Source: Ruegeria sp. THAF57
GTDB lineage: Bacteria > Pseudomonadota > Alphaproteobacteria > Rhodobacterales > Rhodobacteraceae
NCBI RefSeq assembly: GCF_903914075.1
Contig: NZ_CAIWNQ010000010.1
Span: 1-64,000, forward strand
DNA: 64,000 nt
Direction: 5' to 3'
How positions within the stretch are numbered: the stretch's first letter is position 1; every line of letters begins with the position of its first letter. The notes beneath the pieces are model-generated. The model ran no database searches and had not been told where the DNA came from. It saw only the letters and a list, made by a program, of their open reading frames with translations. Below, piece by piece: positions 1 through 64,000 of the stretch. The position numbers and the translations under genes are program-made.

Positions 1-2
1 GC

Positions 3-158
3 CCCAGCCTGATTACGCCCCACCCCGACCGGGTGATGAAACTGGACTGGTTGGCGGGCCGAGGGCTCAAATGCCGTGGCACTGGTATTCTTCCTTCGAT
101 TGCTGACGACGGAACGCCCCTGTCCGACCACGACTGCGTTTGGTGCCGGGCTGGCTGA
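3..158 (+). CDS. C-terminal end of an endonuclease/exonuclease/phosphatase-like protein (partial)
   Basis: An open frame enters from the left edge and stops at TGA 156-158, leaving 51 codons. It reads through a segment with LDWLAGRGL followed by LSDHDCVW. In the endonuclease/exonuclease/phosphatase fold the last strands carry a variable stretch, then an SDH motif whose His is catalytic, so the spacing and the SDHD signature fit the end of that family. The function of the full protein cannot be told from this piece. The large minus-strand frame over the same DNA (67-519) has no recognisable content. Confidence 0.5.
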   Translation, partial: PSLITPHPDRVMKLDWLAGRGLKCRGTGILPSIADDGTPLSDHDCVWCRAG

Positions 159-263
159 TCCCGCTTTCCCGGCAGCGATCTGTCTTACCGCCCGATAAGC
201 CCCTTTTGCTAAAACAGAAAAACCGACTAACATGCGGTACAACGCGGTAGAGGGACCTGAACG

Positions 264-509
264 ATGGTGACAAAAGCAGAGCTGGAAGCCGAAGTTGCCG
301 AACTTCGCCGCCAACTTGCCCAACAAACCAAGGCCGAGAAGGCGGAACCAAAGGAAGACCATTCCGACAGTCTGATCGACACGATTGAAAACTGGTCAGA
401 CCAGATGGACGACGTTCTGACCGAACTTGGGGAGTTGCCGCACAAAAAGCCGATCCTGTTTGCGCTTGGCGTTTTCGCGCTTGGCTATCTGGTTGGCCGT
501 TCCCGGTAG
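264..509 (+). CDS. Small membrane-anchored protein, ElaB/YqjD-like
   Basis: An 81-residue protein. It has a charged, coiled-coil-like N-terminal half (residues 1-45, rich in E, K, A and Q), then a single hydrophobic segment (about 63-78) ending in GYLVGRSR. This layout, soluble helix plus a glycine-spaced C-terminal anchor and Arg end, resembles ElaB/YqjD/DUF883 proteins that tether ribosomes or sit in the inner membrane under stress. Sequence identity to them is not obvious, so the assignment is by architecture. The start is preceded by GAGGGACC. It lies 10 bp upstream of a YqjE-like gene, matching the yqjD-yqjE pairing known in enterobacteria. Confidence 0.6.
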   Translation: MVTKAELEAEVAELRRQLAQQTKAEKAEPKEDHSDSLIDTIENWSDQMDDVLTELGELPHKKPILFALGVFALGYLVGRSR

Positions 510-519
510 GAGCCCGCAC

Positions 520-990
520 ATGAGCCGCATATCCCGCAATCTTTCAATCATCCTGCGTGCCGAAAGGCTGATTGCTCAAAGACAAGTCGCAGTAGCGGCC
601 AAACGCACCGGTTTTTATGGCGCTGCGGGGCTGGCTATTGGCCTAGCGTTTGTAATGCTGAACGTCGCAGGCTTTTTCTGGCTGTCTGCGTCTGTGTCAA
701 ACGCGGTCGCAGCACTGATCATGGCCGGCGTCGATCTGGTGGTGGCGCTGTTATTGGCACTGTTCGCCAACTCCATGTCATCACAAACCGACATCTCTGC
801 TGTGGTTGAGCTTCGGGACCTGGCGCTGCAAGACATTGAGACCGAGATCAAGGACAACTTGGCCGAGGCACGCGACGCCGTTACAGGTTTGCGGCGCGAC
901 CCGCTTGGGGCCGTGACGCCCGAGATCGTCAGCGCCCTATTGGGCGCTTTGATCAAACTCTCTAAATCTCGAAAAAAGTCTGGCGACTAA
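520..990 (+). CDS. Phage holin superfamily (YqjE-like) membrane protein
   Basis: A 156-residue protein read from ATG 520; a longer in-frame start at 427 would overlap the upstream gene. Two long hydrophobic segments (about residues 34-57 and 62-84) form a hairpin, preceded by a basic amphipathic stretch and followed by an acidic helical tail with a lysine-rich end. This is the pattern of Phage_holin_3_6/YqjE proteins, which are chromosomal inner-membrane proteins of unclear role and not phage lysis genes. Position just after the YqjD-like gene supports the reading. It ends 2 bp before the convergent ackA stop. Confidence 0.6.
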   Translation: MSRISRNLSIILRAERLIAQRQVAVAAKRTGFYGAAGLAIGLAFVMLNVAGFFWLSASVSNAVAALIMAGVDLVVALLLALFANSMSSQTDISAVVELRDLALQDIETEIKDNLAEARDAVTGLRRDPLGAVTPEIVSALLGALIKLSKSRKKSGD

Positions 991-992
991 CC

Positions 993-2165
993 TTATTGCA
1001 TCAGTTTGACCGCGGCGCGCGCGATTACCATTTCTTCGTTGGTTGGTATCGACAGGATGCGGACACGGCTAAAATCCGTCGACAAGACTGTGCCGCCATC
1101 CGCGTTTCGCGCGTGGTCCATTTCGATTCCGATCCAGCGCATTCCATCGCAAACCATCTGCCGGATCGGGGCCGAATTCTCGCCGACGCCACCCGTAAAG
1201 ATCAGCGCGTCAATACCTTCCAACGCGGCGGACAGCGCGCCCAATTCCCGGCGGATGCGGAACACGTAATAGTCGATAGCCTTGCGGGCATCCGGCGTAT
1301 CAGCAGCCAAAAGCGTGCGCATATCAGACGAAACACCCGACAGGCCCAGTAGACCGGACTTGCGATAAAGAACTTCGGCGATTTCATCCGCCGACATTCC
1401 ATCCTGCTGCATCATGTACAGCACCACACCGGGATCCAGTTGACCGCTGCGCGTCCCCATCGGCAAACCATCCAGCGCCGAGAATCCCATCGTCGAGGCA
1501 ACCGCGCGCCCGCCCGAGACCGCACACATGGATGCACCATTTCCCAGATGCGCAATCACAACGCGGCCATCGTACAGACCCGGTGCGATCTCTTTCAACT
1601 TCCCTGAGATATAGTCGTAGCTCAGCCCGTGGAATCCATAGCGCCGGACCCCTTTTTCATAGTAACTTTGCGGTAAGGCAAAAGTATCGTTGACCCAAGG
1701 GTGCGTTCGATGGAAGGCGGTATCAAAACACGCCACCTGAATGGTATCCGGGAATGCAGCGCTGGCCGCCCGGATACCAGCCAGAGAATAAGGTTGATGC
1801 AAAGGGGCGAAAGGAACAAACCCCGTCAATGTGTCTATGACCGTTTCATCAATAAGAACCGGTTCGGAATAGACCGTGCCACCGTGGACAACCCGATGGC
1901 CGATTGCTTTCACATGGATATCCGGAAGATATTCCCGCGCCATTTCCAGAAAAGCGTGGATAGCTTCATCGTGGCTCTGGGTATTCGACAGCGGGCGGTT
2001 GATCGACCGACCCCCGGCAGACTGAGCCAACAATCTAGGGGCATCCCCCAAACGCTCGATCTGGCCTCGCCAGCGCATGCTGGGGCGGTTTTCCTCAGTG
2101 ACTTCGTACAACGCGAATTTCAGTGACGAAGACCCGGCGTTCAGCGCCAATACATGATCAGCCAT
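993..2165 (-). CDS. ackA: Acetate/propionate family kinase
   Basis: Makes ATP from an acyl phosphate and ADP, releasing acetate or another short acid, in the cytosol. The protein (390 residues) opens with VLALNAGSSSLKFALY, the acetate kinase phosphate-binding signature, and has HRVVHGG, the conserved HLGNG stretch and FTGGVGENS near the end, all typical. Length matches the family (about 400). ATG 2165 is chosen because it starts exactly before the signature; an upstream extension of 24 residues has no counterpart in the family. It overlaps the upstream phosphotransacylase gene by 8 bp, so the two are probably translationally coupled. Confidence 0.95.
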   Translation of the reverse strand: MADHVLALNAGSSSLKFALYEVTEENRPSMRWRGQIERLGDAPRLLAQSAGGRSINRPLSNTQSHDEAIHAFLEMAREYLPDIHVKAIGHRVVHGGTVYSEPVLIDETVIDTLTGFVPFAPLHQPYSLAGIRAASAAFPDTIQVACFDTAFHRTHPWVNDTFALPQSYYEKGVRRYGFHGLSYDYISGKLKEIAPGLYDGRVVIAHLGNGASMCAVSGGRAVASTMGFSALDGLPMGTRSGQLDPGVVLYMMQQDGMSADEIAEVLYRKSGLLGLSGVSSDMRTLLAADTPDARKAIDYYVFRIRRELGALSAALEGIDALIFTGGVGENSAPIRQMVCDGMRWIGIEMDHARNADGGTVLSTDFSRVRILSIPTNEEMVIARAAVKLMQ

Positions 2166-3552
2166 AGAGCTTACCTTTGTTTGCATAAGCATGCAGCGCT
2201 GCAACCGCACAGGACGCCAAACGTGAGGCATCATCATCGGACCGCGAAGTCAAGATGATTGGGGCGCCCGCCCCCACCACGATACCCGCAGCCTCGGCAT
2301 GAGAAATGAAGGTAAGCTGTTTCGCAACCATGTTGCCTGCCTCGATATTCGGGGCGACCAGAATATCTGCTGATCCGGCGACTTCGGACGTGATACCCTT
2401 GGTGCGGGCAGCCTTCAGATCAACCGCGTTGTCCATCGCAAGTGGGCCATCGACCAACCCGCCGGTAATCTGTCCGCGTTCAGCCATTTTTGAAAGCAGC
2501 GCTGCATCCACGGATGAAGGCATATGCGGGTTTACGGTTTCAACGGCCGACAAAACACCGACCTTCGGCGTTTCGATCCCGATGGATAGCGCCAGATGAA
2601 TTGCGTTCTGAACGATGTCGGCTTTGGTTTCGAGGTCTGGCGCGATATTCACCGCCGCGTCTGTCACCATAATAGGTCTTGGCATCCCCGGCACATCCAT
2701 CACAAAAACATGAGACAAACGCCGACCAGTTCGCAATCCGTTTTCCCGGCGCAAGACGGCATGCAACAGCTCATCCGTATGCAGATATCCCTTCATCAGG
2801 GTCTGCGCTTTCCCTTCAACCACCAAGTCCACCGCGCGATGTGCGGCAAGCCCGTGACCCTGAGCCTCGACGATTTCGAGATCGGAGATATCCGCATCTA
2901 TCTCTGCTGCCGCGGCCTTGATCTTGTCAGGGTCCCCAACAAGGATCGGCGTGATGATGCTGTTGGCATGACCCAGCAGCGCACCACTCAGCGAGTTACC
3001 ATCCTCGGGCGCAACCACCGCCGTAGGCATAGGGTCCAAAGGTCTTGCCTTTTCAAGCAGCGCGTCGAAATGACGATGGCGCTGAACGACAAGGCCCGGA
3101 ACTTCGATCGAGTCGAACTCCATGTGCTGGGCCGGGGGCGTGACCTGAACCGTACCGCTCAGGACCAAGGCGTTATCTCCGACGCGGCGCACCTCGGCGG
3201 TGCAGATCAGATCGCCATCATCGCGCTTTTCGGCAACCGAAACAAACGCCGTTAATTCGTCACCGGCAAGAACAGGAATGTGGAAGGACAGGTCCGCCCG
3301 GCGGGTTTGAGTCCCCGCCCCCGGCAAGACGTTACCCAACACAGCGGCGACCAAACCGGCGGGCCACAAAGCCGGCGCCACCGCCTCGGGTTGCCCATCG
3401 CCGTCACCGTCATAGGCCGCCAAGTGCAGGGGATTGTGGTCACCAGAGGCAGAGGCAAACGCATAGAGGTCATCAACCGTGCAAAGACGCGTCAGTTTGG
3501 CTTCGTCACCTACATTCAATTGGGCAAATGTTCGGTTCTCATAGATTTTCAT
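2158..3552 (-). CDS. Bifunctional MaoC-like hydratase / phosphate acyltransferase
   Basis: 464 residues in two parts. Residues 1-140 form a MaoC hot-dog domain with FASASGDHNPLHL, the D-x4-H hydratase motif. Residues 150-464 form a phosphotransacetylase/phosphotransbutyrylase domain that exchanges CoA for phosphate, with conserved stretches such as LMKGYLHTDELLHAV and MVTDAAVNIAPDL. The expected role is to take an enoyl- or hydroxyacyl-CoA and deliver an acyl phosphate to the kinase encoded next. It overlaps ackA by 8 bp and the upstream DUF3141 gene by 4 bp (ATGA). Substrate chain length cannot be read from sequence; reactions are inferred from the domains. Confidence 0.9.
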   Translation of the reverse strand: MKIYENRTFAQLNVGDEAKLTRLCTVDDLYAFASASGDHNPLHLAAYDGDGDGQPEAVAPALWPAGLVAAVLGNVLPGAGTQTRRADLSFHIPVLAGDELTAFVSVAEKRDDGDLICTAEVRRVGDNALVLSGTVQVTPPAQHMEFDSIEVPGLVVQRHRHFDALLEKARPLDPMPTAVVAPEDGNSLSGALLGHANSIITPILVGDPDKIKAAAAEIDADISDLEIVEAQGHGLAAHRAVDLVVEGKAQTLMKGYLHTDELLHAVLRRENGLRTGRRLSHVFVMDVPGMPRPIMVTDAAVNIAPDLETKADIVQNAIHLALSIGIETPKVGVLSAVETVNPHMPSSVDAALLSKMAERGQITGGLVDGPLAMDNAVDLKAARTKGITSEVAGSADILVAPNIEAGNMVAKQLTFISHAEAAGIVVGAGAPIILTSRSDDDASRLASCAVAALHAYANKGKLYG

Positions 3553-5975
3553 TTTGAGCGGGCTTTTCTATCAGCTGGGGATCGCGCAGGCAGCGTCTCA
3601 GAGTTGTTCGCAGGCGCCAGTGCCGCTTCATCCTGAGGCTTTGGCAGGTCAAGAATGTCACACAATTCATCAACCATCTCGAACAGTTCAGGAGTGGGCT
3701 TTTTTTGCACTTCTCCGGCGATCCGCCGGAGAAGTGCAACCGCCTGCATACGGTCTTTCTTTAGGGGAAGCAAATCAGGCAATGTGTTTATCGCTTCTTG
3801 CTTATCAAAGGTCACTATAAGCGACTGTTCATGCAGCAGGCGATGACGTTGATCAACCGTAAGCCCCTTGAATGGTTCATCATGTTTGAAGACTTGGGCC
3901 CACCGGTCCAGAATTTCAGCCCGAAAGCTCTGATTGCTGTCGACCAGAAGGATCAGCATACGGACGACAGCTTCGGCCAGTGACCCCTGTTTAATGTGCG
4001 CCAGTGCCGCTTCGACCTCGGGCAATGACCTCAGACTTTCCGGATCCACCAATGTTCTGTGCGCGGCGTTCTTCTGACCGAACCACGCTGCCAAAGGCCC
4101 GCTCCAAAGGGAAAAGAATGTCAACTCGTACCACGCATCGCGAACGTCGCGGCCATAGTCCATCACTTGCTCTATCCAGTCCGCCGTAATCTTTTCCAGT
4201 TCCAGAAATGGATTTTCCGGCGCGGCGGGATTGCGGTGTTCCCGCGCCATGTCCGCCCAATACTTAATACCCAACGTGGCAGGCTGGGCCGAAGACAATG
4301 CAGCGCGTTGCACGCGCAGGGGGTGTAAGTCACGAAGCGCCTTTGCCGAAGTGGGCGTCGACAAGGATTGAACGGTCGGACGGCCGAAAGTCTGATAAAT
4401 ATTGGACTGGGTTTCTGACATATGGGCAACGGCGGCAAAGCTCATTTCATCCTGCTGGCCATCATCCAACGCGGCGAGATCAGCCAATGTACGCTCGTGA
4501 AAACGAACTTCGAATTCCTTGTCGGCGCCTTCACCCTCGATGTTTTCGATCTGCATCTCGTAAAGACCAGGTGCCATTGACTCGACGGTTTCCAGCGTAG
4601 AAGCAAGCTCTCGATGTTCTTTCCGTGCCACTTTTGACGAAACAAAGATGCCCAGATGCCCCACCTCGTCGTGCAGCATATAGACGATGCGCTGACCCCG
4701 AACGCGGATTTCCTCCTCGTCGGAATAAGTCTCAGAAATCCAGTTCAGGGCCTGCTGCGGTGGTGTGATGTTGTCGCCCTGACTAGCAAACACAAAGATC
4801 GGCCCTTTGATCGCCTTGATATCGACCGGAACACCCGGTTCGAGCTGAGCCGTGTTCTTGACCAAACGGTTGCCGACGAAAAGCTGTTCAACGATCCAAT
4901 GGATCTCGGCCTCATTCAGGATGAAATATCCGCCCCACCAGCGTTCGAAATCGATAAAGCGCTGCCTCCCTCCTTCAGGGTCTCGGTAGAGATCGAAGTA
5001 CTTGCCAAAGTAGTTTCGGCTGGGATTTAGCTGCTCAAAGTTCATCACCAGATTGGCACCGTCAAATTGACCTGCCCCCAAGTCCGACCAGAACATCGGC
5101 TGCCATGTCCCACCCAGAACCCCGGCATTATAGCGCATTGGGTTTTCCCCAACCGCCCCAGCCCAAGGCGCAACAGGCGCGCCGTTCAGAACCAATGGAC
5201 CGTTTAAATCAGGATTGCACGCAGCCATCAGCAACGTCGCCCATCCGCCCTGACAGTTTCCGGTAACAACAGGGTGCGGGCTGTCTGGATGGCGCGCGCG
5301 CACGGTTCGAACAAACCCTGCCTCGGCATGCATGACATCCGCCAGCGTCTGACCGGGAACAGGATCTCGTCCAAAACTGACGAAATAGACCGGGTGGCCC
5401 TTCGCCAGAGCAACACCAACCTGACTGTCATGCTTGAAGCCGCCGATACCGCCGCCATGGCCCGCGCGCGGGTCGATGATGATATATGGGCGCTTGCTAT
5501 CTTCAACGGTCACACCCTCGGGCGGAAGGATGCGCAACAACTGATAGTTACACGGGCGTTTGAGGTGCCTACCGTCGGTGATTACCTCGTAATCATAGAT
5601 AAGAACGGGCGGGCAGCCTGCTGCTTCGTGTTCGAGGAAGACATCCCCGCGTTCGCGCAAGGCATCCATGGTCAGGGCGACCCGTTGCCCTACGTCTTTC
5701 AGGTATTCCCCCCAATCTTTGACTATTGATCGGGATGAGAAAAGCCGTTGGGAACACTCTGCCATGTTCTGAGCCAACTGGCGGGTTCGGTCCGTGTGGT
5801 CCTGCATGATCCTGCTGGACTGCACAGCCATTGATTTTGACAGCAAGTTCCACTGAACTCCGGACTGATCCAACGCGTTAGCTACCGCTCCGACAGTACG
5901 TTCATTCACGGCAACCGCGTCCCTGGCCAGATCAGAGCCAAGCTGCAGGGATTTCGAATGAGCATTCGTAGTCAT
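3549..5975 (-). CDS. DUF3141 alpha/beta-hydrolase protein, polyhydroxyalkanoate-related
   Basis: 808 residues from ATG 5975, which has a GAGGA ribosome site 8 bp upstream; the longer frame to 6110 is not supported. The central part (about residues 100-430) looks like an alpha/beta hydrolase of the PhaC/depolymerase type: DPRAGHGGGIGG, a nucleophile-elbow-like GNCQGGWA with Cys in place of Ser, and a later DEVGHLGIF that supplies the His. A Cys nucleophile is the state found in PHA synthases. The C-terminal 350 residues are helical and specific to DUF3141. It leads the operon with the MaoC-Pta fusion and AckA, suggesting a role in storage polymer or acyl-CoA turnover. The exact reaction is unknown. 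Confidence 0.85.
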   Translation of the reverse strand: MTTNAHSKSLQLGSDLARDAVAVNERTVGAVANALDQSGVQWNLLSKSMAVQSSRIMQDHTDRTRQLAQNMAECSQRLFSSRSIVKDWGEYLKDVGQRVALTMDALRERGDVFLEHEAAGCPPVLIYDYEVITDGRHLKRPCNYQLLRILPPEGVTVEDSKRPYIIIDPRAGHGGGIGGFKHDSQVGVALAKGHPVYFVSFGRDPVPGQTLADVMHAEAGFVRTVRARHPDSPHPVVTGNCQGGWATLLMAACNPDLNGPLVLNGAPVAPWAGAVGENPMRYNAGVLGGTWQPMFWSDLGAGQFDGANLVMNFEQLNPSRNYFGKYFDLYRDPEGGRQRFIDFERWWGGYFILNEAEIHWIVEQLFVGNRLVKNTAQLEPGVPVDIKAIKGPIFVFASQGDNITPPQQALNWISETYSDEEEIRVRGQRIVYMLHDEVGHLGIFVSSKVARKEHRELASTLETVESMAPGLYEMQIENIEGEGADKEFEVRFHERTLADLAALDDGQQDEMSFAAVAHMSETQSNIYQTFGRPTVQSLSTPTSAKALRDLHPLRVQRAALSSAQPATLGIKYWADMAREHRNPAAPENPFLELEKITADWIEQVMDYGRDVRDAWYELTFFSLWSGPLAAWFGQKNAAHRTLVDPESLRSLPEVEAALAHIKQGSLAEAVVRMLILLVDSNQSFRAEILDRWAQVFKHDEPFKGLTVDQRHRLLHEQSLIVTFDKQEAINTLPDLLPLKKDRMQAVALLRRIAGEVQKKPTPELFEMVDELCDILDLPKPQDEAALAPANNSETLPARSPADRKARSK

Positions 5976-6436
5976 GTGAATATCCTCTTTCAGACAGTGC
6001 TGGGTCCACCGACGGTAGAGCATGAACCGGGACATCCGTAGCCAGGTGAAACCCCTCGGCAGATGTAACGACATCTCGCTGGCGCAGACCTTCCTTTTGG
6101 GCAAAAGCAACTATTGGACGAGTGTTTCCAACTGCCCCAAATTGTTGACTGGTAATTAGCAATACCAGTAACCAGCGATTTCGCTCCTTCCAAACGGAAC
6201 ATGGCCGCTTCTCTCGTATCTTTCTGCGGTGCAGCATAACCTGTTTTTGTGTTTACCACAAACTTTCCACAGCGATATGAAACTTTGACAAAATCGCGCG
6301 CCCTTGTTGGTTGGCCGGGAAAGGATATTAGGCCTAGGCAACAAAGAAACCCGCCAAACCGCAGCAAGCAGGGGCTTTTTGAAATATTCAAAAATCTGAT
6401 TACTATGCCCGCACAAAATACAAAAACGAGGGCACA
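5976..6436 (+). other. Divergent intergenic region, 461 bp
   Basis: This gap separates the minus-strand DUF3141 operon from the plus-strand channel gene. The right part is AT-rich and holds a reasonable promoter for the channel gene (listed separately). The left part must carry the promoter of the DUF3141 operon, but no single -35/-10 pair stands out there. The open frames over it (5932-6446, minus) lack family features and overlap each other in several frames, so no gene is called. Confidence 0.5.
6379..6406 (+). promoter_or_regulatory. Putative sigma-70 promoter of the K+ channel gene
   Basis: TTGAAA at 6379-6384 and TACTAT at 6401-6406 are 16 bp apart and lie 30 bp before the ATG at 6437, leaving a short leader with a GAGGG ribosome site. 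This is pattern reading only. Confidence 0.4.
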
Positions 6437-6763
6437 ATGAACTCACTTACCAGAATAACTCGGGGAATTGGCGTCGCATTCAAAGATGGCAGAGTGAAGG
6501 GTATATTGGCCTTCACGGTTGGCATGATCCTATGGGCTTCGGTTTTTTATCACTTCGTCGAAGGCTGGAGCTGGCTCGATTCCATCTACTTTTCGGTCGT
6601 GACCATCTCGACCGTTGGATTTGGGGATTTTTCGCCAGAAACAGCAGCCGGAAAAATTTTCACGATGGCGTATATCATCGTCGGCTTAGGTGTCTTCGTT
6701 ACAGCAGCGACCACAGTGGCAGATACAATTCTCTCACAGGACGACGAAGAAAAAGACGGATAG
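6437..6763 (+). CDS. Two-transmembrane potassium channel
   Basis: 108 residues with a basic N-terminus, TM1 (about 22-42), a pore helix and selectivity filter STVGFGDFSP (about 57-67), and TM2 (about 73-95), then a short acidic tail. TVGFGD is the K+ selectivity filter. The protein has only the pore module: there is no RCK/TrkA-N domain or voltage sensor, so it is a minimal KcsA/Kir-type channel that would act as a tetramer in the inner membrane. GAGGG precedes the ATG. It stands alone, 171 bp ahead of the AI-2E permease gene. Confidence 0.9.
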   Translation: MNSLTRITRGIGVAFKDGRVKGILAFTVGMILWASVFYHFVEGWSWLDSIYFSVVTISTVGFGDFSPETAAGKIFTMAYIIVGLGVFVTAATTVADTILSQDDEEKDG

Positions 6764-6934
6764 ATCTTCGGCTCTCTCTTCATTGAATTCAACGGAATCT
6801 CAACAAGGGCGCCACCCGAGCCCCGATTTATATTTGTTCATCAAGTCGATACAGCACCTCCAAGACCAAAAAAATGTACATATCCAAACTTTTGAGTCTA
6901 ATATTCAGATAAAAAAATATTTGGGAGGGATGGA

Positions 6935-8014
6935 ATGGAAAAGACTCAAGACGCCAAAATCGTCGATCTGGCAATACGCCTACTGTTCTTAGGACTGTTT
7001 CTATATAGCGCGCTGATTATGGTTGCCCCACTTGCAAGCGTGGTGATCTGGGCGGCAATTCTGTGCGTTGCGCTCTATCCTGTTTTCGACTGGCTCCAAG
7101 GCAAACTGGGCGGAAGAAAGTCGCTTGCGGCCACAATCTTGGTTCTGTTGGGTCTGCTGTTGACCCTGGGGCCTGTCGCCACCGCCGTTTCAGGGGCAGC
7201 TGAACTTGGCTCCGACTTCGCTGAACAAGCAGACCGCGGGGAACTTAAAATTCCACCTGCACCCGAAGGCATCAAGGAATTGCCCTTGATTGGAGATAAA
7301 CTTGGCGAAGTCTGGACCATGTTTGAGCGAAACCTGGATGGCGCACTTGCCAAATACGGTGCTCAAATCCTTGAAGTCACAAAGTCGCTGTTTGGAAGGG
7401 TTCTGGGTATTGGCATTGGCCTTCTGGGGCTTGCACTTTCAGTCATCATCATGGGCGCGCTATTCAAGCCGGGTCCGCAAATGGTTGAGGGGCTTCAACG
7501 GTTCGCCAACCGTGTCTTTGCCCCACGTGGTGGTGAGTTTGTCACCCTGGCGGGGGCAACGATCCGAAATGTCACCAAAGGCGTTATCGGCGTCGCCGCG
7601 ATTCAGGCGATTGTTGTGTGGATACTTTTGGCTGTCTTCGGGATTTCTTCGGCGGCAACTCTGGCCTTCGTAAGCCTTATCCTGTCGATCATTCAGATCG
7701 GCCCGGGCCTGGTTCTGCTGCCCGTGATCATTTACGCTTGGAGTTCCATGTCAGGCGGCGCAGCATTGATCTTCACGATTCTCGCCATTCCGGTCAGTAT
7801 CATGGACAGTTTCCTTCGCCCGGTCTTTATCTCGAAGGGGTTGGAAACCCCGATGTTGGTCATTTTGATCGGCGTTCTGGGTGGCATGATGGCTTATGGC
7901 TTGATCGGAATTTTCATGGGGCCCGTCCTGTTTGCAGTTTTCTATGAGCTGTTCAAGGTCTGGATCGACGCGTCGCCAGAAACCTCGGATTCGACCGAAG
8001 GTGCGGTGGAATGA
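6935..8014 (+). CDS. AI-2E family transporter (PerM-like)
   Basis: 359 residues, with about eight hydrophobic segments arranged as in AI-2E/PerM permeases: two N-terminal pairs, a soluble insert around residues 85-150, and a C-terminal block including GPGLVLLPVIIYAW and a Gly-rich GVLGGMMAYGLIGIFMGPVL motif, which is the family hallmark. GGGAGGG lies about 7 bp before ATG 6935. Family members export or import quorum signals or exchange ions; the substrate here is unknown. It overlaps the HlyD gene by 4 bp (ATGA), so it probably works with the two next genes. Confidence 0.88.
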   Translation: MEKTQDAKIVDLAIRLLFLGLFLYSALIMVAPLASVVIWAAILCVALYPVFDWLQGKLGGRKSLAATILVLLGLLLTLGPVATAVSGAAELGSDFAEQADRGELKIPPAPEGIKELPLIGDKLGEVWTMFERNLDGALAKYGAQILEVTKSLFGRVLGIGIGLLGLALSVIIMGALFKPGPQMVEGLQRFANRVFAPRGGEFVTLAGATIRNVTKGVIGVAAIQAIVVWILLAVFGISSAATLAFVSLILSIIQIGPGLVLLPVIIYAWSSMSGGAALIFTILAIPVSIMDSFLRPVFISKGLETPMLVILIGVLGGMMAYGLIGIFMGPVLFAVFYELFKVWIDASPETSDSTEGAVE

Positions 8015-9075
8015 GGAAAACGATTTGGACGACGCTTGCGGTTATTCTTCTGTTTCTGGTCTGGTATCTGGTCGCTGATCGCCAAACTCCGTTTACCGGC
8101 AATGCCAGGGTCAAGGCCGTTGCAACCCAGATTGTTCCTCAGGTCACCGGGACGGTGACCGAGGTTCTGGTGGAAAACGGTCAGGTCGTTTCAGCCGGGG
8201 ATGTTCTGGTACGCATTGATCGCCGACCCTATGAAATCGAACGGGCCAAGGCCGAAGCCGATCTGGAAGCCGCCACTCAGGAAGTGGGCGCGTCATCCGC
8301 TGAAGTCAGCGCGGCACAGGCAAAATTGGCGCGGGCCCAAAGCGACCTTGATACAATGCGCATTCAGACCGAGCGCGTCTTTGCCTTGGAAAAGAAAGGG
8401 CTGATTGCTGTTTCACGCGCCGACGATGCGCGCGGCCAATTGGCCGAGTCCGAGGCCAATCTGGAGAATGCCAAGGCCGATCTGGAAAAAGCCAAGCAAC
8501 GTCTTGGGGATGAGGGGCTGGAGAACCCAAAAATTCAACGCGCTCTCGCGGCGCTGGCTGATGCAGAGTTGAATCTGGAATGGACGGAATTGCGTGCGCC
8601 TGCGACGGGCGTGATTTCGAACTTGCTTATTGCCCCTGGGACATATGCCCGCTCGGGTCAGGACCTTCTGACGTTCCTAGACGCAACAGATGTCTGGATC
8701 GAAGCCTATTTCACTGAAAACAACCTTGGCCGCGCCGTTGTCGGTTCTCCTGTCGAGGTTGTTCTGGATATGCACCCCGGTCAAATCGTGTCAGGCAAGG
8801 TCGAAAGCTTTAGCGCGGCTGTTTCCCTAAGCGGCGCTGATGAACCCGGCCAGCTTGCAAGCCCACCCAGTACCAAGGGATTCCTGCGCGAACCCGAACG
8901 GTTCCCGGTTAGGATCGTATTGCCGGGCTATGAGGCCGGAAACGCCGAAGATGACCTACGGTTTCAGTTAAATGGGCAAGCAGATGTTATCATGTACCTG
9001 AGCGACAATGCGCCTCTGAACTTGGTGGGTCGTACCTATATCCGCTTGGTTTCGATCCTGTCTTATGCGTATTGA
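8011..9075 (+). CDS. HlyD/EmrA-family membrane fusion protein
   Basis: 354 residues: one N-terminal TM helix (about 4-22), a biotinyl-lipoyl half (VTEVLVENGQVVSAGDVLV), a long alpha hairpin rich in Ala, Glu and Lys (about 70-175), the second lipoyl half (LRAPATGVISNLLIAPG) and a beta-barrel. It would bridge an inner-membrane pump and the outer membrane. It overlaps its neighbours on both sides by 4 and 11 bp. The partner pump is most likely the DUF2955 protein encoded next, as in EmrA-type or AaeA-AaeB-type pairs. Confidence 0.88.
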   Translation: MRKTIWTTLAVILLFLVWYLVADRQTPFTGNARVKAVATQIVPQVTGTVTEVLVENGQVVSAGDVLVRIDRRPYEIERAKAEADLEAATQEVGASSAEVSAAQAKLARAQSDLDTMRIQTERVFALEKKGLIAVSRADDARGQLAESEANLENAKADLEKAKQRLGDEGLENPKIQRALAALADAELNLEWTELRAPATGVISNLLIAPGTYARSGQDLLTFLDATDVWIEAYFTENNLGRAVVGSPVEVVLDMHPGQIVSGKVESFSAAVSLSGADEPGQLASPPSTKGFLREPERFPVRIVLPGYEAGNAEDDLRFQLNGQADVIMYLSDNAPLNLVGRTYIRLVSILSYAY

Positions 9076-10078
9076 AGACAAACACGCAGTACTCCGTCTG
9101 GCACTTGGGGTAACGGGCGTTTTCGCCCTAGGTTTGTTTCTTGGATGGCCGCTGGCAGTTGTCGGCGCGGTGTTCACAGCTCTGTTCCTGCAAGCACCCG
9201 CAGCTTTGCCATTGGCCGCATTTGGGAAGCTCTTCGTGTTTTCCATTGGACTGATGTTCATCTCGTTTTTGTTGTCGTCAGTCTTTGCGCCTTATCCGGT
9301 TGTTTTCTTGGTCTTAATGGCCATCGGAATCATACTGTCCTTTACGTGGTCTGTTTCCGGGGCCGGGGTATTACCGGGTGTCATCGCGCTTATGGGTGCT
9401 TTGATGATCCCAAATCTTGTTCTTCAATCGCAGGATCTGGCGCTTGTATTGGTGTTTTGGATTCCCATGAACTTGTTCTTTGCGGGTTTCGTATCCACCC
9501 TGATGTTCGTGCTTATCCCGGCCGCCCCACCCGCCGAAGCGCAGAAGAAAGCTGTTGCTGATCAGGATTTTGATCCAAACCGGCGCATTTTCAGAATGTC
9601 CATGGTGACAGTGCCGTTTGCGATTGCTTTCTTCCTGTACGGAGCGTCGGCGCTGCTTGTTCTTTTCTTTGTCGCGCTTCTCAGCCAACAGCTAGCAGCG
9701 ATGCCTGCGGCCGGGAAAACCGTTGCCAAGGCGATGCTGACCGCGAACCTGCTGGGCGCGGCAGTTTCCATCATTTGCTATGAGATCAACGTTATTGCGC
9801 CCGTCATTCTGACACCTGTACTGCTGTGCTTTTTCTTTTGCATTGTTCTCGGGGCTCTTGGAAAATCGCAAACTCCGCTGGCTGCGGCAGCAGGATCGGC
9901 GATCACAACTGCCTTGATCGTCTACGGTGGATCAGTCGCCCCATTTTCGGATGAAGCGGATGTCAAAAGCATCACGCGCGTGCTGCAGGTCGCAAGTGCC
10001 GCATTCTTTGTTATCACAGCGTATGTGGTCGTAGATGAATTCTGGCCCGAACGAAAACAGCGCAACGCGCTTGGTTAG
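9065..10078 (+). CDS. DUF2955-type multi-spanning membrane protein, putative efflux partner
   Basis: 337 residues with two bundles of hydrophobic helices (about 10-165 and 185-325) separated by a short charged loop, the duplicated layout of FUSC/AaeB-like pumps. Small size and placement directly after a HlyD gene match DUF2955 proteins, which are thought to be the inner-membrane component of a tripartite efflux pump. The assignment to DUF2955 is from overall pattern and context and is less certain than the pump role. The substrate is unknown. Start ATG 9065 lies inside the HlyD gene. Confidence 0.6.
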   Translation: MRIEDKHAVLRLALGVTGVFALGLFLGWPLAVVGAVFTALFLQAPAALPLAAFGKLFVFSIGLMFISFLLSSVFAPYPVVFLVLMAIGIILSFTWSVSGAGVLPGVIALMGALMIPNLVLQSQDLALVLVFWIPMNLFFAGFVSTLMFVLIPAAPPAEAQKKAVADQDFDPNRRIFRMSMVTVPFAIAFFLYGASALLVLFFVALLSQQLAAMPAAGKTVAKAMLTANLLGAAVSIICYEINVIAPVILTPVLLCFFFCIVLGALGKSQTPLAAAAGSAITTALIVYGGSVAPFSDEADVKSITRVLQVASAAFFVITAYVVVDEFWPERKQRNALG

Positions 10079-10133
10079 AACGGCTGGACGATTTCGGGGC
10101 AGCATTTTTGACTTGCCTTAGCGTCACGACTGT

Positions 10134-12185
10134 TCAAACAGGTTCCAGATTACCAAGCAGGATAGATGTCATATCTGTCGCGAAACCGCCGCCATCAATC
10201 GTGACACCGACACCAGTCTCGTAGTCTACATTCGATCTGGTAATGCCCGAAAGGTCCGCATCATCATCCAGAAACACCCATTGAGGCAAGTGCTTGGACG
10301 TTTGACCAACGGCTGTTTGCAAGATGGCAAGGGCATCTAGCGCATTGACTGTTCCATCCCGTGTTATGTCGGCAGCAATGATGTTTTCCGGTGCTGGCGC
10401 TCCCCATGTCGGGTTCAACCCGACCGACATTCGCAAGACCTGCAATGCGTCCAACGCATTAATATCTGAGCTCGCCGTGGAATAGGTCTTTATAATATCC
10501 AGTTCGCCCGAGAACACTCCAGGCGGCAAACCCAAATCAAACCGTCCATCCTCATCCGTGCGCACACTGACCGTGCCGCCACCATCCAAAGAAAATCTGA
10601 TTTCAGCCTGCGCCAATGCGGGGTTTTCGGTTTCGGAATTTATGGTTACGGGCCCCAGAACACCGTCCGAGCTTCCGGGGTCTAAACCGCCGAAATCTCC
10701 GAAATCGACTGGTATGTGGTCAGGCCCGTCAAAGCCCGCACCAAAGACTTGATCCGCTGTCAATCCGCCCCCCGACGCAGAGATCAACTCGACTTTTTCG
10801 TTAAGGTACCCGATCCTTGCGCCCTGATGCGTAGCGGTAAACGTCAGTTGCCCCGGAGTTCGAAGAAGTGGGAAATCGTACATATCAAGACGATCAAGAC
10901 CGGCTTGAAAATCGGTAATTGTCGTAGGATCGCTTCCGAATTGCATGACAAAGATATCCGCGCCTGACCCGCCGGTCATGGTCGTCGATCCGGTGCCCGC
11001 TATCAGAATGTCGTCTCCCGCGCCCCCCAACAATTCTGTGTCCAGAATGCCGCCGCTCAGCTTGTCCGCCCCGGCTGTGCCATGGACGGTTCCGAACCCT
11101 TTGCGCACTACACCCAAATCCGGAAGGGCAACGGACAGTTGTGTTAACCCAGCATCCTGTTGCGAAGAGACAAGCACCTGCAACTCATCCCCAACATGCG
11201 CAACACTCAGCGCTTCGACATTTTGCAGACCGCTTTCCACCGTATCCGCAAAGCTGTCCAGATAGACCAACTGCCCGTTCGGAATCAGGGTAAATAACGA
11301 GACCCCGTCATCCCCACCCCCTGCCACGACAAATACGTGCCCATCCACATTGACAACGGAAAGGTCCTGAACAGATTCGAACCGCGTGTGCCGGGAGTCC
11401 AAGACATGGTCTGTAGGGTCTAGGCGTCCGTCGCTGGTCAGCTTCATTACACTCAGCGAGTTGCTCTCCGACCCCGCTACGATCACCCAGGACTGGTTAT
11501 AGGCTTGAACAACGTCGATCTTGGTCGGTACCGCAATTCCCAGTGTCGCCAAGACCTCGCTATTATCGACTGCACTGAGGCCACCGGTCGCGTCATCCAC
11601 ACTAAATGTCGTAAAGGAACTTGAGATTGAATCGGACGCGACGACAACGTGGTTTGCCCCAATCGTGACCGTCTGCATCGAATCTACGGCGGCTGAAACC
11701 ATTTGAACAAGTTGCAAATCCCCTTGTGCATCAACTGAGTACGTCGCGATTTGCCCAATGTCATTCTGTGCCAGAACCAAAACGTCGCCAAGAGACGTCG
11801 ACACCTGCGCGACTGCAGACAGGTTGCCACCGCCAACAAGGCCACTGCTCTCATGTAACTGCCCCAGCGTTCCATCCGGGTTCATCGCATAACCAACAAG
11901 ACCGGATGCGTATCTGACGCTCAGGATCAATTGATCCTCTCCGGCCAAGGAAACAGGGAACCCCATACGCCCCGCGGTCGTAGCCAACGCTCCGCTAAAA
12001 TAAACAGTATCTGTCAGCTGCGGAATAAGGCCGTCCGACAGCTTCCAGACAGCGACACCGCCGCCGGGACCGGTAACGCTGTACAGGTACGTGTCACCGT
12101 TAAATGTTTTTAAAGCCGTATCGCCGATACCTGAATCGAGCGCTGCGCTCCCCGTTGCAACCACTCTTTCGAACTGAAGCATCAT
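10134..12185 (-). CDS. RTX-type exported protein with beta-propeller and C-terminal dockerin-like repeats
   Basis: 683 residues, no Sec signal peptide. Residues 1-355 form repeated beta-strand units typical of a lactonase/WD-like beta-propeller. Residues 365-445 hold degenerate RTX calcium-binding repeats (GGAGDDILIAG, GGSGADIFVM), the mark of type I secretion substrates. About 500-560 is a CNA-B/carboxypeptidase-regulatory-like beta module. Residues 565-630 contain two dockerin-like calcium loops with helices: DINALDALQVLRMSVG, then DITRDGTVNALDALAILQ. The second has the D-x-x-x-D-G-x-V-x-A-x-D pattern of type I dockerins. It diverges from the adhesin gene with 155 bp between starts. Two Met codons (12185 and 12182) could start it. 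Function is inferred as an extracellular or surface-bound protein. Confidence 0.75.
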   Translation of the reverse strand: MMLQFERVVATGSAALDSGIGDTALKTFNGDTYLYSVTGPGGGVAVWKLSDGLIPQLTDTVYFSGALATTAGRMGFPVSLAGEDQLILSVRYASGLVGYAMNPDGTLGQLHESSGLVGGGNLSAVAQVSTSLGDVLVLAQNDIGQIATYSVDAQGDLQLVQMVSAAVDSMQTVTIGANHVVVASDSISSSFTTFSVDDATGGLSAVDNSEVLATLGIAVPTKIDVVQAYNQSWVIVAGSESNSLSVMKLTSDGRLDPTDHVLDSRHTRFESVQDLSVVNVDGHVFVVAGGGDDGVSLFTLIPNGQLVYLDSFADTVESGLQNVEALSVAHVGDELQVLVSSQQDAGLTQLSVALPDLGVVRKGFGTVHGTAGADKLSGGILDTELLGGAGDDILIAGTGSTTMTGGSGADIFVMQFGSDPTTITDFQAGLDRLDMYDFPLLRTPGQLTFTATHQGARIGYLNEKVELISASGGGLTADQVFGAGFDGPDHIPVDFGDFGGLDPGSSDGVLGPVTINSETENPALAQAEIRFSLDGGGTVSVRTDEDGRFDLGLPPGVFSGELDIIKTYSTASSDINALDALQVLRMSVGLNPTWGAPAPENIIAADITRDGTVNALDALAILQTAVGQTSKHLPQWVFLDDDADLSGITRSNVDYETGVGVTIDGGGFATDMTSILLGNLEPV

Positions 12186-12340
12186 ACCAAATCACCCTGT
12201 GCCACTGCTGGCCCCAACACCAGGATGATCTGATGCCCCGCCCGAAACCAAAGCGGGATTGTGGTGAAAACGAGGAGTTCGGCTTCAGTTTAACTCAATT
12301 TTTCTGGTCCGACCGCACGAGTCACTGGAGGGACACTCAG

Positions 12341-15300
12341 ATGAACAAGAGCTGGCACCTTCAAGCGGACGCGGACACCACTTGTGAGGGTAAGATGACC
12401 AAAGAATCTGACGTCAAAATCCAGTCAAGCAACACGAACACCGGGCACAAGCGCAAGTCCTATGTCCGAAAGTGGATGGACAGGAAAATGCGCCGTGTCG
12501 CCGAAGGGGGCCTCCTCGGCGGTCTGGGATCCACGCTGTTGGCTTTGCCCGCTTTGGCGCAAGCTACCATCGAAGATCTTTACGCTTTTCAGTTCGCCGA
12601 AACCATCCCGGGCGTTCGATCGGTAAAACCGCTCGGAAACGGTGATGTCCTACTGAAGATGGCAGATGGCCGCAAAATCATTGTCGCATCCGAGAATGTG
12701 CAGGTTTTGGACAGCGGTGCGATCATGATCGCGGAAAATGCGGTGGCTGAAATCGCTCAATTCAGTTTGATAGCCGAAACAGGCGGTGCCGCAGCCTCTG
12801 GCGGGATTGGTGGTATTGGCGCGGCTGCCCTTGGTGGCTTGGGGTTAGCAGGCGCTGCGGCCGCTGCAGGCGGCGGCGGTGGCGGCGACGGAGATGACAC
12901 TCCCCCACCCGCCCCGACCTATCGACATTTGAATCTGGCAGGCGCGCAATCCAATGCTCTGAATTCAGCGACGTTGAACCTCAGCGCACCGGAAGGGGCA
13001 GAAACCGTGGAGGTTTCGATTGGGTCGTCAACCACTGTCGCGGTACTGAACGACGACGGCACTTGGAGCGCGTCCTTTACCCCGGTTCAGGCCTCTGCTC
13101 TGCCCCAAGGTGTAAATGATGTAGTAATCCGAAATCTGGATAGCGAAGGCGAAGAACTGGCTGTCGAAACAGTTATCTTCGACGTCGATACGGTTCCTCC
13201 CACATTGTCGATTTCCGGCTATTCCGACGGTACAGTGCTGAACGCAAGAGAACAAACAACCGATCTGGTTGTCACCGGAACCACCAATGCCGAGAACGGA
13301 CAAACTGTAATAGTCACGATCAACGGGCAGTCCTATACCGGGTCGGTACAAGGAGGGCAGTGGAGCGTCGCGGTCCCCTCAGATGATCTCACAGCTTTGC
13401 CTGATGGGGCCACTATTGCGGTGACCGCCAATGTCACTGACGAGGCGGGAAACCCAGCGGCCCAAGCCTCATCCAGCTTCGGTACAGACTTCACGGCCCC
13501 CTCAATTACATTGAATCCGATTTCAGGCGGTTCTATCGAGCTGATCGATCTGAACAACGACCTGACCCTTGGTGGCACGACTACCGCAGCCGACGGTCAA
13601 GTTGTCACGATAAATTTTGACGGCCGCACATACACCACGACCGCGTCTGGCGGGCAGTGGAGCGCGACTGTTCCATCCCAAGACCTAAGCGGCCTTACAA
13701 CCGGAACACCGGTGGCCGTCAGTGCAGTAGTTTCGGATCCGGCAGGCAATGTCTCAGTTCCGACCAACGCGCTGGTCCCGGTCGATCTGACAGGCCCTTC
13801 ATTGACGATCGCACCTCTTTCGACCGGGGCAACGTTAAACGCGATCGAGGGTGGAACGGACTTGGTCATCACCGGAACGACGGACAGGGTTGAAGATGGT
13901 CAAATCGTATCGGTTGAACTTGACGGTCAAACCTACACGACTGCCGTTTCAGGCAGCAGTTGGAGCGTTACCATTCCCACGGCGGACCTGCTGACCCTGG
14001 CGGATGGAGGATCCTTCACCCTAACAGCCGATGTGTCGGACACAGATGGTCTGTCTGCATCGCAAGCCAGCGTGCCATTGGGCAAGGACGTGACAGCGCC
14101 AACGCTCAGCATAGACAGTTTTTCCTCTGGTGCCGTCATGAACGCCGTCGAACAAGGCACTGATCTGTCGATCACCGGCTCGACCAACGCTGAAGACGGT
14201 CAAACAATATCCGTCGTTGCCAATGGGCAAACCTACACCGCAACCACGGTTGGAGGCAGTTGGACCGCAACTGTTCCCGCCGCTGACCTCTCGTCGCTTT
14301 CCGACGGTGCAACGATTGCGGTTTCAGCCGATGTAACCGATGCGGCAGGCAACCCCGCCGTTCAGGCCACCAGCAGCTTCCAAACGGACTTCACTGCCCC
14401 AGCGATAACCATTACCGGGCTGTCTGACGGCGCGGTTATGACCGCAAGCGAACAGACCACAGACCTGACAGTCGCAGGCACCTCAGATGCCCAAGATGGT
14501 GCGACGGTAACAGTTGCGATTACCAGACCGGACAACACCGTCGATGCCACCGGCACAACGACGGTCAGCGGCGGAACGTGGACCTATATTGCCAGCGCAA
14601 CCGACTTAGCCGGGCTACAAGACGGGCTAACTTACAGCGTAACCGCAACCATCGCGGACGATGTCGGGAACGAATCCACAGATGCGACAAGCTTTGCAAC
14701 GGATTTTACGGCACCGACAATCACTCTGAATGCGCTGCCCGGTGGTCCGGTGTTGGACATCAGCGAAAGAAATAGCGATCTTACGGTATCCGGGGCCACA
14801 AACGCGGAAGATGGGCAATCCGTCTCAGTCACCCTGGACGGGCAGACCTATAATGGCACTGTCTCGGGCGGGAACTGGTCGGCAACAATTCCGACCGCTG
14901 ATCTGATCGCACTGTCTGATGGTACCGGGTTTTTCATCTCGGCCACGGTCTCGGATGCAGCAGGAAACACATCGCTGCCAACGTCATTGCCACTCACCAC
15001 AGATTTCCGACCGATATTGAATCTGAATACCATTGGCTCAAACAAGGCGATTGATCTGAGTGATGCGACGGCGTCCGGTGTTGTTGTATCGGGCACGTCT
15101 ATCGGGTTGAGTGTTGGCCAATCTGTGGACGTCACACTCAATACGCTGTCTGTGGGTACTGCAGTCGTCGCCACTGACGGAACCTGGTCCTTGGCTGTTT
15201 CGGCTTCAGACTTTTCAGGGGTTGAAGCTGGCGATACGCTAAACTTTCAGGCGCAAGCCAATGTTTCAGGCGGAACCGACCCACTGCCTGCATCGGACCA

Positions 15301-16219
15301 AGTTAAGGCACACGATCCTGCTGCCTATACGATTGTCGAAGCTGGCCGCAGCGGTTCGGTTGTCACCTTCGAAATCTATGCCGATCCGGACCGCGACATT
15401 TCAAGCGGTCTGGCCATCACCGCCGATCTCGGCTTCGATCCGTCAGTGGTAACCTTTGATCTGGGCTCAGATAACGAGAACAGCGATTTCGATTTGTTCC
15501 TCGCAAATCCGAATGGCCCGGCCGAGGTCAGCTTTGGAGGCGCGGCGACTGTCTTCACCGATCTGACTCAGCCCTTGGTTACCTTCACGATGACGGTGCA
15601 AGACCCGGGCAGGCCAATTCAGTTGTCACTCACCACACCGGACGGCGGCCCCACTGATTTTCTTCTGGGTACGGGTGGAAATGACACGTTGGTTTCGACC
15701 GATGTGGACAATGTAGTCCGAGGCCAGAGCGGTGACGATACAATTGACGTGTCAAGCTCGGGCCGGGATGTAATCGTGTTTGAGGCCGATCCGTCAGACA
15801 ATGGAACTGACATCGTCACCGGTTTCACTCTTGGCCCGGCGGCCGATGTGTCGGATGCCTTGATGTTCAGCGGATTAAATACCGAAACTTTGCGCGGCAA
15901 CGGAACCGGAATGGAGACCCTGAACATCGGGGAGGCCATTGGTCTACACACAGGTTTTGTAGGTTTGGCGACACAGCTTTCCGATCTTTCTAAAGGAACG
16001 ATCGAGACAGCAGCAGAAAGCTTGACCGGCGTGCAGGCCGGTGACGAAATCTATGTCCTTGCCACAGACGGAGAGGATAGCACCCTCGTCAAGGTTGATT
16101 ATACGGCACCCGGCTCAGCGTCTGTCGAAACCATCGCCGAATTCTCCGGCTTTAGTGACCTGAGCAGTCTGAGTTCCGAAAATATCCTTCATACGGATCC
16201 GACCGGAGCTTCGGCGTAA
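12341..16219 (+). CDS. Large BapA-like surface adhesin with Ig-like repeats and a cohesin-like module
   Basis: 1292 residues from ATG 12341, which has GGAGGG 9 bp upstream. Residues 1-70 hold a basic leader and a hydrophobic stretch. About 85-150 resemble the BapA prefix domain (VKPLGNGDVLLKMADG). A Gly/Ala-rich linker follows (about 160-190). Residues 200-985 are eight Ig-like modules of about 95-100 residues, six of them close copies. Residues 993-1100 look like a cohesin: ADLGFDPSVVTFD, then LVTFTMTV, in an all-beta context. Then come degenerate RTX units (GTGGNDTLV, GQSGDDTIDV) and a C-terminal secretion-signal-like tail. It is acidic, with almost no Cys, as expected of giant biofilm adhesins exported by type I systems. 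The TolC, ABC and HlyD genes follow. Confidence 0.85.
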   Translation: MNKSWHLQADADTTCEGKMTKESDVKIQSSNTNTGHKRKSYVRKWMDRKMRRVAEGGLLGGLGSTLLALPALAQATIEDLYAFQFAETIPGVRSVKPLGNGDVLLKMADGRKIIVASENVQVLDSGAIMIAENAVAEIAQFSLIAETGGAAASGGIGGIGAAALGGLGLAGAAAAAGGGGGGDGDDTPPPAPTYRHLNLAGAQSNALNSATLNLSAPEGAETVEVSIGSSTTVAVLNDDGTWSASFTPVQASALPQGVNDVVIRNLDSEGEELAVETVIFDVDTVPPTLSISGYSDGTVLNAREQTTDLVVTGTTNAENGQTVIVTINGQSYTGSVQGGQWSVAVPSDDLTALPDGATIAVTANVTDEAGNPAAQASSSFGTDFTAPSITLNPISGGSIELIDLNNDLTLGGTTTAADGQVVTINFDGRTYTTTASGGQWSATVPSQDLSGLTTGTPVAVSAVVSDPAGNVSVPTNALVPVDLTGPSLTIAPLSTGATLNAIEGGTDLVITGTTDRVEDGQIVSVELDGQTYTTAVSGSSWSVTIPTADLLTLADGGSFTLTADVSDTDGLSASQASVPLGKDVTAPTLSIDSFSSGAVMNAVEQGTDLSITGSTNAEDGQTISVVANGQTYTATTVGGSWTATVPAADLSSLSDGATIAVSADVTDAAGNPAVQATSSFQTDFTAPAITITGLSDGAVMTASEQTTDLTVAGTSDAQDGATVTVAITRPDNTVDATGTTTVSGGTWTYIASATDLAGLQDGLTYSVTATIADDVGNESTDATSFATDFTAPTITLNALPGGPVLDISERNSDLTVSGATNAEDGQSVSVTLDGQTYNGTVSGGNWSATIPTADLIALSDGTGFFISATVSDAAGNTSLPTSLPLTTDFRPILNLNTIGSNKAIDLSDATASGVVVSGTSIGLSVGQSVDVTLNTLSVGTAVVATDGTWSLAVSASDFSGVEAGDTLNFQAQANVSGGTDPLPASDQVKAHDPAAYTIVEAGRSGSVVTFEIYADPDRDISSGLAITADLGFDPSVVTFDLGSDNENSDFDLFLANPNGPAEVSFGGAATVFTDLTQPLVTFTMTVQDPGRPIQLSLTTPDGGPTDFLLGTGGNDTLVSTDVDNVVRGQSGDDTIDVSSSGRDVIVFEADPSDNGTDIVTGFTLGPAADVSDALMFSGLNTETLRGNGTGMETLNIGEAIGLHTGFVGLATQLSDLSKGTIETAAESLTGVQAGDEIYVLATDGEDSTLVKVDYTAPGSASVETIAEFSGFSDLSSLSSENILHTDPTGASA
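13195..15300 (+). repeat. Tandem Ig-like coding repeats, about 295-bp period
   Basis: Seven successive units start at conserved phrases (for example near 13200, 13500, 13800, 14095, 14395 and 14715). Each carries a T(N/T)AEDGQ(T/S)V-like phrase, an Ala-Val/Ser-Asp-x-AGN phrase, and an FTAP or close boundary sequence. The seventh (from about 15015) is divergent. The DNA identity between units is moderate, so recent expansion is not indicated. Confidence 0.8.
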
Positions 16220-16228
16220 ATGCAACGC

Positions 16229-16259
16229 AGGTTGTCGGCAAAAACCCCGCGACCTTTTT
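16229..16259 (+). terminator. Possible intrinsic terminator after the adhesin gene
   Basis: AGGTTGT near 16229 can pair with GCGACCT at 16249-16255, including G-U pairs, and is followed by TTTTT. The stem is weak. It may reduce read-through into the exporter genes. Confidence 0.3.
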
Positions 16260-16265
16260 GATCTG

Positions 16266-17110
16266 ATGGGCCCACAGATGGAACAAAACCAACTACAGCC
16301 CGTTTCCTTCGCGCGTCACAAAAACTGGCGCTGGAAACGCTTTACGTCCTATCGCTTTGCGACACAAAAAACCCAAAGCAGAATCGTCATGACAGAGGCG
16401 TCAGAAATTGCTGCTGCTTTTCCAATCATATTTCAGGAAACAGACCTCGGGATTGAGCCAAAGGCGCTGTTTTCGCTTCAGAAAAAAGCGCCAAACCCGT
16501 TTGTAACGACGGACGGCCGATGGTTGGCAAGCTATGTGCCAGCAGAATTGCGCTGCCCCCCCTTTCAACTCGCGCGCACCGAATATTCATCCCATGACAG
16601 ACATCACAATGTTCAGTTACTGGTTGATGAAACATCCGCTCTGCTAACAACCCAGCCGGAAGATGAACCGTTCTTCTCTGACAACGACGAATTGTCTCAA
16701 AACCTACAGGATGTGCTCAGGTTTTGCTCGCATGGTCCACAAACCACGAAAAGACGCTCAATGCTTGTCGTGGATTGGCGGCGATGGGGTTATTCGAAAC
16801 CATTGGCCACTACGGCGGCATCGAACTGCCCACCGGCGCGTTGGCAATCTCGTAGGATAGATTGGATGCACTGACCCAATCTGGAAAGCTCAAGTTGTTC
16901 GAGACCGGCGCGTTGAGCTTAGTTTTCGCCCATTCGATTTCCTTGTGTCACTGCAAATGGCTTTTTCAAGCGCAAAAGCGGCAAAGCCACGCTGACGATC
17001 GGGATAAATTCACTCAAAATTCAGATATTTCCAGTTTCCTCGGTGCTGTCGCCAACGCTCAGAGGAACGAATTTTTTGAAAATGGTGAAATGTCGATCAC
17101 TCATGCCTGA
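16266..17110 (+). pseudogene. SapC family protein, broken by a frameshift and a nonsense codon
   Basis: The first frame (from about ATG 16278) gives a good SapC start: FPIIFQ, DGRWLASYVPAELRCPPF, then LQDVLRF. At 16721-16724 the reading frame breaks in a TTTT run. Adding one T gives RFLLAWSTNHEKTLN and AAMGLFETIG in the frame that continues the family. That frame meets TAG at 16853-16855 and then resumes with LDALTQSGKLKLFETGALSLVFAHSISL, the SapC C-terminal signature. Two independent lesions make a sequencing error alone unlikely. SapC-like genes commonly sit beside S-layer or type I export loci, so the intact form probably served the adhesin exporter. A CAG to TAG change would explain the stop. 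Confidence 0.75.
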
Positions 17111-18443
17111 ACGCTGTTCTTGCCCTCGGATTCTGGCCATCCTCTTCATGATATTAACATCAGCTTGCACGCCTTTTCCTGATCTCACGGGGGTTGAAGC
17201 CTCTTTGTCGGATGGTGCCGTGGGTGTCGGAGCGCAGCCAAAATCAGCGCGTTTGACTCAGGGTGATTTAGGTAAACAAATTCAAGCTGCTGTCGAGGCC
17301 AACCCCAGACTCGCGCAGAGTGCGACCCAACTCGAAAGTGCCTTCGCCAATCAAGAGGCCGCGAGAGGAGCTTTCTTGCCTCAGGTCTCAGTGGGCTTGA
17401 GTGCCAGATCCGAGCGGACGAATACTGATCTCGCAGACGTAACCCCTTATTTGCGCATCTCTCAACTTGTTTACGATGGCGGTGCCGCGTCGGGCAATCT
17501 GGCCGCGGCCAAAGCGCGTGTACTGGAAAGCCGCGGTGACCAACTTCAAACAGCGTCCGCTTTAACACTGGCGGCAATTGAGGCCTATGTCCTGGTATTG
17601 AATCGCCGTGAGATACTTATGATCTCAGATCGCAATGTGGCCGTTCACAAAGAGGTTCTGAATCAAGTCGTTGCACGGTTAGATCAGGGCGCAGGGTCAA
17701 ATGCCGACGTTTTAACGGCGCGCTCACGTATAGCCGATGCGATGACGCGCCTGTCAGACGCAAGGACGCGAACGGAGCGCGCCGAGGCTCAGTTTCGAGA
17801 AGCATTTGGGCAAGAGCCGGGTGAGTTGTCGCAGCCTGTTACCGCTCCTGTTTTGACCCGGTCGGACCGTCAGATCATATTCGACAGCCCGCAAGTACGC
17901 CGCGCTGACGCTGCTTTGCTGGCGGCTCGTGCGGAACTCTCTGCTGCCGTCGCACGGCGTCAGCCCGGGGTGAAAGTCGCGGCATTCGCCGACCGGGACA
18001 ACAGCAATGATGCAAACTTCGGGGTAGATCTCTCGTTTACATACGAATTGGACAGCACGGGGCAAAGGCGCGCATCTATTGCCATTGCAGAAGCCCGAGT
18101 CGAAGAAGCGGAGTATGCCCGCGACACTCTGATCCGAGAAATTCAGCGGGAACTGGATTTCATTCGATCAGACCAGCAAGCCGGTGCAGAAAGGCTTCGG
18201 GCAGCACGTCTTGCAGCTCAGGCAAACGCCAAAAGTGTCGTCGCTGCCCGCGCGCAATTCACAATAGGCAGGCGTAGCCTGATCGAGATACTGGATGCGC
18301 AACGCGACCATGTGAACGCCCAGGAACGCTTCATCCTTGCCAAGCAAAATACCTTTCTGACCAATTACGCCGTGCTCAGTCTGACAGGCGACATCTTGGA
18401 CCTTTTCGGCATTTCCATCCAATTTGAGGATCTGCGCAAATGA
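17082..18443 (+). CDS. TolC-family outer-membrane channel of a type I secretion system
   Basis: About 453 residues. A signal peptide ends in a lipobox-like LTSAC (ILAILFMILTSAC), so it may be a lipoprotein like several TolC relatives. Then come the two repeated OEP domains with long helical hairpins: QSATQLESAFANQEAARGAF near the start, YLRISQLVYDGGA, and the second-half counterpart VDLSFTYELDSTGQRRASIA. It would form the trimeric outer-membrane duct for the adhesin. ATG 17082 follows a GAGGAA 15 bp upstream; ATG 17103 is an alternative that gives a shorter signal peptide. It overlaps the ABC gene by 4 bp. Confidence 0.88.
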   Translation: MVKCRSLMPERCSCPRILAILFMILTSACTPFPDLTGVEASLSDGAVGVGAQPKSARLTQGDLGKQIQAAVEANPRLAQSATQLESAFANQEAARGAFLPQVSVGLSARSERTNTDLADVTPYLRISQLVYDGGAASGNLAAAKARVLESRGDQLQTASALTLAAIEAYVLVLNRREILMISDRNVAVHKEVLNQVVARLDQGAGSNADVLTARSRIADAMTRLSDARTRTERAEAQFREAFGQEPGELSQPVTAPVLTRSDRQIIFDSPQVRRADAALLAARAELSAAVARRQPGVKVAAFADRDNSNDANFGVDLSFTYELDSTGQRRASIAIAEARVEEAEYARDTLIREIQRELDFIRSDQQAGAERLRAARLAAQANAKSVVAARAQFTIGRRSLIEILDAQRDHVNAQERFILAKQNTFLTNYAVLSLTGDILDLFGISIQFEDLRK

Positions 18444-20575
18444 GCTTACAAGATTGCAGGGAACACACACTGTTTGAGACGTGTTTGATGCACATCTCTG
18501 CGCAACTCGAACGGCCCATAACAGCCGCAGCTCTTTTTTCAGCACACTCGGATCCTGCCGGGGAATTAACTGTCCGGGATGCAATTGAAGCAGCAGACAA
18601 GGCCGGATTGCAGGCTGGCTATGGTGAGTGGAAACTGCCGAACTTCGACGAAAGCCTGGTGCCTGCGCTCTTACTGATGACCGGAAACCGAACCGTTGTT
18701 TTCCACGGCCGCACCAAGACCGGTGAGTACCTCATCTACGACCCGCAGCGCGGAGAACAGATTGCCGAGGTCGCGGAAGCGCAACTGAAGGAGGCGTACA
18801 CTGGGTATGCGATCCTGTTTCGTCGCAGCTATCTGAGGGATCCGTCACTTAAAACTCAGCATGTCTCTGGTCACTGGTTTTGGTCCGCAATGTCTGCAAA
18901 CCACTGGTCCTACGCACAGGTTGTACTGGCCGCTGTAGTGGCAAACATACTTGGGTTGTCCACATCTGTATTTATCATGGTGGTGTATGATCGGGTTCTG
19001 CCGAACGAAGCTACAGAATCCCTGGTGGCCTTAACCATCGGCGTCGGTTTGGCGCTTGGCTTTGACTTTTGTCTGAAAATTCTAAGAGCCGGGTTTATTG
19101 ATAGGGCCGGAAAAAAGGCCGATCTTCTCATGGGGCGGCGCGTCTTCGATCAGTTGCTGAACATTCGGATGAAGTCCCGCACTGGTTCGACAGGCGCCAT
19201 GGCCAATACCGTCAGAGAATTCGAGACACTGCGAGAGTTTTTTACGTCCGCCACTCTTGTTGCCGTCGTCGATTTGCCGTTTATCGTTTTGTTTATCCTC
19301 GTCATCCACGCGATAGGTGGCTCACTTGCCATTATCCCAGCTCTGTCGGTCCCCGTTGTGCTGGTCGCTGGACTGGTGGTACAAGCGTTGCTTGCGCGGC
19401 TGGCCGAAAAAAGTTTTGCCGACGGGCAATCAAAGCAATCGGTTCTGATCGAAACGGTTTCCGGGCTCGAAACCATCAAAACGACAGCTGCAGCAAGACA
19501 GATGCGATCACGATGGGACGCTGCCATGGACAGGCAATCCACCCATGGTATGCGCAGTCGAACGATTACACAATTCGCATTGAACTTAACGGGCTTCACA
19601 CAGCAAGCCGCTCAAGTATTGATTGTCTTTTACGGCGTTTTCCTGATTACCGACGGTCAAACCAGCATGGGCGCGTTGGTTGCATGTGTGATGTTGACGG
19701 GGCGGGCGCTGGCGCCACTTGGCCAACTCGCCCAGACTTTGACCCGCGTAAACCAAGCGAGAAGCGCATATCGCAGTCTGAACACTTTGATGGATGCGGA
19801 AAGCGAACGCCCCACGGGAAAAGGCTGGATCAGCCGTCCTGATATCGAAGGCCGCATTTCGTTTAAGGGTGTTAGATTTTCGTATTCTGATCAAATGGAT
19901 GAGACACTGTCAGGCATTTCAATTGATATCCAACCCGGAGAAAAGGTCGCTATTCTCGGCCCAATAGGGTCCGGAAAAAGCACGATCGCGCGCCTGATGC
20001 TAGGGCTTTATCAACCTGACTCTGGCTCGGTATCATTAGACGGCGTGGACATCCGCCAGATTGACCCTGGCGATCTTAGAAGGAACATTGGGTCTGTTCT
20101 ACAAGACATCTGGCTGTTTTCTGGATCAATACGAGACAACATAGCGGCAGGTGCAAACAGGGCCCGCGACCAGGAAATAGTCGAGGCCGGGCGGATCGCG
20201 GGAGTAGAAGATTTTGCAGCCCGAACCGCTGCGGGCTACGACATGCAACTTTCCGAACGCGGTGAAGGATTGTCTGGTGGTCAACGGCAGGCCATAGCCC
20301 TAGCGCGCGCGTTAATTGGGCGACCACCGGTTCTTCTGTTTGACGAGCCGACAAGCGCCATGGACGTAAAGACAGAGTCCGAAGTCATCGAACGGCTGAA
20401 ACAAGCGACGGCGGATACGACCATGGTAATCGTCACGCATCGCACCAGTCTCCTCGCTCTTGTGGATCGCGTGATTGTAATCGAAAACGGACGGATTTCA
20501 GCTGATGGCCCCAAAAGTATCCTGACCCAACATCTGCGTCCAACCGGAAGGAAACTGAATGCCGCGGCATCCTGA
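18440..20575 (+). CDS. Type I secretion ABC transporter (LapB/RtxB type)
   Basis: 711 residues. Residues 1-135 are a C39-peptidase-like domain that appears inactive, as in LapB-type exporters of RTX adhesins. About 160-430 is a six-helix membrane domain. The ATPase domain (about 470-700) has Walker A GPIGSGKS, signature LSGGQRQA, Walker B VLLFDEPTSAMD and an H-loop TMVIVTHR. It would energise export of the adhesin and probably of the divergent RTX protein. It overlaps tolC by 4 bp and hlyD by 17 bp, so the three are one unit. Confidence 0.93.
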   Translation: MSLQDCREHTLFETCLMHISAQLERPITAAALFSAHSDPAGELTVRDAIEAADKAGLQAGYGEWKLPNFDESLVPALLLMTGNRTVVFHGRTKTGEYLIYDPQRGEQIAEVAEAQLKEAYTGYAILFRRSYLRDPSLKTQHVSGHWFWSAMSANHWSYAQVVLAAVVANILGLSTSVFIMVVYDRVLPNEATESLVALTIGVGLALGFDFCLKILRAGFIDRAGKKADLLMGRRVFDQLLNIRMKSRTGSTGAMANTVREFETLREFFTSATLVAVVDLPFIVLFILVIHAIGGSLAIIPALSVPVVLVAGLVVQALLARLAEKSFADGQSKQSVLIETVSGLETIKTTAAARQMRSRWDAAMDRQSTHGMRSRTITQFALNLTGFTQQAAQVLIVFYGVFLITDGQTSMGALVACVMLTGRALAPLGQLAQTLTRVNQARSAYRSLNTLMDAESERPTGKGWISRPDIEGRISFKGVRFSYSDQMDETLSGISIDIQPGEKVAILGPIGSGKSTIARLMLGLYQPDSGSVSLDGVDIRQIDPGDLRRNIGSVLQDIWLFSGSIRDNIAAGANRARDQEIVEAGRIAGVEDFAARTAAGYDMQLSERGEGLSGGQRQAIALARALIGRPPVLLFDEPTSAMDVKTESEVIERLKQATADTTMVIVTHRTSLLALVDRVIVIENGRISADGPKSILTQHLRPTGRKLNAAAS

Positions 20576-21869
20576 CCTCGCAACACTGGCCATGGAAATG
20601 CGCGGACGGGCGCCTTTGCGTAGTTCAATGTTGCTGTTGCTCATCGTGGCGTGTCTCGTCACTGCGGCGCTATGGGCGTACCTGACAGAACTGGATGACG
20701 TGACCAGGGTAGATGGGCGGATCGTGCCTTCGGGTGACGTCCAGAAAATTGAGGCGACGGAGACAGGTGTTCTCAGGTCACTGCACGTTCTGGAAGGCCA
20801 AGTGGTAGACAAAGACACCCTGTTGATGGAGTTCGACACCACACAGATTGACAGCGAACTCAAACAGAAGCAGCAGCACGCCTTTGGTCTGATCGCACGC
20901 GTTCACAGGTTGCAAGTCGAAATCGACGAAGGGGATCTGGTCTTTGCCAAGAGCCTGATCGAGGGCGCGCCGGACGTGGTAAAATCTGAGACAGCTCTCT
21001 ATCACGGTCGCCAAACCGAACTTCGTTCCGAAATTGCCATTCTTGAACGGCAGCGCTTGCAGCGACAGCGAGAATACGAAGAGGGCCTTGTCGATCAAGT
21101 CACCGCAGAAGAAACGCTCAGAGTATTGGCCGAAGAACGTGCCATCATGACACTGTTGGTGAAAAAGAAAATGGAGCCAGCGACTACTCTGTTGACCCTT
21201 CGGCGCAGCGAGGCGGAATGGTCGGGCAGAAAAACCCGCGCGGAAGCTGTAACAAACCGGTTACAGACCGGTCTTGAAGAAATCGACGATCGAATTCGCG
21301 CAACGCGAAATCGGTTCCGCAGCGCCGCTTTGACAGACCTTGCGATCGCCACTGCAGAACTTGCGGCTTTGAAACCCGCCATTCCAGCCCTCAAAGACCG
21401 TGCAGACCGCGCCCAGATAAAATCTCCTGTACGAGGAATCGTAAATCGAGTGCACCGCACGACAATTGGCGGCTTGGCGCGCAGTGGGGAAGATCTTATT
21501 GAAATTGTCCCGTTGGACGACACGCTTCTTGTGGAAGCTTATGTACCCCCAAAAGACATCGCATTTCTATACGCCGGGCAACCCGTAAAGGTTAAGATTA
21601 CCGCTTATGATTTCGCTCGATACGGCGCTTTGGACGGAAACATAACCAGGATCGGCGCCAGCACTATTTCTCGGTCTGAACGGGATGACGAAGAAGTCTT
21701 CGTTGTTGAAATTAAGACGCGCCAGTCGTTTTTGGATGCAAACGGAGTGTCGATTGAGATCATTCCCGGCATGATTGCGGAAGTTGACATCCTTTCAGGG
21801 AAAAAGACCGTTTGGGAATATATTGTTCAGCCCGTGATCAAGATCAGGGATAAGGCTCTGCGCGAGTGA
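20559..21869 (+). CDS. Type I secretion periplasmic adaptor (HlyD/LapC type)
   Basis: 436 residues with one N-terminal TM helix (about 23-43), a lipoyl half (VLRSLHVLEGQVVDKDTLLMEF), a long coiled-coil region with many charged and Leu/Glu/Arg residues (about 85-280), the second lipoyl half (AQIKSPVRGIVNRVH) and a beta-barrel. The end, with IKTRQSFL and PGMIAEVDILSGKKTV, is the classic HlyD C-terminal signature. It joins the ABC protein to the TolC-like channel. It begins inside the ABC gene and is the last gene of the secretion unit. Confidence 0.93.
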   Translation: MPRHPDLATLAMEMRGRAPLRSSMLLLLIVACLVTAALWAYLTELDDVTRVDGRIVPSGDVQKIEATETGVLRSLHVLEGQVVDKDTLLMEFDTTQIDSELKQKQQHAFGLIARVHRLQVEIDEGDLVFAKSLIEGAPDVVKSETALYHGRQTELRSEIAILERQRLQRQREYEEGLVDQVTAEETLRVLAEERAIMTLLVKKKMEPATTLLTLRRSEAEWSGRKTRAEAVTNRLQTGLEEIDDRIRATRNRFRSAALTDLAIATAELAALKPAIPALKDRADRAQIKSPVRGIVNRVHRTTIGGLARSGEDLIEIVPLDDTLLVEAYVPPKDIAFLYAGQPVKVKITAYDFARYGALDGNITRIGASTISRSERDDEEVFVVEIKTRQSFLDANGVSIEIIPGMIAEVDILSGKKTVWEYIVQPVIKIRDKALRE

Positions 21870-21885
21870 GCGATCCCAAACCTGG

Positions 21886-21926
21886 CCAATTTTGCTGTTT
21901 CATACACAGCAAAGCGATTGGTCTTT
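21886..21926 (+). terminator. Hairpin between convergent genes
   Basis: CCAAT (21886-21890) can pair with ATTGG (21917-21921), enclosing TTTGCTG and CAGCAAA arms, and TCTTT follows. It lies between the HlyD gene and the convergent response-regulator gene, where a terminator would be expected. Confidence 0.45.
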
Positions 21927-21956
21927 CCGCAAGTTTCAGGACCATCGCCCGCCGCG

Positions 21957-22661
21957 CTACAGCCAGTCCACATCCCCTAGGAATATGTAGCCGGCACCAT
22001 AGATTGTCTTGATCAAGCGAGGGTTTTTTGGGTCTTCACCCAACTTTGTACGCAAACGGGAAATTCTGACATCCATGGCCCTGTCAAAACTTTCACCCGC
22101 CGCTCCGCCTAACGCTTCTTGCATTTGGGCTCGGCTTATCAGCCTTTTAGGGCTTTCCAGAAACAACCGTAGAACCTCACCCTCGGCGTGGCTGAACGGG
22201 GTTTCTTGCCCGGTTTTGTTCTCAAGGATGTAGCGGTCGAAATACGCCGTCCATCCGTTAAACCGTGCTGCGTCAGACTGTGTGGCCTGGGACCGTGGCG
22301 ACCGCAGCCTTGCCCGGACGCGTGCAACGACTTCTGCCGGATCAAAGGGCTTGGTGATATAGTCATCCGCGCCAAGCTCCAGCCCTGTTACCCGGTCCTG
22401 CACTTGCGCACGGCCGGAAATGATAATCACCGCCGCACCCTGTTCCAGCGCAAGCCTGTGAACCAGCGCAAGGCCATCGGTATCGGGCAAGGACAAATCC
22501 ACAAGACAGACATCCGGCGTGACACGTTTCAGCGATGCTTCAAATTCGCGGGCCCGTGAAAAACTCTGTGTCTTGAACCCCGCATCTTCGAGCGCTTCAG
22601 TTAAAATCCGGCGGATCTCGGGTTCGTCATCGACGATGGTAACCAAAGGTTGAGTCATCAC
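21957..22661 (-). CDS. OmpR-family response regulator
   Basis: 234 residues: receiver domain (about 6-120) with acidic pocket DDE, phosphoacceptor Asp in VCLVDLSLPDTDG, Lys in YITKPF; then a winged-helix DNA-binding domain (about 135-230) with RAMDVRISRLRTKLGEDPKNPRLIKTIYGAGYIF, matching OmpR/PhoB (given here in two parts: DVRISRLRTKLGED and IKTIYGAGYIF). It is a cytosolic DNA-binding regulator. It follows the hybrid kinase gene with a 4-bp overlap, so the kinase is very likely its partner. Targets are not visible; the sulfatase gene directly upstream of the kinase gene is a candidate by position. Confidence 0.93.
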   Translation of the reverse strand: MMTQPLVTIVDDEPEIRRILTEALEDAGFKTQSFSRAREFEASLKRVTPDVCLVDLSLPDTDGLALVHRLALEQGAAVIIISGRAQVQDRVTGLELGADDYITKPFDPAEVVARVRARLRSPRSQATQSDAARFNGWTAYFDRYILENKTGQETPFSHAEGEVLRLFLESPKRLISRAQMQEALGGAAGESFDRAMDVRISRLRTKLGEDPKNPRLIKTIYGAGYIFLGDVDWL

Positions 22662-24553
22662 GCAGCCTCCGCACGGATCAGGGCGGACAATTGAGCCCGC
22701 GTAAAAGGTTTACGCAGAACCGGTGCAAGCGTCAGCGCCTTTCGGTGCAAGGGATCGGAGTAAGGTAAGGACGTCATCAGGATACATGGCAACTTGTCCT
22801 TTAACCGATCCAGCAAATCCAACCCCGTGCCTTCCCCTTCAAGACGAATATCAGAAAGCACCAGCACGATATCCTCGATATCTGACGCAAGCGCCAGGGC
22901 TTCATCCACCGATGTCGCCTCGATCACTGAAAAACCAAGATCAACCAACATGTCACGGAACTGACTGCGCAGGTCGTCACTATCTTCGACCAAAAGAACC
23001 ATACCTTCCTGAACAGGTGGCGCCGGTCGATAGGGCAATCGCAAAACAACCGAAGCCCCCGACGGGGTATTGCGCAAGTTCAGATCACCACCGGCCAGTT
23101 TCACCGTGTCATACACCATCGGCAAACCCAGACCTGACCCTTCGCTGCCCTTGGTGGTAAAAAATGGGTTCAATGCCTTCTTCAATGCATCGACAGAGAA
23201 CCCCGGACCAGTGTCCGATACGGTTACCTCGACCCAAATCGAACCTACTGTATGGGCGCTGATCGTAATCTGACCCGTTTCGCCACACGCATCTCTTGCA
23301 TTGAGAACAAGGTTCAGCAGCGCATCCTGCAGCATTCCGGGATCCAGCATCAAAGCTTCGTCCGGAAGAGTGTTTACCACCGACAAACCGACCCCTCGCG
23401 GCAAAGAGGGTGATGCCAGAATGCGCAGGTCTTCCAACAGACCACGCATATCGGTCGCCTTTGGCTGAGGAGTCCGGCTACCTGTCATATCGGCGATACG
23501 GTTGAGCAGTTGCCCACCCCGCCGGGCCGTCTGTTGTGTCGCTGCCACCAATTCGCGTGCAGGTTCCGGCAGATCCATCTTGTCCAACCGGGATTGCATT
23601 CCCAGGATGATCGTCAACAGGTTGGAAAAGTCATGCGCCAGCCCGCTTGTCATTTGTGCGGCCATGGCCCGTCTGCGTGTCTGCTGCAGAGCAACCCGCG
23701 CCTGTGTCTCTTCGGTGATGTCGACTGACATGACATAGACGCCGCCCACGCTGTCTGGCGTAAAGGACACGCGGATACGTCTGGATCCCTGATCTTCGGT
23801 GAATTCAAAAACCGAGGTTTCACCCTCATAGGCTTTTTTTAGGTGTGGCTGGACACGCGCATAAGAGGCCGCGCCCAATGCCCGTTCGATATGCATTCCC
23901 AAAATCTCGGATGGGCGTCCGGGCATGACGGAATTAAGCCGCCGGTTGGAATAATCGTACCGCCCGTCGGCATCCAAGTGCGCGATATGAGCTGGCATCA
24001 TCTCGGTCGTCATGCGCGTGCGGGCTTCAATCTCGGTCAACTGACGCTTGGCCTCTTCCAAAGCTGCGTTTGTCGCCGCCAGTTTTCGATTGGTTGCGGA
24101 CAGTTCTTCGGCGCGGTCCAGAAGCTGACTGGACAGCTCAACCGATCGGGCGCGCAGCAAGGCCTCGGCCTGTTTGGTATTGGTTATGTCTGTATAGACA
24201 GCCACCCAGCCGCCATTTGGCAACGGGGCGCCTTCAACGGAAATAACCTGACCGTTAGAACGTACCCGCTCAAGGTAATGCGGCTCGAATGTCAGGGCCT
24301 GAGCGACGCGCGTTTCGACAATTTCCACGACACTGGCGTCATCTCCATACTCGCCATTTTCAGCAAGGTATTGGATTGTATCGCGAAACAGCGAACCGGG
24401 TCGGACAAGTTGATCAGGCAGGTTAAACATGGCCTGGAACGGGCGGTTGCTGACAACAAGCCGTAACTGATTGTCATAAATAGACAAACCCTGCCCAATC
24501 AGGTTAAGGCCCGCGGTTGTCATAGTCTTGATCTGTTCTTCAGTAATGTTCAA
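22658..24553 (-). CDS. PAS-domain hybrid sensor histidine kinase
   Basis: About 631 residues, no TM segment, so cytosolic. Order: PAS (about 10-125), coiled coil (130-175), second PAS (175-285), dimerisation/phosphoacceptor helix with GLAHDFSNLLTIILG (His about 310), ATPase domain with N box LVLNARDA and G boxes SDTGPGFS and GSGLGLPMV, then a C-terminal receiver with VLLVEDSD and phospho-Asp in LVLSDIRLEG. The TTG at 24553 is chosen since GGAGGG lies 5 bp upstream; GTG 24568 would put that site inside the gene. It overlaps the response-regulator gene by 4 bp. The internal receiver suggests a side branch or feedback on signalling. Confidence 0.88.
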   Translation of the reverse strand: MNITEEQIKTMTTAGLNLIGQGLSIYDNQLRLVVSNRPFQAMFNLPDQLVRPGSLFRDTIQYLAENGEYGDDASVVEIVETRVAQALTFEPHYLERVRSNGQVISVEGAPLPNGGWVAVYTDITNTKQAEALLRARSVELSSQLLDRAEELSATNRKLAATNAALEEAKRQLTEIEARTRMTTEMMPAHIAHLDADGRYDYSNRRLNSVMPGRPSEILGMHIERALGAASYARVQPHLKKAYEGETSVFEFTEDQGSRRIRVSFTPDSVGGVYVMSVDITEETQARVALQQTRRRAMAAQMTSGLAHDFSNLLTIILGMQSRLDKMDLPEPARELVAATQQTARRGGQLLNRIADMTGSRTPQPKATDMRGLLEDLRILASPSLPRGVGLSVVNTLPDEALMLDPGMLQDALLNLVLNARDACGETGQITISAHTVGSIWVEVTVSDTGPGFSVDALKKALNPFFTTKGSEGSGLGLPMVYDTVKLAGGDLNLRNTPSGASVVLRLPYRPAPPVQEGMVLLVEDSDDLRSQFRDMLVDLGFSVIEATSVDEALALASDIEDIVLVLSDIRLEGEGTGLDLLDRLKDKLPCILMTSLPYSDPLHRKALTLAPVLRKPFTRAQLSALIRAEAA

Positions 24554-24635
24554 ATCCGCCCTCCGCACCTTTCATGCGTAACACCGGAATTATCGCAGGT
24601 GTAGGGGGGTTCGGCGCGACAGGTTGGGGTGAACT

Positions 24636-26180
24636 TCAAAACCGGTCTTTCGACATAGGCCCATCTGGCGTGATCGAGTGAAGGGATAAAGTATGATCCA
24701 TGTTTCGCATCCGATGGCGCAACATAAGGCGCGTCAGGCGTGCAAGTTCAGTCGCGTATTCTGGCTTTTCAGCAACGTTCTCCATCTCTCCCTGAGCAGC
24801 GTGATCAAACAGCATGGGCGACACGTCCGCGGCGAACTCAACCAGTGTAAACCGGCGGTCGCGCAGTATTCCAAGGCATGAGTCGCTGTGGCCGGTTCCC
24901 AGTTCTTTCTGCCAGATGGTTGGTCTTTCTGGTTGGGAAAAATCCAGTTCGCTGAACGAATAGCTGCGCCAATCATCCGGCACCTGCCCGTGCAGGACCG
25001 GCATAAGAGATCGCCCGTCCATCGAGTTTGGGATCGTTTGTCCAACCCATTCCAGAATGGTTGGGGTGATATCTATGGACTCGGTTGGTTCAGATACAAC
25101 CGCACCTGCCCGCGCCTGATTTTCAGGTAAGCGGATCATCAGAGGCGTATGGTAGGCCGCATCATAGACAGTCATCTTGCCCCAACTATGTCGGTCCCCC
25201 AGCATCTCACCGTGATCGGCGGTGATGACTATCAAAGTGTCGTCGTACTGGCCGCTGTCCTTGAGAAACCCGAGAACACGACCCACGTGATGATCTACCT
25301 CGGTGGCCAGCCCCAGATACACGGCTCTTAGCGTCTGGATGTTCTCGGGTGTCGGGTCGACCTGGTCAAAACCCAAAACGAAATCGGCAGGCGTCTGTTT
25401 GGCCATCGTCGGCCCAAAGAAAGGATGCAAAGCCCGCTCGCTGTCTGCCTCGGCAAAGCCAACCGGCAGGGGCAAAGACGTCGCATCATACATGTCGTTA
25501 TAAGGTGCGGGAGCCACCAACGGCGGATGAGGTCGGATATAGGTCAAGTGTGCGAACCAACTTTCACCTACGCGCGACGCCATACTGTTCAGGAATACAT
25601 CTGTCAGGAACGCCGTATCGCTGTCCTGGGCAGCGTACATGGCCGGGTCATTAAGGCGGGCATTCCCTCCGCCACGGGCGACGGGTTTATGGACGTCCCA
25701 GTAATCGTCGAATTCATAACCCTTTTGCAAAAGATGGGATCGCCAAGGGTAAGACTCCTCCAACCGCATTTCGACAACTTCTTCAAACCCGCGCATCGGG
25801 TTTTCATAGGATCGCAAGATCGGGTCATTGGGGTCGTGAACCCTTGGGTCTGCCGTGGTGTCGGTATAGCCGAACAACAACGGCACGTACCCAGCCTTTC
25901 GCATCTCGGTGGCAATGTTTGGTGTGTCATGCCGCAAAGGCGTTCCATTTCGCACTGAACGATGGTTCATCGCGTACTGGCCTGTCAAAATCGACGCTCT
26001 GGACGGTCCGCACGGATTCGTCACGGAATAGTGGCGGTCAAACGTAACGGCATCCGCCATGAATTCCCGCAGGTTCGGCAAGTCGACATGCGCCGCCAAC
26101 GCTCCGTTCAAACAGTCGGCCCGCAATTGATCTATGATGATGAACAGGACATTTCCCGCGCGCCGCATTCCATTCTCCAT
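24636..26180 (-). CDS. Sulfatase-family hydrolase, phosphonate monoester hydrolase-like
   Basis: 514 residues from ATG 26180 (ATG 26168 also possible); the frame upstream to 26279 is unsupported. It opens with NVLFIIIDQLRADCL, the metal-binding DQ strand of the alkaline phosphatase superfamily. CGPSRAS at about residue 58 is the C-x-P-S-R motif whose Cys becomes formylglycine. Then come YIRPHPPLVAPAPY and ITADHGEMLGDRHSWGK with the remaining metal ligands. The motifs and spacing resemble phosphonate monoester hydrolases/phosphodiesterases more than choline sulfatases. It has no signal peptide, so is cytosolic. The formylglycine-generating enzyme is not in the window. Confidence 0.85.
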   Translation of the reverse strand: MENGMRRAGNVLFIIIDQLRADCLNGALAAHVDLPNLREFMADAVTFDRHYSVTNPCGPSRASILTGQYAMNHRSVRNGTPLRHDTPNIATEMRKAGYVPLLFGYTDTTADPRVHDPNDPILRSYENPMRGFEEVVEMRLEESYPWRSHLLQKGYEFDDYWDVHKPVARGGGNARLNDPAMYAAQDSDTAFLTDVFLNSMASRVGESWFAHLTYIRPHPPLVAPAPYNDMYDATSLPLPVGFAEADSERALHPFFGPTMAKQTPADFVLGFDQVDPTPENIQTLRAVYLGLATEVDHHVGRVLGFLKDSGQYDDTLIVITADHGEMLGDRHSWGKMTVYDAAYHTPLMIRLPENQARAGAVVSEPTESIDITPTILEWVGQTIPNSMDGRSLMPVLHGQVPDDWRSYSFSELDFSQPERPTIWQKELGTGHSDSCLGILRDRRFTLVEFAADVSPMLFDHAAQGEMENVAEKPEYATELARLTRLMLRHRMRNMDHTLSLHSITPDGPMSKDRF

Positions 26181-26407
26181 GATTCCGTAGACGTGGGTCC
26201 GGGCAAACTCTGTCTTGGTTCGCGGTCGCGGGCAACAAGATTGTCGCGCGGATATCCAAACGCCCCTTGCCCAGCACAAAGCAAGTTCATGACCAAGACA
26301 AACAAGGCCAAGGTAACCGTCACGAACGCGCTGTTGTTAAGCCACATTCCCCGTTTGGCCTGCAAAAATGCATTGCAGCGCAACGCGGTTTCACATCACA
26401 TACGCCC

Positions 26408-27532
26408 ATGACACAACCAGCGATTCAATCTGACTGGAACGCCGACGGCGTTTACCTCAAGGTATCAGGTGAATTGGTAACGCAGTCCCTCAGCAGCGTT
26501 GAAAACGCTTTCTCTTCGTTCAAACCTGACGGGACCTCGGTTGTGTTGGATTTGACGGATGTGCAGGCTCTGGACACCGGGGGCGCCTGGCTTGTCGCCG
26601 ATCTTGCGCGCCGTGTTCAGGCATCTGGGGCAGATGTTCAGTTTCAGGGTGTGACATCTGCGTATTCCGACCTGATTGACACGGTTTCCAAAAACATCCC
26701 CGACGAACCAGGTGCCGCAACACATCACCGCACCTTTGCCGACTGGGTTGAGAGTATTGGCAAACGAACGGTTGGAGGCTGGAACGACAGCCTGTCGATT
26801 CTTGGGTTTTTGGGCCTGACCTTGCATCGGCTGTTCAGAACTGTCCTGATGCCGCGCCGGCTGCGCCGTGCAGCATTGGTGTCGCAGATGGAGGAGGTCG
26901 GTTTCAAGGCGATCCCGATAGTGGCCTTGATGGGCTTTCTGATCGGCGTTGTTCTGGCTTTTCAGGGTGCAACGCAGCTCAAGCAGTTTGGCGCCGAAAT
27001 TTTTGTCGTCGAACTGATCTCAATCTCGGTCTTGCGAGAATTGGGCATTCTGCTGACGGCCATTATTGTGGCGGGCCGGTCTGGATCTGCATTCACGGCT
27101 TCAATAGGTTCGATGAAAGTGCAGGAAGAGATCGACGCGATGCGAACCTTGGGGTTAGACCCGATCGAAGTTCTGGTGATCCCCCGCGTCGTGGCCCTGC
27201 TGATCATGCTGCCGATCCTGGGCTTCATAGCTGACATGGCCGCCCTGTTTGGCGGGGGATTGATGAGCTGGATCGACCTTGACGTCAGCCCGGGGATGTT
27301 TGCGACCCGGCTGAAGGAAAACACCGGCATCTGGCACTTTGCCATTGGGATGATCAAAGCGCCATTCTTTGCGCTGGTCATCGGTGTCGTCGCCTGTTGG
27401 CAGGCAATGCAGGTCAAAGGCTCGGCCCAGAGCGTTGGGCAGCGCACGACCGCTTCGGTCGTTCAATCCATCTTCATGGTCATTGCGCTGGACGCTCTGT
27501 TTTCAATCTTTTTCTCAGTCATGGGGGTCTGA
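26408..27532 (+). CDS. MlaE-type lipid ABC permease with N-terminal STAS domain
   Basis: 374 residues from ATG 26408. Residues 1-100 form a STAS-like domain (VVLDLTDVQALDTGGAWLVADL). The rest is an MlaE/YrbE permease with five or six TM segments, including FLIGVVLAFQGATQLKQFGAE, IVAGRSGSAFTASIGSMKV and EEIDAMRTLGLDPIEVLV, the family signature. In the E. coli Mla system STAS is a separate small protein (MlaB); here the two are fused. It acts in the inner membrane in phospholipid or sterol-like lipid transport, with the ATPase and MCE protein encoded next. The ATPase gene begins 1 bp after the stop. Confidence 0.93.
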   Translation: MTQPAIQSDWNADGVYLKVSGELVTQSLSSVENAFSSFKPDGTSVVLDLTDVQALDTGGAWLVADLARRVQASGADVQFQGVTSAYSDLIDTVSKNIPDEPGAATHHRTFADWVESIGKRTVGGWNDSLSILGFLGLTLHRLFRTVLMPRRLRRAALVSQMEEVGFKAIPIVALMGFLIGVVLAFQGATQLKQFGAEIFVVELISISVLRELGILLTAIIVAGRSGSAFTASIGSMKVQEEIDAMRTLGLDPIEVLVIPRVVALLIMLPILGFIADMAALFGGGLMSWIDLDVSPGMFATRLKENTGIWHFAIGMIKAPFFALVIGVVACWQAMQVKGSAQSVGQRTTASVVQSIFMVIALDALFSIFFSVMGV

Positions 27533-27533
27533 A

Positions 27534-28349
27534 ATGGACGGAACACCCCTTGAGAAGACCGCAAAGACCGACACAAAACGCGAGGCCGTAATTCGCGTTC
27601 GCAATCTGACCAATCAATTCGGCCCGCAAGTTGTCCATCAGGATCTGAACCTGGATGTCTGGCGCGGCGAAGTTTTGGGCATCGTCGGCGGCTCTGGCAC
27701 GGGCAAGTCGGTTTTATTGCGTACAATCGTCGGGCTGAACAAACCTGCAGCTGGCAGCATCGACGTGCTGGGGGTCGACGTTTTGAACGGCCCCGAGCAG
27801 GAACGACAGCGGATCGAACAACGTTGGGGGGTGGCGTTTCAGGACGGCGCACTCTTTTCGTCGCTGACTGTCCTTCAAAACGTGATGGCCCCGATGCGCG
27901 AACATACAGGCCTGAGCGAAAGCCTGATGACCGCGCTTGGTGGGCTAAAAATCAGTCTGGTTGGGCTGCCGCAATTGAGCTGCGGAAAATTTCCGTCCGA
28001 ACTGTCGGGGGGGATGCGTAAACGCGCTGCACTTGCGCGGGCGCTCGCGCTGGACCCGGAAATCGTTTTTCTTGATGAACCGACAGCCGGTCTAGATCCG
28101 ATTGGTGCCGCGGCCTATGACGAGTTGATCGGCGAATTGCAACACGCTCTCGGCTTAACGGTCTTTATGGTCACACATGATCTGGACAGCCTCTATGCCA
28201 TTTGTGATCGCGTCGCAGTTCTTGCAGAAAAACGCGTGCTTGTTGAAGGCCCGATTGAAGAAATGACCAAAGTCGATCATCCTTGGGTTCAGGAATACTT
28301 TACGGGCCCCCGCGCGCGTGCTGCGCAAGAGAAGGGGCAAGACAGGTAA
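27534..28349 (+). CDS. MlaF-type ABC ATPase
   Basis: 271 residues from ATG 27534. Walker A GGSGTGKS, a GVAFQDGALFSSLTV Q-loop region typical of MlaF, signature ELSGGMRKRAALARAL, Walker B IVFLDEPTAGLD, and MVTHDLDSLYAICD with the H-loop. It powers the lipid transporter. It is 1 bp after mlaE and 5 bp before mlaD, so the operon is tightly packed. Confidence 0.93.
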   Translation: MDGTPLEKTAKTDTKREAVIRVRNLTNQFGPQVVHQDLNLDVWRGEVLGIVGGSGTGKSVLLRTIVGLNKPAAGSIDVLGVDVLNGPEQERQRIEQRWGVAFQDGALFSSLTVLQNVMAPMREHTGLSESLMTALGGLKISLVGLPQLSCGKFPSELSGGMRKRAALARALALDPEIVFLDEPTAGLDPIGAAAYDELIGELQHALGLTVFMVTHDLDSLYAICDRVAVLAEKRVLVEGPIEEMTKVDHPWVQEYFTGPRARAAQEKGQDR

Positions 28350-28354
28350 ACGTT

Positions 28355-29671
28355 ATGGAAACCCGAGCGAACTATATCCTGATCGGCGCATTTACCCTTG
28401 CGGGTATTCTCGGCGCATTTGGGTTCTTCCTGTGGCTGGCAAAATTCGAAGTGTCGCGCCAATACGCCTATTACGACGTGCTATTCGACAACGTATCGGG
28501 CCTGTCGGCGGCCGGCGGGGTCAGTTTCAATGGTCTTCCCGTAGGTCAGGTGATCTCGTTGGATCTGGATGAAGAAGACCCATCAAAAGTGCGGGTCCGC
28601 ATTGAAATTGACGCAGAAATCCCTGTCACGAACGAAACAATTGCGCAACTTCAGTCCCTGGGGGTCACAGGAGTCAGTTACGTGGAACTGACGGGGGGCT
28701 CTCCGACTGCAGAGCGTCTTCCGCAAGACAGCCTGATCAAAAGCAAGCGAAGTGCGATTCAATCCCTGTTCGAAGGCGCGCCGCTGCTTCTGGAAAAAGC
28801 GATCACACTGCTTGAGGACGTCAACAAGATCGTGGATGAGAAAAACCGTGCGGCAGTATCGGATATTCTGGAAAACGTGGCACAGGCAACGGGCCGGTTG
28901 GACAAGACACTTTCAGACTTTGAATCACTTTCCTCGGATCTTGGCGGCGCTGCCAAAGAAATTTCGGCATTCTCGAAACGTCTGGATCAACTCGCCGATA
29001 CTGCAGAAACCACGCTTTCGACGGGAACGGAAACGCTTAACAGCGTGAAAACCGCGTCTGAATCGGCAACTGAGACCCTGCAAAGCGCGAAAACCACCAT
29101 CGAGTCCGCCGACAGGGTCATTCAACAGGACCTGAAACCGTTTCTTGACCGGGCGTCGACCCTGGCTGAAAATCTGACCGGTCTTTCCGATGAAGGCTCG
29201 GTGGCACTGGCGACGGCGACGGAAACATTCCTTAACGCGAACGAGACCCTTGGCTCCGTTACGGGTGCGATGGAAACCGCTCAAAAAACGCTGACATCGG
29301 CAGAACGCGCTTTTGACTCGGCCAATCGCATAATTGACGAGGATGTCGGTCAGGTGATGGCAGATATCCGCAATGCGGCCAATCAGGTGGCATCCACCGT
29401 TACCAACGTCACCGAGCGTTTGGACGAAATCTCAGACGATATCTTAAGTGCGTCACAATCCGCCTCAGAACTTCTGGGAACTATCGACGGCATCGTGCAG
29501 GACAACCGCCGGCAACTGTCCGACTTTTTGCGGGTTGGCTTACCCCAGTTCACGCGCTTCATCGAAGAGTCTCAGCGTTTGGTCGTCAGCCTGGACCGGT
29601 TGGTGGACAAGGTTGAACGGGATCCCGCACGCTTCTTACTGGGGACCCAAGCATCGGAGTTTCGCCAATGA
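28355..29671 (+). CDS. MlaD/MCE-domain lipid transport protein
   Basis: 438 residues from ATG 28355. One N-terminal TM (about 7-27) anchors an MCE domain (about 40-120) with VSGLSAAGGVSFNGLPVGQV. After it comes a very long helical region (about 140-420) rich in Thr, Ser, Ala and Glu heptads, much longer than in E. coli MlaD (183 residues) and more like PqiB- or Mce-type proteins that span the periplasm. It would form the lipid-conducting ring and a needle toward the outer membrane. It overlaps the lipoprotein gene by 4 bp. Confidence 0.9.
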   Translation: METRANYILIGAFTLAGILGAFGFFLWLAKFEVSRQYAYYDVLFDNVSGLSAAGGVSFNGLPVGQVISLDLDEEDPSKVRVRIEIDAEIPVTNETIAQLQSLGVTGVSYVELTGGSPTAERLPQDSLIKSKRSAIQSLFEGAPLLLEKAITLLEDVNKIVDEKNRAAVSDILENVAQATGRLDKTLSDFESLSSDLGGAAKEISAFSKRLDQLADTAETTLSTGTETLNSVKTASESATETLQSAKTTIESADRVIQQDLKPFLDRASTLAENLTGLSDEGSVALATATETFLNANETLGSVTGAMETAQKTLTSAERAFDSANRIIDEDVGQVMADIRNAANQVASTVTNVTERLDEISDDILSASQSASELLGTIDGIVQDNRRQLSDFLRVGLPQFTRFIEESQRLVVSLDRLVDKVERDPARFLLGTQASEFRQ

Positions 29672-30318
29672 TCAGGTCATTTCTTACCGCTCTGGCGATC
29701 GTTTCGTTAGCAGGTTGCACCGGACTGGGTACGCTTCAGCAGGCATCCAAGCCAAACGATCTTTATCTTTTGACACCGAAAAGCACCTTTTCCTCGTCCC
29801 TGCCGCGCGTCCAAAGGCAAATCGTTGTCGAAGAGCCTTCGGCGACTGCGGCAGTCAACACGGATCAGATCGCAATTCAGCCCACCCCCTTGCAAGTGCA
29901 GTACTTATCTAGGGCCCGATGGGTAGATCGCGCACCACTGATCGTTCAGACTTTGTTGGTTGAGAGTTTCGAAAACAGCGGCAAAGTGGCCGCCGTCGGC
30001 AGATCAACTGTTGGCCTAAGAGCAGACTATGTTGTTGTTCCCGACCTGCGCGAATTCCAAGGTATAGTCGTGAGCGAGACCGACAATTCCTCGACCGTGC
30101 GGGTCGAGGTTCGGATGAACATCAAGATCATCGATGAGTTTGAGGACAAGATCATCGCATCCAGTTCGTTCCAGGAAAACGTCGTTGCCGCCAGTGATCA
30201 AACTGAAGACTTGGTCACAGCTTTCGATGTCGCCCTGGGCAAGACAATGCGCGACGCGGTCGAGTGGAGTATCCGTAAGATCCACACCCACGCCGCAAAC
30301 AATCCAAGGTCGTTCTAG
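29668..30318 (+). CDS. ABC-type transport auxiliary lipoprotein (PqiC-like)
   Basis: 216 residues. A signal peptide ends in LAGC (Cys about 17), a lipobox, so it is a lipoprotein. The body has YLLTP near the start and RARWVDRAPLIVQTLLVESFE and YVVVPDLREFQ, typical of the ABC transport auxiliary/PqiC family. It would sit in the outer membrane and receive the lipid path of the MCE protein encoded just upstream (4-bp overlap). No mlaA or mlaC gene is present here. Confidence 0.85.
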   Translation: MIRSFLTALAIVSLAGCTGLGTLQQASKPNDLYLLTPKSTFSSSLPRVQRQIVVEEPSATAAVNTDQIAIQPTPLQVQYLSRARWVDRAPLIVQTLLVESFENSGKVAAVGRSTVGLRADYVVVPDLREFQGIVVSETDNSSTVRVEVRMNIKIIDEFEDKIIASSSFQENVVAASDQTEDLVTAFDVALGKTMRDAVEWSIRKIHTHAANNPRSF

Positions 30319-30330
30319 ACGCGATCGAAA

Positions 30331-30355
30331 ATGGGCGCTGTCTGACAGCGCCCAT
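30331..30355 (-). terminator. Perfect 11-bp stem between convergent genes
   Basis: ATGGGCGCTGT and its exact complement flank a CTG loop. On the minus strand a short T run (TTTT) follows, so it best serves the minus-strand remnant gene; on the plus strand no T run follows, though it may still act for the mla operon. Confidence 0.6.
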
Positions 30356-30361
30356 CCCTGC

Positions 30362-30739
30362 TCACCGACCCAATGATTGCGCAAGGCGCATCAGCGTGAC
30401 GGCTTCGGCTCTGTAGCCAAACGGGTCTTCGCCGCGCGCAGTATTGGCCAGGCGGATTGCATCATCAAAGGTCCAACCCCCAAGATACGCCCCACCCCTC
30501 AGCAATTGTCCAAAGCCAGCAATTGCGTATGAGAACCGCACACCGTCCGTGATCTTGGCTGGTAATGCCAGGCAGATGTCCTGCGTCAAGTCCTCGGCTT
30601 GGTCGGCGCGTCCCAAAAGGCGGAACGCCAATCGGAAAATCCGGTCGTAATGGCGCTCTAACAGGGCGGCAAACGCGTTCGCGTCACCATTGGCGGCGGC
30701 CATTGCCAGATCCTCATCCGAAGTACTCATGCGCATCAC
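30362..30739 (-). pseudogene. In-frame chimera of an RNA polymerase sigma factor start and a YfbK-type VWA protein end
   Basis: 125 residues. Residues 4-61 read as sigma-70 region 2: AFAALLERHYDRIFRLAFRL, then AEDLTQDICLALPAK. After about residue 63 the match is lost and the sequence becomes the C-terminal part of YfbK-like von Willebrand factor A proteins: FGQLLRGGAYLGGW, DPFGYRAEAVTLMRLAQSL. In related bacteria a sigma-factor gene is followed by a VWA gene; a deletion from inside the first to near the end of the second, kept in frame, explains the ORF. It lacks sigma regions 2.4, 3 and 4, so no sigma activity is expected. Starts at GTG 30739, ATG 30736 or ATG 30730 lack a clear ribosome site. 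Confidence 0.75.
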
Positions 30740-30790
30740 GAATGGTAAGACGGATCACAAAGGTCAATCCTTGGCGGTTCTTGAAAAAAT

Positions 30791-32371
30791 TTAGAACCGG
30801 GATGCCTGTGCCATGTCCCAGTCGGTTTTGAACTCTGCAGGGATTGACTCCGTCAGCAGCGCCCCTTCCTCCAGAAATGTGTAGAGTTCCCCATACGAAC
30901 GCTCTCGCTCGTCTGCGGTTCGGCGTCGAATGTCCGACGGGCGCAATTCTGACACGGTGCTTTTGCCCATGGCGCCCAACAGCTCACGGAAGCTTTCGAG
31001 CGTCGCGTCATGATACCTGTGCACGCGTTGGCGTTTTTGAGGAACGTTCACGGCACGCCCCCGCACCGGGTCCTGTGTTGCCACACCGGACGGGCAGCGG
31101 TTGGTATTACAATGCAGGGCCTGAATGCATCCAACTGCAAACATCATCGCGCGGGCGGCGTTGCACATGTCCGCTCCGAGAGCGAATTTTTCCACCATAT
31201 CATACCCGGTGGCCACTTTGCCCGAGCAGATGATCCGAATTTTATCCCGCAAACCGATACCGCGCAGACAGTTGTTCACGAAGATCAACGCTTCGTTCAA
31301 CGGCATCCCCAACCTGTTGGTAAATTCAACAGGGGCCGCGCCCGTACCCCCTTCGGAACCGTCGATCGTGATAAAATCCGGCAGGATTTCAGTTTCCAGC
31401 ATCGCTTTGCAAATCGCCATGAATTCTGATGGGCGACCGATGCACAACTTGAAACCAATAGGCTTACCTTCCGACATGTCCCGCAGGTGCTGAACAAACT
31501 CCAGCAGCCCGGTCGGCCCGTCAAAAGCAGAATGAATGGGCGGAGAGATTACGTCCCGATGCAGCGGAACGCCGCGAATATCCGCGATTTCCTGATCTAC
31601 TTTTGCCGCAGGCAATACACCGCCATGCGATGGCTTCGCCCCCTGAGACAGCTTGATCTCAATCGCTTTAACAACGGGATTTCGGGCCTTTTCAGCGAAT
31701 TTGTCCTTGTCGAAACCGCCCTCATGGGTTCGACACCCAAAATAGCCAGTGCCAATCTGCCAGATGATGTCTCCGCCTTCGGCCAAGTGATGCGGCGACA
31801 ACCCCCCTTCACCCGTGTTATGAGCGAACCCACCGTCCTTGGCGCCGCCATTCAGTGCCCGAATTGCATTCGCACTAAGCGCCCCGAAACTCATGGCCGA
31901 GACATTCAGGCGGGATGCACTATAAGGTTGTTTGCATTGCGGGCCGCCCAATGTAACGCGCTCTTCGCTTTCCGGTACGTCTTTGGGGGCCAGAGAATGA
32001 TTTGCCCGGTGATACCCGACAGTCATGATGTCATATTGGGTGCCGAAGGCCTGAGTATCGACCTGACCTTTCGCCCGTGAATACACCAGACCCCGGATAA
32101 TTCGGTTGAAGGGCCGACCGCTTTCATTGGTCTCAACAAAATACTGGCGGATTTCAGGGCTTACAAATTCCAACATGTAACGGAAGTGGCCTAGAACAGG
32201 GTAATTGTTCAGGACATTGTGCTTGGTGGTCAGCATGTCGTAAAGCCCGATCACCGCATAAGGCACCAGCACAATCAGCAACCAGTAGGCCGGCGGCCAG
32301 AAGAAACCCCAGAGCAGAGTTAACGGCAAGCAAACATAGCTGAGGATGTAATAGAGTCTGCGTACAATCAT
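30791..32371 (-). CDS. FMN-binding glutamate synthase family protein, membrane-anchored
   Basis: 526 residues from ATG 32371, which has GGAG 6 bp upstream; ATG 32392 is an alternative. Two N-terminal TM segments (about 8-50) precede a Glu_synthase domain (about 120-480). Visible features are FGALSANAIRALNGGAKDGG, HHLAEGGDIIWQIGTGYFG, KPSHGGVLPAAKV, TIDGSEGGTGAAP, and a C-x5-C-x4-C 3Fe-4S pattern in GCIQALHCNTNRCPSG. The glutaminase domain of GltB is absent, so ammonia supply or even glutamate formation is uncertain. Such stand-alone membrane forms are widespread and mostly uncharacterised. Confidence 0.88.
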   Translation of the reverse strand: MIVRRLYYILSYVCLPLTLLWGFFWPPAYWLLIVLVPYAVIGLYDMLTTKHNVLNNYPVLGHFRYMLEFVSPEIRQYFVETNESGRPFNRIIRGLVYSRAKGQVDTQAFGTQYDIMTVGYHRANHSLAPKDVPESEERVTLGGPQCKQPYSASRLNVSAMSFGALSANAIRALNGGAKDGGFAHNTGEGGLSPHHLAEGGDIIWQIGTGYFGCRTHEGGFDKDKFAEKARNPVVKAIEIKLSQGAKPSHGGVLPAAKVDQEIADIRGVPLHRDVISPPIHSAFDGPTGLLEFVQHLRDMSEGKPIGFKLCIGRPSEFMAICKAMLETEILPDFITIDGSEGGTGAAPVEFTNRLGMPLNEALIFVNNCLRGIGLRDKIRIICSGKVATGYDMVEKFALGADMCNAARAMMFAVGCIQALHCNTNRCPSGVATQDPVRGRAVNVPQKRQRVHRYHDATLESFRELLGAMGKSTVSELRPSDIRRRTADERERSYGELYTFLEEGALLTESIPAEFKTDWDMAQASRF

Positions 32372-32544
32372 CGTGCTCTCCGATACCGTCATAGTCTTAC
32401 CCAATCGTTGAGCAGATCCACGTTTGCTTGCAAGAGTTTACGCCGCACTTCACAAAAAAGGGCTTCATTGTGAAGTCGGGTCTTCTGTTGATCACGTTGT
32501 TTGCTGTCTGTATCTGGAAAGACAGGTAAACTTGGGCGGGATCA

Positions 32545-32958
32545 TTGGCTGTAATAAAGACGCGACCAGCGTTTCGAACCTGGGCCCTTATGTTTTTGGC
32601 CGTATTTGTCGGTGGGGCCGCTGGTTCGCTGTTGCGCGAAAGCCTTTCAACGACGATCCCGGGTGCCCCGATTTTTACCGCGACCTTCGGGATCAATGTC
32701 GTGGCGTGTTTCGTTCTGGGTTGGCTTTATTCGATCCGACATCGCGTTCATGCTCATGTGCTGCATTTTGGCGCCGTCGGGTTCTGCGGCGGGTTATCCA
32801 CCTTCTCGTCTTTTGTCCAGGAGCTCGAACGTCTGGCGGAAACCAGCGTCGTGAACGCAGCAACCGCAGCCGCACTAGAAGTCGTCATCGGTATCGCAGC
32901 GGCCATCCTTGGCGAATGGATCGGACGGCATGCCCTTGGCCAGAGGTCAGGCGAATGA
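32545..32958 (+). CDS. crcB: CrcB/Fluc fluoride channel, first subunit
   Basis: 137 residues if TTG 32545 is used (GGGCGGG upstream); ATG 32590 would give a shorter form beginning right before GGAAGSLLR. About four TM segments, with GFCGGLSTFSSFVQELERL, the pore motif bearing the Phe box and central Na+ site residues, and TFGINVVACFVLGWL with the conserved Asn. It exports fluoride ions through a dual-topology dimer. It overlaps a second crcB gene by 4 bp (ATGA), so the pair probably forms a heterodimer. Confidence 0.88.
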   Translation: MAVIKTRPAFRTWALMFLAVFVGGAAGSLLRESLSTTIPGAPIFTATFGINVVACFVLGWLYSIRHRVHAHVLHFGAVGFCGGLSTFSSFVQELERLAETSVVNAATAAALEVVIGIAAAILGEWIGRHALGQRSGE

Positions 32959-33317
32959 ACGACCTGTTCCTTCACGCGATGTTTGGTCTGGGCGGAGGGC
33001 TGGGCGCTGTTTTGCGCCATGCAATCGCATTGATGATCCGGCACGATCTTCCAGTGTCGACGCTGATCGTCAATGTGCTGGGAAGCCTAATTTTGGGTTT
33101 GTGGATCGGCTATCTTGGGGGTCCCGCCGATATGGGCGAACACGAAAGGCGATTGGTCTTTGGCTTTTGTGGCGGGTTCACGACGTTTTCCAGTTTCGCC
33201 TATCAATCTTTGGAACTGAGACGAGAGCGCACGATTGCATTGGCCGCAGGCAACATCTTCCTAAGCATCATCCTGTGTTGGTCAGCCCTTTGGCTGGGGC
33301 TTGTCATCACCCGCTAA
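32955..33317 (+). CDS. crcB: CrcB/Fluc fluoride channel, second subunit
   Basis: 120 residues from ATG 32955. It shows GGGLGAVLRH, LIVNVLGSLILGLWIG and GFCGGFTTFSSFAYQ, the same family hallmarks as the first copy but clearly diverged, as in bacteria that encode two inverted subunits (crcB1/crcB2). The overlap with the first copy supports co-expression. Its end overlaps the convergent MFS gene by 4 bp. Confidence 0.9.
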   Translation: MNDLFLHAMFGLGGGLGAVLRHAIALMIRHDLPVSTLIVNVLGSLILGLWIGYLGGPADMGEHERRLVFGFCGGFTTFSSFAYQSLELRRERTIALAAGNIFLSIILCWSALWLGLVITR

Positions 33318-34837
33318 TGGGCGTGCACAGCGACCTGCGCCCCCGGCTTTGGAGCCCTGCAGAACAACAGCAATGGTATCGTCGCCAACGCCAACAAACC
33401 CAAATTGTTGAATACGGTCAGATAAGAGATCAACTCGGCCTGCCGAGAAACCTCCTGACCGAGAATTGCCGCGCCCTCTGCGCTGTCCGGCGTCAAACCA
33501 AGCGGTCCCAGATAGTTCTGCGCAGCAGTACTGTACGGCGTTACGTTTTGGCCCAGCACCGATGTATTGGTCTGCAATCCGCGAACGACCCATGTTCCAA
33601 CCAAAGAAATTCCAACCGATGATCCAAGCTGTCGTGTGACATTGAACAGACCCGAAGCCTCATCCTGGCGCGCTTGCGAAATGCTCTCAAACGCCAGAAT
33701 AGACATGGGGACAAACACAAGACCCATGCCCAGCCCGCTTACAGCGCCCGGCCAGGCCAACTGCCAAAACCCCGCGTCCAGATTAAGCGCACCAAGCATG
33801 AAATTCCCAATAGCGGTCAGGAGCATGCCAAGCCCGGCCAGAACACGAGGATCGAACCGGGATGACAAAACAGCGCCCGTCAAAACCATTGAAGCGCCCG
33901 CCGCGATGCCTCTGGGGATGAATAGGTGGCCGGACTCGATAACCGGGTAGTCCAACAGGTTCTGTACAAAGGTTGGCAATATGGCAATTCCACCAAACAG
34001 CGAGATTGCAAATCCTGCGATTACCAGATTGCAAAGGGCAAAGTTTCGGTCTGCAAAAAGGCGAAGGTCGACAACCGGCGTTTTCGAGGACAGACCGTGA
34101 ACAAGGAACCCAAGCGCGCCCAGAACCGAAGCAATCAGTGCAATCTGAATGACGCGCGAGGACAACCAGTCCTTGGTTTCCCCCTGATCCAAAACAAATT
34201 GCAAGCAACCGATCCCAATCGCCAACAGCGCCAGACCTTTCCAGTCGATCCGCACATCTTCGGTTTCGTCGTCCGGTAGTTCTCCGGCCAAAAGCAACAA
34301 CGCCATAGCGGCAACCGGCAGATTTACGAAAAACACCATTCGCCACGAGAAATACTCGGTCAATATCGCGCCAATCGTTGGGCCAAGTACCGGTGCAACG
34401 ACGACCCCAAGCCCAAAGACGGCCATTGCCTGTCCTCGTTTCTCGCGCGGGAAGGCATCGAACAAAATGGATTGGGACAAGGGAATTAGGAAAGCCCCGA
34501 ACATGCCTTGTGCCAACCGGAAAGCCACGATGGTTTCCAGGCTCCAGGACAGCCCACACATGACCGACATGGAGGCAAAACCGATCACAGCCGACAGTAT
34601 CAATCGCCGTCGTCCTACCCTGCGGGCAACGAACCCGGTCAGGGGCATGACAATAACGGCCGAGACAATATAGCTGGTCAGAATCCATGTTGCCTGATCG
34701 GTGGTTGCGCCGAAAGCTGCTTGAATATGAGGCAGCGCGACATTGACGATCGTGCTGTCCAACACCTCGAGAATGGCGCTCAGCACCACGGCGACGACGA
34801 TCACCCGATTGACGTGGCCTGCGGTCGACGGTGTCAT
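33314..34837 (-). CDS. DHA2-family MFS drug efflux permease (EmrB-like)
   Basis: 507 residues, about 14 TM segments. Motif 1 DSTIVNVALPHIQAAFG in TM1, motif A GFVARRVGRRRL, and motif C GVVVAPVLGPTIG are seen, which are typical of EmrB/QacA antiporters. It overlaps the EmrA-like gene by 4 bp and completes a proton-driven tripartite efflux pump. The substrate is unknown. It is the last gene of the cyo-emr set, and its end overlaps the convergent crcB by 4 bp. Confidence 0.93.
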   Translation of the reverse strand: MTPSTAGHVNRVIVVAVVLSAILEVLDSTIVNVALPHIQAAFGATTDQATWILTSYIVSAVIVMPLTGFVARRVGRRRLILSAVIGFASMSVMCGLSWSLETIVAFRLAQGMFGAFLIPLSQSILFDAFPREKRGQAMAVFGLGVVVAPVLGPTIGAILTEYFSWRMVFFVNLPVAAMALLLLAGELPDDETEDVRIDWKGLALLAIGIGCLQFVLDQGETKDWLSSRVIQIALIASVLGALGFLVHGLSSKTPVVDLRLFADRNFALCNLVIAGFAISLFGGIAILPTFVQNLLDYPVIESGHLFIPRGIAAGASMVLTGAVLSSRFDPRVLAGLGMLLTAIGNFMLGALNLDAGFWQLAWPGAVSGLGMGLVFVPMSILAFESISQARQDEASGLFNVTRQLGSSVGISLVGTWVVRGLQTNTSVLGQNVTPYSTAAQNYLGPLGLTPDSAEGAAILGQEVSRQAELISYLTVFNNLGLLALATIPLLLFCRAPKPGAQVAVHAH

Positions 34838-35817
34838 TCCCCGGCCTGATCCGAGGTCGTATCTACCGTGACCTTCGTGCTGCCTCCTGCACGCAACGGG
34901 GCATCCGTTGGATCAAGTTTGACCCGCACTGGAAAGCGGCGCGTAACCTTGACCCAGTTACCAGTGGCATTCTCGGAAGGCAGTAATGAAAACGTATCCC
35001 CCGAACCGCGGCCGATGGAGTCGACTGTCCCGCTAAGTGTCACCCCCGGCAGCATGTCGATTTGAATTTTCACCGGCTGTCCGGGTCTGATACGTGACAG
35101 CGACGTTTCCTTGAAATTCGCGTCCACCCACCATTCTGAGGATTCAACAATCGAAAACTGAGGCGCGTTTGCGGGTACGGCGGAGCCGGGGCGCAATGTC
35201 AGGTTAGCGATCCATCCATCCGCGGTTGCAAAAACTTTGGTCCAGGCAAGATTGGCCTCGTCAATCTCCAACTGAGCCCGAGCGGACAGAACATCGTCCT
35301 GTTTGGCCTGCAAACCGCTTTGCAAGGCCAACAGACCTGATTGACTGGTTGTCAGCCGGGCTGAGACTTGCGCGAAATCCGAGGTCGCCTGATCCAATGA
35401 CGCCTGCGCCAGATCACCGGTCGCAAAAAGAGCCTTGGAACGTTCAAGATTTTTCTTGGACGTTTCAAAGGCCGATTGTGCAGATGCAACCAAAGCTTCG
35501 GCTGCAGCGATCTGAGTGGCGTAGGATTCCGCCTGTTGTTCGGCGCTGCCAAGATTAGCCCTGGATTGATCCACCGACGCGCTGAATTGGGTGTCGTCAA
35601 TTGTAAACAGCAAGTCGCCGACCTTGATTGCCTGATTTTCCACGACCGCGACCTCGTCCACCCGCCCCGTGACCTGAGCGGCCACATTGACGATATTGGC
35701 CCCCACATAGGCATCCTTGGTTGATGGGTACCGTTCTTGATGGCGCCAGAACATTAGCAGGCCAACGCCCACAGCAATCAGCATTGCCACCGCCGCGACG
35801 GTTTTAAAGGATTTCAT
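34834..35817 (-). CDS. EmrA-like HlyD-family efflux adaptor
   Basis: 327 residues from ATG 35817, with GGAG upstream; a GTG at 35853 overlapping the cyoD stop would add 12 residues. A TM helix (about 7-24), lipoyl half (AQVTGRVDEVAVVENQAIKV), alpha hairpin (about 65-170), second lipoyl half (FATADGWIANLTLRPGSAV) and beta-barrel end match EmrA. It is the periplasmic adaptor of the EmrB-like pump encoded next. Confidence 0.9.
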   Translation of the reverse strand: MKSFKTVAAVAMLIAVGVGLLMFWRHQERYPSTKDAYVGANIVNVAAQVTGRVDEVAVVENQAIKVGDLLFTIDDTQFSASVDQSRANLGSAEQQAESYATQIAAAEALVASAQSAFETSKKNLERSKALFATGDLAQASLDQATSDFAQVSARLTTSQSGLLALQSGLQAKQDDVLSARAQLEIDEANLAWTKVFATADGWIANLTLRPGSAVPANAPQFSIVESSEWWVDANFKETSLSRIRPGQPVKIQIDMLPGVTLSGTVDSIGRGSGDTFSLLPSENATGNWVKVTRRFPVRVKLDPTDAPLRAGGSTKVTVDTTSDQAGE

Positions 35818-35849
35818 TTTGACGGTCTCCGTTATTAATCGCGGTTTGG

Positions 35850-36176
35850 TCACATCGGAATGGTATGCATACGGACTGCCAGATTGCCCATGATCCAGAC
35901 TGTTCCAACGATGATGATCAGAAGGACCAGCGTCGAAAACAGCACTAGGTCAAGGTCTTCGCGGCTACTGCGCCGACGGTCGATATGAAGGAAATAAACC
36001 AGTTGAACGATAAGTTGCGCCAGCCCAAGAAGGCCGATTGCCAGATAGACCCCTTTGGTTTCGATCCCAAAGACATAGGCGATGGAAAAGACGGCTATCG
36101 TCAGTAAAAGTGAACCGCCGTAACCAATGACATAACGCCGCCGCTCGCGCCTGTGCATTTCGCTGCGTCTATCCAT
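35850..36176 (-). CDS. cyoD: Cytochrome o ubiquinol oxidase subunit IV
   Basis: 108 residues with three TM segments (about 16-35, 42-62 and 77-98) and the FLHIDRR and LFSTLVLLIIIVGTVWIM segments of CyoD, an assembly-assisting subunit. N-terminus is basic. It overlaps cyoC by 8 bp and is followed by the emrA-like gene after at most 32 bp. Confidence 0.9.
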   Translation of the reverse strand: MDRRSEMHRRERRRYVIGYGGSLLLTIAVFSIAYVFGIETKGVYLAIGLLGLAQLIVQLVYFLHIDRRRSSREDLDLVLFSTLVLLIIIVGTVWIMGNLAVRMHTIPM

Positions 36177-36801
36177 AGGTCAGGCCTCCGAAATAAACGA
36201 TCGTTATGATCCCGATCCAGATCAGATCAAGGAAATGCCAAAACAGCGCCAGCCGGACCACGCGCGACATCAGCAAATCCGTCAGCCCCATCAGTCGCAA
36301 TTGGATGCCCAAAACAATCAGCCACAGACACCCGGCGGCGACGTGCAGACCGTGCAGCGGCACAAGACCATAAAACGCGGACAGAAATCCGCTGCGCTGC
36401 GGGATGCCGCCTTTGTCCGCCATGGCGACAAAGTCGCGGATTTCCAGCACCAAAAAGCTGAGCCCCAATACCAAGGTCACGCCGAACCACAGCACGATCC
36501 GCGAACGCGGCAGGTTGTATTTCAGGGCCAACATCGCCAGCCCGACCGTCAGGCTGCTTGTCAGCAGGATCAGGGTTTGCGCAAAGATGCTTTTTAGATC
36601 AAACAGTTCGTGCGGTCCCGGCCCACCTGCCTGAGCGTCGATCATGGTGATATAAATGGCGAACATCAGCCCGAAATAGACCAGATCGCTCATCAGGAAG
36701 ACCCAAAAACCGAAGGTGACAACTTCGCTGGCCTTGTCAGCACCCGGATGCCGACGACCAAGGTTCAGGCCGGGATAACTGTGTGTTGGTGCGCGCTTCA
36801 T
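36169..36801 (-). CDS. cyoC: Cytochrome o ubiquinol oxidase subunit III
   Basis: 210 residues, five TM segments. FWVFLMSDLVYFGLMFAIY, GLVPLHGLHVAAGCLWL and the C-terminal FWHFLDLIWIGIITIVYFGG are typical subunit III signatures. It forms part of the inner-membrane oxidase. It overlaps cyoB by 4 bp and cyoD by 8 bp. Confidence 0.95.
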   Translation of the reverse strand: MKRAPTHSYPGLNLGRRHPGADKASEVVTFGFWVFLMSDLVYFGLMFAIYITMIDAQAGGPGPHELFDLKSIFAQTLILLTSSLTVGLAMLALKYNLPRSRIVLWFGVTLVLGLSFLVLEIRDFVAMADKGGIPQRSGFLSAFYGLVPLHGLHVAAGCLWLIVLGIQLRLMGLTDLLMSRVVRLALFWHFLDLIWIGIITIVYFGGLTYG

Positions 36802-38888
36802 GTGGCGACCTCCAGGTCCGGACCCGCGCGCCCCCGATTTTCCGACGAGATTTCAAAGTCGCGATTAATAGGGGCAGAGGCATGGACAAGATCCAGCCAG
36901 GCCTCATGCTCCTCTTGAACCTGCGCGGCTGGAATAACCTCTTCGATGTCCGTTTTGAACGTCCACGCAACGAAAGACAACAACATCAGAATGGTGACCA
37001 ACGCCGCTAACCACCAGATCCACCAAACCAAGGCAAACATCCAAACGCCGCTGAGTACGCAGAGTATGAATCCAATCCGTGTATTGCGTGGAAGGGTGAT
37101 GTCCTCATAAGCGTCCGGCGCCGGATAAGCCGTGCCCCTTTCCTTTGCGGCGGCAAAGTCATCGCGGTCGGTGACATGCGGAATAATGGCAAAATTGTAT
37201 GGCGGAGGGGGTGCGGGAATTGACCATTCCAGCGTGCGGGCATCCCACGGGTCGCCAACCGGGACGCGGGTTTTCTCGCGGTCCCGAATGCTGACCCACA
37301 ATTGCACCACTACAGCAAGCAGGGCAGACAAAATAACCAGAGACCCCAAAACGGCCACGATCATATAGGGATGAAAACTCGGGTCTTCCCAACTGAAAGA
37401 CCGGCGCGGCATCCCCATCAGGCCAACAAAGTAAAGGGGCAGGAACGTCAGCATGAAACCGACCGTCCACAAGACAACCGTGATACGGCCCCAGATTTCG
37501 TTCAGGCGGAACCCGAAGGCTTTGGGGAACCAGTAATTATACCCTGCCAGTAGGCCAAACAGGACCCCGGGCAGCAGCACGTTGTGGAAATGGGCAACCA
37601 GAAACAGCGTGTTGTGAACCTGATAATCCACGGTCGGGTTTGCAAGAATCACGCCCGAAAGCCCCCCGATGACAAAGAGCATCAGGAACGCCAAACCATA
37701 GAGCATCGGCACCGAAAACCGAATACGTCCCCGGAACAGGGTCGCCATCCAGTCATACACTTTTACCCCGGTGGGGATAGCGATCAGCATGGTCGCAATA
37801 CCAAAGACCGCATTGATCAGCGCGCTTTGACCCATTGTGAAAAAGTGGTGCAGCCAGACGGTGAAGGACAGCACCGCAATGGACATCGTCGCGATGACCA
37901 AGGAATTGTAGCCGTAAAGCCGCTTGGCCGAGAATGTCGCGAAAACCTCGGAATAAATTCCGTATGCGGGAAGAACCAGCAAATAAACCTCGGGGTGCCC
38001 GAACAGCCAGAACAGGTTGGCATAGTTCATCATGTTGCCGCCAAGGTCATTGGTGAAGAAATGAAAATCCAGGTACCGGTCGGCGGCCAGCATCAAGGCC
38101 GCGACACCCAGCGGCGGCATCGCAAATACGATCAGGATCGAGCTGCAGATAATCGTCCAGCAATACATCGGCAAACGCATGAATTTCATGCCCGGCGCAC
38201 GCAACTTGTAAATCGTGACCGCGAAATTGATCCCGGTCAGCGTCGTCCCGATCCCCGAAACAACGATTGCCCAAATCCAGTAGTCCGGCCCAACTCCGGG
38301 ATTGAAAGCGGCACCCGTATAGGGCGGATAAGCCGTCCAGCCCCCGGTCGAGAATTCACCGACAAGCAAAGAAACCATCAGCATCATCCCCGCCGAGACT
38401 GTCAGACCAAGACTGATCTGATTCATCACGGGAAATGCGACGTCGCGCGCACCAATCATCAAGGGAACCAGAAAGTTCGCCAGTCCGAAAACAAAAGGCA
38501 CGGCCACGAAAAAGATCATGATGGTGCCATGCGTGCTGAACAATTCGGCAAAGTGTTCGGCTTCAAGAAACCCGTCGCCAGGACCCGCTGCTTGTTGCGC
38601 GCGCATGACCACGCCTTCAAGGACCCCGCGCGCCAGCATCACAATCGCGAAGACAATATACATGATGCCGATTTTCTTGTGGTCTGCGCTTGTCAGCCAA
38701 TCGCGCCAAAGTGGTCCCCAAAGGCGGAACCACGTCAAGGCGCCGACAACAACCAGAATACCAACGATCACAACGCCCGCAGCGGCATTGGCGACGATTT
38801 CATTCGCGTTCGGAGTTTGGATGAGGCCGGCCAGAGGGAACGACTCCCAGCTTAGTCGGCCAAAGAAACTCGTATCCGCAGAACTCAT
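36798..38888 (-). CDS. cyoB: Cytochrome o ubiquinol oxidase subunit I
   Basis: 696 residues with about 15 TM segments, the proton-pumping catalytic subunit that reduces O2 with ubiquinol electrons. The heme-copper ligands are visible: His in FSTHGTIMIFF, the CuB His and cross-linked Tyr in FGHPEVYLLVLPAYG, the CuB pair in VWLHHFF, and heme ligands in LVAHFHNVLLPG. ADHKKIGIMYIVFA marks the first core helix. Overlaps of 4 bp with cyoA and cyoC show a single operon. No cyoE (heme O synthase) gene lies in the window. Confidence 0.96.
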   Translation of the reverse strand: MSSADTSFFGRLSWESFPLAGLIQTPNANEIVANAAAGVVIVGILVVVGALTWFRLWGPLWRDWLTSADHKKIGIMYIVFAIVMLARGVLEGVVMRAQQAAGPGDGFLEAEHFAELFSTHGTIMIFFVAVPFVFGLANFLVPLMIGARDVAFPVMNQISLGLTVSAGMMLMVSLLVGEFSTGGWTAYPPYTGAAFNPGVGPDYWIWAIVVSGIGTTLTGINFAVTIYKLRAPGMKFMRLPMYCWTIICSSILIVFAMPPLGVAALMLAADRYLDFHFFTNDLGGNMMNYANLFWLFGHPEVYLLVLPAYGIYSEVFATFSAKRLYGYNSLVIATMSIAVLSFTVWLHHFFTMGQSALINAVFGIATMLIAIPTGVKVYDWMATLFRGRIRFSVPMLYGLAFLMLFVIGGLSGVILANPTVDYQVHNTLFLVAHFHNVLLPGVLFGLLAGYNYWFPKAFGFRLNEIWGRITVVLWTVGFMLTFLPLYFVGLMGMPRRSFSWEDPSFHPYMIVAVLGSLVILSALLAVVVQLWVSIRDREKTRVPVGDPWDARTLEWSIPAPPPPYNFAIIPHVTDRDDFAAAKERGTAYPAPDAYEDITLPRNTRIGFILCVLSGVWMFALVWWIWWLAALVTILMLLSFVAWTFKTDIEEVIPAAQVQEEHEAWLDLVHASAPINRDFEISSENRGRAGPDLEVAT

Positions 38889-39847
38889 TGCTGCGCCTCC
38901 TGCCCGTATTCTGCCGTTCCCGGCTGTTGATCTGCGGGCAACGGTTCTCCGTGGTGGTATCGGTGCAGGATTGTCTGAAACAAATCCGCGCCTTCTGTGG
39001 TGAAATACAGTGCATTATCCGGCATGTCAGATGTACCCAAAGCGGCCTGCACCTCATCTCGGTCCGTGCGCATGGCCAATGTTCGGTATGTGTCTGCGGT
39101 CAAGGGAATTCCGTTGGCCCGGACAGTGTCGACCCAATCGGAGAATGCGTCTGGCTGCATGGCCAGGGTCTGAAACTTTTGCTTGGTGAAGCCCCGGCCG
39201 TTATATTGTGTATTTTCACCCTGCATGGTCGCCGGGGCGTCTGCCACAACATGCAGTTTGGTTGTCATTCCCGGCATGGCATAGATCTGGCCTGCCAGAG
39301 CGGGGATCATGAAAGATTGCATCACGGTGTCCGTGGTCAACGTCATCGCAATCTGCTGTTTGACGGGTATCCCCATCTCGCCAACGCTGGCGATGCCTAG
39401 GTCCGGGTAGATAAACAGCCATTTCCAATCCAATCCCACGACCTGCACATTTAAGGCAGGTGTTTCACCAAAGGGCGCTGTATACGGATCCAGACGATGG
39501 GTGGCTTTCCAAAGATAGAAGGACAATACGGCCACGATCAGAACCGGAATACCCCACATGACGAATTCAAGTGGGGACGAGAAGTCCCAGTTTGGCCGAT
39601 ACTCGGCGGCACCTTCTTTGCGTCGCCGGTAACGCACGGCAATCAAGGGTACCAGAACCAAAACAGGCAAAACCGCCAACATGATCAGGACCGTCGCGCG
39701 CAGCAGGTGAAGCCTCTGAACCTCGGCGATTGGGCCACGTGGATCCAGGAAACTGTCACTCGCCCAGGCTGCGTGCGAGCAAAGAGCGAAAACTGTGATC
39801 GCAATACCAAGTGTCTGCCACACGTTTGTGAACCTGATAGTGGCCAC
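38885..39847 (-). CDS. cyoA: Cytochrome o ubiquinol oxidase subunit II
   Basis: 320 residues from GTG 39847, with AAAGGA 9 bp upstream; this gives a signal-peptide start (GIAITVFALCSHAAWA). Two TM helices follow (about 44-66 and 85-107), then a periplasmic cupredoxin domain with LDWKWLFIYPDLGIA, MQSFMIPALAGQIYAMPGM and GFTKQKFQTLAM. The CuA Cys and His ligands of cytochrome c oxidases are absent, so it takes electrons from quinol. First gene of cyoABCD; the divergent lytic transglycosylase gene lies 180 bp away. Confidence 0.94.
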   Translation of the reverse strand: MATIRFTNVWQTLGIAITVFALCSHAAWASDSFLDPRGPIAEVQRLHLLRATVLIMLAVLPVLVLVPLIAVRYRRRKEGAAEYRPNWDFSSPLEFVMWGIPVLIVAVLSFYLWKATHRLDPYTAPFGETPALNVQVVGLDWKWLFIYPDLGIASVGEMGIPVKQQIAMTLTTDTVMQSFMIPALAGQIYAMPGMTTKLHVVADAPATMQGENTQYNGRGFTKQKFQTLAMQPDAFSDWVDTVRANGIPLTADTYRTLAMRTDRDEVQAALGTSDMPDNALYFTTEGADLFQTILHRYHHGEPLPADQQPGTAEYGQEAQQ

Positions 39848-40026
39848 TCCTGTCTGTCCTTTCCTGCCTCTGATTACAGGCAACTATCGGCAGACTTCCG
39901 AGTTTTCTCAAGGTTTTTCGTAACCGGGGATTGTCCTGCACCCGGTATGATCAACCGCGGAATTACGCGCAGACAATTGCCGTCAGACGTCGGTGTTGAC
40001 TTGCTGCAATCCTCAGGCGAGACCTT

Positions 40027-41268
40027 ATGCACATGCGTTGGCTTATCGTGATACTTGGCCTCTGGTGTCTTCCCACAAACGCAACCGCACTGGACCGCGG
40101 AGCGGTTGAGCGGCAATTCCAGACGTGGTTATGGGAAACCGTTTGGCCACAAGCCAAAGCCAAAGGTGTTTCCCGACGCACGATGGAGCGCGCCTTTAAC
40201 GGCGTTACCCTTAATTGGAAACTGCCCGATCTGATCCCTCCGGGGGGGACACAAAAAATACCTAAACAGCAGAAACAGGCCGAATTCGGCTCACCTGCAC
40301 GGTATTTCAAGGCCAACACAGTGCAGGGCGCAACATCCGTCGGCCGAAAGATGGCACAGCGCCACGCGACAACCCTTACCCAGATTGAGATCAAGACCGG
40401 TGTTCCATCCCACATCATTCTGGCCATCTGGGGGCGGGAAAGCGGATACGGTCAGGTCCCGATCCGACATAACGTCTTCGAAGTGCTGGGAACAAAGGGC
40501 TTCATGAGCACCAGATCCGAGTACTTCGCGGGCGAGCTCATCTCGGCATTGCAAATCGCCGAAGCGAGGCATGCGCCGCCGGGTGAAATGAAAAGCAGTT
40601 GGGCCGGTGCGCTGGGGCAACCACAGTTCATGCCGTCAAGCTTTTTGACCTTTGCGGCGGACGGCAATGGCGACGGACGATCCGATATTTGGACATCGCC
40701 CGAGGATACGATGGCATCTATTGCGAACTATCTGGCGCAACATGGCTGGGTGTCCGGCCGCGACTGGGGATTCGAGGTTTCTGTGCCAAAGTCCATATCC
40801 TGCGCCCTTGAAGGGCCGGATCAGGGACGCCCAATACAGGGCTGGGCAAAGATGGGGGTTTCCAGAGTTTCGGGCAAGCCTTTCCCGCAACATGAGCTTT
40901 CTGGCGAAGGATTCCTGATGATGCCTGCGGGACGAAGTGGCCCGGCCTTTCTGGTGACGCCGAATTTCTATGTTCTGAAGGAATACAACAAAAGCGATCT
41001 TTATGCCCTTTTCGTCGGCCATGTCGGGGATCGGATTGAATACGGTGTCGGCGATTTCCAAGGTCAGTGGGGCAAAGTGGGTGATCTCTATCGTTCGGAC
41101 ATCGCAGCTATGCAGCGCGCCCTTGAACATAAGGGGCATGACGTTGGCGGTGCGGACGGCCTTGCGGGGTTCAAAACCCGTCGTTCGATCGGGCGCTGGC
41201 AGGAAGCGACCGGTCAGGTGCCCACCTGTTTCCCTGCCGCAGATATGAAAACAACCCTAAGCCGATAG
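40027..41268 (+). CDS. Lytic murein transglycosylase B-like, with peptidoglycan-binding end
   Basis: 413 residues. A signal peptide (WLIVILGLWCLPTNATA) exports it; no lipobox Cys is seen, unlike E. coli MltB. The SLT_2 catalytic domain (about 30-320) contains AIWGRESGYGQVP, with the catalytic Glu, and AGALGQPQFMPSSFLTFAADG. The C-terminal 60 residues (YRSDIAAMQRALEHKGHDVGGADG) form a peptidoglycan-binding domain. It cleaves glycan strands to anhydro-muropeptides in the periplasm. Confidence 0.93.
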   Translation: MHMRWLIVILGLWCLPTNATALDRGAVERQFQTWLWETVWPQAKAKGVSRRTMERAFNGVTLNWKLPDLIPPGGTQKIPKQQKQAEFGSPARYFKANTVQGATSVGRKMAQRHATTLTQIEIKTGVPSHIILAIWGRESGYGQVPIRHNVFEVLGTKGFMSTRSEYFAGELISALQIAEARHAPPGEMKSSWAGALGQPQFMPSSFLTFAADGNGDGRSDIWTSPEDTMASIANYLAQHGWVSGRDWGFEVSVPKSISCALEGPDQGRPIQGWAKMGVSRVSGKPFPQHELSGEGFLMMPAGRSGPAFLVTPNFYVLKEYNKSDLYALFVGHVGDRIEYGVGDFQGQWGKVGDLYRSDIAAMQRALEHKGHDVGGADGLAGFKTRRSIGRWQEATGQVPTCFPAADMKTTLSR

Positions 41269-41667
41269 CGATTCGCGATATGTGAGGCCGTTTGTCAAAA
41301 GGCTTACGCAGCGTCAGGCGCCGTCCTGCGCTGCCACCGTTCACGAAAATGTTAAGAACGCATCTAGTTTCATCATAATATTTCCGGCGCCCCACCGTTT
41401 CCTTCACAATTCGCATACAACTGCCTAATTTGCGGGCAGAGGCTTTAACCTTTTTTTAAATAATGCCAACGTCGGCTTCAGTGAAAGGCGACTTTTGCAA
41501 CCACGTTCCCGACTGAAAACCGAAAGACTGCGGCGCAGCCCATTTTGCGAACCAATTCAGCAATTTTCGGACCTGTACACGCTCTTTCGCAGTCGGACAA
41601 ACAAGGCGGCTCTCTGCCATCTTGTTGGGATGGCCAACAATGCCGCCAAAAAACGGGAGTAAAAAAT
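41269..41667 (+). other. Intergenic region before oppA, 399 bp
   Basis: The region turns AT-rich near 41350-41470, with a TTTTTTTAAATAAT run at about 41450, and must hold the opp promoter. No clear promoter pair, operator or small gene was recognised. The frame that runs upstream of oppA from 41545 has no signal peptide of its own and is not called. Confidence 0.5.
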
Positions 41668-43296
41668 ATGAACAAACATATTCGGACAACGCTGGCGGGG
41701 CTGCTGACCTCGACCATGATCACCGGCGCGGCACTGGCCGCCGGAACGCACCCTGAAACCGGCGAAGCATTGGCGGATGATCAGACATTCACCTATCGTA
41801 TTCTGGACGAACACAGCTCGGTCGACCCGCAGGTCGTCGAGGACGTATCGGGCGCCGAGATTGTGCGCGACCTGTTTGAAGGTCTGATGAACCAGGACGA
41901 AGACGGTAATCTGGTTCCTGGCGTCGCCACCGAATTCACCACCAACGACACCAAAGACGTCTATACCTTTACCCTTCGCGATGACGCCAAGTGGTCAAAC
42001 GGTGACCCGGTAACCGCTGGTGACTTTGTCTTCGCATGGAAACGCGCCGTCGATCCTGCGCTGTCCTCGCCTTACGCCTGGTTCATGGAACTGATGTCGA
42101 TTGAAAACGCGGCTGAAATCATTGCAGGCGATAAACCTGTGGATGAGCTGGGCGTCACCGCAATTGACGACCACACGCTTGAAATCAAGCTGAGCGCCCC
42201 TCTGCCCTATTTTGCGCAGATGACCACGCATTCCACGACCTTCCCTGCCCCGCAGAAAGTCATCGAAGAGTTTGGCGACGCGTGGACCAAGCCTGAAAAC
42301 ATCGTCTCGAACGGGGCTTATGTTCTGACCGAACACCTGCCGCAGGAACGCTCGGTTCGCGAGCGTAACGAAATGTACTGGGACAACGACAACACTATCG
42401 TCGACAAGGTTGTCGCATTGGTCATCAACGACGAAAACGTCGCCCTGACCCGGTATCTGGCTGGTGAACTGGACCGCACCGAGGTTCCCGCAGGTCAATT
42501 CCCACGCCTGCAGAAAGAGCACCCGGACGAAGCCATTAGCTTCCCGCGCCTGTGCAACTATTACTACACATTCAACCTATCCGACGGTGGCCCCGAAGCA
42601 TTCAAGGACCCGAATGTTCGCCAAGCGCTGTCGCTGGCAGTAGATCGCAAGATCATCACGGAAAACATCATGGCAGGTGGCCAGCCTCAGGCTTACACCT
42701 TTGCCCCTGAGGCGACCGCCGGGTTCACTGTTCCCGAAGTTGAAATGGCTTCGATGTCTCAGCAGGAACGCGACGAACTGGCCAAAGAACTGCTGGCTGC
42801 CGCAGGTTATGGTCCTGACAATCCACTGAGCTTTGAGATGGTCTACAACACCTCGGAAGCTCATAAGAAAGTCGCCGTGGCGCTTAGCCAGATGTGGAAG
42901 CAGAAGCTGGGTGTAAACGCCGAACTCGCCAACATGGAATGGAAGATCTTCCTGGAAGAGCGCGGCAACCAGAACTTCGATCTGGCCCGTGGCGCTTGGT
43001 GTGGCGACTATAACGAAGCCTCAACCTTCCTGGACCTGCTGCAATCGGACTCAGGCTACAACGACGGCAAGTATAACAATGCCAAAGTTGATGAGCTTTT
43101 GGCCCAAGCCAAAACATCGGACGATGCCGCGCCTCTGTATACCGAAGTCGAGCGGATCATCGCACAAGAGACCCCTGTAATCCCGATCTACCACTATGCT
43201 GGCGTCTACATGATGGACAGCGACGTCGGGAACTGGCCGGTCAATAACGTAGAGCAGAACTGGTACTCCAAGAACCTCTACAAAATCGCTGAATAA
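41668..43296 (+). CDS. oppA: Oligopeptide ABC transporter substrate-binding protein
   Basis: 542 residues from ATG 41668 (GGGAG upstream). Signal peptide TTLAGLLTSTMITGAALA, no lipobox, then an SBP_bac_5 fold: LDPQVVEDVSG-like start, IVRDLFEGLMNQDEDG, YTFTLRDDAKWSNGDPVTAGDFVFAWKRA (the family signature, here split around DDAKWSNGDPVTAGDF), and SLAVDRKIITENIM. It matches E. coli OppA in length and motifs. It captures peptides in the periplasm for the OppBC/DF importer encoded next. A strong hairpin follows its stop. Confidence 0.94.
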   Translation: MNKHIRTTLAGLLTSTMITGAALAAGTHPETGEALADDQTFTYRILDEHSSVDPQVVEDVSGAEIVRDLFEGLMNQDEDGNLVPGVATEFTTNDTKDVYTFTLRDDAKWSNGDPVTAGDFVFAWKRAVDPALSSPYAWFMELMSIENAAEIIAGDKPVDELGVTAIDDHTLEIKLSAPLPYFAQMTTHSTTFPAPQKVIEEFGDAWTKPENIVSNGAYVLTEHLPQERSVRERNEMYWDNDNTIVDKVVALVINDENVALTRYLAGELDRTEVPAGQFPRLQKEHPDEAISFPRLCNYYYTFNLSDGGPEAFKDPNVRQALSLAVDRKIITENIMAGGQPQAYTFAPEATAGFTVPEVEMASMSQQERDELAKELLAAAGYGPDNPLSFEMVYNTSEAHKKVAVALSQMWKQKLGVNAELANMEWKIFLEERGNQNFDLARGAWCGDYNEASTFLDLLQSDSGYNDGKYNNAKVDELLAQAKTSDDAAPLYTEVERIIAQETPVIPIYHYAGVYMMDSDVGNWPVNNVEQNWYSKNLYKIAE

Positions 43297-43311
43297 TCAT
43301 CTGTTGATCAC

Positions 43312-43343
43312 GCTTTGCCCCGGAGACCTCTTTGGGGCAAAGC
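43312..43343 (+). promoter_or_regulatory. Strong hairpin between oppA and oppB
   Basis: GCTTTGCCCC (43312-43321) and GGGGCAAAGC (43334-43343) form a perfect 10-bp stem with a 12-base loop. No T run follows. It lies 16 bp after the oppA stop and 19 bp before oppB, a position where such structures commonly protect the binding-protein mRNA or partly terminate, giving more OppA than permease. Confidence 0.75.
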
Positions 43344-43362
43344 CAATAATTGGGGGCATGAA

Positions 43363-44286
43363 ATGCTTGCCTATATCGTCCGGCGGTTGCTGATCGCCGT
43401 CCCAACGATCCTTTTGCTGATCGTTGCAAGTTTCTTTTTGATGCACTTCGCACCCGGTGGACCTTTCACGTCAGAGCGGCCACTGCCGCCGGCGGTTCTG
43501 GCCAATATCGAAGCGCGGTACGGGCTGGACCAGCCGTTGTGGAAACAGCTTTGGGACTATCTGTACAACATTGTCGTGCATTTTGATTTCGGCCCGTCCT
43601 TCAAGTTCAAGGACCGCGACGTGAATGACATCATCGCGCAGGGCTTTCCAATTTCGTTGACTTATGGCTCGCTGTCCTTCCTTGTCGCGACGGCCGTGGG
43701 TGTCAGCCTTGGGATCGCTGCTGCGATCAAGCACAATAGCTGGATCGACTATTTCGCAGTTGGTTTGGGGATCGCGGCACAGGCGCTGCCGAACTTCATC
43801 ATGGGGCCGATCCTGATCCTGACCTTCACCCTTTGGCTGGGTTGGTTGCCCGGGGGCGGATGGAACGGAGGGCAATGGCCTTACCTGATCATGCCGGTGA
43901 TCGCTCTGGCGACCTCTTACATGGGGTCGATCGCCCGGATCACCCGATCTTCGATGCTGGAAGTTCTGAACTCGAACTTTATCCGCACCGCACGCGCCAA
44001 GGGCTTGCCGACAAGAACCGTCATTTGGCGGCACGCGCTGAAACCCACGCTTCTGCCGGTCGTATCCTATCTTGGGCCAGTTTTTGTTTACGTTCTGACC
44101 GGTTCGGTCTTTGTCGACATCTACTTTTCAACCGGTGGGTTGGGACAAGCCTATGTGGGGTCCGCCCTATCACGAGACTATGCCGTGCTCTTGGGCGTCA
44201 CGATCCTGTATGGCGTTCTGACCGTGCTGGTGAACCTGCTGACCGACCTGGCCTATGCCTGGTTCGATCCGAAAATTCGTTACTGA
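43363..44286 (+). CDS. oppB: Oligopeptide ABC transporter permease
   Basis: 307 residues from ATG 43363 (GGGGG upstream). MLAYIVRRLLIAVPTILLL is the classic OppB/DppB start. Six TM segments, with the EAA-type loop NSNFIRTARAKGLPTRTVIWRH, as expected of the inner-membrane pore. It pairs with OppC. Confidence 0.95.
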   Translation: MLAYIVRRLLIAVPTILLLIVASFFLMHFAPGGPFTSERPLPPAVLANIEARYGLDQPLWKQLWDYLYNIVVHFDFGPSFKFKDRDVNDIIAQGFPISLTYGSLSFLVATAVGVSLGIAAAIKHNSWIDYFAVGLGIAAQALPNFIMGPILILTFTLWLGWLPGGGWNGGQWPYLIMPVIALATSYMGSIARITRSSMLEVLNSNFIRTARAKGLPTRTVIWRHALKPTLLPVVSYLGPVFVYVLTGSVFVDIYFSTGGLGQAYVGSALSRDYAVLLGVTILYGVLTVLVNLLTDLAYAWFDPKIRY

Positions 44287-44296
44287 GGGGCGGGCA

Positions 44297-45226
44297 ATGC
44301 TTGGAAAATCACAAAAAGCCGCGCATCTGGCCGAGGATATCACCGACTATACGGTCATTCAGGGCCGCTCGCTCTGGCAGGACGCGCGTATGCGGTTTGT
44401 CCGCAATAAGGCTGCAATGGCCAGTCTGTTCATTCTGGGTCTGATCGTTCTGTTCACGCTAATCGGGCCTTATTTTGCCGTGTGGAATAACGAAGAAATC
44501 GACTGGAATGTCATGGGTGACGTCCGGGGCATGGGGATGCCTTCGGTCGAGACCGGGCATTTCTTTGGCGTCGATGATCTGGGGCGCGACCTGTACAGCC
44601 GTGTCATTCAGGCGACCACCACATCGCTTTTGGTGGGGCTGATCGGGGCCGCGACCGCGCTGATCGTGGGAACCTGCTATGGGATTGCGGCCGGATATAT
44701 CGGTGGCCGCACCGACGGCATCATGATGCGTTTCGTTGACATCTTGCTGGCGATCCCGGCCACACTGGTCATCATCCTGCTTCTGGTCGTGGCGGGCCGG
44801 TCGTTCTTTATGCTGTTCATCGCCCTTGGCGCGGTTGGGTGGCTGACGATGGCGCGGATCGTTCGCGGGCAGACACTAACCCTGAAAAACCGTGAATTCA
44901 TTGAGGCCGCACGCGCCGCTGGCGTTAGTGAGTTCACCATCATGTATCGCCACATCCTGCCGAACCTGTTGGGTGTTGTGATTGTCTATGCCTCGTTGCT
45001 GGTGCCCGAGATGATCCTGACCGAAAGCTTTATCTCGTTCCTGGGTTTGGGAATTTCGGAACCCTATACCTCACTCGGCCGTCTGATCGCCGAGGGTGCT
45101 GGTACTATGGGCTACGGAACCCTCTGGCAATTGATGTTCCCCCTGACATTCTACGTCGCCATCATCATCACGATGTTCTTCATCGGCGATGGCCTGCGTG
45201 ACGCCTTGGACCCGAAGGATCGCTGA
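44297..45226 (+). CDS. oppC: Oligopeptide ABC transporter permease
   Basis: 309 residues from ATG 44297 (GAGGGGCGGGC upstream). An N-terminal OppC_N segment ([21 protein letters not shown]) precedes six TM segments. It has the [12 protein letters not shown] motif and the loop [21 protein letters not shown]. It starts 10 bp after oppB and ends 1 bp before the ATPase gene. Confidence 0.95.
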
Positions 45227-45227
45227 A

Positions 45228-47033
45228 ATGAGTCTGTTTTCTGTAAAGGACCTGAGCGTGCAATTCGATACACCGGATGGTGTTGTCGAAGCCGTCAAGG
45301 GCATCAGCTTTGACATCAATCCAGGCGAGTGTCTGGGCATCGTTGGCGAAAGCGGATCGGGTAAAAGCCAGACGTTTATGGCTGCGATGGGGCTGCTGCC
45401 TCCGGCCGGGCGCGCCAGCGGGTCGGCTTTGCTGAACGGCAAGGAAATCCTGAACCTGCCCGTGAACAAGCTGAACCAGATCCGGGGCGACGACGTTGGC
45501 ATGATCTTTCAGGATCCGCTGACCGCATTGACCCCGCATTTGCGGATCGGCCAGCAAATGCGCGAAGTGCTACAGGTTCACGAAGGCTTGCAAGGAAATG
45601 CAGCCCGTGCCCGGTGTCTTGAATGGCTGGATCGTGTTCGCATCCCTGAGGCAAAGCGTCGTCTGGACCAATACCCGCATGAACTGTCGGGCGGCATGCG
45701 TCAGCGTGTCATGATCGCAATGTCGATGCTGTGCAGTCCTAAACTGCTGATCGCGGATGAACCGACAACGGCACTGGATGTAACGGTTCAGGCGGACATT
45801 TTAGACCTGATGGTCCGCCTGCAAAAGGACGAAGGCACGGCCATCGCCCTGATCACGCATGATATGGGTGTTGTTGCGCGTATGTGCGACCGTATTCAGG
45901 TGATGCGTCTGGGACAGTTTGTCGAAGCTGGCGACACGCGCGAAATCTTTCGCGCACCGCAGCACGAATACACCCGTACCCTACTGGAAGCGATGCCGCG
46001 CATTGATGCTGGGGACGCACCCAAGGCGCTTGGTAAAACCGAAGAACCTTTGCTTAAGGTCGATGACGTCAAGGTTCACTTCCCGATCCATGTCTCTGGC
46101 GGTCTGTTCGGACGCAAGGTACCTCTGAAAGCAGTTGATGGTGTGACCTTCGACATCCGCAAGGGCGAAACCTTGGGTGTCGTGGGCGAGTCGGGCTGCG
46201 GCAAGTCGACATTGGCGCGCGCCGTACTACAGCTTATAGAACCCAGCGGCGGTAATGTCAGTTGGCTCGGTCATCCCATCGTTGGACTAAAGCGGGCGGA
46301 ACTGAACAAATACCGCAAGGATTTGCAGATCGTGTTCCAAGACCCGCTGGCCAGTCTGGATCCCAGAATGACAATCTCAGCTTCGATCGCTGAACCACTT
46401 AAGACCTATCGCCCCGACCTGACAGAGCGGGAGCGTAAGAAGATGGTTGCCGAGATGATGGAGAGGGTTGGCCTGAAAGCAAACATGATCAACCGCTACC
46501 CGCATGAACTGTCCGGCGGACAAAACCAAAGAGTCGGTATCGCGCGGGCGATGATCAACAAGCCCAAGCTGATCATTTGTGATGAGGCCGTATCCGCGCT
46601 GGATGTTTCGATTCAGGCCCAGATTGTCGAATTGTTACGCGAGCTCCAGCAGGAGTTTGGCCTGTCGATGATCTTTATCAGCCACGACTTGTCCGTGGTT
46701 CGTGCCGTATCAAACCGGATCATGGTTCTGTATCTCGGCCGGATCGTCGAATTGGGTGATGGTGAGGCCATTTGTTCCGAACCTATTCACCCGTACACCA
46801 AGTCATTGATCTCTGCGGTGCCAATCCCGGACCCGGATGTCGAGCGCAGCCGCCAGAGGCTTAAACTGCCGGGTGAACTTCCTTCACCAATGGATCCGAA
46901 AGCGGCGTTGCGGTTCCTGCCCAGCCGTTTGTCTGCAGGGCAGACAGACTATGTGCCTCAATTAAACGAGGTGAAGCCCGATCATTTTGTGGCCGAACAC
47001 GATCCACTTGAGGCAATCATGGCCAACGCGTAA
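45228..47033 (+). CDS. Fused OppD-OppF ABC ATPase
   Basis: 601 residues with two complete ABC ATPase domains. The first has Walker A GESGSGKS, signature ELSGGMRQR and Walker [13 protein letters not shown]; the second has [17 protein letters not shown] and [12 protein letters not shown]. Each is followed by an oligo_HPY-like end ([20 protein letters not shown]). It replaces separate OppD and OppF proteins and powers the peptide importer. In the second Walker B the usual EP is EA, as is common for OppF. A terminator follows directly. Confidence 0.95.
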
Positions 47034-47040
47034 GCAAAGA

Positions 47041-47075
47041 CGCCCGACACCTGTCTACAGGCTTCGGGCGTTTTT
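47041..47075 (+). terminator. Intrinsic terminator of the opp operon
   Basis: CGCCCGA (47041-47047) pairs with TCGGGCG (47064-47070), with an inner CCTGT/ACAGG stem, followed by TTTTT. It lies 8 bp after the OppDF stop. Confidence 0.88.
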
Positions 47076-47347
47076 CAATTCCGCCTAGGGATTGAACAAA
47101 TCAATCAGATAGTAGGCAAACAATTTTCCACTATTCGATATTATTGTTTCCTTTTTGGCAAAAATACTCAGCTTTCCCGCTGCATGTTGCCGCAGTTCAT
47201 TTTGACTCCCAATCCTCGTGATGGCACCATTTCTCATAACGCAGCATCCTGCATCAAACGGCGTTGATCATTCTGCGCGCACAGCCTAAGACGAAGCCAC
47301 GAGAGCAAAGCGATTTTCGGGCAAATTTTTTTAACTTGAGAGGTAAC

Positions 47348-48241
47348 ATGGCACGCAAGGTCACCAAGGCGATTTTTCCAGTTGCGGGTCTGGGTACACG
47401 CTTTTTGCCGGCAACTAAGTCCGTCCCCAAAGAGATCATGACGCTGGTCGACCGACCACTTGTACAATATGCAATCGACGAGGCGCGTGCGGCCGGTATC
47501 ACCGAGTTTATTTTCGTAACTTCGCGGGGGAAATCCGCGCTCGAAGACTATTTCGACCACAACCACATCCTTGAGCAAGAGCTAAAGGCCAAAGGTAAGA
47601 CGGACCTTCTTGAAACGCTTAATGCCACCAACATGGAGAGCGGTGCGATTGCCTATATCCGGCAGCACAAGGCGCTGGGTCTTGGGCACGCCGTGTGGTG
47701 CGCGCGCCGCCTGATCGGGGACGAGCCTTTTGCCGTTATGCTGCCAGACGATGTGATCGCCGCCGAAAAGCCCTGCTTGCAGCAGATGGTCGAAGCCTAC
47801 CAAGAGACCGGCGGCAATATGGTTGCGGCCATGGAAGTTCCGCATGAAAAAACCCAATCTTATGGTGTGCTGGATGTTGGTGAGAATATCGGATCCGTCG
47901 TGCGCACCCGAGGCATGGTGGAAAAACCCAAACCAGAGGACGCGCCGTCCAACCTGGCCGTAATCGGGCGCTATATCCTGGGACCATCGGTTCTTTATAA
48001 CCTGAACCAGAAGAAAAAGGGCAGCGGTGGCGAAATCCAGCTTACCGATGCGATCGCCGAAGATATCGGAAACGGTGTTCCGGTTTTTGGCTACAAGTTC
48101 GAAGGTCAGCGTTTTGACTGCGGATCCAAGTCCGGCTTCCTGCAGGCAACGGTCGCATATGCACTGTCTCGCGAAGATCTGCGTGACGACCTGCGCGAAT
48201 ACATTCACGAAGTGATTTCTGCGGACAAGGCGGCTCAGTAA
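47348..48241 (+). CDS. galU: UTP-glucose-1-phosphate uridylyltransferase
   Basis: 297 residues from ATG 47348 (GAGAGGTAAC upstream). KAIFPVAGLGTRFLPATKSVPKE is the nucleotide-binding start (seen within VAGLGTRFLPATK), with EDYFD, LGLGHAVWCAR, MLPDDV and GGEIQLTDAI also present. It makes UDP-glucose in the cytosol for surface polysaccharides. The ugd product of the same neighbourhood would use its product. Confidence 0.95.
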   Translation: MARKVTKAIFPVAGLGTRFLPATKSVPKEIMTLVDRPLVQYAIDEARAAGITEFIFVTSRGKSALEDYFDHNHILEQELKAKGKTDLLETLNATNMESGAIAYIRQHKALGLGHAVWCARRLIGDEPFAVMLPDDVIAAEKPCLQQMVEAYQETGGNMVAAMEVPHEKTQSYGVLDVGENIGSVVRTRGMVEKPKPEDAPSNLAVIGRYILGPSVLYNLNQKKKGSGGEIQLTDAIAEDIGNGVPVFGYKFEGQRFDCGSKSGFLQATVAYALSREDLRDDLREYIHEVISADKAAQ

Positions 48242-48445
48242 GGGCCGCCTAACGCACACGGATACCCATGACCAAGCACCGGGCTGGTGGCAGCAACTGA
48301 AGCCAGCCCCGTGCCGACCGGGTCCAATCCCCAATAATTAACAATTCTTTTCTGATGCGTTCGTGCAAATCGGGAAGGCTTCACATCTCTGCACTCACTG
48401 TGGCCCACATTGCGTATGTCATTTCGACGGCCACAGGAGGACCCC

Positions 48446-49522
48446 GTGTCACAAAACTCACCCCGACTGGACTTGCCATTTATTCAACAATCGCAGGCAC
48501 AGAAACACGTCACGCATAATGAAGCACTCAGGAAACTGGACGTGATCGTACAGTTGAGCGTCGCCTCGACAGGCGCAATCAATCCTCCGCCCTCACCGGA
48601 TCAGGGAGAAGTTCACGCTCTGGGGGCGGCGCCTACGGGTGACTGGGCAGGGCAAGCTGGCAAACTGGCCGCGTGGCTGGACAATGCGTGGCATTTCGTA
48701 AGCCCAGTATCAGGATGGCGCGCCTGGAATGAAAGCCAATCCCGGCTGATCGTCTGGGACGGGTCAGATTGGGCTGATGCCCCTATTGCAACCCAAAACC
48801 TGAAAGGGATCGGCATTTCCGCGACATATGACGAAACAAATCGTCTGTCTGTTCGGTCTTCCGCGTCGTTGCTCAGCCATGATGGGCAAGGTCATCAGTT
48901 GAAAATCAACAAGGCCAACGCGGGCGAAACTGCATCTTTGCTATTTCAATCAAATTGGACCGGTCATGCAGAAATGGGGCTGTCCGGCACCACAGGATTT
49001 TCCATCAAGGTCTCACCGGACGGAAGCAACTGGACCGACGCGCTCAGCTTTGACCCGGCCTCTGCCATTGCAAGCGGTGCAGCCGTTCAAAACAGTTCAG
49101 ATGATACAACGCCGGGTCGCCTGATGCGCGCAGACTTCGGCTACGGCCCCGGCAACCTGTTGGGCACAGTATCTGCAAATGGCGACGCACCGACCGGAGC
49201 GGTCATTGAACGCGGAACAACACCTGACGGGGACTATGTTCGGTTTGCAGACGGCACGCAAATCTGCACCGCGACACTGAAACCGACTTCCTGCACAGCG
49301 TCAGACGGTTCTCTGTTCGCCAGCGGGACCGACGTCTGGACGTTTCCGATTGCCTTTGCGGCGGGTTCCGCTCCGGTCGTCAGCGGTAGTGGCAGCAGCA
49401 CCAGCCGCTTTATGGGGATTGATGCACCGTCGGACTTGCAGGTGGTGTACAAAGTCTTTTCGGTCAACTCTGATCCGGGTCTGCACGCGCCTGCGCTTAC
49501 TGCCATTGGCCGCTGGCGGTAA
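48446..49522 (+). CDS. DUF2793 domain-containing protein
   Basis: 358 residues from GTG 48446, which sits 5 bp after a perfect AGGAGG; no good ATG is available. The N-terminal third (LPFIQQSQAQKHVTHNEALRKLD and GEVHALGAAPTGDWAGQAGK, quoted here as separate phrases) is the DUF2793 domain, found in phage-like and gene transfer agent-linked proteins of Rhodobacterales. The rest is Ser/Gly/Thr-rich and beta-like, with SSGSSTSRF near the end, as in tail fibre or surface proteins. Function unknown. It lies between galU and the fucose genes, perhaps only by chance. Confidence 0.75.
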   Translation: MSQNSPRLDLPFIQQSQAQKHVTHNEALRKLDVIVQLSVASTGAINPPPSPDQGEVHALGAAPTGDWAGQAGKLAAWLDNAWHFVSPVSGWRAWNESQSRLIVWDGSDWADAPIATQNLKGIGISATYDETNRLSVRSSASLLSHDGQGHQLKINKANAGETASLLFQSNWTGHAEMGLSGTTGFSIKVSPDGSNWTDALSFDPASAIASGAAVQNSSDDTTPGRLMRADFGYGPGNLLGTVSANGDAPTGAVIERGTTPDGDYVRFADGTQICTATLKPTSCTASDGSLFASGTDVWTFPIAFAAGSAPVVSGSGSSTSRFMGIDAPSDLQVVYKVFSVNSDPGLHAPALTAIGRWR

Positions 49523-49557
49523 CGCCCGCAATGCCGCCCAGACGCTGGTTTGGGCGG

Positions 49558-50535
49558 CTATTTGGCCCGAAGGTCAGCATCGCCCTGTTCAAGAAACCAC
49601 GCATAGGTTTCGCGTATTCCCTCTTCAAGTTTGACCTGCGCGCGCCACCCCATGTCGGCAAGCCGGGAGACATCCATTAGTTTGCGCATGGTCCCGTCTG
49701 GTTTACTGGCATCCTGCGCAATCCGCCCGGTGAATCCGACCGTCTTGGCGACCATTGCAGCCAGTTCAGCGATCGAGATATCGTCTCCGCATCCGACGTT
49801 TATGTGGCTCAGCATGGGTTGCGTATTCTCTTCATAAACATCGCGGGGCAGGTCGAGTACAAACAGCGATGCCTCGGCCATGTCATCCACATGCAAAAAC
49901 TCTCGACGCGGTTTACCAGTGCCCCAGATAACCACCTCGTCCAACCCGTCCCGATGCGCTTCGTGGAAACGGCGGATCAAAGCAGGCAGCACATGACTGT
50001 TTTCCGGGTGAAAGTTATCACCGGGCCCGTACAGGTTTGTCGGCATGACCGAGCGATAATCGACCCCGTGCTGGCGGTTATAACTTTCGCACAGTTTGAT
50101 TCCGGCGATTTTTGCTACCGCGTAGGGTTCATTGGTCGGCTCCAATACGCCAGTTAGCAGGGCGTCTTCACGCATCGGCTGTGCGACAGCACGCGGATAG
50201 ATGCACGAGCTACCCAGTTGCAGCAGAGAGGTTACGCCTGCGGCAAATGACTGATGGATGACGTTACACTCGATCATCAGGTTTTCATAAATGAACTCGG
50301 CAGGGTACGTATTATTCGCGTGAATTCCGCCCACTTTGGCCGCAGCAAGAATGACAACGTCGGGGCGTTCCGCCTGCATGAAATCACGCACAGCAGACTG
50401 GTTGGTCAGGTCCAGTTCCGCATGGGTGCGCGTGATCAGCGAGAGCGCTTCACCCGCCGCTTGGCGATCTTTTAGACGGTGCAGGATCGCGCCTCCGACC
50501 ATACCGCGATGCCCGGCAACGTAGATTTTGCGCAT
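49558..50535 (-). CDS. fcl: GDP-L-fucose synthase
   Basis: 325 residues from ATG 50535 (GAGGAGGGG upstream). It has the NAD-binding [10 protein letters not shown], the family phrase [22 protein letters not shown] (seen as [11 protein letters not shown]), and catalytic YAVAKIAG (Y-x3-K). It converts GDP-4-keto-6-deoxymannose to GDP-L-fucose. It follows gmd by 10 bp. Confidence 0.95.
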
Positions 50536-50545
50536 ATGCCCCTCC

Positions 50546-51670
50546 TCAGCCGTTTTCCAGACTGACAGGCAGATCGAACCCATGCTCTTTCAGCAGAGCG
50601 TGACGTCTGGCTGTTTTGAGGTCTTCCGACACCATTTCGGCGCACATTTCCTGAACGGTCAGTTCAGGCTCCCACCCCAGTTTGTTTTTGGCATTTGACG
50701 GGTCGCCCAACAGGGTTTCAACTTCGGCAGGGCGAAAATACTGAGGGTCGATCCGCATCACCACGTCGCCCTGCTTCAGCGCAGGCGCCTTATCGCCGCG
50801 AACAGATTTGACAGTTGCGATCTCATCCACACCGTCGCCCGTGAACTCAAGCGAAACTCCCAACTCGTCAGCCGACCATTCGATAAACTGCCTAACGGAG
50901 TACTGAACACCGGTGGCAATAACGAAGTCTTCGGGCTGATCCTGTTGCAACATCAGCCACTGCATCCGCACATAGTCCTTGGCGTGGCCCCAATCCCGCA
51001 GGCTGTCGATATTGCCCATATACAGGCAGTCCTCGAGGCCCTGCGCTATATTCGCCAGACCGCGGGTGATCTTGCGTGTCACAAAGGTTTCGCCCCGGCG
51101 CGGGCTTTCATGATTGAACAGGATACCGTTGCACGCATACATGCCATAGGCTTCGCGGTAGTTCACCGTGATCCAGTAAGAATACAACTTGGCTACCGCA
51201 TAGGGTGAACGCGGATGGAACGGCGTGGTTTCACGCTGTGGGGTTTCCTGAACCAGACCATAAAGTTCGGATGTAGACGCCTGATAGAACCGTGTTTTCT
51301 TTTCCAGACCCAAAAACCGGATGGCCTCCAGCAAGCGCAACGTGCCGATCGCATCCACGTCGGCTGTGTATTCGGGCGATTCAAAGCTGACCGCCACGTG
51401 AGATTGCGCGCCAAGGTTATACACCTCGTCCGGCTGAACCTCCTGAATGATTCGGGTCAGGTTGGACGTATCGCTCAGGTCACCGTAATGCAGGTGCAGA
51501 CGCGGGTTGGGGACGTGCGGATCCTGATAAATATGATCTATGCGCTGCGTATTGAACGAGGACGCCCGGCGCTTGATACCGTGAACTTCATAGCCTTTTG
51601 CCAGCAAAAATTCGGCCAGATATGATCCATCCTGCCCTGTAATACCGGTAATAAGTGCAGTTTTTGTCAT
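50546..51670 (-). CDS. gmd: GDP-mannose 4,6-dehydratase
   Basis: 374 residues from ATG 51670. [39 protein letters not shown] and the catalytic [11 protein letters not shown] mark the family. It makes GDP-4-keto-6-deoxymannose, the substrate of the Fcl protein encoded downstream. Together they supply GDP-fucose for capsule, LPS or exopolysaccharide. It diverges from ugd across 158 bp. Confidence 0.95.
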
Positions 51671-51828
51671 CGTCGCGTTCCACAAAACTCAATCTGGCTG
51701 ATTGCACTCTCAGAAACAGCAAGATACCCCGGATTGCAAGCCAAGGCCGTCAGCAAGCGTTGAAAGCGGCGGAACTTTCCTGCGTGAATACGCGCCAGGT
51801 CCGTCATTTCGGAGAAAGGAAACGAAAT

Positions 51829-53133
51829 ATGCGTATAGCGATGATCGGAACCGGTTATGTCGGTTTGGTATCGGGCGTGTGTTTTTCGGATTTTGGCCAC
51901 GACGTAGTTTGCGTCGATAAAGCCGCCCAGAAGATCGAAATGCTGCAGGCAGGGAAGGTTCCTATCTATGAGCCCGGGCTTGACGCGCTGATGGCAAAAA
52001 ACGTGGCCTCAGGCCGCCTAAGCTTTACCACCGACCTTGCCGCTGCCGTCGATGGTGCTGACGCAGTCTTTATCGCGGTCGGAACTCCGACCCGCCGGGG
52101 CGATGGCCACGCCGATCTGACATATGTCATGGCCGCCGCAGAAGAGATTGCCCAGGCCGTAACAGGCTATACCGTCATTGTCACCAAATCGACGGTTCCG
52201 GTCGGGACGAACCGCCAAGTTCACACGGTTGTTTCAGACGCCAATCCTGGCGCTGATTTTGACGTCGCCTCAAATCCCGAATTTCTGCGTGAGGGGGCCG
52301 CGATTGACGATTTCATGCGACCCGATCGGGTTGTCGTGGGCGTCGAAAGTGAACGCGCCGCCGAAGTCATGGCCGAGATTTATCGCCCGCTTTACCTTCG
52401 CGACTTCCCAATTCTGACAACGGATCTGGAAAGCGCCGAGATGATAAAATATGCGGCGAACGCTTTTCTGGCCACAAAGATCACCTTCATCAATGAAATC
52501 GCGGGACTGTGCGAACGCGTGAATGCTGACGTCAAAGAAGTTGCCCGCGGCATTGGTCTGGATGGTCGGATCGGTAACAAATTCCTACATGCAGGACCCG
52601 GTTATGGAGGTTCCTGTTTTCCCAAGGACACCGCCGCTCTAGCCCGGATCGGGCAGGAACATGCATATCCCATGCAAATCACCGAAACGGTTATTCGTGT
52701 GAATGACGGGGTCAAAAAGCGGATGATCGAGAAGATCCGCGACGCGTGTAGTGACAGCTTCAATCAAAAAACCGTTGCTGTCCTCGGCGTGACCTTCAAA
52801 CCAAACACAGACGATATGCGTGATGCCCCGTCGCTAGCGATCATACCGGCCCTGATCGGTGGCGGCGCGACGGTTCGCGTCGTCGATCCGCAAGGCCGCG
52901 CCGAGGGCGAAGCCTTGCTTCCCGGTGTTGAATGGTGTGACGATCCCTACTCTGCTGCCGAAGGCGCAGATGTTGTCGTTCTGCTGACCGAGTGGAACGA
53001 GTTCCGCGCGCTTAACCTGCCGGAACTTGCGGCTGCGATGAAGTCGCCGCAGATGGTCGATCTGCGCAACATCTATTCCAAACGGGCGGCCCTGAAAGCC
53101 GGGTTTCAAAGCTACGTCGGCGTTGGCCGGTAA
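51829..53133 (+). CDS. ugd: UDP-glucose 6-dehydrogenase
   Basis: 434 residues from ATG 51829 (GGAGAAAGGA upstream). GTGYVGLVSGVCFSDFGH is the NAD-binding site, GPGYGGSCFPKDTAAL has the catalytic Cys, and GVTFKPNTDDMRDAPSL is the C-terminal signature. It oxidises UDP-glucose to UDP-glucuronate for polysaccharide synthesis. The substrate comes from GalU. Confidence 0.95.
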   Translation: MRIAMIGTGYVGLVSGVCFSDFGHDVVCVDKAAQKIEMLQAGKVPIYEPGLDALMAKNVASGRLSFTTDLAAAVDGADAVFIAVGTPTRRGDGHADLTYVMAAAEEIAQAVTGYTVIVTKSTVPVGTNRQVHTVVSDANPGADFDVASNPEFLREGAAIDDFMRPDRVVVGVESERAAEVMAEIYRPLYLRDFPILTTDLESAEMIKYAANAFLATKITFINEIAGLCERVNADVKEVARGIGLDGRIGNKFLHAGPGYGGSCFPKDTAALARIGQEHAYPMQITETVIRVNDGVKKRMIEKIRDACSDSFNQKTVAVLGVTFKPNTDDMRDAPSLAIIPALIGGGATVRVVDPQGRAEGEALLPGVEWCDDPYSAAEGADVVVLLTEWNEFRALNLPELAAAMKSPQMVDLRNIYSKRAALKAGFQSYVGVGR

Positions 53134-53140
53134 ACACCGC

Positions 53141-54025
53141 TTAGGTCGCCGCATAAAGCGGAACCGAATTGTCAGCGCCTTGCGCCAGTGCCTTGCTTTG
53201 ATCCTGTCGTACTTTTTCATAGAGGGCGAGCGCCTCTTTCGAGAACAGTGCTTTTGGCGGCTCGACTTGCAGAAAATTGCTTTGTGCGTCCCCTCCCCGC
53301 GCTGGCATCGCGTAATCACGTTCAGCAATGAGCTGCCTTGCATTTGGGTTCAGATACCGAATCGCCAGACCAATTCTCCGGTCATCTGACTGGTTTGGCC
53401 CCGAACCATGTATCGTCAAACCGTGGTGCAAAGACATCTGTCCGGGCCTCAATTCGATGTGGGTCTTGTCTTCTTCGGCAACCTCGACATCGATCTCTTG
53501 TCCGCGCGACAGCAGGTTGGTTTCCGAATACGTGTCGTTATGCGGCAGAATCGGATTTTTGTGGCTTGCCCGCACAAAATCCATGCATCCGCTTTCCACG
53601 GTTGCCGGCGAAAGGGCGATCCACGCAGTCACCTGATCCGGTGTTTCGCCCATACCCCAATATGTCAGGTCCTGATGCATCCCAACCGAGTGCTTGGTCC
53701 CAGGTTCTTTGATGAAGAACTCGGCAGACCAGATCATGATGTCCGGCCCCAATACGCCCTGAACCACATCCAGAACACGGGCATCAAGCGCAATACGCGC
53801 CGCCATCGGCATGACCAAATGTGCATTGACCCGATTGTAAGTATTAAACGGCAACGGAAGATCCGCGTCCCGCCAGTCTCGTTCGATTTCTTCGAATTCG
53901 GCGCGTATCTCAGACACTTCTTGCTCGGAAAATACGCTCAGAGGAAACAGGAAGCCGTCTTCCCAATAGCGGGCCGACTGCGCTTGGGTCAGCGCAGACT
54001 GATGTTTGGCGGTTTGATCAGACAT
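53141..54025 (-). CDS. Phytanoyl-CoA dioxygenase family protein
   Basis: 294 residues from ATG 54025 (GGGGAGGAGC upstream). The iron-binding triad is visible: His and Asp in GMHQDLTYWG, the second His in LTIHGSGPN, and an Arg in RRIGLAIRY for 2-oxoglutarate. It is a non-heme Fe(II)/2-oxoglutarate hydroxylase; the substrate is unknown and may be a small osmolyte or lipid. It diverges from the LysR gene (107 bp between starts), suggesting regulation by it. Confidence 0.88.
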   Translation of the reverse strand: MSDQTAKHQSALTQAQSARYWEDGFLFPLSVFSEQEVSEIRAEFEEIERDWRDADLPLPFNTYNRVNAHLVMPMAARIALDARVLDVVQGVLGPDIMIWSAEFFIKEPGTKHSVGMHQDLTYWGMGETPDQVTAWIALSPATVESGCMDFVRASHKNPILPHNDTYSETNLLSRGQEIDVEVAEEDKTHIELRPGQMSLHHGLTIHGSGPNQSDDRRIGLAIRYLNPNARQLIAERDYAMPARGGDAQSNFLQVEPPKALFSKEALALYEKVRQDQSKALAQGADNSVPLYAAT

Positions 54026-54131
54026 GTGTGCTCCTCCCCGATGCATTATTGGTAGAGGATAAGGCAGGGCTCAAATTTCACAGAACGCGATCTCTTGCCT
54101 GTCAGGCTAAGTTCAGCTTAGCCTATGTCGC

Positions 54132-55022
54132 ATGGCGACCCGTATCCCGTCCCTGAATTGGTTGCGCGTGTTTGAGGCGGCCGCACGAACCGAGAGCTTC
54201 TCTCGCGCAGCCGCGCAATTGAACATGTCGGCCGCAGCCGTCAGCCAGCAGGTCAAGGCGCTGGAAACGCAGCTTGGGACACCCTTGTTCCGCCGTCACG
54301 CGCATTCCGTCACCCTGACCGAAGCTGGTCGCGCTTATTTGCCGTCGGTTCAGCAATCGCTTTTGATGCTTGAAACTGCGACGACCGGACTGTTTGGGGA
54401 AACAAGGGAACAACGGCTTTACGTTCAGTCCGTGTTGCTGTTCGCGCATGGGGTTCTGGCGGCAGGGTTGCCGGACTTCCATGCATCATATCCGCAGATC
54501 AACTTGTCACTGACCACCGGAAACGTGATCTCTGACTTTGCTAACCGGTTTACCGACCTTCAGGTTGTTTTTGGAAACCCGTCCCTATTTGGAACCGAAG
54601 GGGATGAATTGCTTCGCGAACATCTTTACCCAGTTGCGCCCCCGGACGTGGCGGCCCAGATAAATCAGCCTCAAGACCTGCTCAGGTTTACTCTGATTGA
54701 GGTGTCTACGCACCGCGCAAGCTGGCCACACCTTTTCGAAGCTCTTCGGTTACCAGCAGGGCAAGCCCGGTACTTCTTCGCTGATAATTCAATAATGGCC
54801 GCAGAACTGTCCGCCAGCGGAGGCGGCATCGCGCTGGCCCGCACCCCGGCGTCAGATCGGATCATGTCGTTGTCTGGTCTGGTGCCATGTCTGGACGGGG
54901 TCACAGTCCCAGGCCAAGAGGCGTATCACCTGATATACCAGTCACACGCAGCCCTGCGGCCTTCGGCCCGCGCTTTTCGCGATTGGATCATGGACTACAG
55001 CGCAGCCGTCCAGACCCTATAA
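54132..55022 (+). CDS. LysR-family transcriptional regulator (GcvA-like)
   Basis: 296 residues. Winged-helix start with SLNWLRVFEAAARTESFSRAA, AVSQQVKALETQLGTPLF and SVTLTEAGRAYLPSVQ, followed by a periplasmic-binding-like effector domain. PSLNWLRVFEAA is characteristic of the GcvA subgroup. It probably controls the divergent dioxygenase gene. Its end overlaps the convergent downstream gene by 28 bp. Confidence 0.92.
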   Translation: MATRIPSLNWLRVFEAAARTESFSRAAAQLNMSAAAVSQQVKALETQLGTPLFRRHAHSVTLTEAGRAYLPSVQQSLLMLETATTGLFGETREQRLYVQSVLLFAHGVLAAGLPDFHASYPQINLSLTTGNVISDFANRFTDLQVVFGNPSLFGTEGDELLREHLYPVAPPDVAAQINQPQDLLRFTLIEVSTHRASWPHLFEALRLPAGQARYFFADNSIMAAELSASGGGIALARTPASDRIMSLSGLVPCLDGVTVPGQEAYHLIYQSHAALRPSARAFRDWIMDYSAAVQTL

Positions 55023-56077
55023 CGTCCCTGCCCCGTCACTTCGCGGATCAAACCCCGATCTGTAAAGCGATCTATGTTGCGCTGAACCGCCGCACGAGAG
55101 GCTTGCGTCAACTCTTGTGCCAAAGGCGCTGAAACCATGGGCCATGACCTGAGAACATCAATCAACAAGGGCGGCGTGCGCCCGCTCAGGTCGTGGATGG
55201 CGTCACGGGCACGGTCCTCCCACGCGTTCACGCGATCAAGGTGCAATAGTCCAGCCAGAACCGCCTGCCCTGCCCCCTTGATCCACGCCGACAGCTTTTC
55301 ATCCGTCGCCCCCACCCCGCGCAAGGCTCCGGGCCCAGACAGCGCCAGCGGCATGAACATCGCTCCGCCCCGGCCCATAGTCGCGCCAAGCCGGGCGGCG
55401 ATGATTGCGGCTTCGGTGTCCTGCCCAACCCTTTCAGACAGCGCTCGCCAAGCATGAAACCCGATTGCAGCCTGCGTGACCGGATGCAGGCCCTCGGCGT
55501 TCTCCATCACTTCAGCCAGATCGGCAACCGCTTCTGGAACCTCCTCGATTCCCTGAGCCAGTCGATCCAGAAACGCCGTCAGACCCAAGGCCCATCCCCC
55601 TTCCGACGGACCCGCCCCCGAGGTCAATCGGCGGACAGCCCAACCTGCACGAAACAGCGCCTGCACATCTTCTCCGGTCGCCCCAATGCGCAAACCCGTC
55701 CATAAAGCCAGCCGATCGACGCCGATGCGATCACCGGTCCACCAACCCAAATCTGAGACATCCATAAGGGCCAACCGATGAGTCCATCCCTTGGGTCCGG
55801 CCCTAAGACGCTCATCCAATGCGCCGAACGTGGCAGCCAGATCGGCCAGTTCGTAGGAAAGCTCGGCCTGCGCCGCCCGCCAATCGCGTGGATCGAACAG
55901 CAGGCGACGATCTGCCCTTGGCCCCGGTAGCAGGAAATCTTCTTCCACCTCTCCGTCACCGTCGTCAGGCAGAAACCAAAGGTCATCCTCTTCCGACGGG
56001 TCGGCATCATAGATGCTTGGAGGCCCGAGCGCTGTGTCGTCCTCATCTTGGTCCGGCCTGACAGGGTCTGATGTCAT
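54995..56077 (-). CDS. DUF1612/HTH-domain protein (RHE_PE00001-like)
   Basis: 360 residues. The N-terminal 50 are very acidic (DEDDTALG, DPSEEDDLWFLPDDGDGEVEE). The middle is helical and Ala/Leu/Arg-rich with many Trp. The C-terminal 60 residues look like a winged helix: LAQELTQASRAAVQRNIDRF, then RGLIREVTGQGRYRVW. This combination resembles DUF1612 plus HTH_13 proteins of alphaproteobacteria, which have no known role. It overlaps the convergent LysR gene by 28 bp. Family name is from memory of the pattern and is not firm. Confidence 0.5.
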   Translation of the reverse strand: MTSDPVRPDQDEDDTALGPPSIYDADPSEEDDLWFLPDDGDGEVEEDFLLPGPRADRRLLFDPRDWRAAQAELSYELADLAATFGALDERLRAGPKGWTHRLALMDVSDLGWWTGDRIGVDRLALWTGLRIGATGEDVQALFRAGWAVRRLTSGAGPSEGGWALGLTAFLDRLAQGIEEVPEAVADLAEVMENAEGLHPVTQAAIGFHAWRALSERVGQDTEAAIIAARLGATMGRGGAMFMPLALSGPGALRGVGATDEKLSAWIKGAGQAVLAGLLHLDRVNAWEDRARDAIHDLSGRTPPLLIDVLRSWPMVSAPLAQELTQASRAAVQRNIDRFTDRGLIREVTGQGRYRVWTAAL

Positions 56078-56241
56078 GTCCGCTATACTTCTGGTATTTG
56101 CAGTCCTTCACAAGGCGTTTTCGAACACCAAGAAAGATCAGCTTTTGTATGACTGGGAGTAAAGTTCTAGCAGACATTAAAAATTGGTCTGTTTATCAGT
56201 GATAATCGGCATAAACCCACGCCGTTTCCACGATCAGGCGG

Positions 56242-56257
56242 GGATCTGTTGCAAAGT
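56242..56257 (-). mobile_element. Likely terminal inverted repeat of the IS6-family remnant
   Basis: GGATCTGTTGCAAAGT closely matches the IS6/IS26-group end (GG-x-x-CTGTTGCAAAGT), 89 bp beyond the transposase stop. The matching repeat expected near 57050 was not found. Confidence 0.65.
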
Positions 56258-56345
56258 GTCTTATTGACCGAAGAGTCTGCACCGAACCCGCGGCTCATTC
56301 CGCCAGTTCTGCGAATTGACGAAACGAACAGATTCCGGACATAAT

Positions 56346-56976
56346 CTAACCTTTACGGATCATATGCGCCACTTTGAACCCGTCAAGTCTAGCCGCCGCT
56401 ATGGCGAAGGACTTGAACCCTATCATCGGCCGAGTTCGTCTCTTAATAAAGCAATGGTCCTATTTCACGACGTTATTCAGATACTTCCGCCTAACCATTT
56501 CGATAGTGATCGGGCAGCCTAAGCCCTTCAGCATCTTGTTTTTTTAACTTTGATGCCAGCCGTACTCGCTCCGCTTTTGTCCATGATGATCTTTCTCGGA
56601 AGGCCGTTGGCCTCCAGCTTCCACGCGAAGAATTTGGTAGCGGCGAGTTCGCTTTGACACTGTGAAAACATGAAGCCCAGTGCCTTGCCGTGGGAGTCAA
56701 CGGCTCGATTGAGACAAACCCATGCTACTTTCACCTTGATGTATGTATCGTCCAATCTCTAGGAACGGTCGGACGGTCCCTTTCGCCTCCGCGCGACATC
56801 GGCGATTGAACTAGCGTATTTTGTCACCCAACAGTTCAGCATCGTTGATCTGCCGCAGCGCCAACCTCGGGCATGATATCTTCGAGGTCATGGTACTACA
56901 AACCGTATCGAAAATAGAAGAACACAGCAAAGAAAATCGCATTCTTGGGATATTGTGCGCCTTTGAAGGAGATCAT
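56346..56976 (-). pseudogene. IS6-family transposase, degraded
   Basis: Reading back from ATG 56976 gives ISFKGAQYPKNAIFFAVFFY, then YHDLEDIMPE after a stop, then RDWTIHTSR in another frame. MDDTYIKVKVAWVCLNRAVD is the first DDE-domain strand, followed by AVDSHGKALGFMFSQC, then PITIEMVRRKYLNNVVK, a TAG, KRRTRPMIGFKSFA and AHMIRKG before TAG 56346. That is the complete IS6 order, broken by at least three stops and two frameshifts, so the enzyme is dead and old. Confidence 0.85.
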
Positions 56977-57018
56977 GAACTGGCTTTCGATTAGTTGGGA
57001 CCGAAAGCCATTCACGCG

Positions 57019-57245
57019 CTAGGGTCCGGACCAATTGATTTCCGCGTTGCGGCGTGTTTCATGGTTCGAAAACTGAGCGGTGAACTTGCTTGATCTCTTC
57101 AGGCTGATGGACGCGCAGATAACGCATCTGGGGCCCTTCTTCCCGAAGTCTTACGACAACCCGCTACGAATGGTTCCCGAAGACCTTCCTCTCAGCCATC
57201 GCCCTTGCAGCAGTCGTAATCTAACCGCTATAAGTCCTGACCCTA
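57019..57245 (+). mobile_element. Internally deleted IS5-like element with inverted ends
   Basis: CTAGGGTCCGGAC at 57019-57031 and GTCCTGACCCTAG at 57233-57245 are inverted copies with one mismatch, apparently GGTCCGGAC ends plus a CTAG duplication. Inside, FRLMDAQITHLGPFFPKS (57102-57155) is the N-terminal phrase of IS5-family (IS427-group) transposases, and about 10 codons later TRYEWFPKTFLSAIALAAVVI (57162-57224, another frame) is its C-terminal end. About 200 codons between them are missing. At 227 bp it is a MITE-like derivative. Confidence 0.75.
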
Positions 57246-57248
57246 GTT

Positions 57249-57733
57249 GTGCACGTCCAAGACACTTGCATGCCCTCACAGTTTCGTTTCGCGCGCCGTA
57301 ATTGGTTTCCAAAGTTGGGTTTTATTACGCAGTGGGATAATGACGGCGGCTCCCCTTTTGGCGATCACTACGTGACATCTGCGTGTGTTGTACGCCCCAA
57401 CAACGATCATGTTGGCAATCTCTTGGTCGGATTGGATCTGGTCCAGAAGATCGGGCAGCATAGGTACGTCGACGAAGTTACTTTTCGTGAGTGTTCCTTC
57501 GTTCAAACCGAGGTGAAACTTACGCCACAGGCGCTTCTTTGAGCCTCCATGCTTGCGGGCGTTCCGTTCTCGTTCGCCTTCATCTTTGATCCCGGTCGCG
57601 TCGATCAACAGATGGAGCCGCTTGCCAGGGCATCTCAGTATCAATCCAGATCGATAGCGAACCGCGCTGTTTCAGTGCTGTGTTGTACGAAGGACAGTTC
57701 CTGGTCTTGTAGTTCGTAGGGGACCAACTACTT
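57249..57733 (-). pseudogene. IS5-family transposase, deleted and frameshifted
   Basis: The 5' end reads TNYKTRNCPSYNTALKQRGS and SIWIDTEMPWQAAP, a typical IS5-group start. The frame then shifts and jumps to RLHLLIDATGIKDEGE, followed by RNARKHGGSKKRLWRKFHLG, PMLPDLLDQI and VVGAYNTRRCHVVIAKRGAA, the DDE core. RACKCLGRAQL at about 57250 ends at the short IS5-like element. About 100 codons are missing between the start and the core, and the C-terminus is cut off by the neighbouring element. Confidence 0.85.
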
Positions 57734-57859
57734 ATGCCGTATTGCTACCCCACTGGATTCAAACAGTGAATCCCTCATACGATCTGTACAACTGGCCGTG
57801 CCTGGTAGGTCGCTGGCGTTGGCCGTTCCGAATATTTGCGACACATCCGTCAGGATCGC
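57734..57859 (+). other. Short spacer beside the IS5-family remnant
   Basis: GGATTC (57751-57756) and GAATCC (57764-57769) form a short inverted repeat that may be part of the outer end of the IS5-family remnant. Nothing else was recognised. Confidence 0.3.
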
Positions 57860-58219
57860 TCAACTGTCTGAGAGTACGAACCCATGGCCTGCAGTGTCTA
57901 ACCAGGCTTTCACGGCGACTGCAGCGAGCGTGATATCTTCGGCGCCGCCCATTCCTTTGTCGTCCAACCCGCCCTTGACAACCGTCACGCGCACATCACC
58001 AAAAGGAAGAGCCGCTGCTACGGCGTCTTTGTCCACTTTGTCCGGTTCTGGTACGCCAACGGTGACATCGACACGCATCTCTGACGGGTGTTTGTAGCTT
58101 TAGAAGATCGTTAGCGAGCTATGTCGGATGGCATCAGAAACACCGCGCAGTGCGGTTTTGGTGTAGTCATGGCCATGAACATCCGCGCCCATGCCAAGTT
58201 CACAAATCAAAGGTTTCAT
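57860..58219 (-). pseudogene. Lin0512-family gene with a premature stop, second copy
   Basis: From ATG 58219 the frame gives GMGADVHGHDYTKTALRGVS, then a TAA at 58100-58102 (codon 40). It then continues in the same frame with SEMRVDVTVGVPEPDKVDKD, AALPFGDVRVTVVKGGLDDKG and ITLAAVAVKAWL to 57860. The whole is 119 codons, the usual length of Lin0512 proteins, so only one nonsense codon breaks it. The family has no known function. It overlaps the first copy by 4 bp (ATGA), indicating an operon of two paralogues. Confidence 0.75.
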
Positions 58220-58539
58220 GACTGCATCTCCACATTATAGGAAACGGTAACGATTGCATTGGCAATCAGTGTTTTATGGCCCATCATGTTCACTTCCAGC
58301 CCGCCTTTGACTGCTTCGGCTGAAACCACTCCTACCGGGGCTTCAGCCTTGACCACGTCCAGATCAACGGCGTCCGGATCGGTGACGCCCACGCGAATAT
58401 CAACGATCATTGCGTCTAGCGGCAGATCAAAAGCCATGCCTGCGACAAGGAAATTCCGGTGCAGCGCATCGTGTACGACCCGGGCCGCAGCCTTGGTGTG
58501 ATTATGTCCTTTGAGATCAGTGCCCATACCCATTTGCAC
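58216..58539 (-). CDS. Lin0512-family protein, first copy, with damaged start
   Basis: 107 residues if started at GTG 58539: [20 protein letters not shown], then [20 protein letters not shown] and [12 protein letters not shown], all typical. The natural start, ATG 58560, has AGGAGG 7 bp upstream and is in frame but reads ATG CCA TAG, a stop at codon 3 (58552-58554). GTG 58539 has no ribosome site, so the gene is probably weakly expressed or dead. Function unknown. The acs reading frame overlaps its first 23 bp. Confidence 0.65.
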
Positions 58540-60517
58540 GGCAAATTGCGTCTATGGCATTTTCGCCTCCTTTCCTGTTCATGCGATTTTCGATCAGATC
58601 ATCAACGACGGCCGGCTCTGCGAGTGTTGAAGTATCGCCAAGCGATCCGTAGTCATTTTCTGCAATCTTACGAAGAACGCGCCGCATAATTTTATCCGAA
58701 CGGGTTTTGGGCAGACCTGGCGCCCACTGGATTAGGTCGGGTTTCGCGATCGGGCCAATTTCCTTTCTGACCCAATCCAACAGCTCGCTGCGCAATTCAT
58801 CGGTGTAGGCTTCTCCAGTCATGAGCGTGACATATGCGTAGATGCCTTGTCCTTGGATATTGTGAGGGTAGCCGACCACAGCCGCTTCCGACACTTTGGC
58901 GTGGGCCACCAATGCGCTTTCCACTTCGGCAGTACCCATCCGATGCCCGGACACATTGATCACATCGTCGACGCGACCTTTGTTCCAGTAATACCCATCC
59001 GCATCCCGACGGCATCCGTCGCCGGTAAAGTAGTATCCTTTGTAGTCGGAAAAATACGTCTTCACGAAGCGGTCGTGATCGCCCCAACAGGTGCGCATCT
59101 GCGCAGGCCAGCTATCCTTGATGCATAGAACCCCTTCCGCTTCCCTGCGCGTGATTTCTTCCCCCGTTTGCGGATCGAGGATCACCGGTTCGACGCCGAA
59201 GAAGGGCGTTGTGGCTGAACCAGGCTTGGTCGCTGTGGCACCAGGTAAAGGTGTCAAAATATGCCCGCCAGTTTCGGTTTGCCACCAGGTGTCGACAATC
59301 GGCGCGTTGCCCTTACCGACAACTTCGTTGTACCAATTCCAGGCTTCGGGATTGATTGGCTCGCCCACGGTGCCCAATACCTTAATTGCGGACAAGTCAA
59401 ACTTGGTGACGAACTCATCGCCCTGTCCCATCAACGCACGGATCGCCGTTGGTGCGGTATAGAACTGGTTCACCTTGTATTTCTCGCACACAGCCCAGAA
59501 TAGGCCTGCGTCAGGATAAGTTGGCACACCTTCGAACATAAGCGTCGTCGCGCCATTGGCGAGCGGACCATAAATTATATAGCTGTGGCCCGTGACCCAG
59601 CCTACATCCGCCGTGCACCAAAAGACATCACCATCATGGTAGTCGAACGTATATTGGTGCGTTATCGACGCGTAGACGATATAGCCGCCCGTTGTGTGGA
59701 CCACACCCTTAGGCTGACCGGTCGAACCGGAGGTGTAGAGGATGAACAGCGGGTCTTCCGCATTCATCTCTACGGGCGCGCAGATGTCTGACGCCTCAAG
59801 CCGCATCTCGTTATAGTCAAAGTCGCGTCCATTGACCCATGTGATCTGGCCCCCGGTTCGCTTTACAACAAGGCACTTGCAATCTTGAATAACATGGTTG
59901 AGGGCATGATCGGCATTGGTCTTAAGTGCTGTTTTGAGACCACCCCTAGGTGCCTCATCCGCTGTGACGACCAGTTTTGCGTCGCAGCCATTGATCCGGG
60001 CTGCCAATGCATCCGGAGAGAAACCTGCAAACACAATCGAATGGATTGCGCCGATCCGGGTGCAGGCAAGCATTGCATAGGCTGCTTCCGGGATCATCGG
60101 CAAATAAAGCACAACACGGTCGCCCCGCCGGATGCCGATCTCCTCCATGATATTTGCCATGCGGCAGGTTTCGGCGTGCAGTTCCCGATAGCTGATGTGT
60201 TTCGCTGCCTCACAGGGATCGTCGGGCTCCCAAATGATAGCCGTTTGATCACCGCGTGTTTCAATATGTCGGTCGATGCAATTGGCACTGACGTTCAAGG
60301 TGCCATCCTCAAACCACTTTATAGACACGTCCGGGTGCCCATAGGAAACGTCTTTGACCTTTGAATAGGGTTTGATCCAGTCGATGCGTTTGCCGTGCTC
60401 GGCCCAGAAATTTTCTGGATCAGAAGTGGAGGCTCTGTACATGGCATCATAAGTTGCCTTGTCCGCGTGCGCATTGGCGGCAAAACTAGGGCACGGTTCG
60501 AATAGGTCTTTAGACAT
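58517..60517 (-). CDS. acs: Acetate-CoA ligase
   Basis: 666 residues, forming acetyl-CoA from acetate, ATP and CoA by an acetyl-AMP step. The AMP-binding core [50 protein letters not shown] and [19 protein letters not shown] are all present. Two conserved sites are altered: the C-terminal catalytic Lys lies in [11 protein letters not shown], where nearly all Acs have SGK, and [10 protein letters not shown] replaces YYWITGRVDD. The last 18 or so residues ([20 protein letters not shown]) extend past the usual end into the Lin0512 gene. AGGA precedes ATG 60517. It may be intact but drifting. Confidence 0.88.
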
Positions 60518-60525
60518 AGTTTTTC

Positions 60526-60693
60526 CTATTTTGGGCCAGCGACTCTATTATTTTGGCGAGCGATCTTGAGCTGTGCGAAATCTTCCTCTGCGTGATAGCT
60601 TGATCTTGTTAGCGGACTGGAGGAGACCATGGCGAACCCCTTTGACTCTGCCATGCGTTCCAACGCCTTGAATTCATCTGGCGTTACCTCAGG
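60526..60693 (-). pseudogene. lipA: 3' fragment of a lipoyl synthase gene
   Basis: Translation on the minus strand gives [20 protein letters not shown], then [18 protein letters not shown] and AQLKIARQ before TAG 60526. This is the C-terminal end of LipA (TPDEF, SGPLVRSSYHA-type). The rest of the gene, including the radical SAM cluster motifs, is missing: upstream DNA switches to the rpoN fragment at about 60691. It lies 8 bp from acs. Confidence 0.8.
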
Positions 60694-60701
60694 CGCAGGG
60701 T

Positions 60702-61322
60702 GTGCCCGAGCTCATTATCCGGGAGAACGCAGATGGCAAATTGCGTGCAGAGCTGAACGAAGCCGCATTGCCCAAGGTGCTAACGGATGATGGGCTTTTC
60801 TCTGCAACGTTGAAGGCAGAAACCGACGGGCATGCTCAAAGCTACTACAGGGATTGTTACCGGGGTGCCGCGAATATGGTGCGGGCAATGCAGAAACGCG
60901 CCAACACACTTCTTGAAACCGGGAATGCAATTGTTCGCCGGCAAGAGAAGTTCGTTAGAACAGGGCGTGATCGGAACAAAGTTCCGCTGACCATCGAACA
61001 GCTTGCGTCCGAGGTTGGAGTAAATAAGAGCACGGTCAGTCGTGCTTTGAAATCGTGTAGCATAATGACCGATCTCGGCACATTCCCTGCTCGGCAATTT
61101 CTGGCGCGTGGTGTTTCACCAGATCATGACGGTGAGAGAACACGCGAGCAGGCGCTCCGTCGATTGTCTATTTTAGTCAAATCAGAGAATGCAAAAAAGC
61201 CGAACTCAGACCAGCAGCTTATGCGTCAGTTGGAAACAGCGGGATTCACGGTGTCTCGTCGGACCGTCGCGAAATACAGAAAGCTGCTCGGAATTCCGGG
61301 AGTTCATCACCGTAGAAGATAG
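60702..61322 (+). pseudogene. rpoN: 3' fragment of an RNA polymerase sigma-54 gene
   Basis: 206 codons. [20 protein letters not shown] and ALPKVLTDDG match the core-binding region of sigma-54. NMVRAMQKRANTLLETGNAI and RRQEKFVRTG follow, with IEQLASEVGVNKSTVSRALK as the helix-turn-helix, and SRRTVAKYRKLLGIP at the end is the RpoN box. Region I and about half of the core-binding domain are absent, and there is no ribosome site at GTG 60702. The frame is open to the end, so a peptide could in principle be made, but it cannot act as a sigma factor. Confidence 0.82.
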
Positions 61323-61390
61323 CAGGGCCAAACTGTCCATCTTGAGCTACCCCCTGAATTTCGGACACTGACGTAAGCTACGATTTGTTG

Positions 61391-61566
61391 TCAGCTGATC
61401 TTCGTAGAAGAGAAGTCGAAATATCCAATTCCGGCTTCCCGCGCGGCATTCAGAACGTCCCGCACGTCCGCATCCGAGGATTCCCAAAAAAGGCTCCGAT
61501 ACTGGCACACCCAAACGACGGCTCGGTCACTTTGAGGTCAGTATTGCCGACGTGGTTGGTTTTCAT
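61391..61566 (-). pseudogene. 5' fragment of an aldo/keto reductase gene
   Basis: From ATG 61566: KTNHVGNTDLKVTEPSFGCA and SIGAFF, then, after a one-base shift in a TTTTTTGGG run (about 61488), WESSDADVRDVLNAAREAGI and GYFDFSSTKIS before TGA 61391. This is the N-terminus of an aldo/keto reductase of the aldose dehydrogenase type. The remaining 250 or so codons are gone. It lies 26 bp after dctM on the same strand and was probably the next gene of the TRAP operon. Confidence 0.78.
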
Positions 61567-61592
61567 TTTGTTTCCAAGAAAAGCACCCGACA

Positions 61593-62873
61593 TTAAGATC
61601 CATAGAGTTTTTCGGGCAGCCAGAGTACCAGTTCTGGAACAAAGGTCAGCAACAGCAGGACACCCAAGAGTGGTACCAAGAACGGCAGTGTTGCGCGCAC
61701 GCATTGTTCGAATGGAACTTTCGAGACACGCGAAAGCACGAACAGAACCATACCGACAGGTGGTGTCAGCAGGCCCAGCATCAGGTTCAGGATGACGATA
61801 ATGCCCAGATGCACGGGGTCGATGCCAAACTGCGCGGCCACCGGCATCAGCACCGGGACAAGGATCGAAATCGCGGCGATGGTCTCCATGAACAGGCCGA
61901 CAATCAGAACGACGGCCATGATCAGCAAAAGGACAACGGCCTTACTGTCGGTGAAGGACAGCACGAATTCGGCAAAATGCGCCGCGACCTGATTGGCAGT
62001 CAGAATCCAGGCAAAGACCGAAGCTGCGCCGACAATCATCATGATCGCCGCCGTTGTTTCAATGGTTTCCAAAGAAATCACGGCCAATTTTCGAACGGTT
62101 AGCGTGCGATACACGACGGTGCCCAGGATCAGCGCATAGGCTGCCGCGCCGATAGCCGCTTCGGTCGGGGTAAAGGCCCCCGAGACGATGCCGCCTACGA
62201 TGATGACCGGGGTCATCAGCGGCAGGAAGGCCGCCTTGAACCGGGTGGCGATGACCGAGGGGCTGAAGTTCACATCGCGCGGATAGTTCCGCGTGCGCGA
62301 CATCCACCAAATCATGACCGACAGAGACAATGCCATCAGAAGACCCGGCACAATCCCTGCGACAAACAGCTTGCCGATCGAAACCGAGGCCATGACGCCA
62401 AAAATCACCAAAGGCAGAGACGGCGGAATGATGGGCCCGATGGTGGACGATGCCGCTGTCACTCCGACGCTGAAATCATCATCATAGCCCGCTTCGCGCA
62501 TGGCCTTGATTTCAATCGCGCCAAGGCCCCCGGCATCAGCAACCGCAGCACCCGACATGCCGGCAAAGATGATGCTGGCGCCGACATTCACATGACCCAG
62601 ACCGCCATGCATCCATCCGACGATGGCGCGGGCAAAGCCGAAGATGCGGGCGGTGATCCCTGCCGAGTTCATCAGTGCTCCGGCCAGAATGAAGAAGGGT
62701 ATCGCCAACAGCGGGAAGCTGTCCATTCCGTTGACCATGTTGTGCATCAGTAGCACCGGCGGCAACCCTGAATAAAGGATGTAGGCAAAGGATGACAGCG
62801 CCAGCGAAAACGCAATCGGCACGCGCATAAGCATCAGGCCGAACAGGGATACGAAAAGAATGATCAGGCCCAT
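61593..62873 (-). CDS. dctM: TRAP transporter large permease
   Basis: 426 residues from ATG 62873, about 12 TM segments. SFPLLAIPFFILAGALMNSAG, GASIIFAGMSGAAVADAGGLG, ASSTIGPIIPPSLPLVIFG and GLLTPPVGMVLFV are DctM signatures. It forms the Na+-driven translocation channel. It overlaps dctQ by 10 bp. The longer frame up to 63098 lies inside dctQ and is not supported. Confidence 0.95.
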   Translation of the reverse strand: MGLIILFVSLFGLMLMRVPIAFSLALSSFAYILYSGLPPVLLMHNMVNGMDSFPLLAIPFFILAGALMNSAGITARIFGFARAIVGWMHGGLGHVNVGASIIFAGMSGAAVADAGGLGAIEIKAMREAGYDDDFSVGVTAASSTIGPIIPPSLPLVIFGVMASVSIGKLFVAGIVPGLLMALSLSVMIWWMSRTRNYPRDVNFSPSVIATRFKAAFLPLMTPVIIVGGIVSGAFTPTEAAIGAAAYALILGTVVYRTLTVRKLAVISLETIETTAAIMMIVGAASVFAWILTANQVAAHFAEFVLSFTDSKAVVLLLIMAVVLIVGLFMETIAAISILVPVLMPVAAQFGIDPVHLGIIVILNLMLGLLTPPVGMVLFVLSRVSKVPFEQCVRATLPFLVPLLGVLLLLTFVPELVLWLPEKLYGS

Positions 62874-63400
62874 TTGTCGACGCCTTTCTTCAGTTGCTTC
62901 ACGCGCGCGACGATCTGATAGGTTACGACCCCCAGATTTCCGACGGCCAGTATCATGACCGCGACGTGCAGGTAATATTTCGGGAAAGGCAGCGACACCA
63001 TTTGCTGGAATGAGGTGCGCTGTATCAGTTCCCAGGCCGACCAGATAATGACGGCGAACAGAACGAAGGTCGCAGCCAACGCAAAGACATGTACCCAACT
63101 CAGCAAGCGGCCATAGTATTTATCGACGAATTCCAGAACGATATGGCTGCCGACAGCCTGACACCGGATCGCGCCGGCAAAACCCAGAAGGATCAGGAGA
63201 TACCGCGCTGCCTCTTCGGTCCAAGCGATGGAATCGTTCAGCACATAGCGGGTGAAGAACTGCAGAAAGACCACTCCGAACAACGCACCGAACAGCGCCA
63301 GCAGGCCATAGTCTGCAACGGTGATACGATAGTTCCGAAAATGCGCGTCATCTTCGGCGGCAAGGGCGTCAAAATCTATTTCAGGCGGGGCATCGGACAT
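62864..63400 (-). CDS. dctQ: TRAP transporter small permease
   Basis: 178 residues from ATG 63400. Four TM segments, with FFTRYVLNDSIAWTEEAARYLLILLGFAGA (key phrase SIAWTEEAARYL), the DctQ hallmark. It pairs with DctM. The N-terminal 30 residues are acidic and cytosolic. It follows the binding-protein gene by 59 bp that hold a strong hairpin. Confidence 0.92.
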   Translation of the reverse strand: MSDAPPEIDFDALAAEDDAHFRNYRITVADYGLLALFGALFGVVFLQFFTRYVLNDSIAWTEEAARYLLILLGFAGAIRCQAVGSHIVLEFVDKYYGRLLSWVHVFALAATFVLFAVIIWSAWELIQRTSFQQMVSLPFPKYYLHVAVMILAVGNLGVVTYQIVARVKQLKKGVDKWA

Positions 63401-63423
63401 CAGAACATTCCTCGTTCTTGAAT

Positions 63424-63451
63424 GCCGGACCCAGAGCAAACCGGGTCCGGC
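63424..63451 (-). promoter_or_regulatory. Strong hairpin between dctP and dctQ
   Basis: GCCGGACCC (63424-63432) and GGGTCCGGC (63443-63451) form a perfect 9-bp GC-rich stem with a 10-base loop. There is no T run. It begins 8 bp after the dctP stop, a place where a stabilising or partly terminating structure would leave more binding protein than permease. Confidence 0.72.
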
Positions 63452-63459
63452 GCAGCGTA

Positions 63460-64000
63460 TTATTCCTGGATCGCCTGCAGACGTTCGAAGGTCTCAGCAT
63501 CCCAAGGCACGGTGTCACCGCTCAGCAAAGGTGCAACCGCTGCCATAAATGGCGCGCGATCTACCTCGTTCACGTTCACGCCCTGCTCGCGGAACCAATC
63601 GGCCAGTTCGGCCTCGGATTGCACGATTTCGTCCGATGTGGCCGATGCGGCCTCGGCCAGCGCATCAATCAGCGCCTGACCATCGTCACCCATCTTCGCC
63701 AACGTCACCGGCGAGACCACAACGGCCAGCGAGTTGGTGATGTGACCGGTCAGGTTGATGTTCGACTGCACCTCGTAGAACTTCTTGAACTGGATGGTAG
63801 GCAGAGGGTTTTCCTGCGCGTCCACAACACCTTGCTGCAGGGCCAGATATACTTCGGCAAAGGCCATGGGTGTCGGGTTCGCTCCGGTCGCCTCGGGGAA
63901 CATCTGGTAAGCAGGCGCATTCGGCGTACGGATCTTCAGACCTTCCATGTCCCCGGGCTCAAGGATCGGCTTATTCGAGGTGACGTGGCGCGCGCCATAA
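63460..64000 (-). CDS. dctP: TRAP transporter substrate-binding protein (partial, 5' end beyond window)
   Basis: The C-terminal 180 or so residues of a DctP-type periplasmic protein. The frame is open to the right edge, with RHVTSNKPILEPGDMEGLKI, the EVYLALQQGVVDAQENPLPT motif that contacts substrate and is diagnostic of DctP, and VVVSPVTLAKM. ATG 63948 is internal. The substrate is unknown; the aldo/keto reductase scrap downstream hints at sugars or sugar acids, which is only a guess. Confidence 0.92.
   Translation of the reverse strand, partial: YGARHVTSNKPILEPGDMEGLKIRTPNAPAYQMFPEATGANPTPMAFAEVYLALQQGVVDAQENPLPTIQFKKFYEVQSNINLTGHITNSLAVVVSPVTLAKMGDDGQALIDALAEAASATSDEIVQSEAELADWFREQGVNVNEVDRAPFMAAVAPLLSGDTVPWDAETFERLQAIQE

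Follow-up and report, generated by a model that had tools for sequence, protein, structure and literature searches.

The window, a 64,000-nucleotide stretch of DNA from Ruegeria sp. THAF57, encodes an adhesin (A) and, divergently, a beta-propeller protein (D). The most fitting description is of a pair that works in the manner of a cohesin-dockerin system, with a dockerin that is atypical in one loop. Protein A is probably a type I-exported fibre with a single cohesin, and D is probably its co-exported, dockerin-tagged partner, which would bind it. This pairing is supported by the modules themselves, a predicted fold, gene linkage, a common tag on unrelated cargo, co-divergence of the two modules and a mostly genome-specific recognition position.

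The genome carrying the locus is 4.28 Mb. The divergent D and A genes are followed by a gene of the SapC family and then by a complete type I exporter (TolC, LssB-type ABC transporter, HlyD), the exporter of the preliminary description. The open reading frames and motifs quoted there for D and A were found again at their positions. From its first start codon, the A reading frame spans 12104 to 16219 on the plus strand (1,371 aa). It overlaps D because ORF calling took the first start codon; the database record of the protein (P0121) begins at 12341. The features are as follows.

10134 to 12185, minus strand: D, beta-propeller/RTX/dockerin protein of 683 aa (ORF and Pfam)
11136 to 12185, minus strand: D residues 1 to 350, lactonase-type beta-propeller; best PF10282 stretch at residues 104 to 209
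10824 to 11096, minus strand: D residues 364 to 454, M10_C/RTX region (PF08548)
10491 to 10655, minus strand: D residues 511 to 565, CarboxypepD_reg-like (CnaB-type) segment N-terminal to the dockerin; Pfam score below the cut-off
10296 to 10490, minus strand: D residues 566 to 630, two-repeat dockerin (PF00404 at 573 to 621); loop 1 degenerate, loop 2 canonical (DITRDGTVNALD)
10455 to 10457, minus strand: D Ala577, recognition position, F-hand position 11 of repeat 1
10341 to 10343, minus strand: D Ala615, recognition position, F-hand position 11 of repeat 2
10137 to 10295, minus strand: D residues 631 to 683, conserved C-terminal tail ending in ILLGNLEPV; probable type I secretion signal
12186 to 12340, no strand: intergenic region separating the divergent D and A, assuming 12341 as the start of A
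12341 to 16219, plus strand: adhesin A; its ORF opens at 12104, the probable start being 12341 or 12395
12476 to 12565, plus strand: conserved Sec-signal-like stretch in A, ending in LPALAQA
12566 to 12898, plus strand: N-terminal domain and Gly/Ala-rich stretch of A; probable retention module
12929 to 15265 (approximate limits), plus strand: Ig-like repeats of A, eight Ca_tandemer (NF033510) stretches and Big_13
15314 to 15673, plus strand: cohesin-like module of A, model residues 17 to 136 (predicted fold)
15674 to 16216, plus strand: RTX-type and C-terminal region of A
16266 to 16874, plus strand: SapC-family gene, found at 44 of 44 related adhesin loci
17043 to 18443, plus strand: TolC-type outer membrane channel
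18440 to 20575, plus strand: type I secretion ABC transporter, LssB type (TIGR03375)
20559 to 21869, plus strand: HlyD-type adaptor (TIGR01843)

Protein D ends in a dockerin. PF00404 matches residues 573 to 621 in the Pfam scan with 26.9 bits against a cut-off of 22.9 (E 5.8e-6), and it is the only one of two PF00404 matches in the genome above the cut-off. In the alignment of 29 modules the F-hand repeat is duplicated, and its two copies have helices of the DALxxLR type. The preliminary description had read two calcium-loop helices here. The family assignment and the second loop bear this out, but the first loop is degenerate, so that D has one canonical calcium-binding loop and not two. The acidic residue at position 1 of the first loop is absent from every module tabulated, and in D positions 3 and 5 also lack one. 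Since the first loop is degenerate throughout, any calcium dependence would have to come from the second loop together with the RTX and Ig parts. A sequence search of the D C-terminus against solved structures gave a dockerin match at E 0.57 only. Ankyrin/DARPin matches from the solved structures (best E 0.00097) were treated as chance.

Protein A is made up of an N-terminal domain that includes a Gly/Ala stretch, the eight Ca_tandemer stretches, a cohesin-like segment and an RTX-type end. With Ig-like repeats, an RTX end and adjacent TolC, ABC and HlyD genes, it has the make-up of an RTX adhesin with its type I exporter. Both proteins contain RTX units, as first described; in D these form the M10_C region, and for A, RTX lipases and proteases align with the C-terminal portion of the model. 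The earlier statement that A lacks a Sec signal is doubtful in view of the conserved LPALAQA stretch. The genome encodes a LapG homologue (E 1.8e-44), and cleavage of A by LapG is putative.

The segment of A is cohesin-like by predicted fold and not a PF00963 member by sequence. Structure prediction and comparison give a jelly-roll cohesin fold, and cohesins head the list of similar structures. Sequence identity to the non-cellulosomal cohesins 2jh2, 2w1n, 2vo8 and 2xdh is 10 to 12%. The cohesin first suspected here is therefore kept on its predicted fold; PF00963 has zero matches at E<=10 in A or the whole genome. It is also unmatched in six divergent relatives, and across 295 genomes of the family it gave no match over the cut-off and one below it. 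The cohesin-like profile and an earlier 10-row profile retrieved nothing at E<=10 from the sequences of solved structures. A longer profile retrieved lipases and proteases by their RTX parts, plus a single weak match that is unrelated. By profile, there is one cohesin-like match per genome.

The dockerin module occurs on unrelated proteins. Seven adhesin loci encode two or three proteins each with the module at the C-terminus. Pfam scans covered 36 dockerin-module proteins other than D, with PF00404 above the cut-off in 13. They contained VWD (10 proteins), CAP (5) and one each of DUF285, RCC1 repeats, an M23 peptidase and an M10 peptidase; many contained RTX units. Several, for example from L038, contained no recognised cargo domain. 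A shared docking tag would be expected to show such a pattern.

In cellulosomal dockerins, F-hand positions 11 and 12 are central to cohesin recognition, according to passages of two papers (PMC4728124, PMC5141474). Position 11 was compared in 21 modules with known cargo from 12 genomes, drawn from 53 modules tabulated. It corresponds to D residues 577 and 615. It was identical in 11 of 11 same-genome pairs of different cargo, and identity was 0.44 when the same cargo was compared between genomes. Likeness of the whole module ran the other way (0.377 within genomes, 0.438 for the same cargo across genomes). The two symmetric position-11 columns ranked first and second among 166 columns for genome specificity. 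With labels shuffled within cargo this gave p 0.0018, an optimistic value because position-11 states follow clades and the independent changes are few. Position 12 showed no within-genome pattern in the tested set (0.18 vs 0.19). Outside that set, G037 has Ala in 37 of 38 loops of 19 modules, G224 has Ser in 5 of 5 loops, and G233 varies (repeat 1 Thr; repeat 2 Ser, Ser and Thr). A Roseovarius dockerin has Val at position 11.

The cohesin and dockerin also diverge together. Distances were compared across 32 loci, with L016 dropped. Cohesin distances followed those of the dockerin with r 0.53. The corresponding values were 0.35 for the D tail, 0.21 for the A RTX end, 0.16 for the propeller, 0.11 for HlyD and 0.04 for both the ABC transporter and the CnaB-like segment. 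A partial Mantel test of cohesin and dockerin given ABC gave r 0.54 (p 0.0005). D was scanned against the cohesin in 50-residue windows with 40 non-redundant pairs (69 usable of 70 given). The scan peaked at residues 571 to 670 with r up to 0.56 and was at most 0.38 elsewhere (max-statistic permutation p 0.0004). Scanning A against the dockerin in turn, with correction for the propeller/RTX part, gave a peak at residues 1058 to 1217 (0.37 to 0.48; at most 0.28 elsewhere). Uncorrected, the scan was not sharp, with 0.47 to 0.53 in the cohesin and up to 0.49 just before it. When the five most divergent cohesins were dropped, D residues 421 to 500 reached the level of the dockerin (0.60 vs 0.56), and when ten were dropped the D peak was gone. 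The signal thus stems from classes of alleles with changes in both modules. Residue-level mutual information on the 40 pairs, uninformative at this depth, was not concentrated on the two modules or the recognition positions. The co-divergence and the within-genome uniformity of position 11 across cargo point to a cohesin-dockerin pair.

The dockerin block and tail could instead serve export or folding, as a module that the type I transporter reads, with the cohesin-like domain an extra Ig-like domain of the stalk. This is unlikely. Dockerin distances follow the cohesin and not ABC (r 0.27) or HlyD (0.29), and the structure list for A is headed by cohesins rather than stalk domains. Protein A has no dockerin-type module, yet it belongs to the same exporter locus. 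The most genome-specific pair of columns is position 11 of the two repeats, not a pair in the tail.

It is less likely still that the dockerin packs on its own CnaB-like segment as an intramolecular calcium clamp, leaving the cohesin-like module to another ligand such as a glycan. A CarboxypepD_reg-like segment often directly precedes the dockerin in dockerin-module proteins, and the degenerate first loop also fits a clamp. Packing of an X-module on the dockerin is known for type II dockerins, which sets a precedent, but in known X-dockerins it leaves cohesin binding possible. The CnaB-like segment tracks neither the cohesin nor the dockerin (r 0.13 with the latter), and the two symmetric recognition positions agree within genomes across cargo.

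The genes of the proposed pair are kept together, as the pairing of the preliminary description calls for. A scan with the A C-terminus of one genome per species (84,980 species) retrieved 48 loci. Four (L047 to L050) match the RTX end only and were left out. A dockerin-module gene lies within the 10-kb flank of 42 of the remaining 44 adhesin loci (31 of 31 in L003 to L033 and 11 of 13 in L034 to L046). Only L046, whose contig is 12 kb long, and L044 lack one there. Genome G037 encodes one cohesin-like adhesin with its exporter and 21 dockerin-module matches, of which 18 span at least 140 of the 172 model positions and 3 are partial. None is beside the adhesin; seven lie at 11 to 33 kb of one contig.

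In the survey of 295 genomes, five of the nine dockerin-bearing genomes had no detectable cohesin-like adhesin (G041, G043, G224, G233 and G281). The dockerin genes of four are at contig edges or on small contigs. The exception is G043, which has an intact D and an adhesin reduced to its N-terminus only. Among 54 genomes of the genus, 40 contained a full cohesin match, and all 40 also had a dockerin match, with D frameshifted in G332. In the other 14, the dockerin was absent from 4, truncated or broken in 9 and intact in G043; G315 retained a cohesin remnant. In 7 of 10 of these genomes examined, the exporter remnant directly adjoins the D remnant. Co-loss within the genus is by linked deletions and not by independent decay, and it is therefore weak evidence for pairing. 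Linkage alone, with A and D adjacent in a single deletable surface locus but not binding partners, fits the genus deletions that take adhesin and exporter together and the co-occurrence expected of adjacent genes, but it is very improbable given the 21 dockerin matches away from the adhesin in G037, a module that stays constant while cargo types change, and co-divergence local to the two modules.

As a cohesin-dockerin pair, the two proteins would work as follows. A and D would both be secreted unfolded through the TolC/LssB/HlyD exporter and would fold with calcium outside the cell. A would form a surface fibre, presumably retained on the cell, with a single cryptic cohesin close to the C-terminus, which is probably the distal end. 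The D dockerin would bind this cohesin, so that the fibre would carry the propeller on display. The dockerin module may likewise tag VWD, CAP, DUF285, RCC1-repeat and peptidase cargo for a single fibre in other Rhodobacteraceae, with up to many proteins per genome.

The closest known systems differ in their setting. Compared with the type I pairs of cellulosomes (such as 1ohz, Clostridium thermocellum), the host here is Gram-negative, secretion is by type I, one cohesin without a PF00963 match is on an Ig/RTX adhesin and the first calcium loop is degenerate. A is not a scaffold with several cohesins and a cellulose-binding module; the Pfam scan found no CBM over the cut-off in it. No glycoside hydrolase catalytic family was found in the 36 dockerin proteins scanned besides D. 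The Clostridium perfringens cohesins (2jh2, 2w1n, 2vo8) are from secreted glycoside hydrolases and that of Archaeoglobus fulgidus (2xdh) is from an archaeal protein, whereas the module of A is in an exporter-linked adhesin beside dockerin cargo. LapA/Bap-type RTX adhesins share with A the Ig-like repeats, the RTX end and a dedicated type I exporter, and a LapG homologue is encoded here. A differs in its cohesin-like domain near the C-terminal end and in partner proteins with dockerins; we know of no dockerin-type partner for LapA or Bap. Saccharophagus degradans is, like the Ruegeria host, a proteobacterium without a classical cellulosome. An excerpt of its description lists two dockerin-like and six cohesin-like ORFs in a carbohydrate-degrading context and reports no pairing, secretion-system link or binding (PMC2386152). 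Among the matches listed from the open-access literature, with subscription papers and preprints mostly outside it, there was no cohesin-dockerin pair in a type I-secreted adhesin or in Rhodobacterales.

We lean towards a broader reading, with less assurance than for A and D themselves. Rhodobacteraceae may possess a Gram-negative equivalent of the cellulosome anchor that is secreted by the type I route. It would be a calcium-rigidified fibre with a single cohesin as distal socket for interchangeable dockerin cargo (propeller, VWD, CAP, RCC1, M23 and M10 peptidases and others), with about twenty tagged proteins in one species and a largely genome-specific position-11 code. The dockerins of this family have no sequence-recognisable partner, as 0 of 295 genomes contain a cohesin over the Pfam cut-off. 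If the module of A is that partner, it would explain why one C-terminal module is found on unrelated exported proteins, including peptidases. It would be a case of Gram-negative cohesin-dockerin docking outside polysaccharide breakdown, and it would provide new pairs for engineering. The surface display of exported proteins in this marine group would become directly testable.

The adhesin carries a Sec-signal-like stretch at its N-terminus (window positions 12476-12565, plus strand), in which a charged run leads into a hydrophobic stretch ending in LPALAQA. This stretch is conserved in related adhesins, distant relatives included. The preliminary description held that the adhesin lacks a Sec signal, which is doubtful given this conserved stretch. 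It is an unusual feature in a type I substrate.

Several distinct large deletions of the adhesin/exporter locus were found among Ruegeria genomes (loci L104 and L140 to L148). In 7 of these 10 loci, a remnant of the type I exporter adjoins a remnant of the divergent propeller/RTX/dockerin protein. The exporter gene beside that remnant is HlyD or the ABC transporter, and in L140 TolC comes first. No TolC match was present in L016 and L021, Ruegeria loci that are otherwise similar. L149, on a contig equal in length to that of L016, likewise has no TolC match, and its dockerin protein is frameshifted.

Dockerin modules also occur beyond the adhesin locus. G037 (loci L106 to L113 and L151 to L156), a genome with one cohesin-like adhesin, contained 21 dockerin-module matches, seven of them clustered on one contig. 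The cargo of these proteins includes RCC1 repeats, an M23 peptidase, CAP and VWD. Four Ruegeria genomes (G297, G298, G314 and G324) encode a second full-length dockerin-module protein apart from the adhesin locus. At L120, L083 and L085, proteins resembling right-handed beta-helices end in an RTX tail related to this one, in genomes that yielded no dockerin-module match.

A SapC-family gene (window positions 16266-16874) lies between the adhesin and the exporter and occupies this position in 44 of 44 related loci. Elsewhere, the genome of the window encodes a LapG-type peptidase (PF06035; G000:C4:219424-219876). This peptidase may be the protease that releases the adhesin.
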